DNA of 42,325 bases, from positions 1-42,325 of the forward strand of contig CAJQQZ010000121.1 in NCBI GenBank assembly GCA_905480575.1. The letters run 5' to 3'. A model generated the notes under the pieces. It saw only the letters and a list, made by a program, of their open reading frames with translations. It ran no database searches and was not told where the DNA came from. This document shows, in pieces, positions 1 to 42,325 of this stretch (positions within the stretch are counted from its first letter, which is position 1; the number at the start of each line of letters is the position of its first letter). Origin of the DNA: an uncultured Alphaproteobacteria bacterium (GTDB lineage Bacteria > Pseudomonadota > Alphaproteobacteria > UBA7985 > CAJQQZ01). The position numbers and the translations under genes are program-made.

Positions 1-202
1 AACACGCTGCTTGCGCCAAACCAGCCGATCGCGCTAAATAACGTTTAGAGAGTGGAAGCTTGGCATGCGAATCATCCTTGGAAAGATTGAATCGCAAACT
101 TGCCAAAATTTCACGCTCTAAGCAAATTGTCGGGTAGTGTGACTCCAACTTGAAGCGGGAAGCATAAGTCATTGGAATCTTTGATTCATTTTGGCTCTGC
201 AT
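1..202 (-). CDS. Partial open frame, unknown protein, runs off the left edge
   Basis: On the minus strand an ATG at 202 opens a frame with no stop for 67 codons up to the window edge. The peptide starts MQSQNESKIPMTYASR and shows no motif, signal peptide or membrane segment that I recognise. A second Met lies 10 residues in. No good Shine-Dalgarno precedes either start. A stop-free run of this length can occur by chance, so this may not be a gene. It would be divergent from uvrC, with the 203-526 region between them. Confidence 0.3.
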   Translation of the reverse strand, partial: MQSQNESKIPMTYASRFKLESHYPTICLEREILASLRFNLSKDDSHAKLPLSKRYLARSAGLAQAAC

Positions 203-408
203 GTTTGAGTTGTTCACAGCTCCATCTCGATAGATCGACTCGTCTGTTAAAACAGCTCAAAGGAGTCAATTGGAATCATCAAATTCGATAAATAAAAATT
301 TACCCAATGAAATCAAATGCTTGAAAATTTTGCCTAATTTTTGTGCAGCCTGCAAAAACCTAAGGATTCCGGCTAGATAGCAAAAATTCACTTAATTAAC
401 CCACAAAG

Positions 409-417
409 TTATCCACA
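409..417 (+). promoter_or_regulatory. Perfect DnaA box
   Basis: The 9-mer TTATCCACA is an exact match to the consensus high-affinity DnaA box. Weaker two-mismatch relatives lie at 397-405 (TAACCCACA), 458-466 (GAATCCACA) and 210-218 (TTGTTCACA). The box is about 60 bp upstream of the candidate uvrC -10. It could mark DnaA control of uvrC or an origin-like element. One perfect box can also arise by chance. Confidence 0.5.
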
Positions 418-431
418 GAATTGTGAGTTTT

Positions 432-451
432 GCAAAATGCACCCATTTTGC
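432..451. repeat. Hairpin: 8-bp perfect inverted repeat, 4-nt loop
   Basis: GCAAAATG (432-439) pairs perfectly with CATTTTGC (444-451) across the loop CACC. The left arm overlaps a 10-bp palindrome TTTTGCAAAA (428-437). It sits between the DnaA box and the uvrC -10 and has no downstream T-tract, so a protein site or cruciform is likelier than a terminator. Confidence 0.5.
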
Positions 452-454
452 TCC

Positions 455-483
455 TTCGAATCCACAGAGATATCTTTTATAGT
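455..483 (+). promoter_or_regulatory. Candidate sigma70 promoter for uvrC
   Basis: A good -10 hexamer TATAGT at 478-483 is preceded, with a 17-bp spacer, by a weak -35 TTCGAA (455-460). A transcript would start near 490, some 37 nt before the uvrC ATG. The -35 matches consensus at only three of six positions, so an activator may be needed. Confidence 0.4.
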
Positions 484-526
484 CTAACCCTACGTGAGAT
501 CTTCCCTGGTATAAACCTTCACTAAT

Positions 527-2566
527 ATGGCAGACCGAAAACCCAAATCTAACCCTGATCCGTCGATGGGCGGCAAGCGTGCCGCAATGCCAGCGCGTGA
601 AAGCGAATGGTCAAACAAAGGTTTGCATGAGGCTCAGTCCAGCTTTGTTGCGGCTCCGAAGGAAAAAGAAGAGCAATCAGCGCAGAAGCCTAACCTTGAA
701 CTCGGTGTAGAGATTTTAAAGACAGAACTACGTACCATAAGTAACGAGCCTGGCGTTTATCGAATGTTGGACGTTCAAGGTGACCCGATCTATGTCGGCA
801 AAGCAAAAAACCTTAAGAAACGCGTCACCAATTACACACTGGTCAACAAGCTGCCCTACCGCCTGCAAAGGATGGTTTCTGAAACGCGGGCGCTAGAGAT
901 TGTCACAACTCACACCGAAGTTGAAGCGCTTTTGTTGGAAAGCAATCTCATCAAACGCTTCATGCCGCGTTACAACGTGTTACTGAGAGATGATAAGTCC
1001 TTCCCCTATATCCACATCTCCTATGAACATGAGTACCCCGAGATCAAGAAACATCGCGGTGCACAGGTAAAGAAAGGGGACTACTTCGGACCATTCGCGA
1101 ATGCTGGTGCTGTTAATCGGACACTGGCAACCTTGGAAAAAGCTTTCTTGCTGAGATCTTGCTCTGATTCAGTTTTCTCACAAAGAACCCGCCCCTGCTT
1201 GCAATATCAGATCAAGCGCTGTTCCGCTCCTTGCGTCGAAAAAATCTCTAGAGAATCCTACCGTGGTTTGGTCGATGAAGCGAAAGCCTTTCTGACGGGT
1301 GAAAATTCAAAGATCCAGGCACAGTTTGCACAAGAGATGCAAAAAGCAGCAGCCAATATGGACTACGAGACTGCGGCCGCCTACCGCGACCGCATTCGGG
1401 CTTTGACCGCGGTGCAGTCACGCCAAGACATCAATCTTGAGGGCTCAATCGGCGACGCAGATGTCATCGCAGGTCATCAGGCTGGTGGTCAAACCTGTAT
1501 TCAGGTGTTCTTTTTTAGAGCCGGGCGCAATTATGGTAACCGTGCCTATTACCCAAGCCACGACAAAAATGAAGGGCTAGCTTACGTGTTAGCTGCCTTC
1601 ATCGGCCAGTTTTATGACGACAAACCTGTGCCGCCTTTGCTGCTTCTTTCCGATGAGATCGACGATCAAAGCCTTGTCGAACAAGCTTTGACGATCAAAG
1701 CTGATCGAAAGGTTGAATTGCGAGCGCCGAAGCGAGGCGACAAACGCAAGCTTGTCGACCATGCATTGAACAATGCTCGCGACGCGCTGGGACGCAAGCA
1801 GGCAGAGACCTCTGCTCAGGCCAAACTACTCACCAAAGTCGGTGAAATCATGGGCATGAAAGAGCGGCCAAATCGGATTGAAGTCTACGACAACTCTCAC
1901 ATCCAGGGAACCGATGCTTACGGCGCGATGATCGTCGCCGGACCAGATGGATTTATGAAGTCCGCTTATCGGAAATTTAAAATCCAGGGATCGGCCAGGG
2001 TAGGCGCGGAGAACTTTGAACCCGGCGACGATTACGCCATGATGCGGGAAGTTCTTTACCGTCGTCTCTCAAGAACATTAAAAGAAGATCCTGAGAAAAG
2101 AGGTTCTTCTTGGCCAGACCTCTTGTTGATCGATGGTGGCAAAGGACAGTTGAGTTCGGTGATGGCCGTTGTGAAAGAACTGGGTCTAGAGCAAAATATA
2201 ACTGTCTGCGCGATTGCCAAAGGACCCGACAGAAACGCCGGTCGAGAAGAATTCTTCATGGAGGGACGACCTTCCTTTTCCCTCGAAACCAACGATCCCG
2301 CTCTCTACTTCCTGCAGCGCTTGCGCGATGAAGCGCACCGCTTCGTTATTGGCAGCCATCGAACTGGGCGTCAAAAGAAGTATCAGCGTTCCGCACTCGA
2401 TGAAATTCAAGGCATTGGTGCTAGCCGAAAGAAGTCCCTCCTCCTGCATTTTGGCTCCGCCAAAGCGGTGGAAAGAGCCGGTTTGAGTGACCTGGAAGCC
2501 GTCGACGGAATTTCAAGATCCGTGGCCCAAAAGATTTACAATCACTTTCACAGCGATTTGGCTTGA
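527..2566 (+). CDS. uvrC: Excinuclease ABC subunit C
   Basis: UvrC makes the two incisions around a lesion in nucleotide excision repair after UvrA/UvrB recognition. The GIY-YIG nuclease domain starts at about residue 76 (GVYRM ... YVGKAKNLKKR). Four cysteines spaced C-x11-C-x7-C-x3-C (RSC ... RPC ... KRC ... APC) match the family's cysteine cluster. A UvrB-binding UVR segment follows (NMDYETAAAYRDRIRAL), then the C-terminal RNase H-like nuclease (YDNSHIQGTDAYGAM, LLLIDGGKGQL) and tandem helix-hairpin-helix motifs near the end. At 679 aa it carries a polar N-terminal extension of about 60 residues compared with E. coli UvrC. No clear Shine-Dalgarno precedes the ATG, so an internal start (Met15 or Met21) is possible. 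pgsA follows 59 bp downstream. Confidence 0.97.
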   Translation: MADRKPKSNPDPSMGGKRAAMPARESEWSNKGLHEAQSSFVAAPKEKEEQSAQKPNLELGVEILKTELRTISNEPGVYRMLDVQGDPIYVGKAKNLKKRVTNYTLVNKLPYRLQRMVSETRALEIVTTHTEVEALLLESNLIKRFMPRYNVLLRDDKSFPYIHISYEHEYPEIKKHRGAQVKKGDYFGPFANAGAVNRTLATLEKAFLLRSCSDSVFSQRTRPCLQYQIKRCSAPCVEKISRESYRGLVDEAKAFLTGENSKIQAQFAQEMQKAAANMDYETAAAYRDRIRALTAVQSRQDINLEGSIGDADVIAGHQAGGQTCIQVFFFRAGRNYGNRAYYPSHDKNEGLAYVLAAFIGQFYDDKPVPPLLLLSDEIDDQSLVEQALTIKADRKVELRAPKRGDKRKLVDHALNNARDALGRKQAETSAQAKLLTKVGEIMGMKERPNRIEVYDNSHIQGTDAYGAMIVAGPDGFMKSAYRKFKIQGSARVGAENFEPGDDYAMMREVLYRRLSRTLKEDPEKRGSSWPDLLLIDGGKGQLSSVMAVVKELGLEQNITVCAIAKGPDRNAGREEFFMEGRPSFSLETNDPALYFLQRLRDEAHRFVIGSHRTGRQKKYQRSALDEIQGIGASRKKSLLLHFGSAKAVERAGLSDLEAVDGISRSVAQKIYNHFHSDLA

Positions 2567-2625
2567 GTTAAGCCTTTCAGTCAAGCTATTCTGCATTCTT
2601 AGCTGGAAGACTGTAATCAAGGCGT

Positions 2626-3207
2626 ATGTTCTCTACTTTACCCAATACTTTAACGACGCTCAGAATTATGATGGTGCCCATCATAGTGCTTCTGATCGCA
2701 TTTGATTCCTTTTGGCCCAGATGGATCGCTTTGGCGCTCTTTGTTGCCGCCAGCATCACAGATTACTTTGACGGCAAGATCGCCCGCGCTGAAGGGAGCA
2801 TCACCCCCCTCGGCCAGGTCATGGACCCGATCGCCGATAAGCTGCTCGTGGTATCCACACTCGTTATGTTGATCGCGGTTGATTCCATTGCGGGCCACGC
2901 CATCATTGCAGCTCTCATTATATTAGTGCGCGAGATCGTCATCGCTGGCATGCGTGAGTTCTTAGCAGGCTCAAAGATTAAGCTCCCCGTCAGCAATCTG
3001 GCAAAATGGAAAACCGCCGTTCAAATGGTGGCGCTCGGCTTCTTGATTGTTGATCAATATGGCCCCTGGTGGAGTGATTGGCTCGTTAAGCACTCGATTC
3101 ACTACATTGGTGATCTTTTACTTTGGATCGCTGCGGCCTTCACAGCAATCTCTGGCTATAGCTACTTACGCCGCGGCCTAGACTACATTCAAAAGCTCCC
3201 TTCCTGA
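2626..3207 (+). CDS. pgsA: CDP-diacylglycerol-glycerol-3-phosphate 3-phosphatidyltransferase
   Basis: An inner-membrane enzyme that transfers a phosphatidyl group from CDP-diacylglycerol to glycerol-3-phosphate, the committed step to phosphatidylglycerol and cardiolipin. The CDP-alcohol phosphatidyltransferase motif D-x2-D-G-x2-A-R-x8-G-x3-D-x3-D is complete (DYFDGKIAR then GQVMDPIAD). The length of 193 aa and several hydrophobic helices fit PgsA. The uvrC-pgsA pairing recurs in many proteobacteria. It lies 10 bp ahead of mobB, so it is probably co-transcribed with the molybdopterin genes. Confidence 0.95.
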   Translation: MFSTLPNTLTTLRIMMVPIIVLLIAFDSFWPRWIALALFVAASITDYFDGKIARAEGSITPLGQVMDPIADKLLVVSTLVMLIAVDSIAGHAIIAALIILVREIVIAGMREFLAGSKIKLPVSNLAKWKTAVQMVALGFLIVDQYGPWWSDWLVKHSIHYIGDLLLWIAAAFTAISGYSYLRRGLDYIQKLPS

Positions 3208-3217
3208 TCGGATAAAC

Positions 3218-3730
3218 GTGAAATTTTTTGGTATCTCAGGATGGAGCGGAAGTGGTAAAACCACCCTCCTCGTTAAGCTTATCCCTGCTCTCAAAGAAAA
3301 AGGCCTCAAGGTCTCAACTATTAAACACGCCCATCATCGGTTTGATGTTGATAAGCCGGGTAAGGACTCATACCGTCATCGTGACGCTGGCGCGACCGAG
3401 GTTCTGATCTCCTCTCACCATCGCTGGGCTTTGCTTCATGAGTTAGAGGACGAAGGCGAACCTAGCCTGCAAGAGCTAACGGCCCATATGTCAGCCGTTG
3501 ACATTTTGTTGGTTGAAGGTTTCAAGTCGGAAAGCCACATGAAGATGGAAATCCACCGCCCAAGTGTCGGAAAGCCTTTGATTGCTGCCCAAGACCCGAC
3601 TATCCTTGGTGTTGCAACAGACGAACCAGAAATCATTCGCTCCATGCTTCCCGACGAAGTCGTTTTGCTGGACTTGAATGATGTCGCGGCCATTGCAGAA
3701 TTTGTGTTGGCCAAAGCCGAACCTCTATAG
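3218..3730 (+). CDS. mobB: Molybdopterin-guanine dinucleotide biosynthesis protein B
   Basis: MobB is a GTP-binding accessory protein in conversion of Mo-molybdopterin to the guanine dinucleotide form, working with MobA. The start is GTG. A Walker A motif (GWSGSGKTT, residues 8-16) opens the protein, and the family's DILLVEGFK segment is present near the middle. The length of 170 aa is typical. It sits 10 bp after pgsA and 8 bp before moeA. No mobA lies in the window, so the partner must be elsewhere if nucleotide-form cofactor is made. Confidence 0.93.
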   Translation: MKFFGISGWSGSGKTTLLVKLIPALKEKGLKVSTIKHAHHRFDVDKPGKDSYRHRDAGATEVLISSHHRWALLHELEDEGEPSLQELTAHMSAVDILLVEGFKSESHMKMEIHRPSVGKPLIAAQDPTILGVATDEPEIIRSMLPDEVVLLDLNDVAAIAEFVLAKAEPL

Positions 3731-3738
3731 GTGCTTCT

Positions 3739-5010
3739 ATGGCTCAGTTGAGCGATGATTGTTTTGCATTCGATGGCCCGTTGATGCCATTCGACGAAGC
3801 CTTGGAAGAGCTTCGCAAAAGGCTTCAGCCCATCATTCGTCCAGAAAACATTCCAACTCAATTTGGCCTTGATCGTTTCCTCGCCTCAAACGTCATCTCA
3901 ACAGAGACAGTCCCTCCTGCTGATAACTCAGCCGTTGACGGGTTTGCAATCCATTTCGACGATCTATACAGCGACCAGCCAACAACTTTGCCCGTGATAG
4001 GCCGCGCCGCGGCTGGCCATCCCTTCACCAAAGAATTTACCCGTGGAAGCGCGGTTCAAATATTCACCGGCGCTATCATGCCGTCAAACACTGACACTGT
4101 CATGATGTCGGAAGATTGCCAAACGGTCGAGAATAAAGCCGGAGACGTTCTGACAGTTACGATTGCCCCCGGCATTAAGCGAGGGGCCAACAGTAGGCGA
4201 GCCGGTGAAGATATTTCTTCCGGTCAGATCGTTTTAAGAAAAGGGCACAGACTTCGGCCGCAAGATATCGGCATGCTTGCAGCTGCTGGTTATAAAACCG
4301 TCGCAGTGAATAAACCTCTAAAGGTGGCATTGCTATCGACAGGCGACGAGCTTCGCGAACCTGGAGTTTCTGCCTCTCCAGGAACGATTTGCGATTCAAA
4401 CCGCCATGCCCTGCGTTCATTCCTAGAAGCCTCAGGCTGTGTCGTCACCGATCTAGGCATCCAAAAGGACGATCTCGGTGAAATTTCCGGCGCGCTCCAT
4501 AAAGCCGCTGCAAACCACGATCTCATTCTCTCTTCTGGTGGCATGTCCATTGGCAAAGAAGATCATGTGAAATCAGCGGTTGAAGACCTCGGTTCTCTGT
4601 TTTTCTGGCGCTTAGCAATCAAACCTGGCCGCCCGATTGCCTTTGGCCAAGTTAAGGACTGTATCTTTGTCGGATTGCCTGGGAATCCTGCTGCGGCCAT
4701 TGTGACTTTTCTCACGCTGGTTCGACCACTTCTGTATCATTTAAAAGGCGGCCAGTTGAATGCATTCCGCTTCAACGTTAGCGCAGACTTCCACCACAAA
4801 AAGAAGCCTGGGCGGCGAGAATGGCTACGGGCCTCCCTTCACCAGTCAGAAAATGGAGGGTTTAACGCGCGGAAATTCTCACGCGAAGGTGCGGGCATCT
4901 TGTCTTCACTTGTCGAGGCAGATGGCTTAGTTGAGATAGCAGAAGACGTCTTGGCCATTGCGCCTGGCGACCAACTCCAGTTCTTGCCCTTTTCAGAGGC
5001 CTTAAAATGA
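3739..5010 (+). CDS. moeA: Molybdopterin molybdenumtransferase MoeA
   Basis: MoeA inserts molybdate into (adenylylated) molybdopterin, completing the molybdenum cofactor in the cytoplasm. Family motifs are in order: PPADNSAVDGFA (59-70), TGDEL (201-205), SSGGMSIGKEDHV (265-277), KPGRP (295-299) and GLPGNPAA (312-319). The length of 423 aa is close to the 411 aa of E. coli MoeA. The last codons overlap the moaD start by 4 nt (ATGA), which suggests translational coupling within mobB-moeA-moaD-moaE. Confidence 0.96.
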   Translation: MAQLSDDCFAFDGPLMPFDEALEELRKRLQPIIRPENIPTQFGLDRFLASNVISTETVPPADNSAVDGFAIHFDDLYSDQPTTLPVIGRAAAGHPFTKEFTRGSAVQIFTGAIMPSNTDTVMMSEDCQTVENKAGDVLTVTIAPGIKRGANSRRAGEDISSGQIVLRKGHRLRPQDIGMLAAAGYKTVAVNKPLKVALLSTGDELREPGVSASPGTICDSNRHALRSFLEASGCVVTDLGIQKDDLGEISGALHKAAANHDLILSSGGMSIGKEDHVKSAVEDLGSLFFWRLAIKPGRPIAFGQVKDCIFVGLPGNPAAAIVTFLTLVRPLLYHLKGGQLNAFRFNVSADFHHKKKPGRREWLRASLHQSENGGFNARKFSREGAGILSSLVEADGLVEIAEDVLAIAPGDQLQFLPFSEALK

Positions 5011-5258
5011 AACTTCTTTACTTCGCATGGGTTAAAGACCGCATCGGCCTTTCAGAGGAAACAGTCTCCCTGCCGGAACAAGTGACCACGATTTCTGAGC
5101 TGCTGGATTGGCTTTCGTCTCGCGGTGAGAACTATGCATCCGCGATAAACGAAGGCAAGACGGTGAGAATTGCCGTCAATCAAAACTATGCGCCTGAAGA
5201 TCGCTCCATCACTGACGGCGATGAGATCGCCTTGTTCCCGCCGGTAACAGGAGGCTAA
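5007..5258 (+). CDS. moaD: Molybdopterin synthase sulfur-carrier subunit MoaD
   Basis: MoaD carries a C-terminal thiocarboxylate that donates sulfur to precursor Z in molybdopterin synthase. The 83-aa ubiquitin-like protein ends in the diagnostic Gly-Gly (PPVTGG). The start codon overlaps the end of moeA by 4 nt. moaE begins 1 nt after the stop, as expected for the two subunits of one enzyme. Confidence 0.95.
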   Translation: MKLLYFAWVKDRIGLSEETVSLPEQVTTISELLDWLSSRGENYASAINEGKTVRIAVNQNYAPEDRSITDGDEIALFPPVTGG

Positions 5259-5259
5259 G

Positions 5260-5709
5260 ATGATAAGGGTCCAAAGTGAAGACTTCGACTTTGGAGCGGA
5301 AATCAAAGCGCTCTCAAGGGATAACCATCAAATTGGCGGCCTGTGCTCCTTTGTTGGTTTAGTTCGGGATATTCATCCAGATGCCGAAAACCAGGCCATG
5401 ACCCTGGAACATTACCCAGGCATGACAGAAAAGATGCTGGAAGAAATTGAGCAAGAGGCCCAAACCCGTTGGCCCTTAGAAGCGTCTCTAATCATCCATC
5501 GCTTTGGGCGTTTGGAGCCAGGCGACCAAATCGTGCTCGTCGCAACAGCCAGCCGACACCGTGAAGCTGCTTTTGAATCCTGCCATTTCCTGATGGACTG
5601 GTTGAAGACCAAAGCTCCCTTTTGGAAACTGGAAGAAGTTGACGGCAAAGGCGAATGGGTTGAAGCTAGAGACAGTGACGACAAAGCTACAAGGAAATGG
5701 CAACAATGA
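5260..5709 (+). CDS. moaE: Molybdopterin synthase catalytic subunit MoaE
   Basis: MoaE is the large, catalytic subunit of molybdopterin synthase and forms an MoaD2-MoaE2 complex that adds the dithiolene sulfurs to cyclic pyranopterin. The family block around the active-site lysines is seen (DWLKTKAPFWKLEE), along with a conserved GLVRD segment near residue 35. The length of 149 aa is normal. An AGGAGG-type ribosome binding site lies just before the ATG, inside the moaD stop region. The 3' end overlaps the next gene. Confidence 0.95.
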   Translation: MIRVQSEDFDFGAEIKALSRDNHQIGGLCSFVGLVRDIHPDAENQAMTLEHYPGMTEKMLEEIEQEAQTRWPLEASLIIHRFGRLEPGDQIVLVATASRHREAAFESCHFLMDWLKTKAPFWKLEEVDGKGEWVEARDSDDKATRKWQQ

Positions 5710-6095
5710 TCGAAGCTTTTCTAGCACTCCGAGCCGGTGTTGAAGCAAGCCCCTTATGGGTTCAAATTTGGGTTAACTTCATGGGCGTCGTCGTCTTTTG
5801 GCTGCCTTTGGTTTTTGCCTACAAACGCGTTGAAGCGCGCTGGACGCTGCTGGCAACTCTTTGCGCCGTCATTGTCATGTTGGTTCTGGTCACCAATCTT
5901 GGTTATGGCAGACACTTGGGTCTCGGCCACGTCCTGTTCTGGACCCCACTCGCCGTTTACCTCTGGAAACGCAAAAGCAGTTGGAATGTCGGCGGCAGCT
6001 GGAGTGGTAAATGGATCCTGGTCCTCTTCGTTACAATTACCGCTTCCTTGGTTATCGATTACATTGACGTTGCTCGTTATCTCCTAAACGTCTGA
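5706..6095 (+). CDS. Small multi-pass membrane protein, unknown function
   Basis: A 129-aa very hydrophobic protein with about four predicted membrane helices separated by short basic loops. I do not recognise a named family. I chose the ATG at 5706 because it forms an ATGA overlap with the moaE stop and has an AAGGA Shine-Dalgarno about 11 nt upstream. An in-frame ATG at 5697 would place that site almost on the start codon. The overlap suggests co-translation with moaE, but nothing in the sequence ties it to molybdenum metabolism. Confidence 0.75.
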   Translation: MIEAFLALRAGVEASPLWVQIWVNFMGVVVFWLPLVFAYKRVEARWTLLATLCAVIVMLVLVTNLGYGRHLGLGHVLFWTPLAVYLWKRKSSWNVGGSWSGKWILVLFVTITASLVIDYIDVARYLLNV

Positions 6096-6106
6096 GTTCG
6101 ACCGCT

Positions 6107-6913
6107 ATGTCTAAACATAGTCTCTATCAAGTTGATGCATTTGCAGAGCAGCTGTTTTCCGGCAATCCAGCCGCCGTCATGGTCCTTGACGATTGGCTAT
6201 CTGATGATCTCATGCAGGCTATTGCGATGGAGAACAATCTAGCGGAAACGGCTTTTGTTCGCTGCAACGATGGAAACTATGACCTTCGCTGGTTCACACC
6301 CACCCACGAGGTTGCCTTTTGTGGTCATGCGACCTTGGCCACGGCACATGTTCTCTTTTCGGAATTGAATGAGGAGAACGAGATAACCTTCAACACCAAC
6401 CAAGTAGGAACGTTGAAAGTTAAGTCAGTTAGCAACAATCGTTATCAAATGGACTTCCCCACTTTCGGCCCAGAGAAGTTCGACGCCGTCCCCCAGCTGC
6501 TGAACGAACTTTTCCCAAATGATCAATTTGAGCTGTTCAGAAATTTTGAGAATTTCTTCGTGGTTTTAGAAAGCGAAGCAGACGTTCGCGGTTACCAACC
6601 CAATCTTGAGAAAATTAGCCAATTCGGAGAAATCGGATTGGTTATCACAGCACAAGCAGATCCGGGGCAGCCCTATAATTTTGTTTCCCGATACTTTGTT
6701 CCTGGCGCTGGCATTCCCGAAGATCCAGTTACCGGTTCCATCCATTCCACACTTGTTCCCTACTGGAGCACCAAACTCGGAAAATCTCATCTGCAAGCCT
6801 TTCAAGCCTCAAAACGGGGCGGTCACTTAGACTGTGAACTTCACAATGATCGGCTGTTTATCCGAGGATCAGCCGTCACGTTCTTTAAAGCCGAGTTGAA
6901 ACTTCCAACCTAA
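6107..6913 (+). CDS. PhzF family isomerase-like protein
   Basis: PhzF-fold proteins resemble diaminopimelate epimerase. PhzF itself isomerises an intermediate in phenazine synthesis, but most homologues have unknown substrates. The catalytic Glu is present (NNLAETAF, Glu47), as are FCGHATLA (71-78) and the second-domain signature EDPVTGS. The length of 268 aa is typical. No other phenazine gene is nearby, so a phenazine role is unlikely. The 3' end overlaps the opposing VOC gene by 4 nt. Confidence 0.88.
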   Translation: MSKHSLYQVDAFAEQLFSGNPAAVMVLDDWLSDDLMQAIAMENNLAETAFVRCNDGNYDLRWFTPTHEVAFCGHATLATAHVLFSELNEENEITFNTNQVGTLKVKSVSNNRYQMDFPTFGPEKFDAVPQLLNELFPNDQFELFRNFENFFVVLESEADVRGYQPNLEKISQFGEIGLVITAQADPGQPYNFVSRYFVPGAGIPEDPVTGSIHSTLVPYWSTKLGKSHLQAFQASKRGGHLDCELHNDRLFIRGSAVTFFKAELKLPT

Positions 6914-7257
6914 GAAGTTGTCCAAACAGCGAGCTCATAGCCGTCCAAATCGGCGAAGTGAAATCTCTGCCCACCTGGAAAATCAAAGATATCTTGAACG
7001 ATCTGTCCACCGGATGCTTTCACCGCTTCTTGGACGGCCGCGAGGTCATCCCCATAAAGGACCACCAACGCGCCTCCTTTCAGCTGGGTTTCTTCCGTCA
7101 AAGCAAAGCCGCCCTTCATCTGACCATCATCAAATTCACAGTAAGCAGGGCCATAATCCGTGAAAGTCCAGCCAAAAACATCGCCGTAGAAAGTCTTGCT
7201 CCGGGCAATATCCTTTACCGCAAACTCTATGTAGTTGATCGTCTTGTCTTTGCTCAT
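6910..7257 (-). CDS. VOC (glyoxalase/bleomycin-resistance) family protein
   Basis: A 115-aa single vicinal-oxygen-chelate module, with the opening strand YIEFAVKDIARSKTFYGDVFGW and the closing FHFADLDGYELAVW that are typical of the fold. Members are metal-dependent lyases, isomerases or dioxygenases, or antibiotic-binding proteins, and the substrate here cannot be told. I place the start at the ATG at 7257 (MSKDK) because an AGAAAGG ribosome binding site precedes it. A longer reading from 7302 would put 15 unlikely residues in front. It converges on the PhzF gene. Confidence 0.82.
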   Translation of the reverse strand: MSKDKTINYIEFAVKDIARSKTFYGDVFGWTFTDYGPAYCEFDDGQMKGGFALTEETQLKGGALVVLYGDDLAAVQEAVKASGGQIVQDIFDFPGGQRFHFADLDGYELAVWTTS

Positions 7258-7326
7258 GGCAGAAAACCTTTCTCGTTTCTCCACTTTTGTAATGCAGGCC
7301 AAAGGCTTTGCCTATAGTGAGAATGA

Positions 7327-8166
7327 ATGCGTGCCCTCACTCTTACTTTTTTGTCCCTTTCTGCTTGGATCGGCATAAGCTTCTCTGCAATGGCTAAGAC
7401 GGCCTGCTTCGATCAAACCCTGTGTGTTGACAAACGGCAGGAACGTAATCGCATCCATTTCAAAGTCACCAACCTCAAACCCCAAATGACGATTACAGGC
7501 AAGTTCACTTTCCTTCTGACCAATATGGAAGTCGTGGACGGAACCGCGAGTCCGTTTGTGTTAAAGGGTGGGGAAACCAGGGACTTGTTCACGTTGCTAG
7601 GGTCGGAAGACGGGCGGTGGCAGTACCATCAAAGCGTCTTTTGGGCCCGAGGAAACCATTTCGATCTCCCAGATGAAGAAGTCATTTATCACCTTCCCTT
7701 CGCTATCGAGCAGTCTTATGCCGTGCTTCAAGGATGCAACAGCGAGTTCACACACCGCGATCATGATGCAAACTCAATTGATTTCGACATGCCCGTTGGC
7801 TCTGAAGTTCATGCGGCACGCGGTGGCCTGATCGTTGACCTCAAAGAAGATTCACAAACCGGCGGTAACAGCCCTTCACTCAGACTATCTGGGAACAAAA
7901 TCATCATCGAACATGATGATGGAACGATGGCTCAATACGGTCACCTGCACTACAAAGGCGCTGTTCCAGCCCTTGGTGACAGAGTTGTTATAGGCCAGTT
8001 GATCGGCTACTCAGGCAACACAGGTTACAGTTCTCACCCTCATCTCCATTTCGGTGTTACGGCCGCTACAAAGTCCGGTTTGGCGAAAAGTCTGCCAATC
8101 ACTTTTCAAACCAGTGAAGGCGCGGTAGTCTGCCCACCAAAAGGTACACTGCTCTCACATCCCTAA
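7327..8166 (+). CDS. Secreted M23 family (LytM-like) metallopeptidase
   Basis: A 279-aa protein with a signal peptide (hydrophobic residues 5-21, cleavage after AMA). The C-terminal half is an M23 peptidase: DFDMPVGSEVHAARGG with ligand Asp152, GHLHYKG near 205, and HPHLHFG with the His-x-His pair at 239/241. A His upstream of Asp152 (143 or 146) completes the zinc site. Such enzymes cleave peptidoglycan cross-links, though some act on secreted peptides. The N-terminal 130 residues look like a beta-rich domain I cannot name. A -10-like TATAGT at 7313-7318 lies only 9 nt before the ATG and there is no Shine-Dalgarno, so the mRNA could be leaderless. Confidence 0.87.
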   Translation: MRALTLTFLSLSAWIGISFSAMAKTACFDQTLCVDKRQERNRIHFKVTNLKPQMTITGKFTFLLTNMEVVDGTASPFVLKGGETRDLFTLLGSEDGRWQYHQSVFWARGNHFDLPDEEVIYHLPFAIEQSYAVLQGCNSEFTHRDHDANSIDFDMPVGSEVHAARGGLIVDLKEDSQTGGNSPSLRLSGNKIIIEHDDGTMAQYGHLHYKGAVPALGDRVVIGQLIGYSGNTGYSSHPHLHFGVTAATKSGLAKSLPITFQTSEGAVVCPPKGTLLSHP

Positions 8167-8175
8167 GGACAATCC

Positions 8176-8637
8176 ATGGCCCTCAATGGATCAACGGTTT
8201 TGAAACCGGAACAAATCACCAAATGCTCTGAGGCAATTCACAACCCTGAAGATGCCCGCCATTTCATGCGCATCAAGCCTATCGAAGGCTTGGCAAGAGT
8301 GCGATTTGGCGATGAAGTTATTGCCGAGTCTGAGGCTGCTCTTCGATTGTTGGAAGTCAATAAGGACTTCTACGATCCCACGATTTATTTTCCGCGCGAA
8401 GATGTAAGCGCTCATTTAGCAATAAGAGATCAAGACAGTCATTGCCCAATAAAGGGAGATGCCCTTTACTTCGATCTTTTGAATGAAGACCGCAATACAA
8501 TCACTGAGGAGATCGCCTGGTGCTACCCAGAACCCGTTGGTTTTGCCAACGAAATCAAAGATCACATCGCTTTTTATGGCCGGAAAGTAACAATCGAAGA
8601 AGGTCCTAAAGGTCAAACCGGAGAAACTGAAAAATGA
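8176..8637 (+). CDS. DUF427 domain protein
   Basis: A 153-aa cytoplasmic protein with the DUF427 signature: RVRFGDEVIAESEAALRLLE, the tyrosine/proline segment YFPREDV, and CPIKGDALYF. The biochemical role of the family is not established. An AAGGACA ribosome binding site precedes the ATG. The gene follows the M23 peptidase by 9 bp and overlaps the following SDR gene by 4 nt, so the three probably form a small operon. Confidence 0.85.
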   Translation: MALNGSTVLKPEQITKCSEAIHNPEDARHFMRIKPIEGLARVRFGDEVIAESEAALRLLEVNKDFYDPTIYFPREDVSAHLAIRDQDSHCPIKGDALYFDLLNEDRNTITEEIAWCYPEPVGFANEIKDHIAFYGRKVTIEEGPKGQTGETEK

Positions 8638-9395
8638 TAAGCCTTACTGGAAAGACAGCACTGATCACAGGTGCAAGCAAGGGGATCGGAGCAGACACCG
8701 CACGATGCTTGGCAAGCTACGGCGCCAACGTTGTTCTGGTAGCACGGACGGAATCATTGATTCTCGAACTCGCTCAAGAAATCAACAGCAAGGGTGGAAA
8801 AGCCATTGGTCTTGCCTGTGATGTAGCGCGCTATTCGGAGGTTAAGACCGCCGTCGACACGGCCAAAAATCAATTTGGTCGCCTAGACATCCTCGTGAAC
8901 AATGCGGGCGTGATTGATCCGATCTCTCATTTGGCTGAATCTGACCCTGAAGAATGGGGCAAAGTTGTCGATATTAATCTGAAGGGTGTTTACCATGGGC
9001 TCAGAGCCGCCATTCCAGAAATGGAAAAGCAGGGTTCAGGCGTCATCGTCAACATCAGTTCTGGCGCAGCGGTTAGTGCTCTTGAAGGCTGGAGTCATTA
9101 CTGCGCAACCAAAGCCGCCGTTCTCATGCTCACGAAATCCGTGCACAAAGAATATGCTGGCAAAGGCATTCGGGTCGTTGGACTTTCGCCCGGGACGGTC
9201 GCCACGGAAATGCAGGTGGTCATCAAAGCCTCTGGTATCAACCCCGTCAGCAAACTGGAATTCTCAGACCATATCCCACCTTCCTGGGCAGGCGAAGCGG
9301 TTGCCTGGCTGTGCACAGATGCCGGCAAAGAGTTTGACGGCGGTGACTGCTCTCTCAGGTCAGAAGAGGTCCGCCGGGCGATTGGCCTGACCTAA
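8634..9395 (+). CDS. Short-chain dehydrogenase/reductase (SDR)
   Basis: A 253-aa classical SDR, an NAD(P)-dependent oxidoreductase of the cytoplasm. The nucleotide motif TGASKGIG is at 12-19, NNAG at 89-92, catalytic Ser around 142-143 and the Tyr-x3-Lys pair at 156/160 (YCATK). The substrate cannot be deduced. The start codon sits inside the DUF427 stop (ATGA overlap). The 3' end overlaps the opposing DUF4189 gene by 4 nt. Confidence 0.92.
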   Translation: MISLTGKTALITGASKGIGADTARCLASYGANVVLVARTESLILELAQEINSKGGKAIGLACDVARYSEVKTAVDTAKNQFGRLDILVNNAGVIDPISHLAESDPEEWGKVVDINLKGVYHGLRAAIPEMEKQGSGVIVNISSGAAVSALEGWSHYCATKAAVLMLTKSVHKEYAGKGIRVVGLSPGTVATEMQVVIKASGINPVSKLEFSDHIPPSWAGEAVAWLCTDAGKEFDGGDCSLRSEEVRRAIGLT

Positions 9396-9763
9396 CGAGA
9401 ACAAGCCCAGGCTCGAACAAAGCAGTTGCGAGAATTTTGTCTGCAATAGTTTAGGGCTGTTCTCTCCGCGGCAGCGCGGGTTGAAGCCCAACCCCAGCCC
9501 CAACCGTTGTTGGGACCCGCAGCAATGGCACCACAAGTATTGTAGAATGTCTTGATTACCGTACAGTTGCTACATTCATTGCGGACTTTCCGTTTGGCCC
9601 GCCATTCTGATTTGTAGGAGTGTGAATAGCCCCAGGCCCCACCAGGCCCAAACCCAACAGCACCCCAACAGCGTGTGTAACCGCAACTTCCTGCTTCTGC
9701 TGATAAAGACAATAGCGGGCTTAAGAGAATAGCCGCCAGAGCGATGATCGTCGTTTTCCTCAT
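9392..9763 (-). CDS. Secreted Cys/Trp-rich DUF4189-type protein
   Basis: A 123-aa secreted protein. A signal peptide (MRKTTIIALAAILLSPLL ... AEAG) precedes a mature part rich in Gly, Trp and Cys. The pattern 'AIAAGPNNGWGWGWASTRAA' followed by paired cysteines matches the DUF4189 idea of a small disulfide-bonded periplasmic domain of unknown role. I chose the ATG at 9763 because an AGAGGAGA ribosome binding site lies just upstream. A longer reading from 9811 lacks one and would bury the signal peptide. Confidence 0.8.
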   Translation of the reverse strand: MRKTTIIALAAILLSPLLSLSAEAGSCGYTRCWGAVGFGPGGAWGYSHSYKSEWRAKRKVRNECSNCTVIKTFYNTCGAIAAGPNNGWGWGWASTRAAAERTALNYCRQNSRNCFVRAWACSR

Positions 9764-9937
9764 TTGATTTCTCCTCTGATTTATTAGACGAGTATCCATT
9801 ATCAGGCACAACTAATCAAAAAGCATTGACTCAAATCAAATCTATCGGAAGGGAAGAAAGCTCCTCAATGCCTCTTATAAATACAAAAAAATCGACCAAA
9901 TGAAGGCGATAGAGTCTGCCACGAAAGAGCCGAAGCC

Positions 9938-10507
9938 ATGCTAAAAAATATCAAACGCCGATTGTTTTCGTGGTTCCTCGACCGCTACAAGAAATCTAAA
10001 CGGCGGAAATCTGTTACAGACATCAACGAGGCGCTAGAGCTGGCAAAAAAAGCGATTTCCACAAACAAATATGCCTTTCTCATCACAAACAACGGCAGCA
10101 ATTCACCTAGCGCTCGGTTGGTCGAACCCGTTGTCAATTACGAGGAAATGACCTTCTGGATCGGCACCAATCCAAGCCTCCGTAAAATAGAGGAGATCAA
10201 AGAAAACCCTGCCGTCACCTTGGCATTTGGGAACGAGAAGAACGATTCCAATGTTGTCATCCAAGGCATAGCAAACGTCGAGAACAATCCGGATTTTGCA
10301 CGACAGCACTGGAAAGCCTATTGGCGTTTGTTCTTTCCAGACGGCCCCGAAAGTGCCGATTTCATCCTGATCAGAATCGAATGGCAAAGCATAGAAGTTT
10401 TAGACTTCTCTCGAAACATTATTCCCGAACCCTTCGGATTGAAGCCTCTCAAAATCATGCGGCACCAGATCAATGGCGAGCAGAAACAAAGTAGAGAAGA
10501 AGCCTAA
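9938..10507 (+). CDS. Pyridoxamine 5'-phosphate oxidase-like FMN-binding protein
   Basis: A 189-aa protein with the split-barrel flavin-binding fold seen in PNPOx-like and general-stress-protein-26-like proteins (segment SPSARLVEPVV, then TFWIGTNPSLRKIEEIKENPAVTLAFG). These bind FMN, F420 or heme and reduce diverse compounds. True PdxH features are not apparent. The N-terminus is strongly basic (KNIKRRLFSWFLDRYKKSKRRK), unusual for the family, and might touch membrane or nucleic acid. It is followed 6 bp later by the LAS-type peptidase gene. Confidence 0.82.
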   Translation: MLKNIKRRLFSWFLDRYKKSKRRKSVTDINEALELAKKAISTNKYAFLITNNGSNSPSARLVEPVVNYEEMTFWIGTNPSLRKIEEIKENPAVTLAFGNEKNDSNVVIQGIANVENNPDFARQHWKAYWRLFFPDGPESADFILIRIEWQSIEVLDFSRNIIPEPFGLKPLKIMRHQINGEQKQSREEA

Positions 10508-10513
10508 TAGACC

Positions 10514-11335
10514 GTGCTGAAAGCTCTCGTGCATTCGCTGGTTTTCGTCTTTTTGACATTGCTTACGCAGATTGGCGGTCTGGCTTACTTACTCTATTTC
10601 GTGATTCGCGGGAGAGTACCAAGCCACCGTTTTCCCAAAATTACAAACTTGCTGGTTTTTGGTCTGATTTATCTATCTTTCTCTGCAGGGGCTGCTCTCA
10701 CGGCTCCACTCCTGGGACGGGAGCCACTGCCGTGCTTTGGTGCTTTCACAGATAGTTCGATACAAATGCAGTCGCCGCTCTATTGCCTGCTCAACAGACA
10801 CTACGTTTCTCCGAGACTGAAATCGCTTACTTTCGCACTAGCCGATCATGTGGACGCACGACATCCAGGAAGTATAACTTTGGCGCTGGATGCAGGCTTT
10901 CCGTTCATTGAAGGCTTTCCCTTGTTGCCCCACCCATCGCACGATGATGGGCGTAAACTTGATCTAGCTTTTTACTACAAAGAACCTAATGGCGCTTACC
11001 TTCCCGGAGTGACTAAGTCGCCACTTGGGTATTGGGGGTTTGAAAATCCTAAAAACAAGGCTAACTCAGCTTGTAAGAAAGCAGCCAAAACCCTTTCACT
11101 TCGTTGGAACATGGAGTGGTTTCAACTTTTTGTTCGGCACTTAGAATTGGACCGCCAACGGATGGCGACAGCACTTAAATGGCTAAAGAATGAAGGCCGA
11201 AAGAAGGGGCTTTCGAAAATTCTAATCGAACCACACTTAGCAAGAGCATTTAGCATCAGTGGTGGAATTGTGCGGTTTCAGGGTTGTCGGGCGGCTAGGC
11301 ACGACGATCATGTCCACATTCAAGTTTCCGGATAG
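10514..11335 (+). CDS. Membrane-anchored LAS-type zinc peptidase (M15/M74-like)
   Basis: A 273-aa protein starting at GTG, with two membrane helices (about 8-30 and 44-66) followed by an extracytoplasmic domain. That domain shows the zinc-ligand pattern of the LAS superfamily (lysostaphin / D-Ala-D-Ala / sonic hedgehog): His143-x6-Asp150 (SHDDGRKLD) and a late His266-x-His268 (DHVHI). In M15 carboxypeptidases and M74 MepA this set binds catalytic zinc. The ending GCRAARHDDHVHIQV is MepA-like. I infer a murein peptidase held at the outer face of the inner membrane. Overall similarity to named members looks low. Its 3' end overlaps yciB by 16 nt in convergent orientation. Confidence 0.72.
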   Translation: MLKALVHSLVFVFLTLLTQIGGLAYLLYFVIRGRVPSHRFPKITNLLVFGLIYLSFSAGAALTAPLLGREPLPCFGAFTDSSIQMQSPLYCLLNRHYVSPRLKSLTFALADHVDARHPGSITLALDAGFPFIEGFPLLPHPSHDDGRKLDLAFYYKEPNGAYLPGVTKSPLGYWGFENPKNKANSACKKAAKTLSLRWNMEWFQLFVRHLELDRQRMATALKWLKNEGRKKGLSKILIEPHLARAFSISGGIVRFQGCRAARHDDHVHIQVSG

Positions 11336-11910
11336 CTTTGCACTTTCCAAAACCGACCGGCTAGAGCACGAGTTGCGATGATGTAGCCAAGAAGTATCGG
11401 GATGTCGTTGAACGTTTTGTAAGCAATCCAGTTATCTGTTGAAAAAAGTCGCCAAACGATCTCGTTAGTGCTGGCCCAGGCCAGCGCCATCGCAACCCAG
11501 GTCAGTGTGAGAACCTTCCAACCTTTGTTCGTCAGACTAAGTTGACGTCCCAGCACCCGCTCTAGGAAAGAAGGCTTGAACGCTAGGCCGATCAACAAAC
11601 CAAGAGCGAAAAGGCCATTGCCAATCGTGGGTCCGATTTTGACAAAGGTTTCATTGTCAAAAAGGAGGCTCAAAGCGCCGAGAGCCAAGAATAACCCTGC
11701 ACTGACAATAGCCAACCAAGCCAACTTGCGGTTAATCAGGTAGCCAACAAGAATAGCCACGGGCATAACGATCAACACTGCGAGCGCGGCTGTTTTGAGA
11801 TTCCAAATGTAATTGACGACAAAGAATGTCAGCGAAGGAAGCAGTTCGATGACAATCTCACTGTTAAGGTACCGCTCTCGCAAAATCCGCAATGTCGATT
11901 TTTGATCCAT
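11320..11910 (-). CDS. yciB: Inner-membrane spanning protein YciB / septation protein A family
   Basis: A 196-aa integral membrane protein with five or six hydrophobic helices. It has the family's opening ELLPSLTFFVVNY, the NGLFALGLLIGLAF segment and the ending block with NEIVWRLFSTDNWIAYKTF. YciB/IspZ is linked to cell envelope integrity and septation and interacts with elongation and division proteins; its exact activity is unsettled. It lies 5 bp downstream of a GST gene on the same strand. Confidence 0.9.
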   Translation of the reverse strand: MDQKSTLRILRERYLNSEIVIELLPSLTFFVVNYIWNLKTAALAVLIVMPVAILVGYLINRKLAWLAIVSAGLFLALGALSLLFDNETFVKIGPTIGNGLFALGLLIGLAFKPSFLERVLGRQLSLTNKGWKVLTLTWVAMALAWASTNEIVWRLFSTDNWIAYKTFNDIPILLGYIIATRALAGRFWKVQSYPET

Positions 11911-11915
11911 TTGTT

Positions 11916-12566
11916 TTAAAGAACCTTATCAACAAGAAAGTTGGGGCAGGTCGAGCAAACGGTTGGACGGTCACATAGGGTATCATACCAAGACGACAGT
12001 TTACCAAACCCGTTGGTCAATTCCCTCCCCTCTTCACCGGCCTGCAGGTAAGCCAGCATTGGGAAAGCATGGATGTCTGCAAGTGAGAACTCTTTACCTG
12101 CCAAGAATTGCTGACCTTCAACCAGTGCCTCCAGCGCAGCTAACACTGGCTCAGATCGATTTAACCCAGCTTTGAGTTCCTCCGGTGATATGGGCTCAGA
12201 AAACATCGGGTTGTAGACGGAGTGAACAAATACTTGCCGAACGAAGGGCCAATAAGCATCACTATCTAGGACACCTATAATTTGGTTCTGCTTTGCTCTT
12301 TGCCCAGGCAACTGCGGCTGGAGAACTGAGCCATTGAATGCTTCATCAATGTAACGGGTGATACTCGCCGTCTCGTAGAGTTCAAACCTACCGTGGCTCA
12401 GGGCTGGCACCCGGTTTAATGGATTGATAGAGAGGAGCTCCTGTGCTGGGTTGGCATCAAACGGATCAACTTCAAACAACTCATAAGAGATCCCTTTTTC
12501 AGCCAGGGCCAGACGAGCAATCCAGGAGTAGACCGAATGCTCGTAGCTGTAGAGGCGCAATTGCAC
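11916..12566 (-). CDS. Glutathione S-transferase family protein
   Basis: A 216-aa cytosolic GST. The N-terminal thioredoxin-like domain carries the cis-proline and glutathione-binding region (NPLNRVPAL, then ELYETASITRYID) and an all-helical C-terminal domain contains the FSLADIHAFPML capping block. The substrate is unknown. The start is GTG, with a GAAGGA ribosome binding site about 11 nt upstream. It is divergent from the choline-sulfatase gene, sharing the 92-bp region that holds a 9-bp inverted repeat. Confidence 0.9.
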   Translation of the reverse strand: MQLRLYSYEHSVYSWIARLALAEKGISYELFEVDPFDANPAQELLSINPLNRVPALSHGRFELYETASITRYIDEAFNGSVLQPQLPGQRAKQNQIIGVLDSDAYWPFVRQVFVHSVYNPMFSEPISPEELKAGLNRSEPVLAALEALVEGQQFLAGKEFSLADIHAFPMLAYLQAGEEGRELTNGFGKLSSWYDTLCDRPTVCSTCPNFLVDKVL

Positions 12567-12598
12567 TGAGTGAATATCCTTCGAGCCTAATTGAGTTC

Positions 12599-12634
12599 CC
12601 TTGACTTTCGATTGCTCTGTGCATCAAGTCAAGG
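12599..12634. promoter_or_regulatory. 9-bp perfect inverted repeat, candidate operator
   Basis: CCTTGACTT (12599-12607) is repeated inverted as AAGTCAAGG (12626-12634) with an 18-nt spacer, in the divergent region between the GST and choline-sulfatase genes. The left arm contains a -35-like TTGACT. The arm-to-arm distance of 27 bp is long for a simple dimer site, so two dimers or an RNA hairpin are alternatives. The regulator is not known. Confidence 0.45.
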
Positions 12635-12658
12635 TTGGATGCCAGGAAGGATTGCCTC

Positions 12659-14125
12659 ATGACCGATAACAGCGCTCACCCAAACATTTTGATCGTTATG
12701 GCCGACCAAATGACGCCCTTCATGCTGGAAGCTTGTGGCGGTTTTGGTGCGCGGACGAAAAACTTGAAAGCCCTGGCGGACAGAGGCCTCCAGTTTACCA
12801 ATGCCTACTCACCCAGCCCGATCTGTGTGCCTGCCCGTTCTTGCTTTATGACCGGGCAGTACATGTCGCGCACGGGATGCTACGACAATGGCGATCCCTA
12901 TCATTCATTTATCCCGACTTTTGCTCATTATCTGACCAATGCTGGCTATGACACTGTTTTAACCGGTAAAATGCATTTCGTGGGAGCCGATCAGCTTCAC
13001 GGCTATCAAAGGCGCCTCAACACAGATGTGTATCCTTCTGGATTCATTTGGTCCTATCCCTTGCTCGATGAGAATGATCCTGAAGCTTTTGCCTTCGATT
13101 TCGCGCCCCAATATCAGGCGCAAAACATAGGGCCAGGATGGAGTGATGAGCTGCAGTATGATGAAGAAACACATCTTCGCGCGCTTGAGTATCTAAGATA
13201 TGCGCCAGCGGGCCGCCCTTTCATGCTGACTGTTTCCTATACCAATCCACATCCGCCCTACATCGTGCCGCGCAAATACTGGGACATGTACAAGGACAGC
13301 GATGTCAAACTCCCTCATTACCCAGACAATATGGATGAGCTTTACTCAGAGTTCGACCGCGCTTTTCTTCGCTGGTACGGCCTCGATAGAAAGTCCATTC
13401 GCGATCCTGAGCATTTGACCGCAATGCGACGCGGATTTGCAGCACTCGCGCACTATGTCGATGACAAGCTTGGCGAGTTAGTGGACGTTCTTGAAGAAAC
13501 GGGCCTGGATGACAACACGCTGGTCATTTTCGTTTCCGACCATGGTGAAATGCTGGGTGAGAAAGGTCTCATTCAAAAGCGCAGCCTTTACGAATGGTCC
13601 GCCCGCATTCCAATGATCATGGCTGGGCCGGGCGTAACACAAGGCGAAGTAACCACGCCTGTATCTTTGATGGATTTACCACGGACGCTTCTCGATCTGG
13701 TAGGGGTTGAACCGGTCACCCCAATGGATGGGCGCTCCCTTTTACCTGCTATGACCGGGCAGAAGTTAGAAGAAATACCTGTGGTCTGTGAGTACCACGC
13801 GGAGGGAATCATGAGACCCTGCTTCATGATCAGAAAAGGACCGTGGAAACTAATTTACATCCATCGCTCCCCAAGCCAGCTCTTCAATCTGGATGACGAC
13901 CCAGGTGAATGGAACAACCTTTCAGGTCAATCAACCTATTCAGCCATTGAAGCGGAACTAACAACCGTCGTTACTGATGGCTCCTTTGACCTGGATTTCA
14001 TTGAACAAGATGTCTGGGCACGGTTAGCGCAGAAGCAAGTCGTCAATGAGGCTATGGCCAAGAACAACACGCACTGGGATTACAAGGTCGACAGCGACGC
14101 AGCCGGTAAATACGTCCGCGTTTAA
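12659..14125 (+). CDS. betC: Choline-sulfatase
   Basis: Hydrolyses choline-O-sulfate to choline and sulfate, giving a glycine-betaine precursor and a sulfur source. At 488 aa it has the sulfatase core: metal-binding MADQMTPF near the N-terminus, the formylglycine motif C-x-P-x-R (CVPARSCFMTGQ, Cys56) and FVSDHGEMLGE. The C-terminal tail (HWDYKVDSDAAGKYVR) resembles the choline-sulfatase-specific C-terminal segment, which separates it from aryl sulfatases. I start at the ATG at 12659, 9 nt after AGGAAGG, rather than at an upstream TTG. No betA, betB or betI lies in the window. It needs a formylglycine-generating system encoded elsewhere. Confidence 0.92.
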   Translation: MTDNSAHPNILIVMADQMTPFMLEACGGFGARTKNLKALADRGLQFTNAYSPSPICVPARSCFMTGQYMSRTGCYDNGDPYHSFIPTFAHYLTNAGYDTVLTGKMHFVGADQLHGYQRRLNTDVYPSGFIWSYPLLDENDPEAFAFDFAPQYQAQNIGPGWSDELQYDEETHLRALEYLRYAPAGRPFMLTVSYTNPHPPYIVPRKYWDMYKDSDVKLPHYPDNMDELYSEFDRAFLRWYGLDRKSIRDPEHLTAMRRGFAALAHYVDDKLGELVDVLEETGLDDNTLVIFVSDHGEMLGEKGLIQKRSLYEWSARIPMIMAGPGVTQGEVTTPVSLMDLPRTLLDLVGVEPVTPMDGRSLLPAMTGQKLEEIPVVCEYHAEGIMRPCFMIRKGPWKLIYIHRSPSQLFNLDDDPGEWNNLSGQSTYSAIEAELTTVVTDGSFDLDFIEQDVWARLAQKQVVNEAMAKNNTHWDYKVDSDAAGKYVRV

Positions 14126-15532
14126 CTAGATCTGCCTTGCAATCTGAGTAATGGTATCAAAGGCCACATCCATTTCTTTGGCTTCCATATCGAAATGACC
14201 CGCTACAAAGCGGATAACAAAAATTCCGTCATGATTGCTTTGTGTCAAATAGATGCGGCCGTCGTCGTTGATGGTATTGACCAGGCGAAGATTTAACTCA
14301 TCTAGGTCCGCGCCGTTGCCTGGATTGAACCGGAAGGAGAAGAGCGACAAAACCGGTTCTGTGGTGATTTCAAAATCAGGCTCAGAGCGCAATCGCTCCG
14401 CCAGATCTTGTGTCCAGGTCACATGATTTCTGATCCTTTGCCTCAGTCCCTCTAGACCATAGGCGCGCATCATAAACCAAACCTTGAGCGCTCTGAAACG
14501 GCGCCCAAGAGTTACCGACCATTCAGAAAAGTTGATAATACCATCTTGGCCGTAAGTTTTGAGATACTCCGGCTGGATCGCCATTGTGCGTACTAGAGTT
14601 GCTGGGTCCTTCACGAAATGGGCGGAGCATTCAAGCGACACACCGAGCCATTTGTGTGGGTTGAAAACGATGGAATCCGCTTCTTCTACGCCTTCCCAAA
14701 GATAACGATACTCGGGGCAGATCATTGCTGAGCCAGCCCAGGCTGCATCAACGTGTGTGTATAAGCCCTCCTCTTTAGCAATTGCGCAGATCTCGCGAGC
14801 GTTATCGCAGGCACCAATCGAGGTGCCGCCAATGCAGATAACGACGCCCGCGGGTGTCATTCCTGCTTCTCTGTCCTGCTTGATTGCAGCGCGCAAGTCG
14901 TCAGACTTCATCGCGAAACTCTCATCCGTCGGGATCTTGACGAGATTGTTCTGCCCCAAGCCTGCGATCCAAAGCGCTTTATCGATCGAACTATGCGTTC
15001 TGCCAGAGGCGTAAATGCGAAGAGGCGGTTGACCAAACAGCCCTTCCTCATTGCCTTTCCAATTAAGCGCTTTCTCCCGCATGGTCAGGATAGCGCAGAG
15101 CGTGGACGTCGAGGCTGTATCCTGGAATGTACCCTTGAATTCTTCTGGCAAGCCAAGAGCTTGGCGCAACCAATCCACCATCATGACTTCTAGCTCGGTG
15201 GCCGCTGGTGATGTTTGCCACAGCATCCCTTGGGTTGACATGGCCGAGGCCAGTTGTTCGGCAACGATCGAGGCCGGCGAAGCGTTTGAAGGGAAATAAG
15301 CAAAGAATCGCGGATGTTGCCAATGGGTCATGCCTTCGGGGATAATCTTCTCAAAGTCTGAGAAGATATCTTCCATTTCTTGACCTTGTTCAGGCGGCGA
15401 CATGTCGATCTGCTTTGAAATATCACCTGGTTTGACCTGGGACCGTACGGGTCTATCGTTCAGACTATCATGATAGTCAGCTGTCCAGTCTGCCGCTTTG
15501 TGGGACCAATAGCGGAGGTCAAAGTCACTCAT
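14126..15532 (-). CDS. Aromatic-L-amino-acid-decarboxylase-type PLP enzyme (group II)
   Basis: A 468-aa group II PLP decarboxylase that aligns by eye along its length with animal DOPA decarboxylase: GMTHWQHPRFFAYFP, SPAATELEVMMVDWL, HVDAAWAGSAMICPE, and LGRRFRALKVWF. Key residues are kept: His180 that stacks on PLP, Asp262 that contacts the pyridine N, Schiff-base Lys294 (NPHKWLG) and catalytic-loop Tyr323 (PEYLK). In plant homologues Tyr at that site marks decarboxylases and Phe marks aldehyde synthases, so decarboxylation is expected. The amino-acid substrate is uncertain; cysteate/cysteine sulfinate or aspartate decarboxylation cannot be excluded. It is the last gene of a six-gene minus-strand operon and abuts betC tail to tail. 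Confidence 0.88.
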   Translation of the reverse strand: MSDFDLRYWSHKAADWTADYHDSLNDRPVRSQVKPGDISKQIDMSPPEQGQEMEDIFSDFEKIIPEGMTHWQHPRFFAYFPSNASPASIVAEQLASAMSTQGMLWQTSPAATELEVMMVDWLRQALGLPEEFKGTFQDTASTSTLCAILTMREKALNWKGNEEGLFGQPPLRIYASGRTHSSIDKALWIAGLGQNNLVKIPTDESFAMKSDDLRAAIKQDREAGMTPAGVVICIGGTSIGACDNAREICAIAKEEGLYTHVDAAWAGSAMICPEYRYLWEGVEEADSIVFNPHKWLGVSLECSAHFVKDPATLVRTMAIQPEYLKTYGQDGIINFSEWSVTLGRRFRALKVWFMMRAYGLEGLRQRIRNHVTWTQDLAERLRSEPDFEITTEPVLSLFSFRFNPGNGADLDELNLRLVNTINDDGRIYLTQSNHDGIFVIRFVAGHFDMEAKEMDVAFDTITQIARQI

Positions 15533-15548
15533 TTTCTCTTGTTCCTAG

Positions 15549-16148
15549 TTATTCAATGCCAACGCCCAAAGCCACGCGAACACGCGCGCGGTTATAGGCA
15601 CCGTCTTTAATGGTTTTGGCAACAGTGTCAGCTCTCAGATAAGATTTCGCCGAAACCTTGATCACCGCAAAGGTCGGTGCGTTTTCCAACCGTTTGATAG
15701 AGTCAACCAACCGATCAACACCAGCTTGATCGACGATGGTAGAAGACTGCTCAATCCCAGCGCCTTTTGCCATTGTGGTCAAATCTGTGACTGAGTTTGT
15801 ATGTGCCTCTTGCATACCGGTCTCTCCGTAGTGACCATTATCCAGGACAATGACTTTCAGGTTTCCAGGGGCTTGTTTGGCTATGGTGGCCATAGAGCCT
15901 GTTCCCATTAGCATTTCGCCATCACCTGTGATGACGATCACCGGTGTATCCGGTTGAGCCAGGGCTAGACCCAACCCAATCGCTGCAGCACCACCCATAG
16001 CACCCCAGAGATAGAAGTTGCGATGATTATCGCCTTGTGCCGAGACGTCGTAGGTTGAGCTGCCTAGTCCTGTAACAACGAGGCTATCACCACGATCTTT
16101 CAGCAGCTGCGCAACGACGTCTAAACGATCTAATTCTTGTTCAGCCAT
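15549..16148 (-). CDS. ThDP-dependent 2-oxoacid decarboxylase, beta (PP-domain) subunit
   Basis: A 199-aa subunit holding the ThDP pyrophosphate-binding domain: GDG (75-77) and Asn104 in the classic GDG-x26-N motif (GDGEMLMGTGS ... VLDNGHYGETG), preceded by LWGAMGGAAAIGLGLALA. Size and split arrangement match sulfopyruvate decarboxylase ComE and the C-terminal half of phosphonopyruvate decarboxylase. It probably pairs with the alpha subunit encoded immediately upstream (the two genes abut: TAG then ATG). Substrate is unassigned; no coenzyme M, phosphonate-mutase or sulfolactate gene is in view. The likely product is an aldehyde from a 2-oxoacid. Confidence 0.83.
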   Translation of the reverse strand: MAEQELDRLDVVAQLLKDRGDSLVVTGLGSSTYDVSAQGDNHRNFYLWGAMGGAAAIGLGLALAQPDTPVIVITGDGEMLMGTGSMATIAKQAPGNLKVIVLDNGHYGETGMQEAHTNSVTDLTTMAKGAGIEQSSTIVDQAGVDRLVDSIKRLENAPTFAVIKVSAKSYLRADTVAKTIKDGAYNRARVRVALGVGIE

Positions 16149-16670
16149 CTACTTTGCACCTTCGAAGACTTTGGCGCCGATCAATCGCTGGGAAAGCAGG
16201 ACTGCCACCGGCGTGCCGCCTTCGAACACCATCCTCATCGCCGCCGCCAAAACGTCTTGAACGTCTTCCGGCTGGTCGATCCGCATGACATGAACACCCA
16301 TCATTTCGAAAGAAGCCTGAGTTGTTGATCCCATCGGCACTTGCCAAGGATTGAATTCACCCCACTCTCCGCGCATGGTTACCAACGTGAGAAAGGGAAT
16401 TTTACAGCTTTTGATCAGGGATAGCATGTTGACACAATTGCCGACACCGCTGGACTGCATCAACAACACTGACTTGTCACCGCCAAGCCAAGCACCCGTT
16501 GCAAGTGCTATGCCTTCCTCTTCGCTGGTGAGGGAAACCGCATGAATATCGGGGTCGGCAATAATCGCATTGATCAGTTTAGTGTGACCAGCATCGGGGA
16601 CGTAGGAGACTTGCCGAACATTCTGCTCTTTAAATTTCTCGAATATTTGGCTAGGCCAATCGGCTGTCAT
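16149..16670 (-). CDS. ThDP-dependent 2-oxoacid decarboxylase, alpha (PYR-domain) subunit
   Basis: A 173-aa protein matching the N-terminal pyrimidine-binding domain of ThDP enzymes. Glu50 in SEEEGIALATGAWLGG stands where the cofactor-activating glutamate is expected. FLTLVTMRGEWGEFNPWQ is similar to the ComD / phosphonopyruvate decarboxylase family. It would form the active site at the interface with the beta subunit encoded next. An AGGAGGAA ribosome binding site precedes the ATG. A 2-oxoacid bearing a sulfonate or phosphonate is the family precedent; the substrate here is open. Confidence 0.83.
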   Translation of the reverse strand: MTADWPSQIFEKFKEQNVRQVSYVPDAGHTKLINAIIADPDIHAVSLTSEEEGIALATGAWLGGDKSVLLMQSSGVGNCVNMLSLIKSCKIPFLTLVTMRGEWGEFNPWQVPMGSTTQASFEMMGVHVMRIDQPEDVQDVLAAAMRMVFEGGTPVAVLLSQRLIGAKVFEGAK

Positions 16671-16680
16671 GAATTTCCTC

Positions 16681-17247
16681 CTAGTTCAGGCACCCAAGTT
16701 TCTTGTGAGTGAGATAAATCGGATCATCATAAAAAGCATCTTCAAAGTTACTCGTTTTCTTCGCCAAGCGAACGGCGGCTGATAGCTCTCGCGCATCGAC
16801 CGTGGTCTCGAGTACGCCAAGAAAACAAGCCTCATCATAATCGTGTGCAACATAGACAAAACGATAGATGCCAGCTTTCAATCGTTCGACGGACCGAAGT
16901 TCATCAGCGAAGGCGATTTGGTGGTAAGAGTAAGCAACGGCATGTTCGTTGACTTCATTGTTTATCACAAGCGCGATCATGTAACGAGGAGAGACATCAG
17001 TAGAAGGCCCGCCACTCAGCAACAAACTTGAAACTCGGAGATCACTTTCCCTTTGAATGCAGTCAGAGCCGTCACAAACTGGAATCGTCTTTGTCTTTCT
17101 AACCAGAACTTTAACCTCTTCGATCGAAGCGACTAAGCTTAGTTGATCTGGAGAATAGAAACTATCACCACGCACAATGTCCTTGGCAAAAGCAGAACTC
17201 GTCCCGCCCATAAGCAACAGCGCAGTGAGAAAGAACAATCTAAGCAT
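16681..17247 (-). CDS. Secreted protein of unknown function in the decarboxylase operon
   Basis: A 188-aa protein with a clear signal peptide (MLRLFFLTALLLMGG ... SSAFAKD). The mature part has a close cysteine pair (CDGSDCIQ) and two further cysteines, which could form disulfides in the periplasm. I do not recognise a domain. An AAAGG ribosome binding site lies 7-8 nt before the ATG. It sits between dauA (16 bp) and the ThDP alpha gene (10 bp), so it is almost certainly co-transcribed with cytoplasmic enzymes, an odd place for a secreted protein. Confidence 0.72.
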   Translation of the reverse strand: MLRLFFLTALLLMGGTSSAFAKDIVRGDSFYSPDQLSLVASIEEVKVLVRKTKTIPVCDGSDCIQRESDLRVSSLLLSGGPSTDVSPRYMIALVINNEVNEHAVAYSYHQIAFADELRSVERLKAGIYRFVYVAHDYDEACFLGVLETTVDARELSAAVRLAKKTSNFEDAFYDDPIYLTHKKLGCLN

Positions 17248-17263
17248 AAGTCTAACCTTTCAT

Positions 17264-18388
17264 CTAAAGTCGAAGTGGAGACAAGTCCTCTGCCGACAAC
17301 CCTTCATCGATCACTCTTTGCGGAAGTGGGTTGCCATCAACAAGTTCGGCCACTAACTGCCCCATCATCGGCGCCGTTTGAATGCCATACCCGCCTTGCC
17401 CCGCGAGCCAAAAGAAGCCCTCGACCTTTGGATCATAGCCTACGACCGGTGTCCCGTCTGCAACAAACGACCGAAGCCCGGCCCATGTTTTTTCAGGCCT
17501 GGCGGTTGGCATATCAATAGCTTGCTGAACGCGATAGATTGTTGTTGCGACGTCAATCTCCTCCGGTTGCGCATCACAGGGTGGACTGGGTGTTGCATCC
17601 GCCATGGAGGCTAACAACATGCCGGATTGAGGTTTGAAGTAGAACGATTCCTCGGCATCCACCACGGCAGGCCATTCCATAACATCGACACCTTCCGGTG
17701 ATTTAATCAACATCGCGGTCCTGCGCTTAGGCACCAATCCTATTTTTTCACAGCCCGCCATTTGACCAAGCTCATCGGCCCAAGCACCAGCGGCGTTAAC
17801 CAAGATTGCTCCGCTGAATTGACGATCTCCACACCTCACCTGCCACAAGTCTGCTTCGCGCGACAGCTGGTCTACGCGGGCCCGGGTTACAATTTCACCG
17901 CCTTTTGCCTTTGTTCCGCGTAGAAAGGCCTGATGCAGTGCGTCGACATCAATGTCACTCGAAACCGGATTCCAAAGACAACCGGCTGCGTAGCCTGGCT
18001 TAGCAATCGGAACAAGGTTTTCATAAAATTCAGGACCGTGACGCTCTGGAGGCAGGCCGGCATCCTCTAAGTCTTGTGCAACAGAATCTAGAAGATGAAG
18101 CTGTTCCTCGTTGGCCACAAAAACCCAGCCTCGCTGGTGTAGCAGGGGAACGTCTACAAAACCCTCCGGTGGTCGTTCATAGAAATCACGACTAGCTCTC
18201 GTGATCTCACGAATCGCTTTGGTGCCGTAGTTCTCCTCGAACACAGCAGCAGAGCGCCCGGTCGTGTGATACCCACAGTGCTCTTCTGCTTCTAACAACA
18301 AGACAGAATGCTTATCGGCCAAAAAGAAAGCGGCGGAGGCTCCCGCCATTCCGCCGCCAACAATAATAACGTCGACTTGGTCAGCCAT
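17264..18388 (-). CDS. dauA: FAD-dependent D-amino-acid (D-arginine-type) dehydrogenase
   Basis: A 374-aa DAO-family flavoprotein. The Rossmann GGGMAG motif is at 11-16. Blocks recalling Pseudomonas D-arginine dehydrogenase DauA run throughout: CGYHTTGRSAAVFEENYGT, SSDIDVDALHQAFLRG, ESFYFKPQSGMLL, ETWAGLRSFVADG-like PEKTWAGLRSFVADG and GQGGYGIQTAPMMG. DauA oxidises D-arginine and other D-amino acids to the 2-oxoacid and ammonia, passing electrons to a quinone-type acceptor rather than O2. Substrate range here is not proven. It follows ilvE by 5 bp and could supply 2-oxoacids to the ThDP decarboxylase downstream. Confidence 0.85.
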   Translation of the reverse strand: MADQVDVIIVGGGMAGASAAFFLADKHSVLLLEAEEHCGYHTTGRSAAVFEENYGTKAIREITRASRDFYERPPEGFVDVPLLHQRGWVFVANEEQLHLLDSVAQDLEDAGLPPERHGPEFYENLVPIAKPGYAAGCLWNPVSSDIDVDALHQAFLRGTKAKGGEIVTRARVDQLSREADLWQVRCGDRQFSGAILVNAAGAWADELGQMAGCEKIGLVPKRRTAMLIKSPEGVDVMEWPAVVDAEESFYFKPQSGMLLASMADATPSPPCDAQPEEIDVATTIYRVQQAIDMPTARPEKTWAGLRSFVADGTPVVGYDPKVEGFFWLAGQGGYGIQTAPMMGQLVAELVDGNPLPQRVIDEGLSAEDLSPLRL

Positions 18389-18393
18389 ATTGC

Positions 18394-19290
18394 CTACTCA
18401 GCCGCAACCGCCAACTCGCGGCCGTTCACCAAATTGATGTAGTCTTCCCGCAATACACGGGTGATTTCACCTGGTATAAACTGATGTTCGTCGACAGAAC
18501 CAATTGGTGTTACTTCCGCCGCTGTACCAACAATGAACATTTCCTGAGATTTCCCGAGGTCCTCCGGGAACATTGGGCGCTCAACAACCTTCATCTGACG
18601 CCTTGCTGCCAAATCGATGATCGTGCGACGGGTGATGCCATCCAAGAAACAATCCGGTGTTGGTGTATGAATAACACCGTCTTGGATCAAGAAAATGTTA
18701 GCACCGGTACACTCCGCTAACTGACCGCGATAATCCAACATCAGTGCATCTTGGCAACCGTTAGCCTCTGCTGCGTGCTTCGACAAAGTACAAATCATGT
18801 AGAGACCTGCGGCTTTGGCTTCACAGGGAATCGTTTCTGGAGAAGGCCGTTTCCACTTTGCCATCTCCAGCTTGATGCCTTTTTCAAGCAACTCAGGTTC
18901 AAAGTAAGCAGGCCACTCCCAAGTCGCGATAGCAACGTTGATACGGTTTGTTTGAGCTGAAACACCCATCATCTCACTGCCGCGCCAAGCGACCGGACGT
19001 ACATAGGCATTTTCAAACCCGTTCGTCTCAATGCAAAGATTGCAAGCGTCGTCCAGTTCTTCAACAGTATAAGGAATATCAAAACCAAGAATCTGACCCG
19101 AACGTATAAGACGCTCGTTATGTTCTCTGAGTTTGAAAATCTCTCCTGAATAGGCTCTTGCACCTTCAAAGACTGAGCTACCATAGTGTAGGCCGTGTGT
19201 TAGGACATGCACCTGTGCTTCTGTCCAATCAACCATTTCACCATTATACCAAATCTTGCCTTCCATATTGTCAAAAGACGGACCAGCCAT
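18394..19290 (-). CDS. ilvE: Branched-chain amino acid aminotransferase
   Basis: A fold-type IV PLP aminotransferase that interconverts Leu, Ile and Val with their 2-oxoacids. Motifs include HVLTHGLHYGSSVFEG, the Schiff-base lysine in CEAKAAGLY and the glycine-rich cofactor loop ECTGANIF. I set the start at the ATG at 19290 (MAGPSFDNMEGKIWYNGE): a GGAGAA ribosome binding site precedes it, and it places the catalytic lysine at residue 159, as in E. coli IlvE. A longer open frame to 19425 would overlap marR. The product is 298 aa. It heads a tight six-gene operon ending at 14126 and is divergent from marR. Confidence 0.93.
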   Translation of the reverse strand: MAGPSFDNMEGKIWYNGEMVDWTEAQVHVLTHGLHYGSSVFEGARAYSGEIFKLREHNERLIRSGQILGFDIPYTVEELDDACNLCIETNGFENAYVRPVAWRGSEMMGVSAQTNRINVAIATWEWPAYFEPELLEKGIKLEMAKWKRPSPETIPCEAKAAGLYMICTLSKHAAEANGCQDALMLDYRGQLAECTGANIFLIQDGVIHTPTPDCFLDGITRRTIIDLAARRQMKVVERPMFPEDLGKSQEMFIVGTAAEVTPIGSVDEHQFIPGEITRVLREDYINLVNGRELAVAAE

Positions 19291-19408
19291 AGGGATTCTC
19301 CATTCGTCGATGGTCGCACCATCAGAGATAAAATTACGCAAAAACCAAGAGAACGAGTCATATTCTGTCGGTTTATTCTTGCCAGCGGTAACAATCTTAG
19401 CAATATAA

Positions 19409-19423
19409 GTCAACATGGTTGAC
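19409..19423. promoter_or_regulatory. Palindrome GTCAAC-N3-GTTGAC over the marR start codon
   Basis: A perfect 6-bp inverted repeat with a 3-nt centre is centred exactly on the marR ATG (19415-19417). MarR-type repressors bind short palindromes in their own promoters, so this may be an autoregulatory operator that also affects the divergent ilvE operon. No Shine-Dalgarno precedes marR, consistent with a leaderless or unusual start. Confidence 0.4.
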
Positions 19424-19897
19424 ATAAACTCTCCGGCTAATCCACTCTTCCTCCGGGAAGAAGAACTCCATCAAGCAATTGAACTGCTGTTCTTTGCTTA
19501 TCGTGACTTCACGGGCGAGCCAGATAGGATTCTCTCAGCCTACAATTTCGGCCGAGCCCATCATCGAGTCATTTACTTTGTTGGTCGGAATCCTGGCATT
19601 TCTGTCAGCGAATTGCTCTCTGTTCTCCAAATCACCAAGCAATCCCTGTCTAGGGTCTTACGACAGCTAGTTGATGAAGGTTTCATTGACCAAGAGACCG
19701 GCACAGAAGATCGCCGTCGACGTCACCTGGAACTCAGTGAAAAAGGCTACGCTCTGGAAAAATTACTTTCAGAAACTCAGCGTCAGTTCGTTGCAAAATC
19801 ATACGCCAAAGCTGGCCCAGAAGCGGTTGCCGGATTTAAGAAAATTCTACTCGGCATGCTGGACGAGGACGATCAGAGCCGCATCATCAAGAAGTAG
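19415..19897 (+). CDS. MarR family transcriptional regulator
   Basis: A 160-aa dimeric winged-helix regulator. The core is RAHHRVIYFVGRNPGISVSELLSVLQITKQSLSRVLRQLVDEGFI followed by the wing EDRRRRHLELSEKG, all canonical for MarR. Its position back-to-back with ilvE suggests control of the aminotransferase operon, and a palindrome covers its own start. The ligand is unknown. The next gene, an OmpR-type regulator, begins 81 bp further on in the same direction. Confidence 0.9.
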   Translation: MVDINSPANPLFLREEELHQAIELLFFAYRDFTGEPDRILSAYNFGRAHHRVIYFVGRNPGISVSELLSVLQITKQSLSRVLRQLVDEGFIDQETGTEDRRRRHLELSEKGYALEKLLSETQRQFVAKSYAKAGPEAVAGFKKILLGMLDEDDQSRIIKK

Positions 19898-19978
19898 CTC
19901 AACTTTCCTTTCAGCTTTCACACAAAGTGAAATCGGTAGACTCGTAATTGCTTCCAAAAAGTTGCATAGTCCCCGCCC

Positions 19979-20662
19979 ATGCAAGAGAAGCCTCATATAT
20001 TAGTGGTCGATGACGACCGACGCCTGCGGGAATTGCTGCAAAAGTTTTTGCTCGACCAGGGCTTTGCTGTGACTGTCGCACGCGACGCACAGGATGCCCG
20101 CACCAAACTTACAACGTTTCAATTTGACGCTTTGATCCTGGATATCATGATGCCAGGTGAGTCAGGTCTTGAGTTAACGGCTGCTCTGCGGGAAGGTGAT
20201 CACGTTCCCATATTGCTGCTGAGCGCGAAGGGAGAAGCCGAAGATCGGATCCTTGGCCTTGAAAAAGGGGCCGACGACTATCTTCCCAAACCCTTTGAAC
20301 CAAGAGAGCTGGTTGCACGATTACGGTCAATCTTGAGACGAAGAGAACAACCCTCTTCCATCATCTCAGGCTTGTTTAGTTTTGGACCTTTCACTTTTGA
20401 TTTAGCCAAAAATGAGCTAAGACAAGACGATGAACTCATCCGCTTGGCTCCTGGTGAAGTAACTTTGTTGTCTACCTTTGCTCAAAGACCGGGGGATCCG
20501 ATCAGCCGAGACGAGTTGAGTGACATGGTCGGTACGCCCGGCAATTTGAGATCCATTGACGTTCAGGTCGCGCGCTTGCGTCGCAAAATAGAGGATGATC
20601 CGCGATTCCCACGCTATCTCCAAACCGTCCGTGGCATTGGATACGTTCTCTTGGCGAACTAA
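19979..20662 (+). CDS. OmpR-family response regulator
   Basis: A 227-aa two-domain regulator. The receiver has the acidic pocket (VVDDDRR, 9-15), phospho-acceptor Asp55 (LILDIMMPGESG), Ser82 and Lys104 (YLPKPFEP). The C-terminal winged helix ends in the usual DPRFPRYLQTVRGIGYVL. It pairs with the sensor kinase gene 53 bp downstream. OmpR/PhoB-type winged helices bind tandem direct repeats with 10-11 bp spacing, so this protein is one candidate binder for the GTTCAG array at 36215-36253, though nothing links them directly. Confidence 0.94.
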   Translation: MQEKPHILVVDDDRRLRELLQKFLLDQGFAVTVARDAQDARTKLTTFQFDALILDIMMPGESGLELTAALREGDHVPILLLSAKGEAEDRILGLEKGADDYLPKPFEPRELVARLRSILRRREQPSSIISGLFSFGPFTFDLAKNELRQDDELIRLAPGEVTLLSTFAQRPGDPISRDELSDMVGTPGNLRSIDVQVARLRRKIEDDPRFPRYLQTVRGIGYVLLAN

Positions 20663-20715
20663 CCGCCCCCCTGCGCCATCTAGCAGGAAAGCCCTTCAAG
20701 CCGCTCAAGCGCATT

Positions 20716-22005
20716 ATGCCGACCACCCTTATGGGCCGGTCGATTGCTATTATCTTGATTCCCCTTATTTTGCTCCAGCTCGTGGCGACTTGGGTGTTCT
20801 ATAATCGCCACTGGGAAGTCGTAACCGAACGTTTGACCAATTCTCTTCGGGGCGAGATTTCCACCGTCATCTATATGTTGGAACGAACTGAAACAAAATC
20901 AGAGCGAGAAGAAGTTTTTAAGATGGCCCGTTGGACAATGGGGCTGCTGGTCGATTGGAAAGAAGGCGATCTGCCCGCTAAACGCAGGCGTAATTTCGCC
21001 TTTCTAGATTCGCGCCTCGCCAAGGCCCTTGATAAACTCGACCGCCCCTTTGCTATCGACACGCGGTCAACGCCGGGTGAAGCAGAAATCCTTGTTCAAA
21101 TGGAGCCGGGCTATCTTCAAGTTTTAGTCAGCCGCGCACGCCTATTCTCCTCAACCACCTACATTTTCATTTTGTGGATGGTTGGTGCTTCCGCAATCCT
21201 ATTCGGTGTTGCTGGTATCTTCCTTCGAAATCAAGTTCGTCCCATTATACGCCTAGCCGAAGCCGCCGAGGACTTTGGCACTGGCCGGTCCTTGGAGGGC
21301 TATAAATCCGAGGGCGCACAAGAAGTTCGCCAAGCGTCCCGCGCTTTTATCAACATGCAACATCGTATCAACCGCCACATCAGTCAGCGCACGCAAATGC
21401 TTTCCGGCGTAAGTCACGATCTGCGAACACCGCTAACCCGGATGAAACTGCAGCTGGCAATGATGCAAGAGAATGAAGACAACGAGAACCTCATTTCAGA
21501 CGTCCAAGAAATGGAAGCTATGATCGATGGTTATCTTGCCTTCGCCCGTGGTGAAGGCACGGAAGAAGCGACCGAGATTAAGATCAAAGACGTTGTTGAT
21601 GAAGTTATCCATGGAGCGGTTAGGAGTGGGCAAACCATCAAACGCACCTCTATGCCTGGCACGAAACTATTTGCGAAACGAAATGCTTTCAAACGCTGTC
21701 TCACGAATCTAGTGAGCAACGCCCATCGCTATGGTGGAGACAAAGCTCAGATCTCTGGCGGTCCAGATGGAAAGGGCTGGTTCCTGATCCACGTCGATGA
21801 CAACGGCCCTGGTATCCCGGCCAAGCAAAGAGGCCTAGCCTTCCAAGCCTTTTACCGCTTTGATAGTTCGCGTAACATAAGCACCGGTGGTGTAGGGCTG
21901 GGCCTGACAATCGCGCAAGACATAGCCAACAATCACGGTGGTAAACTTGAACTCTCCGTGTCGCCCTGGGGCGGCTTGAGAGCAACGATTTCCCTACCGA
22001 TGTAA
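20716..22005 (+). CDS. EnvZ-like sensor histidine kinase
   Basis: A 429-aa inner-membrane kinase: membrane helices at about 10-27 and 149-170 flank a periplasmic domain of about 120 residues. A HAMP linker follows, then the HisKA box with phospho-acceptor His234 (SGVSHDLRTPLTR) and an HATPase domain with N box (NLVSNAHRYGG), DDNGPGIP and GGVGLGL. It would phosphorylate the upstream regulator; the signal is unknown. No Shine-Dalgarno precedes this ATG. The frame is open upstream to 20599 without ATG, GTG or TTG, and the residues just upstream resemble the family N-terminus, so a CTG start (20671) is conceivable. Confidence 0.92.
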   Translation: MPTTLMGRSIAIILIPLILLQLVATWVFYNRHWEVVTERLTNSLRGEISTVIYMLERTETKSEREEVFKMARWTMGLLVDWKEGDLPAKRRRNFAFLDSRLAKALDKLDRPFAIDTRSTPGEAEILVQMEPGYLQVLVSRARLFSSTTYIFILWMVGASAILFGVAGIFLRNQVRPIIRLAEAAEDFGTGRSLEGYKSEGAQEVRQASRAFINMQHRINRHISQRTQMLSGVSHDLRTPLTRMKLQLAMMQENEDNENLISDVQEMEAMIDGYLAFARGEGTEEATEIKIKDVVDEVIHGAVRSGQTIKRTSMPGTKLFAKRNAFKRCLTNLVSNAHRYGGDKAQISGGPDGKGWFLIHVDDNGPGIPAKQRGLAFQAFYRFDSSRNISTGGVGLGLTIAQDIANNHGGKLELSVSPWGGLRATISLPM

Positions 22006-22037
22006 CCGAATTTTTTTGCTCCCTAAACCATTAGAAC

Positions 22038-22373
22038 TTAATGTAATCGGCCACCGTTAAGTACTTTTTGGTCTGGCCCAACGAGAACAACCGCATCATT
22101 TTCGTCCATGAAGCCCATTACCAATACCTCGGACATAAATTTACCAATCTGTCTTGGCGGGAAATTCACAACGGCGGTCACTTGTTTACCAACGAGCGTC
22201 TCAGGTGTGTAATGGACGGTGATCTGAGCGGAAGACTTCTTAAGTCCGATTTCATCACCGAAATCGATAACCATCTTGATCGACGGCTTGCGTGCTTCGG
22301 GGTAGGGCTCGGCCTCTACCACCGTTCCAACGCGAATATCAACCGCAAGAAAATCATCAAATGTTATCGTCAT
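22038..22373 (-). CDS. csaA: CsaA-like tRNA-binding-domain chaperone
   Basis: A 111-aa protein made of a single OB-fold tRNA-binding domain (VDIRVGTVVEAEPYPEARKPSIK ... GKQVTAVVNFPPRQIGKFMSEVLVMGF). CsaA is described as a secretion-related chaperone; homologous domains occur in tyrosyl- and methionyl-tRNA synthetases. It converges on the sensor kinase gene, 32 bp away. Its ribosome binding site GGAG lies inside a predicted hairpin (22375-22406). Confidence 0.9.
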   Translation of the reverse strand: MTITFDDFLAVDIRVGTVVEAEPYPEARKPSIKMVIDFGDEIGLKKSSAQITVHYTPETLVGKQVTAVVNFPPRQIGKFMSEVLVMGFMDENDAVVLVGPDQKVLNGGRLH

Positions 22374-22374
22374 G

Positions 22375-22406
22375 AAAGAGCTCCGTTTTCTTATTGCGAG
22401 CTCTTT
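22375..22406 (-). promoter_or_regulatory. Hairpin overlapping the csaA ribosome binding site
   Basis: On the minus-strand transcript, AAAGAGCTC (22406-22398) can pair perfectly with GAGCTCTTT (22383-22375) around a 14-nt loop. The csaA Shine-Dalgarno GGAG (22384-22381) has three bases in the stem, and the ATG follows one nucleotide after it. Such a fold could limit translation. Alternatively it is the tail of a terminator for the upstream TetR-like gene, but no long U-tract follows. Confidence 0.45.
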
Positions 22407-22427
22407 TCCACTGATTAAATTCTTGGG

Positions 22428-23069
22428 TCAAGTTTCAAGAATGATATCATCTTCGTTGAAGTCATTCTTCGGCTTTCCTCTGGTCCCAGGCTTACATTCT
22501 TTCAAATAACCCGCCCAACGCTCAGCCTGAGCCAAACTTTGATCGACCACCTTCATTGTCTTCGCGAAGTCTTCAGTTTCATCGCTTAGCCAAACCCGAA
22601 GAGCGCGCAAATAAACACCCACTAGGAACTTCACTTTAAGCGTTCCTGCTATGCCGGAAGAGTTAACACCAGCAGCATCCAACGTCCAACGCATCGAACG
22701 GCTCAGTCTTTGATAGCCGCAAATGGCGGCTCCACCATCTGTCATGGAAGCATTAGCGATGGACTTCAGGCCTCCCCGGTAAGGCAGCATCTCATCAAAA
22801 CGCGCGAAAATGAGTTCAAACAACCTGTCTCGCACAGAGTCTGCCGGATCTCGTTCAAAGTCCCCCAAGACGGCTTTGTCTACACGTCGTGAAAAAAGCG
22901 TCAGAATAGCCTGCTTAGACCCAACGGCTTCATAGAATGCATCCAAAGGCATCTTGGCTTCGTCAGCAATGTCATAAAGAGTTAGTGAGGTCCAACCTTG
23001 GGATTCTGCTGCTTTCATCGCAGCATCAATAATTCTGTCCGTGGATTGTTGTGTTTCAGATCCAGACAT
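22428..23069 (-). CDS. TetR-like protein (TetR/AcrR regulator or COQ9-type fold)
   Basis: A 213-aa all-helical protein whose first 60 residues form a TetR-type helix-turn-helix (RIIDAAMKAAESQGWTSLTLYDIADEAKMPLDAFYEAVGSKQAIL). The C-terminal part is not a recognised ligand-binding domain and ends in a charged tail. The block VGVYLRALRVWLSDETEDFAKTMKVVDQSL recalls the COQ9 family, which shares the TetR fold and helps ubiquinone synthesis, but other COQ9 landmarks are missing. A DNA-binding regulator is the simpler reading. It is the gene upstream of csaA on the same strand. Confidence 0.72.
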   Translation of the reverse strand: MSGSETQQSTDRIIDAAMKAAESQGWTSLTLYDIADEAKMPLDAFYEAVGSKQAILTLFSRRVDKAVLGDFERDPADSVRDRLFELIFARFDEMLPYRGGLKSIANASMTDGGAAICGYQRLSRSMRWTLDAAGVNSSGIAGTLKVKFLVGVYLRALRVWLSDETEDFAKTMKVVDQSLAQAERWAGYLKECKPGTRGKPKNDFNEDDIILET

Positions 23070-23158
23070 TTCAATCTCGTTTGGGTAATTGGTTTGCCAT
23101 CAATATGGGGATGGAACGGCCAAAATCAACTAAACTCTGTGACCTTCTACAGTCGAGC

Positions 23159-23989
23159 TTAACCAGCGAGCTCTCTTGATCTGTCGGTCGCCGCCTGAAT
23201 TGCTCTTGTCATAAGAGGTTGCAGCCCGTCTTCCGCCATGAGGACATTAAGAGCCTCTAAGGTCGTGCCACCTGGGCTTGTGACGTTCTTGCGTAGCTGT
23301 GCTGGTTCTTCACTTGCCTGTTCTGCCAGTGCACCGGCACCCGCAACCGTATGCAACGCTAGACGTTTAGAAAGTGCTTCCGACAAACCAGCTTTGACAC
23401 CTGCTTCAGTCAGTGTTTCAACAAGCAAGAAGACATAAGCAGGTCCACCGCCAGAAAGGGCTGTCACTGGATTGATAAGATCCTCGTCTTCAATCCAGTC
23501 GGTTAACCCAACGGCTGACATCAGGAATTCCGCAGCGGCTTTCTGATCAGTTGAAACGGAACCATTGGCGCACAGTACAGAAATACCCTTGCTGATTGCC
23601 GCTGGTGTATTCGGCATCACGCGAACGATGGCGGTATCAGCGCCGTAGATTTCTTCGAAGAAGCCAATTGTTTTACCGGCAGCAATCGACACAACCAAAC
23701 ATCTTGAGGAGAGGAGTGAACGATAAACTGGTGCTGCCTCGTCCATCATTTGCGGCTTCACGGCCAAGATCAAGGTCGACGGCGCTAGGCCTGGAGACAA
23801 GTCACTGGCCTCAGAAACGATAGTGACGCCACGCTCTTTGAATTGCGCTAAACTGTCGGCAAAAGGTTCAACAATGAATACATCCTGCGGCTCCAGCCCT
23901 TCGTCGAGCCACCCCTGCAGAAGGGCCGACCCCATTTTCCCACAACCAACAAGAAGAACAGGTGCAGCGGCTTTAATTGGTAACGCCAT
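23159..23989 (-). CDS. proC: Pyrroline-5-carboxylate reductase
   Basis: Catalyses the last step of proline synthesis, NAD(P)H-dependent reduction of pyrroline-5-carboxylate. The 276-aa protein has the N-terminal dinucleotide motif LLVGCGKMGSALLQGW, VMPNTPAAISKGI and the C-terminal signature GPAYVFLLVETLTEAGVKAGL ... VTSPGGTTLEAL. The ATG overlaps the stop of the YbjN gene by one base (TAATG), so the two are translationally coupled. Confidence 0.96.
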   Translation of the reverse strand: MALPIKAAAPVLLVGCGKMGSALLQGWLDEGLEPQDVFIVEPFADSLAQFKERGVTIVSEASDLSPGLAPSTLILAVKPQMMDEAAPVYRSLLSSRCLVVSIAAGKTIGFFEEIYGADTAIVRVMPNTPAAISKGISVLCANGSVSTDQKAAAEFLMSAVGLTDWIEDEDLINPVTALSGGGPAYVFLLVETLTEAGVKAGLSEALSKRLALHTVAGAGALAEQASEEPAQLRKNVTSPGGTTLEALNVLMAEDGLQPLMTRAIQAATDRSRELAG

Positions 23990-24495
23990 TAGGCCTGACC
24001 TTTGGTGTCCAACAGAGAGGCCGCCAAGGCCTCATCTGGCGTTTTACCACCCCAAATGACAAACTGGAAAGCTGGATAGAAACGGTCACACTCACCAATG
24101 GCTATATCGATCAAATCCTCGACTTGCTCGTTAGTTGCACCGCCCGCACCTCGCAAAAGAAGTGTGTGGCGGAAAAGAATGGCATTGTCGGACGTCGCTG
24201 ATTCAAAATGCCCAACCCAGATCTTTGAATTGATCGAGCCAAGCAACTTTGCCATTGCTTTCTCTGATCCCTGAGGCGCGCACATCTCCAGACCGCATGA
24301 AACATGTAACGCCTGCATATCATGCAGCCAAAGACAGTGAATTTGATAGGTGGTCCAATGACCTGGGCACGCAATAAGCAATTCATGCTCACTTTGCCGC
24401 GACGTGGTCCATTCTTCTTCCTGGATTAATGCCTCAAGTACGTCCAGTGGATTTGCGCAATGCTGGTTTTCCCAACTGCTTGCCAGAACCGCCAT
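23989..24495 (-). CDS. YbjN domain-containing protein
   Basis: A 168-aa cytoplasmic protein of the YbjN family, which adopts a type III secretion chaperone-like fold. In enteric bacteria YbjN affects stress tolerance and motility, but no biochemical activity is settled. The pattern of an acidic, hydrophobic-rich alpha/beta domain (NPLDVLEALIQEEEWTTSRQSEHELL, then LRGAGGATNEQVEDLIDIAI) fits. The ubiK / ybjN / proC order is a recurring alphaproteobacterial neighbourhood. It overlaps proC by one base. Confidence 0.82.
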   Translation of the reverse strand: MAVLASSWENQHCANPLDVLEALIQEEEWTTSRQSEHELLIACPGHWTTYQIHCLWLHDMQALHVSCGLEMCAPQGSEKAMAKLLGSINSKIWVGHFESATSDNAILFRHTLLLRGAGGATNEQVEDLIDIAIGECDRFYPAFQFVIWGGKTPDEALAASLLDTKGQA

Positions 24496-24648
24496 CTTCC
24501 CCGTTCCCCTTCGGAAGTAGACCAGAGCAAAAATTGCTCGCTACATTGTGGGGCTCAAATCAACCCCTATACTGAACGGAGTGATGACAGACTCGAGTCG
24601 CTGTTTCAAGCTAAGAGGTTGAAAACCTACTACTTTTCCACAGCTTTT

Positions 24649-24945
24649 TCACTTTTTAGCCTTCGGAGTCGTGGCCCGAGTCGTTTTTGTTGGCTTTTTG
24701 GCTTTCATGGACTTTTCAAGCACTTCAATTCTGGCTTCGAGCCGCTCATTTTCTTCCCGCGCTTTGATCGCCATTGCTTTAACAGCATCAAACTCTTCGC
24801 GAGGCACGACGTCCAATTCAGATAGATAGCGATCCAGCCTTTGCTTGATCTGCTCCTCGACCTCACCTTTTACGCCAGAAACAGCTCCAAAGGCGCCATT
24901 AGCCACCTTAGCCAGATCGTCAAGTATACGGTTTGGAGTTTGCAT
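24649..24945 (-). CDS. ubiK: Ubiquinone biosynthesis accessory factor UbiK-like (BMFP)
   Basis: A 98-aa protein of the YqiC/BMFP family, in which UbiK promotes aerobic ubiquinone synthesis as an accessory to UbiJ and can bind membranes. An amphipathic N-terminal part is followed by a coiled coil (FDAVKAMAIKAREENERLEARIEVLEK) and a Lys/Thr/Ala-rich tail. I place the start at the ATG at 24945 because AAGGACA lies about 8 nt upstream. An open frame to 25017 would add 24 implausible residues. It is divergent from lgt. Confidence 0.85.
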   Translation of the reverse strand: MQTPNRILDDLAKVANGAFGAVSGVKGEVEEQIKQRLDRYLSELDVVPREEFDAVKAMAIKAREENERLEARIEVLEKSMKAKKPTKTTRATTPKAKK

Positions 24946-25099
24946 TTGATTGTCCTTGCTCGTGAACCTGTCTTCTACATAGGAAGACCGCTTTAGAAAA
25001 CAATCAAAAGAGAACATTTAAAGGAAAATTTGGAGTCGCTGTCTGCTTCCAGGAATGCTAGAGAAGGGTAATTCTTCTCTTAGCATCGAAACCTTGTTC

Positions 25100-25909
25100 A
25101 TGTTTGCTGTCCTACCCTACCCTAACATTGATCCAATTGCCTTTTCTTTCGGGCCGTTGGAAGTGCGTTGGTACTCTCTCGCTTATATCGTTGGCCTGAT
25201 CCTGGCCTGGCAAGTTTGTCGGTATTTGGCGAAGACTTACAGCAAGAAAATCACTGCTGAGCATTTCGACGACTTTGTCGCCTACTGCGCCTTAGGAATC
25301 ATTTTGGGAGGGCGCATGGGATATGTGCTCTTTTATAATTTCCAGGCCTACATTCAGAACCCCATAGAAATTCTCTATGTCTGGCAGGGCGGCATGTCAT
25401 TTCATGGCGGGCTGTTGGGCGTTGTGGTCGCTATTCTTTGGTTTGCACACAGCCGTTCAATCTCGCGCTATGAATTGGCCGACATGATCGTTGTTGTTGG
25501 CCCAATCGGTCTCTTGCTAGGGCGCATAGCTAATTTCGTGAATGGCGAATTGTTTGGACGTGTTACGGATTTCAAATGGGCTTTCATCTTCCCAACATCC
25601 GGAGATGGCCTGCCACGTCATGCTAGCCAGCTGTATGAAGCCGCACTGGAAGGTCTTTTTTTGGGTTTGGTTCTGTTCTTCCTCTATCGCGTCAAATCGA
25701 TCAGAGAGCGTTTCGGAACGATCACCGGCGTCTTTTTCTTAGGCTACGGTCTGTCACGTTTCATTGTTGAGTATGTCCGTGAACCCGATCAACACATCGG
25801 TTTCCTGTTCAACTTCATAACGATGGGGCAACTCCTGTCCCTGCCGCTCATCATCGCCGGTATTCTGTTCATCCTTCTTGCACCTAAGTTTAATGGCGCA
25901 GGAAACTAA
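25100..25909 (+). CDS. lgt: Prolipoprotein diacylglyceryl transferase
   Basis: An inner-membrane enzyme that attaches diacylglycerol from phosphatidylglycerol to the lipobox cysteine of prolipoproteins. It shows about seven membrane helices, the HGGLLGV motif and the signature GRIANFVNGELFGR with the essential Arg and Asn. I start at the ATG at 25100 (MFAVLPYPNIDP), which matches usual Lgt N-termini and gives 269 aa. An in-frame ATG at 25055 is an alternative with AGGA placed too close. The 3' end overlaps the methyltransferase start by 17 nt, the conserved alphaproteobacterial arrangement. Confidence 0.95.
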   Translation: MFAVLPYPNIDPIAFSFGPLEVRWYSLAYIVGLILAWQVCRYLAKTYSKKITAEHFDDFVAYCALGIILGGRMGYVLFYNFQAYIQNPIEILYVWQGGMSFHGGLLGVVVAILWFAHSRSISRYELADMIVVVGPIGLLLGRIANFVNGELFGRVTDFKWAFIFPTSGDGLPRHASQLYEAALEGLFLGLVLFFLYRVKSIRERFGTITGVFFLGYGLSRFIVEYVREPDQHIGFLFNFITMGQLLSLPLIIAGILFILLAPKFNGAGN

Positions 25910-27008
25910 GAACAAACTGACCCAACTGCTGTGCCAGCGGATTGACCAACAAGGTCCGCTCACTATTGCTGACTTCATGTACGAGGCGCTGCAGCACCCG
26001 AAATACGGCTATTACAACCGCCCCCATGTTCTGGGTCAAAAAGGGGACTTTGTTACAGCCCCTGAGATTTCTCAGATATTTGGCGAATTGATTGGGTTAT
26101 GGATGTTAGAACGCTGGCAGTCCATGGGCGAACCCCAGTCCTTTTCTCTGATTGAACTTGGGCCAGGTAGAGGAACACTGCTCTGCGATCTCCTCCGTGC
26201 AGCGCAACTCATGCCTGCCTTCCTAGAAGCAGCTGATGTCCATCTAGTGGAGAGCAGTGCTAATCTGCGTGAAGTGCAGAGAAAAAAGCTCGCCGATTTT
26301 TCACCAACATGGCACAACGACATCACAACTCTGCCGCAAAAGCCCTCTCTTATTGTCGCCAACGAATACTTCGATGCTTTGCCGATCCGCCAGTTCGCTA
26401 AACTGAAAGCGAACAAGTGGCGGGAGGTACTGGTCGGATCAAATGACACAAGCGAGTTGGGGTACATAATGAGTGAGGAAATTGATCCGTTGCAGATCGT
26501 GGCGCTCGGCGCTTCTTCCTCGTCTCTTGAGACCCACGATTTCGTGGAAGTGTCACCAGCGACAAGCGCCCAGGCGACTCTGTTAGCCGATCATTTGAAA
26601 TCAGCCGGAGGGTCAGCCCTGTTCATTGACTACGGTTATCAACAGGCTGAAGGATACAATTCGCTCCAGGCAGTGAAAGATCACCAAAAACACGATCCTC
26701 TCTATGAAGTCGGCACAGCAGACTTAACGGCTCATGTTGATTTTGAACAACTAACGCGATGCTTTAGTCAGAGAGGAATGAATACCTTCGGCCCCGTTGC
26801 ACAAGGCGCCTTCCTCTCGGCTCTTGGGCTTGAAGCACGTCTGAACAACCTCGTTCAAAACGCCAGCCCATCAGAGGAACGAGAGCTTAGGAGCGGGGCT
26901 GAAAGGTTGGTGGCATCCGAAAAAATGGGTGACCTGTTTAAGGTCCTGGCCGTATCTAGCAGTCCCCAAACACCGCCCGGCTTCCCTTACCCAAATCAGA
27001 ACAATTGA
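25893..27008 (+). CDS. COG1565 (MidA/NDUFAF7-type) SAM-dependent methyltransferase
   Basis: A 371-aa class I methyltransferase with the SAM-binding motif ELGPGRGTLLCDLL at about 80-93 and the family blocks YYNRPHVLGQKGDFVTAPEISQ, ANEYFDALPIRQF and FIDYGY. Mitochondrial NDUFAF7 methylates an arginine of complex I subunit NDUFS2 during assembly; the bacterial substrate is not settled. The start is taken at the ATG at 25893; a TTG at 25878 is also in frame. It lies between lgt and pgeF, overlapping lgt. Confidence 0.9.
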   Translation: MAQETKNKLTQLLCQRIDQQGPLTIADFMYEALQHPKYGYYNRPHVLGQKGDFVTAPEISQIFGELIGLWMLERWQSMGEPQSFSLIELGPGRGTLLCDLLRAAQLMPAFLEAADVHLVESSANLREVQRKKLADFSPTWHNDITTLPQKPSLIVANEYFDALPIRQFAKLKANKWREVLVGSNDTSELGYIMSEEIDPLQIVALGASSSSLETHDFVEVSPATSAQATLLADHLKSAGGSALFIDYGYQQAEGYNSLQAVKDHQKHDPLYEVGTADLTAHVDFEQLTRCFSQRGMNTFGPVAQGAFLSALGLEARLNNLVQNASPSEERELRSGAERLVASEKMGDLFKVLAVSSSPQTPPGFPYPNQNN

Positions 27009-27019
27009 GACCCCAGCAG

Positions 27020-27808
27020 ATGACGCTTGAAACCTTCCACGCCGCAAACCTCTCAAAACTTGAAAACTGCAGTCACGGTTTTTGGGGTCGCAAAGGGGGA
27101 CAGAGTACTGACAGTAAAGGTCGGCCTGATGATTTGAACATGGGATTTCTTCATGCCGAAGACCCCAATGAAGCAGAACGTAATCGTATCAAGGCGATGA
27201 AAGAGCTTGGGGGGCAATCTCCAATTCTTGTCACCCCAAAACAAGTGCATTCTTCAATCGTCTATGTTGTCGATCAAGCATGGAACAACCAGCAGGCTCC
27301 TGACGGGGATGCGGTAGTAACAAAGACTCCTGGTCTAGCCATGGGCATATTGACCGCCGATTGCGGCCCTATCCTGTTTTGCGACCCTATAAACCGGGTG
27401 GTTGGCGCAACCCATGCTGGCTGGCGCGGCGCAGAAGCAGGCATTGCCGAAGAAACAGTTCTCGCAATGGAAAGTATTGGCGCGAAAAGACAGTGTATCC
27501 ATGCCGCCCTGGGGCCCTGCATCGCTCAACCCTCTTATGAGGTTGGACCCGAATTCCCGACTTCATTCATCGAGAAAAATCCGACTTACAGCGACCTCTT
27601 TGTTCCGAGCTCCAAAGATGGGCATTGGATGTTTGACCTCAAAGGGTTCATTCACCGTCAACTCTCGTCTCTGAGTCTGGCTTCGATCGAGATTATGCCT
27701 CACGACACTTGCGCAGACGACAAGTCCTTTTTCTCGCATCGATACAACACACTGAACAAGCTTCCAGAATTCGGGCGTCAGCTATCGGCGATTTGTTTGC
27801 ATGAGTAA
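27020..27808 (+). CDS. pgeF: PgeF/YfiH family peptidoglycan editing factor (laccase domain)
   Basis: A 262-aa member of the multicopper-oxidase-like 'laccase domain' family. E. coli YfiH (PgeF) prevents misincorporation of non-canonical residues in peptidoglycan precursors, and homologues also show purine-nucleoside activity. Metal-binding motifs are clear: HAGWRGAEAGI, ALGPCIAQPSYEVG and LTADCGPI. I use the ATG at 27020; a TTG at 27005 overlapping the upstream stop (TTGA) is an alternative. The 3' end overlaps the GH3 gene by 8 nt. Confidence 0.92.
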   Translation: MTLETFHAANLSKLENCSHGFWGRKGGQSTDSKGRPDDLNMGFLHAEDPNEAERNRIKAMKELGGQSPILVTPKQVHSSIVYVVDQAWNNQQAPDGDAVVTKTPGLAMGILTADCGPILFCDPINRVVGATHAGWRGAEAGIAEETVLAMESIGAKRQCIHAALGPCIAQPSYEVGPEFPTSFIEKNPTYSDLFVPSSKDGHWMFDLKGFIHRQLSSLSLASIEIMPHDTCADDKSFFSHRYNTLNKLPEFGRQLSAICLHE

Positions 27809-28904
27809 GCTCACCTTCAAATTTGTACTCGTTCTTTCTCTACTCTTCCCCAGCATGGCTTCCGCTCAGTCGTTGCAGGAGAAGATCGGGCAAATGTTGA
27901 TGGTCTCTTTTGTTGGCACATCAACACAAGACCCAACCGTCACAAAACTGCTAAAAATGGCCAATCAAGGCTCTATCGGCGGCGTTATATTTTATGCATC
28001 CAACATCAAATCTCCGGTTCAGGTCAAAGAACTGACCAACGCGTTCCAAGCAACAAAAAGTCCCCTCCCCCTATTTCTGGCAGTGGATCAAGAAGGCGGC
28101 AAGGTTCAAAGGCTACGCGGGAAAAATGGATACAAATCTTATCCTTCGGCCAAGAGCATAGCCAAAAGGAAAGACTTCGAGGGCGCCTATCAAACCTATC
28201 GTGAGATGGCTTGCATGATCAAGTTTGCAGGGTTTAATCTGAATTTTGGTCCGGTTGCCGATCTTCACTCCGACAAAAGCGCTATCATCGGCAAGCTTGA
28301 TCGCGCTTACTCTTCTGATCCTTCAAAAGTGATCGCCTATGCCTCCAGCTTTGTTCACGCCCATCGGGATTGTGGCGTTGTCACATCACTTAAGCATTTC
28401 CCTGGCCACGGCAATGCGTTGAAGGACAGCCATAAGGGTTTTGTCGATGTGACTGACGTCTGGACTTACGAAGAACTCATGGTTTTTGAAGGGCTGATTT
28501 CTGCAAATTACGCCGACATGATTATGATGGCTCATACTTTCCATAAAGGCCTTGATCCGGATCACCCAGCCTCACTCTCATCAAAAGTCGTGGGGGAATT
28601 GTTGCGCAAGCGAAACCATTACGATGGTGTCGTGATTACCGACGACTTAGGCATGGGAGCCATCAAGGATCATTATTCGTTCTCCGAGAAAGTTCTAAAA
28701 GCCATCGAAGCAGGCAATGATATCCTGCTGTTGGGTCCGTCTGGAGATGAGAAATCCAACGCTGCCGAACTGGCGATGAAAGCCATTCTGGAGGCTCTCA
28801 ATTCAGGCCGCTTAAGCCAACGCCGTATCAATCAGTCTTTTCAACGCATAAAGAGATTGAAAGAAAACCGCCTTTCATCTTTAGTGCCTTCTTCAAAGCC
28901 TTAA
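27801..28904 (+). CDS. Secreted GH3 family beta-N-acetylhexosaminidase-like enzyme
   Basis: A 367-aa glycoside hydrolase family 3 protein with a signal peptide (KFVLVLSLLFPSMASAQS). The NagZ-type mobile loop with catalytic His/Asp is present (SLKHFPGHGNALKDSHKGF), as is the nucleophile region VVITDDLGMGAI and the substrate-binding AVDQEGGKVQRL. Cytoplasmic NagZ removes GlcNAc from muropeptides during recycling. The signal peptide suggests that this one acts in the periplasm on wall fragments or other GlcNAc glycans. It overlaps the end of pgeF. Confidence 0.88.
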   Translation: MSKLTFKFVLVLSLLFPSMASAQSLQEKIGQMLMVSFVGTSTQDPTVTKLLKMANQGSIGGVIFYASNIKSPVQVKELTNAFQATKSPLPLFLAVDQEGGKVQRLRGKNGYKSYPSAKSIAKRKDFEGAYQTYREMACMIKFAGFNLNFGPVADLHSDKSAIIGKLDRAYSSDPSKVIAYASSFVHAHRDCGVVTSLKHFPGHGNALKDSHKGFVDVTDVWTYEELMVFEGLISANYADMIMMAHTFHKGLDPDHPASLSSKVVGELLRKRNHYDGVVITDDLGMGAIKDHYSFSEKVLKAIEAGNDILLLGPSGDEKSNAAELAMKAILEALNSGRLSQRRINQSFQRIKRLKENRLSSLVPSSKP

Positions 28905-28937
28905 AATCAAGACAACAGGATTAATCAGGAGACCTAA

Positions 28938-30092
28938 GTGGCGTTACATTTCTCAGAAGCAGAATTTGACCAGCGGAAAAGTGCCGTCATCGCTGAATTG
29001 GAGCGCAAAGGCCTCGATGGCATTCTTCTCTTCCGTCAAGAATCACAATACTACCTGACGGGATACGATACCTTTGGTTACGTTTTCTTTCAGTGTGTCT
29101 ACCTCGGCACTGACGGTCGGACATTCCTACTGACCCGTTCAGCAGACCAACGCCAGGCGGCGATGACGTCGACAGTCAAAGACATCCGTATATGGCGAGA
29201 TGCCCCAGATTCGAAGCCTGCCGTAGATCTGCGTGAAATTCTTCGAGAGTATGGCTGCGAAGGCAAGAAGCTCGGGGCAGAATTCGAAGCATATGGCCTG
29301 ACACACCGCAACGGAAAACATCTGGAAAAGTCCTTGGACGGTTTCTGTGAATTAGTCGACAGTTCTTTCCTGGTTTCTAAGATTCGAGTCGTAAAAAGTG
29401 CGGCTGAGATTGCCTATGTGAAGGAAGCAGCCGCCTTGGCTGATGATGCTTGGGACAGCGCGAAAGCGCTCATTGGTTCGGGTGTCGACGAAGGTCACAT
29501 TCTGGCCGCTATGCAAGGCGCCATTTTTGAAGGAGGCGGTGATTATCCCGCCAACGACTTCATCATTGGATCAGGGGTCGAGGCTCTTATGTGTCGCTAT
29601 AAAACCGGCCGCAGAACTCTCAGCCAGCAAGATCAAATCACACTCGAATGGGCAGGCGTTTACAGACATTACCATGCTGCCATGATGCGAACGGCAGTTG
29701 TCGGCGAAGTTCTTCAAGCTCAAAAGGACATGCATGCCATTACGGTAGAAGCTCTAGAGGCGGCAGTTGCTGCTCTCAAACCTGGTGAGCCCGTGGGAAA
29801 TGCTTTCGATGCCCATGCGAAGGTCTTCGACAAAAACGGAATGAAAGAGCATAGGCTAAACGCTTGTGGCTATTCACTTGGGTCAACCTACGCCCCCAAT
29901 TGGATGGATTGGCCTATGCTGTATGAGGGCAACAAAACCCTGGCCGAACCTGGCATGGTTTTCTTCTGCCACATGATTCTTTTGAACAGTGACTTGAAAC
30001 TGGCAATGTGCCCAGGACATACTGTTTTAGTGACGGAAACTGGTGCCGAACCCTTGTCTCGCTCCTCTCTTGACCTGCTCATTGCTGATTGA
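28938..30092 (+). CDS. M24 (pita-bread) family protein lacking the metal ligands
   Basis: A 384-aa protein with the two-domain layout of Xaa-Pro peptidases, prolidase and creatinase: an N-terminal creatinase-like domain (LLFRQESQYYLTGYDTFGY) and a C-terminal pita-bread domain. Against the five metal ligands of aminopeptidase P (Asp, Asp, His, Glu, Glu) this protein has Glu237, Ala248, Tyr312, His345 and Gly360. Classical metallopeptidase activity is therefore unlikely. A metal-free, creatinase- or ectoine-hydrolase-like amidohydrolase role is plausible. The start is GTG with an excellent AGGAGAC ribosome binding site. It stands 33 bp after the GH3 gene. Confidence 0.87.
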   Translation: MALHFSEAEFDQRKSAVIAELERKGLDGILLFRQESQYYLTGYDTFGYVFFQCVYLGTDGRTFLLTRSADQRQAAMTSTVKDIRIWRDAPDSKPAVDLREILREYGCEGKKLGAEFEAYGLTHRNGKHLEKSLDGFCELVDSSFLVSKIRVVKSAAEIAYVKEAAALADDAWDSAKALIGSGVDEGHILAAMQGAIFEGGGDYPANDFIIGSGVEALMCRYKTGRRTLSQQDQITLEWAGVYRHYHAAMMRTAVVGEVLQAQKDMHAITVEALEAAVAALKPGEPVGNAFDAHAKVFDKNGMKEHRLNACGYSLGSTYAPNWMDWPMLYEGNKTLAEPGMVFFCHMILLNSDLKLAMCPGHTVLVTETGAEPLSRSSLDLLIAD

Positions 30093-30167
30093 GGAATCGA
30101 ATCGTTTACAGTTTAAAGACTCCTTGTTAGAAGGCCCGCATTCCAGGCCACGCAAAGAATCCAGCCC

Positions 30168-31103
30168 ATGAAGCTCCTGACCGGTAATGCCAACCGCCCG
30201 CTAGCAAAAGCGATCTCCAAGTCTCTCGGTTCTCCCTTAACACAGTGTACGGTTCGACGATTTGCCGACCAAGAGATCTTCGTTGAAGTCGAAGAGAACG
30301 TCCGCGGCCAAGATGTGTTCTTCATTCAGTCAACATCTTCGCCCGTCAATGATCATTTGATGGAGTTGTTAATCGCCATGGACGCGCTTCGCCGTGGCTC
30401 TGCAAACAGAATTACAGCTGTGATCCCGTACTTCGGCTATGCGCGCCAGGACCGAAAGTCTGCGCCTCGTTCACCGATTTCTGCAAAGTTGGTCGCTAAC
30501 CTCATTACGGAAGCTGGCGCAGACCGGGTTTTGACCTTGGACCTTCATGCTGGTCAGATTCAGGGTTTTTTCGACATCCCAACCGATAACCTTTTTGCGA
30601 CACCACTCTTCGAGAAGGCTTTGAACGACCACGGTATGGTCGACGACGACCTTATGATCGTCTCCCCCGACGTTGGCGGTGTTGTTCGTGCCAGAGCCAT
30701 CGCGAAACGTGTGAATGCCGACCTCGCAATTATCGACAAGCGCCGCGAACGAGCCAACCAATCTGAAGTCATGAACATCATTGGCGACATTAAGGGCAAA
30801 CGCTGTGTCCTTTATGATGATATGGTCGACACTGCCGGAACTCTTTGTAATGCTGCCGATGCCCTTATGGAAGGTGGTGCGAAATCTGTTAGTGCCTATG
30901 TGACACACGGTGTTCTTTCCAATCCAGCTGTCGAGCGGATTGAAGCTTCTCTTTTAGAGAAAGTAGTTGTCACCGATTCTATTGCTGCAACTAACGAAGT
31001 TGCCGCATCTAAGAAGATCAAACAAATCGCAATCGGCGAACTTTTCGGCAAAGCAATCAGCCGAATCGCTCACAACCAATCTGTGTCTTCTTTGTTTGAC
31101 TAA
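30168..31103 (+). CDS. prs: Ribose-phosphate pyrophosphokinase (PRPP synthetase)
   Basis: Makes phosphoribosyl pyrophosphate from ribose 5-phosphate and ATP for purine, pyrimidine, His, Trp and NAD synthesis. The 311-aa class I enzyme has [17 protein letters not shown], the catalytic-loop region with [32 protein letters not shown] and the PRPP-binding [14 protein letters not shown] 75-bp gap with no gene precedes it, and a strong terminator follows, so it may be its own transcription unit. Confidence 0.97.
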
Positions 31104-31137
31104 GCCTTTGAATCTGTTTAAAAGCCGCGACATTCAG

Positions 31138-31165
31138 AAGGGCCTGCTTTAAGGCCCTTTTGTTT
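31138..31165 (+). terminator. Rho-independent terminator after prs
   Basis: A perfect 7-bp stem AAGGGCC (31138-31144) / GGCCCTT (31153-31159) with an 8-nt loop is followed by a T-rich run (TTTTGTTTGTTT). It lies 34 bp after the prs stop and 64 bp before rplY, separating prs from the rplY-pth-ychF genes. Confidence 0.85.
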
Positions 31166-31222
31166 GTTTATCACATCCCGTTGGGGCACCCCTGGAGGCC
31201 CTGACACATCTGGAGAAATTCA

Positions 31223-31864
31223 ATGTCCAACACTACTGTCATGATCGCAGAGCTGAAAGAGGGAGCCGGAAAGGGGGCCGCTCGTGACGTCCGCAATGCC
31301 GGCAGAACACCCGCAGTCATCTATGGTGACAAAAAAGACCCTATCATGGTTTCCGTGGATCCAATCCACCTTTGGAAACTGTTGAACCAGCCTGGTTTCT
31401 ACTCCACAGTTTTCGAAGTTGAAGTCGAGGGTAAGAAACATAAAGTTCTGCCTCGCGCGGTACAGTTCCACAAAGTCACCGACGTCCCACAGCACGTTGA
31501 CTTCATGCGCGTATCTGGTTCATCACGCTTGACGGTTTCCGTTCCAGTGAGCTTCCTCAACGAGGAAGATTCTCCTGGTCTTAAGCGCGGCGCTGTCTTG
31601 AACATCGTTCGTCACGATGTTGAAATTACGTGTCCTGCGAACGCGATTCCTGCAAGCTTTGAAATTGATCTGACTGGTTTGGACGTTAACGATTCAATCC
31701 ACTTCAGCATGATCGCAATGCCAAAGGGTGCGGAAGCAACTATTACTGATCGTGACTTCACAATTGCAACAATTTCTGCTCCTTCATCACTTCGCAGTAA
31801 AGCTGAGACGGATGAAGCAGAAGAAGGCGCTGAAGGCGAAGACTCAGAGGCAAGCGAAGGTTAA
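31223..31864 (+). CDS. rplY: 50S ribosomal protein L25 / general stress protein Ctc
   Basis: Binds 5S rRNA in the large ribosomal subunit. The 213-aa protein is the long CTC/TL5 form: an N-terminal L25 domain (LKEGAGKGAARDVRNAGRTPAVIYG), a C-terminal TL5 beta domain, and a very acidic Glu/Ala-rich tail. A GGAG ribosome binding site lies upstream. pth follows after 6 bp, a common arrangement. Confidence 0.96.
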   Translation: MSNTTVMIAELKEGAGKGAARDVRNAGRTPAVIYGDKKDPIMVSVDPIHLWKLLNQPGFYSTVFEVEVEGKKHKVLPRAVQFHKVTDVPQHVDFMRVSGSSRLTVSVPVSFLNEEDSPGLKRGAVLNIVRHDVEITCPANAIPASFEIDLTGLDVNDSIHFSMIAMPKGAEATITDRDFTIATISAPSSLRSKAETDEAEEGAEGEDSEASEG

Positions 31865-31870
31865 TCACCT

Positions 31871-32464
31871 ATGCTCTTACTTGTTGGTCTGGGAAATCCA
31901 GGCGCCAAGTACGCAAACAACCGACACAACATCGGTTTCATGGCGGTGGACGAGATCGTTCGCCGCCATGTCTCTTTTGGGGACTGGAAAACCAAATTCC
32001 AGGGGTTGATTTCAGAAGGTAAGATTGGTGGCGAGAAGGCCATTGCGCTGAAGCCTCAAACTTTCATGAATAATTCTGGCAAGTCAGTCAGTGAAGCCAT
32101 TCGCTTTTACAAAATTCCACCCGATCAGGTTTTTGTCTTTTATGACGAACTCGATTTGGTGGCCGGTAAAGTCAAGGTCAAGCGAGGTGGCGGTAACGCT
32201 GGGCATAATGGCCTTAGCTCAATTGACGCCTTTTGCCCAAAAGATTATTGGAAAATCAGATTAGGTATTGGTCATCCCGGTGAAAAGAGCCGCGTCATGG
32301 GCCATGTTTTGGGTGACTTTAAGAAAGCCGACCAAGACTGGCTGTCTGTGCTCTTACCAGAAACAGCCACTAATCTAGACTACATTATTAACGGTGATGC
32401 TAACGGTTTCACCTCTCGGGTTATGCAGGCCTTTGTGCCACCCAAGCCCGACAAAAAGGACTAG
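31871..32464 (+). CDS. pth: Peptidyl-tRNA hydrolase
   Basis: Cleaves peptidyl-tRNA that drops off ribosomes, releasing tRNA for reuse. The 197-aa enzyme has the N-terminal [21 protein letters not shown] with catalytic His19 (His20 in E. coli), [10 protein letters not shown], the FYDELDL segment with the conserved Asp and GGNAGHNGL. It lies between rplY and ychF with 5-6 bp spacings, forming an operon. Confidence 0.96.
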
Positions 32465-32469
32465 AACTC

Positions 32470-33567
32470 ATGGGTTTTAATTGTGGTATTGTTGGCCTTC
32501 CTAATGTTGGAAAGTCCACTCTCTTTAACGCGCTCACGTCGACAGCTGCTGCTGAAGCCGCAAACTACCCATTTTGCACGATCGAGCCTAACGTTGGCCG
32601 GGTTTCGGTTCCTGACCCTCGCTTGGAAGCCATTACAAAAATTGCTAATCCGCAAAAAACCATCCCCACTCAGTTAGAGTTTGTCGATATCGCTGGCCTC
32701 GTCAGAGGAGCCTCGAAAGGTGAAGGATTGGGCAACCAGTTCCTCGGCAACATTCGCGCGACAGACGCTATCCTACATGTCCTGCGTTGTTTCGAGGGCG
32801 AAGTCACTCACGTCGACGGTTCTGTCGATCCCGTGCGTGATGCGGAGACCGTCAACACTGAATTGTTGTTAGCTGATCTTGACTCCGTAGAGAAACGATT
32901 GGTGTCTTTGGGCAAAAAAGCCAAGAGCAACGATAAAGAAGCCAAAGAACTGATGTCTATGTTAGAGCCAGTTGTAGAGGCCCTGAGGGAGGGTAAGCCC
33001 GCTCGTTCTGTGGAAATCAGCAAGGACCAGCAAACGTTGTTTGAACAACAACAATTTTTAACCGCTAAACCCACTCTTTACGTTTGTAATGTTAGTGAAG
33101 ACGAGGCCGGAACAGGCAACGACTTCACAAAAGCCGTTGAAGCAATGGCCGCGGCCGAGGGTTCCGAAACAATTATCATTTCTGCTGAGATAGAGGCCGA
33201 AATTGCATCCCTAGAAGGTGACGAAGAAAAAGCTGAATACCTGGAATCACTGGGTTTGGAAGAGGCTGGACTGGCTCGTTTGATCAGATCAGGCTACGGA
33301 TTGCTTGATCTCATCACTTTCTTCACTGCTGGTGAAAAGGAAGTTCGCGCCTGGACCGTATTCAAGGGTGCTAAGGCTCCACAAGCTGCTGGCGCTATCC
33401 ATAGTGATTTCGAACGCGGCTTTATCCGTGCGGAAACCATTGCCTATGACGACTATATCAGTTTGGGTGGCGAATCAGCAGCGAAAGAAGCCGGTAAAAT
33501 GCGTGCCGAGGGAAAAGAATACCTCGTAGTAGATGGCGACATCTTCCATTTCCGTTTTAACGTCTAA
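32470..33567 (+). CDS. ychF: Redox-responsive ATPase YchF (OLA1-type)
   Basis: A 365-aa Obg-family P-loop protein that hydrolyses ATP in preference to GTP and associates with ribosomes and oxidative stress control. It shows [14 protein letters not shown] (G1), the switch region with [20 protein letters not shown], the altered G4 motif (NVSE) that explains ATP preference, and a C-terminal TGS domain ([23 protein letters not shown] is typical). It is the end of the rplY-pth-ychF operon and converges on the aguB pseudogene. Confidence 0.96.
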
Positions 33568-33612
33568 TCCGGGCATTCGCCGGCAGCGATTTGAAGAATT
33601 ACTGGTCACGGA

Positions 33613-34485
33613 TCAGGCCTTGCCGTCCATTGTCCCTAACACACCATAGAGGTCGGGACGCCGGTCTCTGAAATGGGCCCAGGCCGCTCGCTCAAGAGCA
33701 ATTTCATCCAGATCAAAAGTGGCGGTTAGAACCGTTTCGCTCTCTCTATCCGCGACCTCAACCATCGCGCCAGTATGATCGGCAATAAAGGACGAGCCAA
33801 AGAAGTCGAGGTGAGTACCCTGCTTTCCTGGTTCCCGGCCAATCCGATTGGATGCCAAAACAGGCATGATATTCGCGCCTGCATGGCCTTGCATTACCCT
33901 TTGCCAGTGCCCGACGGAGTCGGCATCTGGAAAGTGTGTTTCTGACCCGATGGCAGTTGGGTACAATAGGAACTCAGCACCTAACAATGCCATCGCACGG
34001 GCAGCCTCTGGAAACCACTGATCCCAACAGATCCCTACCCCAAGTCGCCCAAAGGCGGTTTCCTAAACTTTGAAACCTGTGTCACCTGGAGAGAAATAGT
34101 ATTTCTCCTGGTACCCTGAACCATGGGGGATATGACTCTTACGGTAAGTCCCCAAGGTAACCCCATTGGCATCAATAATGGCGACAGCGTTAAAACGAGC
34201 CTGCCCGGCAAGCTCATAGAAAGAAACCGGCAGCACAACACCCAGTTCTTTGGCTAAGGACTGAAAATGCGCAACTGTCGGATGACCCGCCAATGGTCTA
34301 GCCCTCGCATAACACTCTGGAAGTTCATCCTGGCAGAAATAGTATCCTTCAAACAGCTCTTGAACCTGTATGACATTGGCACCTTGCGCGGCGGCGTCTC
34401 GAATGAGTTTCTCTGCACGCTCAATGTTCTCCGATACAACGTCGGTACAAGCCATCTGTGTTGCGGCTAACGTCACTTGTGCCAT
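33613..34485 (-). pseudogene. aguB: N-carbamoylputrescine amidase interrupted by one in-frame amber codon
   Basis: Read through, this is a full-length 290-codon nitrilase-superfamily amidase like AguB, which converts N-carbamoylputrescine to putrescine, CO2 and ammonia. Codon 141 is TAG (34065-34063) where a Trp codon is expected by recall of homologues (GFKV-stop-ETAFGRLGVGICWDQWF). Both sides stay in the same frame, so it is a single substitution and not a frameshift. The catalytic triad is otherwise intact: Glu43 (QELFEGYYF), Lys116 (YRKSHIP) and Cys153 (GICWDQ). The stop separates Glu and Lys from Cys, so the truncated 140-aa product should be inactive. TAG ends several neighbouring genes normally, so recoding is unlikely. 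It abuts the upstream amidohydrolase stop. A sequencing error is possible. Confidence 0.85.
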
Positions 34486-36153
34486 TTAGAAATCCTTCGC
34501 TCTATAAGTTTCTCTGCCTTCCAGCATCGTCAGCAAAACCTTGGTTCTATCGATTTTTGATGTATTGATTTTTGTGATATCTCTATCCAAGACAACGAGA
34601 TCCGCTGCCTTGCCTACTTCCAACGAACCTGTCCATTCCTCCTGCCGCATAGAGAATGCCGCATTTATGGTATAGGCCTCAATAACCTCTTTGATAGAAG
34701 GAAGTGATTGATCGCCTCTTGTTAGCGCATTTTTCATGCCGACGAAGGGATTCATCGTCGAAACGTCAAAGTCACTCGACAACGTAAGATTCACGCCAGC
34801 ATCGTAAAACGAGCGAAGAGGAATAGCCTCGTGCCCTCGATCACCAATCAGGTAGCCGACGTCACGATGATAGGCTTTTGGATGTGTCCAATCACCGGCG
34901 ACCTGCATATCGGCGGAAACCCCGAGTTCTCTAAACCTAGCAATGTCAATTGGATCAACAAGCTCCAAATGGGTCAAACGATGCCGTTGCCCCAGGTTAC
35001 CGTTGATCAGTCTTGCTTGTTCAATAGCATTCAGGGCTTCATCGGTGGCGCGGTCGCCGATTGAATGGATGAGAAAATCAAAACCGAGAGGCTCCAACAA
35101 ACTGAGGAATTTGGTCAGCCTTTGTTGGTCAAAATAGTTCAAGCCCCGATTCCGGTCGATCCACCCATAGTCGAATTCATACTCTTTCTTTAAGGCCGCT
35201 GTCGTCAGCGGCGTGATGCCATCAACGTACATCTTGATCTGATTGATCCGCAACAGAGAATCAGAGTTGTTATCATAGAGCTGCTGGAGTGTTTCGATTT
35301 GCCTGTCATCAATGTGCGGGTAAGTCCAAAGAGCCAAGTTAGCCCGAACCGATAGGTTCCCTTCCCGCTCAGCTCTTTGCCAAACCTCGTGGTGTTTTTT
35401 TCGCCAGTAGACACGGGCATCACTGATTGAAGTGATCCCATTACGGGCTAACTCATCAAGGCCCTCCAACAAGCCATGATAAGTGAGATCCAGGCTTTCC
35501 GGCGTTGGTTCCGTGATCTGTTCTCTAATCATATTCCCAGCATTATCCAGAAGGATGCCGTTGGGTTCACCCTTTGAATTCTTAACGATAACACCCCCTG
35601 GAGGATTGGGAGTCTGAGCGGTAATTCCCGCGAGTTCCAGGGCTTTGGAATTTACCCAAATAGCATGAGAAGTCAGTTCCATCGCTGCAATGGGACGCTC
35701 TGAAACAACTTGATCCAAGATCTTCTTGGGGTCGTTTCGAAGATTGAGGATATCTTCGATGTAGTACCCCCAAGCCGTAATCCAGCTTGAGCTTGGATTG
35801 TTCTTCGCACAGGTCTCGATCTTTCTAGCATGTGTTGAGGCAGACTGTCCGTCCGTCAGAACACATGTCGCCTCAGCGCCGTCATAAGCCTCCAGAGGAT
35901 GCATATGAACATCATGGATGCCTGGCATCACAAAAGAACCCTCTAAATCAATCACCTCGCTGTCCGCTTTTATGAAATCTTCAGCGCCTTCGTTTGACCC
36001 AACGAAGCCTAGGGTCCCGTTTTCAATAACGACGGCTTCCACCCAAGGATTACTTGGGTCGACCGTATAAACTCGACCATTTGTCAGCACGAGATCAGCA
36101 GCTGAAACGGCAGTGGCTGAAAAGAATGCAAGCAAAACGAGAAGATGTCTCAC
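34486..36153 (-). CDS. Secreted amidohydrolase, YtcJ-like (COG1574)
   Basis: A 555-aa amidohydrolase-superfamily protein with a signal peptide (MRHLLVLLAFFSATAVSAAD). It has the N-terminal strand domain (LVLTNGRVYTVDPSNPWVEAVV), the metal-binding HDVHMHPLEAYDGAEATC, GDRATDEALNAIEQAR with a ligand-region His just before it (FDFLIHSIGDRA), the late Asp in SSDFDVSTMNPFVGM, and the closing GSLEVGKAADLVVLDRD. YtcJ-like enzymes hydrolyse formamides or related amides; the substrate is unknown. Its stop is directly followed by the start of the broken aguB, so both share a transcript. Confidence 0.9.
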   Translation of the reverse strand: MRHLLVLLAFFSATAVSAADLVLTNGRVYTVDPSNPWVEAVVIENGTLGFVGSNEGAEDFIKADSEVIDLEGSFVMPGIHDVHMHPLEAYDGAEATCVLTDGQSASTHARKIETCAKNNPSSSWITAWGYYIEDILNLRNDPKKILDQVVSERPIAAMELTSHAIWVNSKALELAGITAQTPNPPGGVIVKNSKGEPNGILLDNAGNMIREQITEPTPESLDLTYHGLLEGLDELARNGITSISDARVYWRKKHHEVWQRAEREGNLSVRANLALWTYPHIDDRQIETLQQLYDNNSDSLLRINQIKMYVDGITPLTTAALKKEYEFDYGWIDRNRGLNYFDQQRLTKFLSLLEPLGFDFLIHSIGDRATDEALNAIEQARLINGNLGQRHRLTHLELVDPIDIARFRELGVSADMQVAGDWTHPKAYHRDVGYLIGDRGHEAIPLRSFYDAGVNLTLSSDFDVSTMNPFVGMKNALTRGDQSLPSIKEVIEAYTINAAFSMRQEEWTGSLEVGKAADLVVLDRDITKINTSKIDRTKVLLTMLEGRETYRAKDF

Positions 36154-36214
36154 GAAAATAGCTCCTGATGTTCCGCCGAAGCATAAGTCAATTTCACAAA
36201 TCGAAAAAGCAATC

Positions 36215-36253
36215 GTTCAGAAACTGTTCAGAAAAGGTTCAGTGAGGGTTCAG
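36215..36253 (+). promoter_or_regulatory. Four GTTCAG direct repeats at exact 11-bp spacing
   Basis: GTTCAG occurs at 36215, 36226, 36237 and 36248, each start exactly 11 bp after the last; a weaker GTTGTT follows at 36259. Tandem hexamers at 11-bp spacing are the hallmark of OmpR/PhoB-type response-regulator sites (two dimers). The array ends 9-10 bp before a -10-like TTAAAA (36263-36268), which is the geometry of a PhoB-type activated promoter that lacks a -35. It lies 74-112 bp upstream of the ATG at 36327. Confidence 0.75.
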
Positions 36254-36326
36254 GCAAGGTTGTTAAAACTGAAATCAACAAGAGAGAAAACATCTTTCGC
36301 TGAATTAAGATCAAAGGAGTAAGACC

Positions 36327-36920
36327 ATGAAAAAACCGACTTCCCACCTTAGCAAAATTGCTCTCGCTAGCTTAGCCCTGATCGCGGCAATTTCTTTTGC
36401 AAGCCTTCCAACTCAAGAAGCCGAAGCCCACAATGGTGGCAAAAAATTCAAATGTTTCACGTTTTATGGTGAACGTATTCCAGGTCTTCTTGGAAAACGA
36501 CAAGCGCGGTACGTTCGCCAAAATGGCGGTAACTGTCACAAAAAACAACACTGGCACCAGCCACAACCGGTTCAACCTGTTTACAACAATCCTTGGCCAC
36601 AGATCGATCCAACGTACGGCAATGGTTTTGGCCAGCCATATGGCGGTGACATTTATGTCTCCCCTCCAAACTATCCGACCGCACCTGCAGTTGTTCATAA
36701 CAATCACGGACACGGATCAGCGAAGATTAGAAAGGCTGTTAGGGCCGCCAAGAACCGTTACCCACGCCTTGGTCGGTTTGTGAGAGCCGAGAACTTCTCG
36801 AGAGGTGGCTTCAAGTACAAGAAATTCACGCTGGTTTTCAAGAAAGGCCACAAAATCAAACGTGTTCGCGTTAAAGCGAACGCCTGGAGCGGTAAGGTGA
36901 AATGGGTGAACAAAATCTAA
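36327..36920 (+). CDS. Secreted His-rich basic protein, possible degenerate PepSY domain
   Basis: A 197-aa protein with a signal peptide (hydrophobic 11-27, cleavage near AEA). The middle is rich in His, Gln, Pro and Asn (HWHQPQPVQPV, VVHNNHGHGS), suggestive of metal binding. The last 65 residues are very basic (SAKIRKAVRAAKNRYPRLGR ... KFTLVFKKGHKIKRVRVKAN) and follow a helix-then-strands pattern ending SGKV that resembles a PepSY domain. No firm family assignment. An AAAGGAG ribosome binding site precedes the ATG. The 11-bp GTTCAG array upstream suggests two-component control. A terminator follows at 36948. Confidence 0.75.
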   Translation: MKKPTSHLSKIALASLALIAAISFASLPTQEAEAHNGGKKFKCFTFYGERIPGLLGKRQARYVRQNGGNCHKKQHWHQPQPVQPVYNNPWPQIDPTYGNGFGQPYGGDIYVSPPNYPTAPAVVHNNHGHGSAKIRKAVRAAKNRYPRLGRFVRAENFSRGGFKYKKFTLVFKKGHKIKRVRVKANAWSGKVKWVNKI

Positions 36921-36947
36921 GCCCACTTTCATATCTTAGACAAAAAA

Positions 36948-36972
36948 AAGGGCGGCTCGAAAAGCCGCCCTT
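36948..36972. terminator. Bidirectional terminator between the His-rich gene and the bc1 operon
   Basis: A perfect 10-bp stem AAGGGCGGCT (36948-36957) / AGCCGCCCTT (36963-36972) with loop CGAAA. On the minus strand the stem is followed by eight consecutive T (from the A-run at 36942-36949), a strong signal ending the bc1 transcript 26 bp after cytochrome c1. On the plus strand the T-tract is weak (TTAATTCTTT), but it may still stop the gene ending at 36920. Confidence 0.88.
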
Positions 36973-36997
36973 AATTCTTTGGAACTAAATCCAGGTC

Positions 36998-37771
36998 TTA
37001 GTGACCTTTTACCTTCTTAGATACACGGCGGTAGGCCAAGAAAGTAATGAAGGTAAGAACAAGTAAGAACAACATAACTCTCACACCAAGAGATTTACGA
37101 TCTTCGAGTTTCGGCTCAGCCGCCCACATAAGGAAATGTGAAACGTCTTTTGCCATTTGCTCGACTGTGTTCGGCGTACCATCAACATAGTCGACAGCAC
37201 CGTCTGAGAGAGGTGCCGCCATCGCGATGTAATAGCCTGGGAAGTACTTGTTGTAATGCAAGTTTTCCGGTGTTCCCTCATGATCTTCATACCCTGTCAG
37301 AAGACCGTAGATATAATCCGCACCGCCGACCCGTGCTTTAGCCATCAACGACAGATCAGGTGGCGCTTTTCCGTTATTTGTAGCAGCAGCTTCCTTTGCA
37401 TTGGCATAAGGAGAAGGCCAGAAGTCAGATGGCTTTGCAGCTCTATCAACAATCTCGCCCTCATCATTAGGTTCTGACGGAACCTGATATTCAGCAGCAA
37501 CTGCTTTTGCTTCATCCGCAGAGAATCCAATGTCCGTAAGATTTCGGAACGCAATGTATTCTAGAGAATGACAAGAAGCGCAAACTTCCTGGAAAATCTG
37601 AAAGCCTCTTTGTTGTGAAGCTCTGTCAAAGACACCGAACGGTCCGTTGAAAGACCAATCTTGTTTCGGAGCTTTCACAAGATCTCCAGCTGCAAAAGCA
37701 GCAGAGGTGCTCACAACCATCGCAGCAAAAGCAGCGGTAACGAGTTTAAAAGTCTTATTCATTTTAGACAT
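36998..37771 (-). CDS. petC: Cytochrome c1 of the bc1 complex
   Basis: The heme c subunit that passes electrons from the Rieske protein to soluble cytochrome c. A signal peptide (TFKLVTAAFAAMVVSTSAAFA) precedes the heme motif CASCH (64-68), the axial Met region (YYIAMAAPLSDG) and a C-terminal membrane anchor (VMLFLLVLTFITFLAYRRVSKK). I choose the ATG at 37771 because GGAGGAG lies 8 nt upstream; an ATG at 37792 overlaps the cytochrome b stop (ATGA) and would add 7 residues. The product is 257 aa, a free c1 and not the b/c1 fusion seen in some relatives. Confidence 0.95.
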   Translation of the reverse strand: MSKMNKTFKLVTAAFAAMVVSTSAAFAAGDLVKAPKQDWSFNGPFGVFDRASQQRGFQIFQEVCASCHSLEYIAFRNLTDIGFSADEAKAVAAEYQVPSEPNDEGEIVDRAAKPSDFWPSPYANAKEAAATNNGKAPPDLSLMAKARVGGADYIYGLLTGYEDHEGTPENLHYNKYFPGYYIAMAAPLSDGAVDYVDGTPNTVEQMAKDVSHFLMWAAEPKLEDRKSLGVRVMLFLLVLTFITFLAYRRVSKKVKGH

Positions 37772-37788
37772 ATCCCTAACTCCTCCGC

Positions 37789-39060
37789 TCATTTCTCTGA
37801 CTTGCTGAGAACTGCCTCAGAAATAGAAGCCGGCAAAGGTTTCGTTTTCTCAAAGAGAGGCAATATCGGCAACGACAAGAAGAAGAGGAAGTAAAGTGCA
37901 GTAGTGATCTGACCAACCGTTAGTACAGTCATCCAAGAGGAGACTTCAAAACTAAACAAATATGGAACAACAAAAACGTAGACGTTATCTGGGGCTTGAG
38001 CACCGACAGTTCCAAGGATGTAGCAAATGACTAGGAAGGCCCAGAACATTACGCGGAACATGGGACGGAAGCGAGCTGAACGAACCGGTGAACGATCCAA
38101 CCAAGGCAGAATAAAGAGAACACCAATCGCCGCAAACATTGCAATTACACCCATGAGCTTGTCAGGAATCGAACGCAAGACTGCATAGAAAGGTAGGAAG
38201 TACCATTCAGGAACAATATGCGCTGGTGTGACAAGTGGATCCGCCGGGATATAGTTATCTGGGTGGCCCATATCGTTTGGCATAAAGAAAACAAAAGCAC
38301 AAAGAAGAAGCAAGAAAACACAGACACCCAACATATCTTTGATTGTGAAGTATGGGTGGAAAGAAATTGTATCTTGTGGACCTTTAATCTCAATACCGAG
38401 TGGGTTGTTTGAAACTGAGGTGTGCAAAGCCAAAATGTGCAGGATCACAACACCCAAAATCACGAAAGGTAGAAGAAAGTGCAGGACAAAGAAGCGGTTT
38501 AATGTTGGATTATCAACGGAGAACCCGCCCCAAAGCCAAGTCACGATGGCATCACCGACACCAGGAATAGCTGAGAAGAGGTTTGTAATAACCGTAGCAC
38601 CCCAGAAGGACATCTGACCCCAAGGAAGCGTGTACCCGAGGAAACCTGTCGCCATCATTAGAAGCAAGATGACAACACCGATAATCCAAAGAAGTTCTCT
38701 AGGCGCTTTGTATGAACCATAATAAAGGCCTCTAAACATGTGGATATAAACCACAATGAAGAAGAAAGAGGCGACATTCATATGCAGATAGCGAAGAAGC
38801 CAGCCTGAGTTAACGTCTCTCATAATACGTTCAACAGAGCCAAAGGCATCAGCTGTGTTAGGTGTGTACTGCATCGCAAGTACAATCCCTGTCACGATCA
38901 TAATGACGAGACAAAGACCTGCTAGTGAGCCGAAGTTCCACATAAAGTTAAGATTTCTTGGGAACGGATGCTCAAAAAGAGTGTGATGGATAGGAGAAAT
39001 AACGGGAAGTCGCTTCTCAACCCAATTAGCAACAGGATTTTTAAATTGTTTTGAACTCAT
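37789..39060 (-). CDS. petB: Cytochrome b of the bc1 complex
   Basis: The membrane core of the bc1 complex, holding both heme b groups and the quinone sites. Its 423 aa and eight expected helices match full-length cytochrome b. Heme ligands are His93/His194 and His107/His208 ([15 protein letters not shown] and [15 protein letters not shown]), and the quinol-oxidation motif PEWY is at 284-287. It lies 11 bp downstream of the Rieske gene and just before cytochrome c1, in the fbcFBC order. Confidence 0.97.
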
Positions 39061-39071
39061 GATACTAGCCC

Positions 39072-39608
39072 TTACCCAATCTTGATCAGGTTATCGGAAA
39101 GGAAGTTGTATTCAGGAACTTCCAAGTTCTTAGGAGCTGGACCTTTGCGGATGCGGCCCGCTGTGTCGTAGTGCGAGCCGTGGCAAGGACAGTACCAACC
39201 GCCAAAATCACCTTTGTTATCGGTGACTTTCTGACCGCCGGGAACACAGCCAAGGTGTGTACAAATACCAACCATAACCAACCAGCCCGGCTTCGTAACT
39301 CGGTCGCCGTAAGCCTGAGGATCCGGGAGAGTTGCAACATCCACACCTTCTGCATCTGCGATTTCTGCCGCAGTTTGACGACGAATGAAGACTGGCTTTC
39401 CGCGCCAAGTGACGGTGATGCTTTGACCTTCCTCAATCGTGGAAAGGTCGACCTCGATGGAGGCCAAAGCCAAAACATCGGCGGATGGATTTAAGCTATT
39501 GATGAACGGCCAAACTGTCAGGCCGGCGCCCACTGCACCAACTGCAGCAGTCGCAACCATCAAGAAGTCGCGTTTTGTTTCATCATGGCCAGATCCTGTA
39601 TTAGACAT
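39072..39608 (-). CDS. petA: Rieske iron-sulfur subunit of the bc1 complex
   Basis: Carries the 2Fe-2S cluster that takes the first electron from quinol. Cluster-binding boxes are CTHLGC (116-121) and CPCHGSHYD (140-148). A Tat-like N-terminal anchor ([19 protein letters not shown], with KR rather than RR) holds it in the membrane. I place the start at the ATG at 39608 ([14 protein letters not shown]), 178 aa, because GAGGG precedes it. The open frame to 39833 would add 75 residues with no family counterpart and would enter the trmL start region. It heads the bc1 operon. Confidence 0.96.
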
Positions 39609-39631
39609 AAGGAAGCCCTCGGTAATTAGCG

Positions 39632-39660
39632 TATATTCGAATATTTTAATGCGTTGACAA
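39632..39660 (-). promoter_or_regulatory. Candidate promoter of the bc1 operon
   Basis: On the minus strand TTGTCA (39660-39655) and AATATA (39637-39632) are separated by 17 bp in an AT-rich stretch, 24 bp upstream of the Rieske ATG. The -35 matches consensus at five of six positions and the -10 only loosely. The rest of the 39661-39844 gap shows a plus-strand TTGACA (39671-39676) without a matching -10 for trmL. Confidence 0.4.
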
Positions 39661-39844
39661 GGCAATCTTTTTGACAAAAGTCGCCCGTAACTTTTCGGAA
39701 AGATAGCTACGACGGACGGGCCGACGCTGCAATTGGAGACATGGGGACATACTGCCGCATCAGCCACTAAAAGCCTCATATCCGCGTCAAAATGGCTACA
39801 TTTCGGCTGAATTTCTTCGTTTTCACATGGCAAAGCCTCACTTC

Positions 39845-40297
39845 ATGCGTATTGCACTTTATCAGCCTGACATCCCCCAAAACTGCGGCACGATCCTTCG
39901 ATTGGCCGCTTGTTTTCAGGTTGGCGTTGATATTGTCGAGCCTTGTGGATTCCTTTTCGATGATCGCCGCTTCAAAAGAGCTGGTATGGATTACCTAGAC
40001 TCCGTCGATATTCAGAAACACGCCAGCTGGGAACACTTCCTCGAAGCCAGTAAGGACCAGCGTTTGGTTTTAGCCACTACTAAAGCTACCGACCTGCATT
40101 ATGAGTTTAGCTTCCGGGAAAAAGACATCTTGCTGATGGGGCAAGAAAGCGCCGGTGTCCCAGATGACGTCTCGGAACAGTGCCACAAAAAAGTAAAAAT
40201 ACCGATGTCACCCCATTGCCGTTCTTTGAACGTCGCAGTATCAACCGGTATCATTCTTGGTGAAGCCCTCCGCCAAACCAATTGCTTTCCCGTTTAA
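39845..40297 (+). CDS. trmL: tRNA (cytidine/uridine-34-2'-O)-methyltransferase
   Basis: A SPOUT-class enzyme that 2'-O-methylates the wobble base of leucine tRNAs. The 150-aa protein contains the N-terminal RIALYQPDIPQNCGTILRLAACF and the knotted SAM site (DILLMGQESAGVP and MSPHCRSLNVAVSTGIILGEALRQ). I use the ATG at 39845 (MRIALYQPDIPQ), which matches the E. coli N-terminus; an ATG 18 nt upstream at 39827 is also in frame. hemF follows 20 bp later. Confidence 0.92.
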   Translation: MRIALYQPDIPQNCGTILRLAACFQVGVDIVEPCGFLFDDRRFKRAGMDYLDSVDIQKHASWEHFLEASKDQRLVLATTKATDLHYEFSFREKDILLMGQESAGVPDDVSEQCHKKVKIPMSPHCRSLNVAVSTGIILGEALRQTNCFPV

Positions 40298-40317
40298 TCC
40301 TACTCCAGTGATTTGAT

Positions 40318-41178
40318 ATGACAGATATAGAAAACAAAAAGGAACAAGCCACAAACTGGTTCCGCACACTCAGAGACCAGATCTGTGCTAGCTTTGAAGC
40401 AATCGAAGATGAGTCACTAGGGCTTACTCTGTCAAACAATCCCGCCGATGAACCTGGTCGATTTGAGCGCAAAAGCTGGGAACGTCCTGGCGGTGGCGGC
40501 GGTGTCATGTCCATTATGCGCGGCCGTGTCTTTGAAAAAGTCGGCGTTAACATCTCCACTGTTCATGGTGAGTTTTCCGAAGAGTTCCGTGACAGAATTC
40601 CCGGTGCCAGTGAAGACCCCCGGTTTTGGGCCAGCGGGATCAGCCTCGTTGCGCATATGCAATCGCCAAAAGTTCCTGCTGTTCATATGAACACGCGAAT
40701 GATCGTCACCACAAAATCTTGGTTCGGTGGCGGAGCCGATTTGACCCCGATGGTTGTCAACAATGCTGACACTGACAAGTTCCACGCCGCGCTCAAAGCA
40801 GCCTGTGATCAAAGTGATCCAACCTACTACGACAAATATAAGAAATGGTGTGATGAGTATTTTTACCTACCCCATCGTGATGAACCCCGCGGTGTTGGTG
40901 GGATCTTTTACGACAACCTTGATAGTGGCGATTGGGACGACGATTTCGCTTACACACAATCAGTCGGCAAAGCCTTTGCCGAGGTCTATCCTGAAATAGT
41001 CCGCGATCACATGCATGAGAGCTGGACCGATGCTGATCGTCACAATCAGTTGATTAGACGTGGGCGTTACGTTGAGTTTAACTTGTTACATGATCGTGGC
41101 ACTCTTTTTGGGTTGAAGACAGGCGGTAACACTGAAGCGATATTGATGTCGCTGCCGCCTGCCGTCGCCTGGCCTTAA
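40318..41178 (+). CDS. hemF: Oxygen-dependent coproporphyrinogen III oxidase
   Basis: Converts coproporphyrinogen III to protoporphyrinogen IX in aerobic heme synthesis. The 286-aa protein has the family blocks [43 protein letters not shown], the long [15 protein letters not shown] and the ending [35 protein letters not shown]. It is placed between trmL and msrP and faces away from the bc1 operon, whose c-type and b-type hemes depend on the pathway. Confidence 0.97.
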
Positions 41179-41215
41179 CGGAGTGCTTCCTTTTTGACAA
41201 AATGAGGTTAAGCAC

Positions 41216-42190
41216 ATGTTCTTCCGTCGCCCCAGAAGTTGGGAAATAAAAGAATCACAAGTCACACCAAAAGCGTCCTACGTTAACCGAAGGCAAATCT
41301 TGGCCGCGGCAGGCATAGGTGTAGGAGCCATCGCTTCGGCCCCCTTGTTACCCAAGTTAGCGAGCGCACAAGAAGTCGACCCCTCCGCCTCTCTCTATCC
41401 TGTCACCAACAACGGTAGCTTCACCGCGGGCGAAGGCAGAGTTCTAACACCAGAAGACACAGCCACAACCTACACCAACTACTACGAATTTGGCTCTTCC
41501 AAGAATATCTGGCGCAAGGCCCAAGACCTCCCCATACGTCCCTGGACCGTTGTTCTGGACGGAATGGTTGAGCAAGAACAAACCCTTGATATTGACGCCC
41601 TCTTGGCTGAAGCACCGTTGGAAGAACGGATTTACCGCCATCGCTGTGTCGAGGCTTGGTCCATGGTTGTTCCCTGGAGCGGCTTCCCTTTATCCTGGCT
41701 TGTCAACAAGGCCAAACCCCTTTCCGGCGCCAAATATCTACGCATCGAAACCTTCGAGGATAGCAAGGTTGCCGTCGGACAGCGTCAAACCTGGTATCCT
41801 TGGCCCTATGTCGAAGGCGTTACAATCGACGAGGCTGCGAACGATCTCGCCTTCATGGTGACTGGCATCTACGGCAAACCTTTGCCTAAGCAGAATGGAG
41901 CGCCTTTGCGATTGGCGCTGCCGTGGAAATACGGATTCAAGTCCATTAAGGGCATCGTTCGCATTAGCTTCACTGATGTACGACCTGTTTCTTTTTGGGA
42001 GGAGATTAACGCCAGCGAATACGGTTTCTGGGCAAATGTAAATCCCGAGATCCCACACAAACGGTGGAGCCAAGCAACAGAGCGAGACATCGGCACTGAT
42101 AAACGTATCCCCACTCAAATCTACAACGGATACGGTGATCAGGTCGCAGACATCTATAAGAATGTGACAGATCGGCGTCTTTGGAGTTAG
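41216..42190 (+). CDS. msrP: Periplasmic methionine-sulfoxide reductase, molybdoenzyme subunit
   Basis: MsrP (YedY) repairs oxidised methionines in periplasmic proteins, receiving electrons from the heme membrane protein MsrQ. A Tat signal (NRRQILAAAGIGVGAIASAP, twin Arg at 25-26) is followed by the sulfite-oxidase-like fold with molybdenum-ligand Cys144 (YRHRCVEAWSMVVPW) and the closing NGYGDQVADIYKN. An ATGAGG-type ribosome binding site lies 8 nt before the ATG. The 324-aa length is near the E. coli 334. The TAG stop coincides with the apparent edge of an IS630-like element, and msrQ is not seen in the remaining 135 bp. Confidence 0.94.
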   Translation: MFFRRPRSWEIKESQVTPKASYVNRRQILAAAGIGVGAIASAPLLPKLASAQEVDPSASLYPVTNNGSFTAGEGRVLTPEDTATTYTNYYEFGSSKNIWRKAQDLPIRPWTVVLDGMVEQEQTLDIDALLAEAPLEERIYRHRCVEAWSMVVPWSGFPLSWLVNKAKPLSGAKYLRIETFEDSKVAVGQRQTWYPWPYVEGVTIDEAANDLAFMVTGIYGKPLPKQNGAPLRLALPWKYGFKSIKGIVRISFTDVRPVSFWEEINASEYGFWANVNPEIPHKRWSQATERDIGTDKRIPTQIYNGYGDQVADIYKNVTDRRLWS

Positions 42191-42325
42191 AGCATGTTGC
42201 GTTTAATTGTTTCCATATCCAGCCGCCTTTAGGAAGTTGTGACATTCTTCGTCCGAGAAGAGATCGCAGACTTGTCCAAGCCTCTTCCATAGTTCTTCAT
42301 AAGTTCTTGCGGCTGCCTTACGCAT
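42190..42325 (-). mobile_element. End of an IS630-like insertion sequence
   Basis: The element runs off the right edge. It holds the 3' end of a transposase gene and a short non-coding terminus beginning GAGCATGTTGCG at 42190, directly after a TA dinucleotide (42188-42189). IS630/Tc1-type elements insert at TA and duplicate it. That TA is also the first two bases of the msrP stop codon. The boundary is inferred, because the other end of the element is outside the window. Confidence 0.6.
42203..42325 (-). CDS. IS630 family transposase, C-terminal fragment
   Basis: Forty codons then TAA, continuing beyond the right edge. The peptide (RKAAARTYEELWKRLG ... FSDEECHNFLKAAGYGNN) matches the usual C-terminus of IS630-family DDE transposases, where KAAART, a Trp-containing helix, EEC-N and AAGY recur. 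The Met at 42325 is probably internal. Orientation is opposite to msrP. Confidence 0.75.
   Translation of the reverse strand: MRKAAARTYEELWKRLGQVCDLFSDEECHNFLKAAGYGNN

Follow-up and report, generated by a model that had tools for sequence, protein, structure and literature searches.

The PhoP box of enterobacteria consists of (T/G)GTTTA repeats. In Pseudomonas aeruginosa, gel shift and mutagenesis experiments have given PhoP the consensus GTTCAGNNNNNRTTCAG; PhoP also represses retS via this same box, and the published repressing PhoP sites lie between the -10 element and the start codon (PMC3156716). In Sinorhizobium meliloti, TTCA-N7-TTCA is found upstream of FeuP-dependent genes and has been proposed as the FeuP site (PMC3616915), and FeuQ is reported to be restrained by FeuN (PMC12486126). 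The half-site consensus of P. aeruginosa BqsR (CarR) is TTAAG-N6-TTAAG, and in a BqsR promoter with four such pentamers the proximal pair, the last pentamer of which overlaps the -35 element, is critical, with the distal pair making an additive contribution (PMC4682146). PepSY proteins of the DbfQ type have been shown to act on their own kinases (PMC12714742).

The window analyzed here is a 42,325-nucleotide stretch of DNA from an uncultured alphaproteobacterium, an affiliation that the alpha-type tmRNA of the genome bears out. It contains an array of four GTTCAG repeats ahead of a gene whose small protein product is predicted to be exported. The array shares with the FeuP motif of the S. meliloti FeuN-FeuP-FeuQ system its 11-bp pitch and TTCA-N7-TTCA pattern but has four perfect copies instead of two, and its motif is identical to the consensus of the Pseudomonas PhoP box. 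An earlier note on this DNA had considered the hexamer not to be a classic box, a view that these two published motifs contradict. At least two GTTCAG-like direct repeats at an 11-bp pitch, as in a PhoP/FeuP-type operator, are present. BqsR promoters also possess four half-sites, in the form of pentamers with 6-bp gaps, but all four copies in the array read TTCAG and do not conform to the TTAAG-N6-TTAAG operator of BqsR/PmrA; the GTTTA half-sites of the enterobacterial PhoP box are likewise absent from the array. The operator code is already published for Pseudomonas PhoP and is not a new kind of switch. What our comparisons appear to add is the conservation of this operator across a bacterial class while the exported target genes changed. 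We propose that the array very probably serves as operator to a two-component system of the FeuP/PhoP type, encoded on contig C87 of this genome, which would activate the gene for the small exported protein.

The repeat array and its conservation

The four copies of GTTCAG are located on the plus strand at 36215..36220 (the most upstream half-site), 36226..36231, 36237..36242, and 36248..36253 (the promoter-proximal half-site). All are perfect and follow one another at a start-to-start pitch of 11 bp, just as the earlier note had described, and Tandem Repeats Finder independently reports a period of 11 with 4.3 copies at 36215-36261. The expectation for four perfect copies arising by chance in the window, calculated from base composition, is approximately 3e-10. 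There are three exact adjacent GTTCAG pairs in the window, and a scan for further pairs found none better than two mismatches outside the array.

The conservation upstream of orthologs that the earlier note had suggested checking is found in a relative from the same genus (G001). This genome carries an ortholog of the downstream gene (69% identical) preceded by the same four-copy array, with every hexamer base identical (24/24), compared to 13 of 15 spacer bases (87%), 13 of the 16 bases from the end of the array through the -10 element, and approximately 60% of the remaining intergenic flanks.

Promoter geometry and flanking genes

A -10-like element, TTAAAAC, is located at 36263..36269 on the plus strand. 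The TTAAAA noted previously at 36263-36268 does lie 9 bp beyond the last GTTCAG, but TAAAAC at 36264-36269, which is kept in G001, is the better frame when aligned with related promoters. The resulting distance of 9-10 bp from copy 4 to the -10-like element matches that in related promoters. When candidate promoters were aligned at their last copy, TA-type -10 elements were enriched 10-11 bp past it (P 0.0015 in a non-redundant set, with hand-chosen -10 weights and promoters that are not all independent), and most candidate promoters have TA at offset 10-11, the fixed distance upstream of a -10 element that marks a PhoP/FeuP-type operator. No consensus -35 element was found in the window promoter, as expected if this promoter is activator-dependent. 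The earlier assignment of the region to an OmpR/PhoB-type activated promoter layout is right.

To the right of the array lies the predicted target gene (36327..36920, plus strand), encoding a 197-aa exported protein. It is followed by a bidirectional terminator-like hairpin at 36948..36972, which probably ends the target transcript and so suggests a single-gene transcript. To the left, the divergent amidohydrolase gene reported earlier is confirmed (34486..36153, minus strand; Amidohydro_3, E 3e-84), with a GTG start at 36153, and is present in G001 as well; it may also be controlled by the array, as the earlier note had suggested.

As the array sits between divergent genes, the same regulator might instead use it to repress the rightward gene, or mainly to control the amidohydrolase. 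A minus-strand TATGCT-like element left of the array, kept in G001, would suit the latter, and the repression of retS through this box in P. aeruginosa (PMC3156716) sets a precedent for the former. We nonetheless judge this reading improbable, as the published repressing sites are found between the -10 element and the start codon (PMC3156716), while here the -10 element follows the box, as it does in Pseudomonas oprH. Furthermore, the orientation of the array and its 9-10 bp spacing to the -10 element fit only the rightward gene and match both the candidate promoters and Pseudomonas oprH, and a consensus -35 element is absent from the window promoter.

Activation of the rightward gene by the C87 system could proceed as follows. 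The PhoQ-like C87 kinase would phosphorylate the C87 response regulator, which would then bind GTTCAG half-sites head-to-tail as dimers, and four copies at an 11-bp pitch would place two dimer sites, one stacked on the other, along the same helix face. Of these half-sites, the pair nearest the promoter would cover the -35 region, 9-10 bp before the -10 element, and from this position could recruit RNA polymerase to the weak promoter, with the distal pair strengthening output. The target would in this way join an envelope regulon that comprises the regulator's own operon together with exported proteins of the SH3-domain, PepSY, and Cys-rich kinds. What the sequences show is the array and its conservation, the association of the box with this regulator's operon in the genome and across the class, the promoter geometry, and the agreement with published boxes; that the C87 regulator binds the array, that it activates, and that the two dimer sites act additively is what we infer.

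The predicted target protein

As the earlier note had proposed, the target has a signal-peptide-like N-terminal stretch and is moderately His-rich (4.7% after residue 25). Its middle is of low complexity, rich in H, Q, P, N, and Y, and its C-terminus is predicted to form a helix and four strands. The further suggestion that the protein is PepSY-like is plausible. A Pfam search with the 197-aa protein returned no match at E<1, PepSY included, and alignment to a PepSY set by hhalign gave an E-value of 0.011 with a probability of 4%. The single-sequence model has a mean pLDDT of 53 and a best Foldseek E-value of 0.065; residues 125-197 of this weak model align with 4exr and with YpmB (2gu3) at Z 6.5-6.8, scores which unrelated folds also reach. 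Thus, the C-terminal 70 residues may be PepSY-like, but the resemblance is suggestive only. No target ortholog was found beyond G001 in the other 59 relatives searched, and in this the target differs from those of FeuP, having no counterpart outside its genus in the genomes searched.

Boxes across the genome

The genome-wide scan for pairs at 11-bp spacing, also proposed in the earlier note, was run as a pattern search and identified six exact GTTCAG-N5-GTTCAG boxes in the 4.03-Mb genome compared to none in a control with the box pattern read backwards. At two mismatches this excess vanishes (314 matches versus 318 in the control), indicating that the signal resides in near-exact sites. RTTCAG-N5-RTTCAG with TA 8-11 bp beyond it occurs in eight places versus none in the control; two of these, on C22 and C99, have no clear target gene.

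Nearly all of the exact boxes precede exported proteins. Apart from the array, an exact box on C87 precedes an operon encoding an exported SH3-like protein, a response regulator, and a histidine kinase, another on C87 precedes the divergent gene of an exported, His-rich protein of 1240 aa, and one on C79 precedes a gene that is cut by the contig end and whose G001 counterpart encodes an SH3-domain protein. Boxes with one mismatch and promoter geometry of the same kind are found ahead of a PepSY protein on C36 (Pfam E 1.6e-5), an exported Cys-rich protein on C53 that is duplicated, and a 49-aa exported peptide on C67; most one-mismatch matches inside coding regions of this genome were treated as chance. 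The C87 operon promoter has four phased half-sites, ATTCAG, GTTTAT (at the second phased position), GTTCAG, and GTTCAG, as does its G001 counterpart with four, and three of the four are present in the C53 promoter. The boxes appear to define a regulon made up of envelope proteins that are exported and in many cases His-rich, in agreement with the envelope regulon envisaged earlier. Like the Pseudomonas oprH-phoP-phoQ system, the C87 system would drive exported envelope proteins together with its own operon, although it would do so in another bacterial class and with other targets.

The 1240-aa protein on C87 (L031:12520-16263) carries long C-terminal H/K/S/W repeats, such as HKKYKSSWH, and possibly binds metal or a polyanion. 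The PepSY gene on C36 (L032:1556-1935) lies directly after a transposase-like ORF and yet bears a box. In other families the PepSY gene usually adjoins the regulator, while here it is on a separate contig; the PepSY modulator seems to have moved but remained in the regulon.

The candidate regulator

Nine OmpR-family regulators are encoded in the genome. When P. aeruginosa PhoP was used as the query, the best match was the C87 response regulator (C87:10952-11614, minus strand; 42%, 180 bits), ahead of the next at 152 bits and of the window regulator at 117 bits. In the opposite direction, the C87 regulator finds a BqsR-like regulator best in P. aeruginosa (50%) and PhoP second (43%), and the reciprocal best hit with PhoP fails; the C87 regulator thus differs from Pseudomonas PhoP in being only 42-43% identical to it and not its reciprocal best hit. 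The partner kinase (C87:9562-10986, minus strand) has PhoQ as its best NCBIfam match (180 bits, below the cut-off), and its best P. aeruginosa match likewise comes from the BqsR-like system. In a phylogenetic tree, the C87 regulator, its orthologs, P. aeruginosa PhoP, and the BqsR-like regulator of strain PA7 (2559032) form a clade with support of 99/99; a long-branch regulator of this genome, on C29, also falls into the PhoP/BqsR clade, though its position is unsure. By sequence, the C87 system belongs to the PhoP/BqsR/FeuP subfamily, and the box in its own operon gives this genome a subfamily regulator that is itself box-bearing, as for a PhoP/FeuP-type operator.

A Sinorhizobium regulator located behind an 83-aa exported, FeuN-like protein shares 63% identity with the C87 regulator. 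Its record is unannotated, but its operon layout and the size of FeuN suggest that it may be FeuP. In contrast to the FeuN-FeuP-FeuQ arrangement, the gene ahead of the C87 regulator encodes an SH3-like protein and neither FeuN nor a PepSY protein. The C87 recognition helix, EVFVGRLRKKL (SNTVEVFVGRLRKKL), is nearer to that of PhoP, EVLVGRLRRKL (ANVIEVLVGRLRRKL), than to that of BqsR, EVHVNHLRRKL (SNVIEVHVNHLRRKL). C87 and BqsR differ in both helix (VGRLRKKL versus VNHLRRKL) and half-site (TTCAG in the array versus TTAAG), and the likeness to PhoP fits a half-site of TTCAG and not TTAAG, which is a correlation. The PA7 regulator 2559032 has a PepSY gene ahead of it and a kinase gene after it, and was taken as BqsR since this is the layout given for PA2658 and BqsS (PMC12714742). 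Upstream of this BqsR-like operon, at PA7 2558336 (L240), is a hybrid box, ATTCAGCTTCAATTAAG, with one TTCAG and one TTAAG half-site.

With nine OmpR-family regulators in the genome and several families that bind 11-bp direct repeats, the array could be read by a different member, such as the regulator on C58 or the window regulator at 19979..20662 (plus strand), which the earlier note had named as a possible binder. The chance of this appears slim. No box was found upstream of seven other OmpR-family regulators of this genome, with an eighth control too short upstream to count (that on C58 was covered over only 170 bp), while the C87 operon has one, and the box tracks the C87-type regulator across families. 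The C58 regulator groups with a different clade, and the window regulator was rejected as the reader of the array, being OmpR-like (NCBIfam OmpR, 233.6 bits against a cut-off of 331), outside the PhoP/FeuP clade, and without a box upstream. The C87 regulator is thus the favored reader. UzcR of Caulobacter was set aside as a source of the motif, as the UzcR paper prints no consensus. Within the window, the OmpR-like regulator is followed by a histidine kinase gene (19979-22005 for both), an EnvZ/OmpR-like pair unrelated to the array.

Distribution of the box and its regulator

The 1.2 kb upstream of 18 orthologous regulators contain 13 boxes with at most one mismatch, compared to 0.05 expected from shuffles; these are spread over nine of the 18 loci and six families. 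The other half of the orthologous operons have no detectable box, including those of Sinorhizobium and Shinella within the 1.2 kb searched. Exact boxes are nevertheless found in Sinorhizobium sp. K101 and Shinella sp. before exported, often His-rich proteins. An exact box is present in 13 of the 16 genomes with a regulator ortholog versus 11 of the 45 without one (P 1.7e-4, confounded with genome size). Genomes with the ortholog hold 35 boxes versus 6 in the reversed control and the other genomes 12 versus 7, so that only the former clearly exceed the control. Boxes in G002, G004, and G008 (family f2, same order) were treated as chance, as these genomes have no regulator ortholog (at E 1e-60) and no clear exported target.

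Outside this order, the regulator is preceded in most orthologous operons by a gene for an exported protein of the PepSY type. This placement of PepSY beside the two-component genes is that of DbfQRS-type modules, and differs from the present genome, where the box-bearing PepSY gene is elsewhere, on C36. Perfect three-copy arrays are found in only 3 of 385 genomes of the class, and were rejected as a class-wide marker; the two-copy box is the usual form. In a sister family (G003, G005, and G007), the gene behind a four-half-site array encodes an exported protein of the OmpA family (L072, L074, and L078) and not a His-rich one, suggesting that unrelated targets are served by the same promoter layout.

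A public scan for three-copy arrays returned, among the matches listed, Pseudomonas oprH promoters mixed with simple tandem repeats of other phyla, and matches were thus counted as evidence only where spacers differ and a promoter follows. Many of the oprH promoters listed have four GTTCAG copies at an 11-bp pitch, with TA(G/C)TCT approximately 11 bp after the last copy. Many other matches listed, mostly from Bacteroidota or otherwise unrelated, are plain tandem repeats of 11 bp whose spacers are identical, and the window array could by analogy be a slipped-strand minisatellite of no regulatory function. This is very hard to reconcile with the differing spacers of the window array, its perfect and conserved hexamers, and the isolated two-copy boxes of the same geometry that precede other exported-protein genes, and we regard it as highly improbable.

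As the putative operator of the C87 system, the array takes what was a bare repeat to a named circuit with a candidate regulator, kinase, operator, and approximately six target promoters in an uncharacterized alphaproteobacterium. The class-wide evidence supports the published candidate FeuP motif and links it with the Pseudomonas PhoP box, which has been used in experiments. A broader and distinctly tentative possibility, which we hold to be somewhat short of an even chance, is that the GTTCAG-N5-GTTCAG code, the four-half-site layout, and the -10 distance have stayed fixed from gammaproteobacterial PhoP to alphaproteobacterial FeuP-type regulators while exported proteins unrelated to each other took over as the strongest targets: OprH in Pseudomonas, the OmpA-family protein in the sister family, and the His-rich, possibly PepSY-like protein in the window. 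The recognition-helix signature VGRLR, as opposed to VNHLR/VHHLR, would then set TTCAG versus TTAAG specificity within this subfamily. If the proposed binding is true, this would clearly exemplify an operator that is conserved while its targets turn over, and FeuP/PhoP-type regulons would be readable from sequence across the Alphaproteobacteria.

Two other repeat families were observed. The Bacteroidales MAG RGIG3262 contains many dispersed GTTCAGTCGTT repeats that face their own inverted copies, often in intergenic regions (L126, L129, L130, L131, L145, L153, L156, L178, and L218), an unrelated family that is perhaps terminator-like. In the Bacteroidota MAG bin141, 11-bp tandem repeats of the GTTCAGTTAGG type are dispersed over many loci (L133, L151, L157, L171, L172, L198, and L216).
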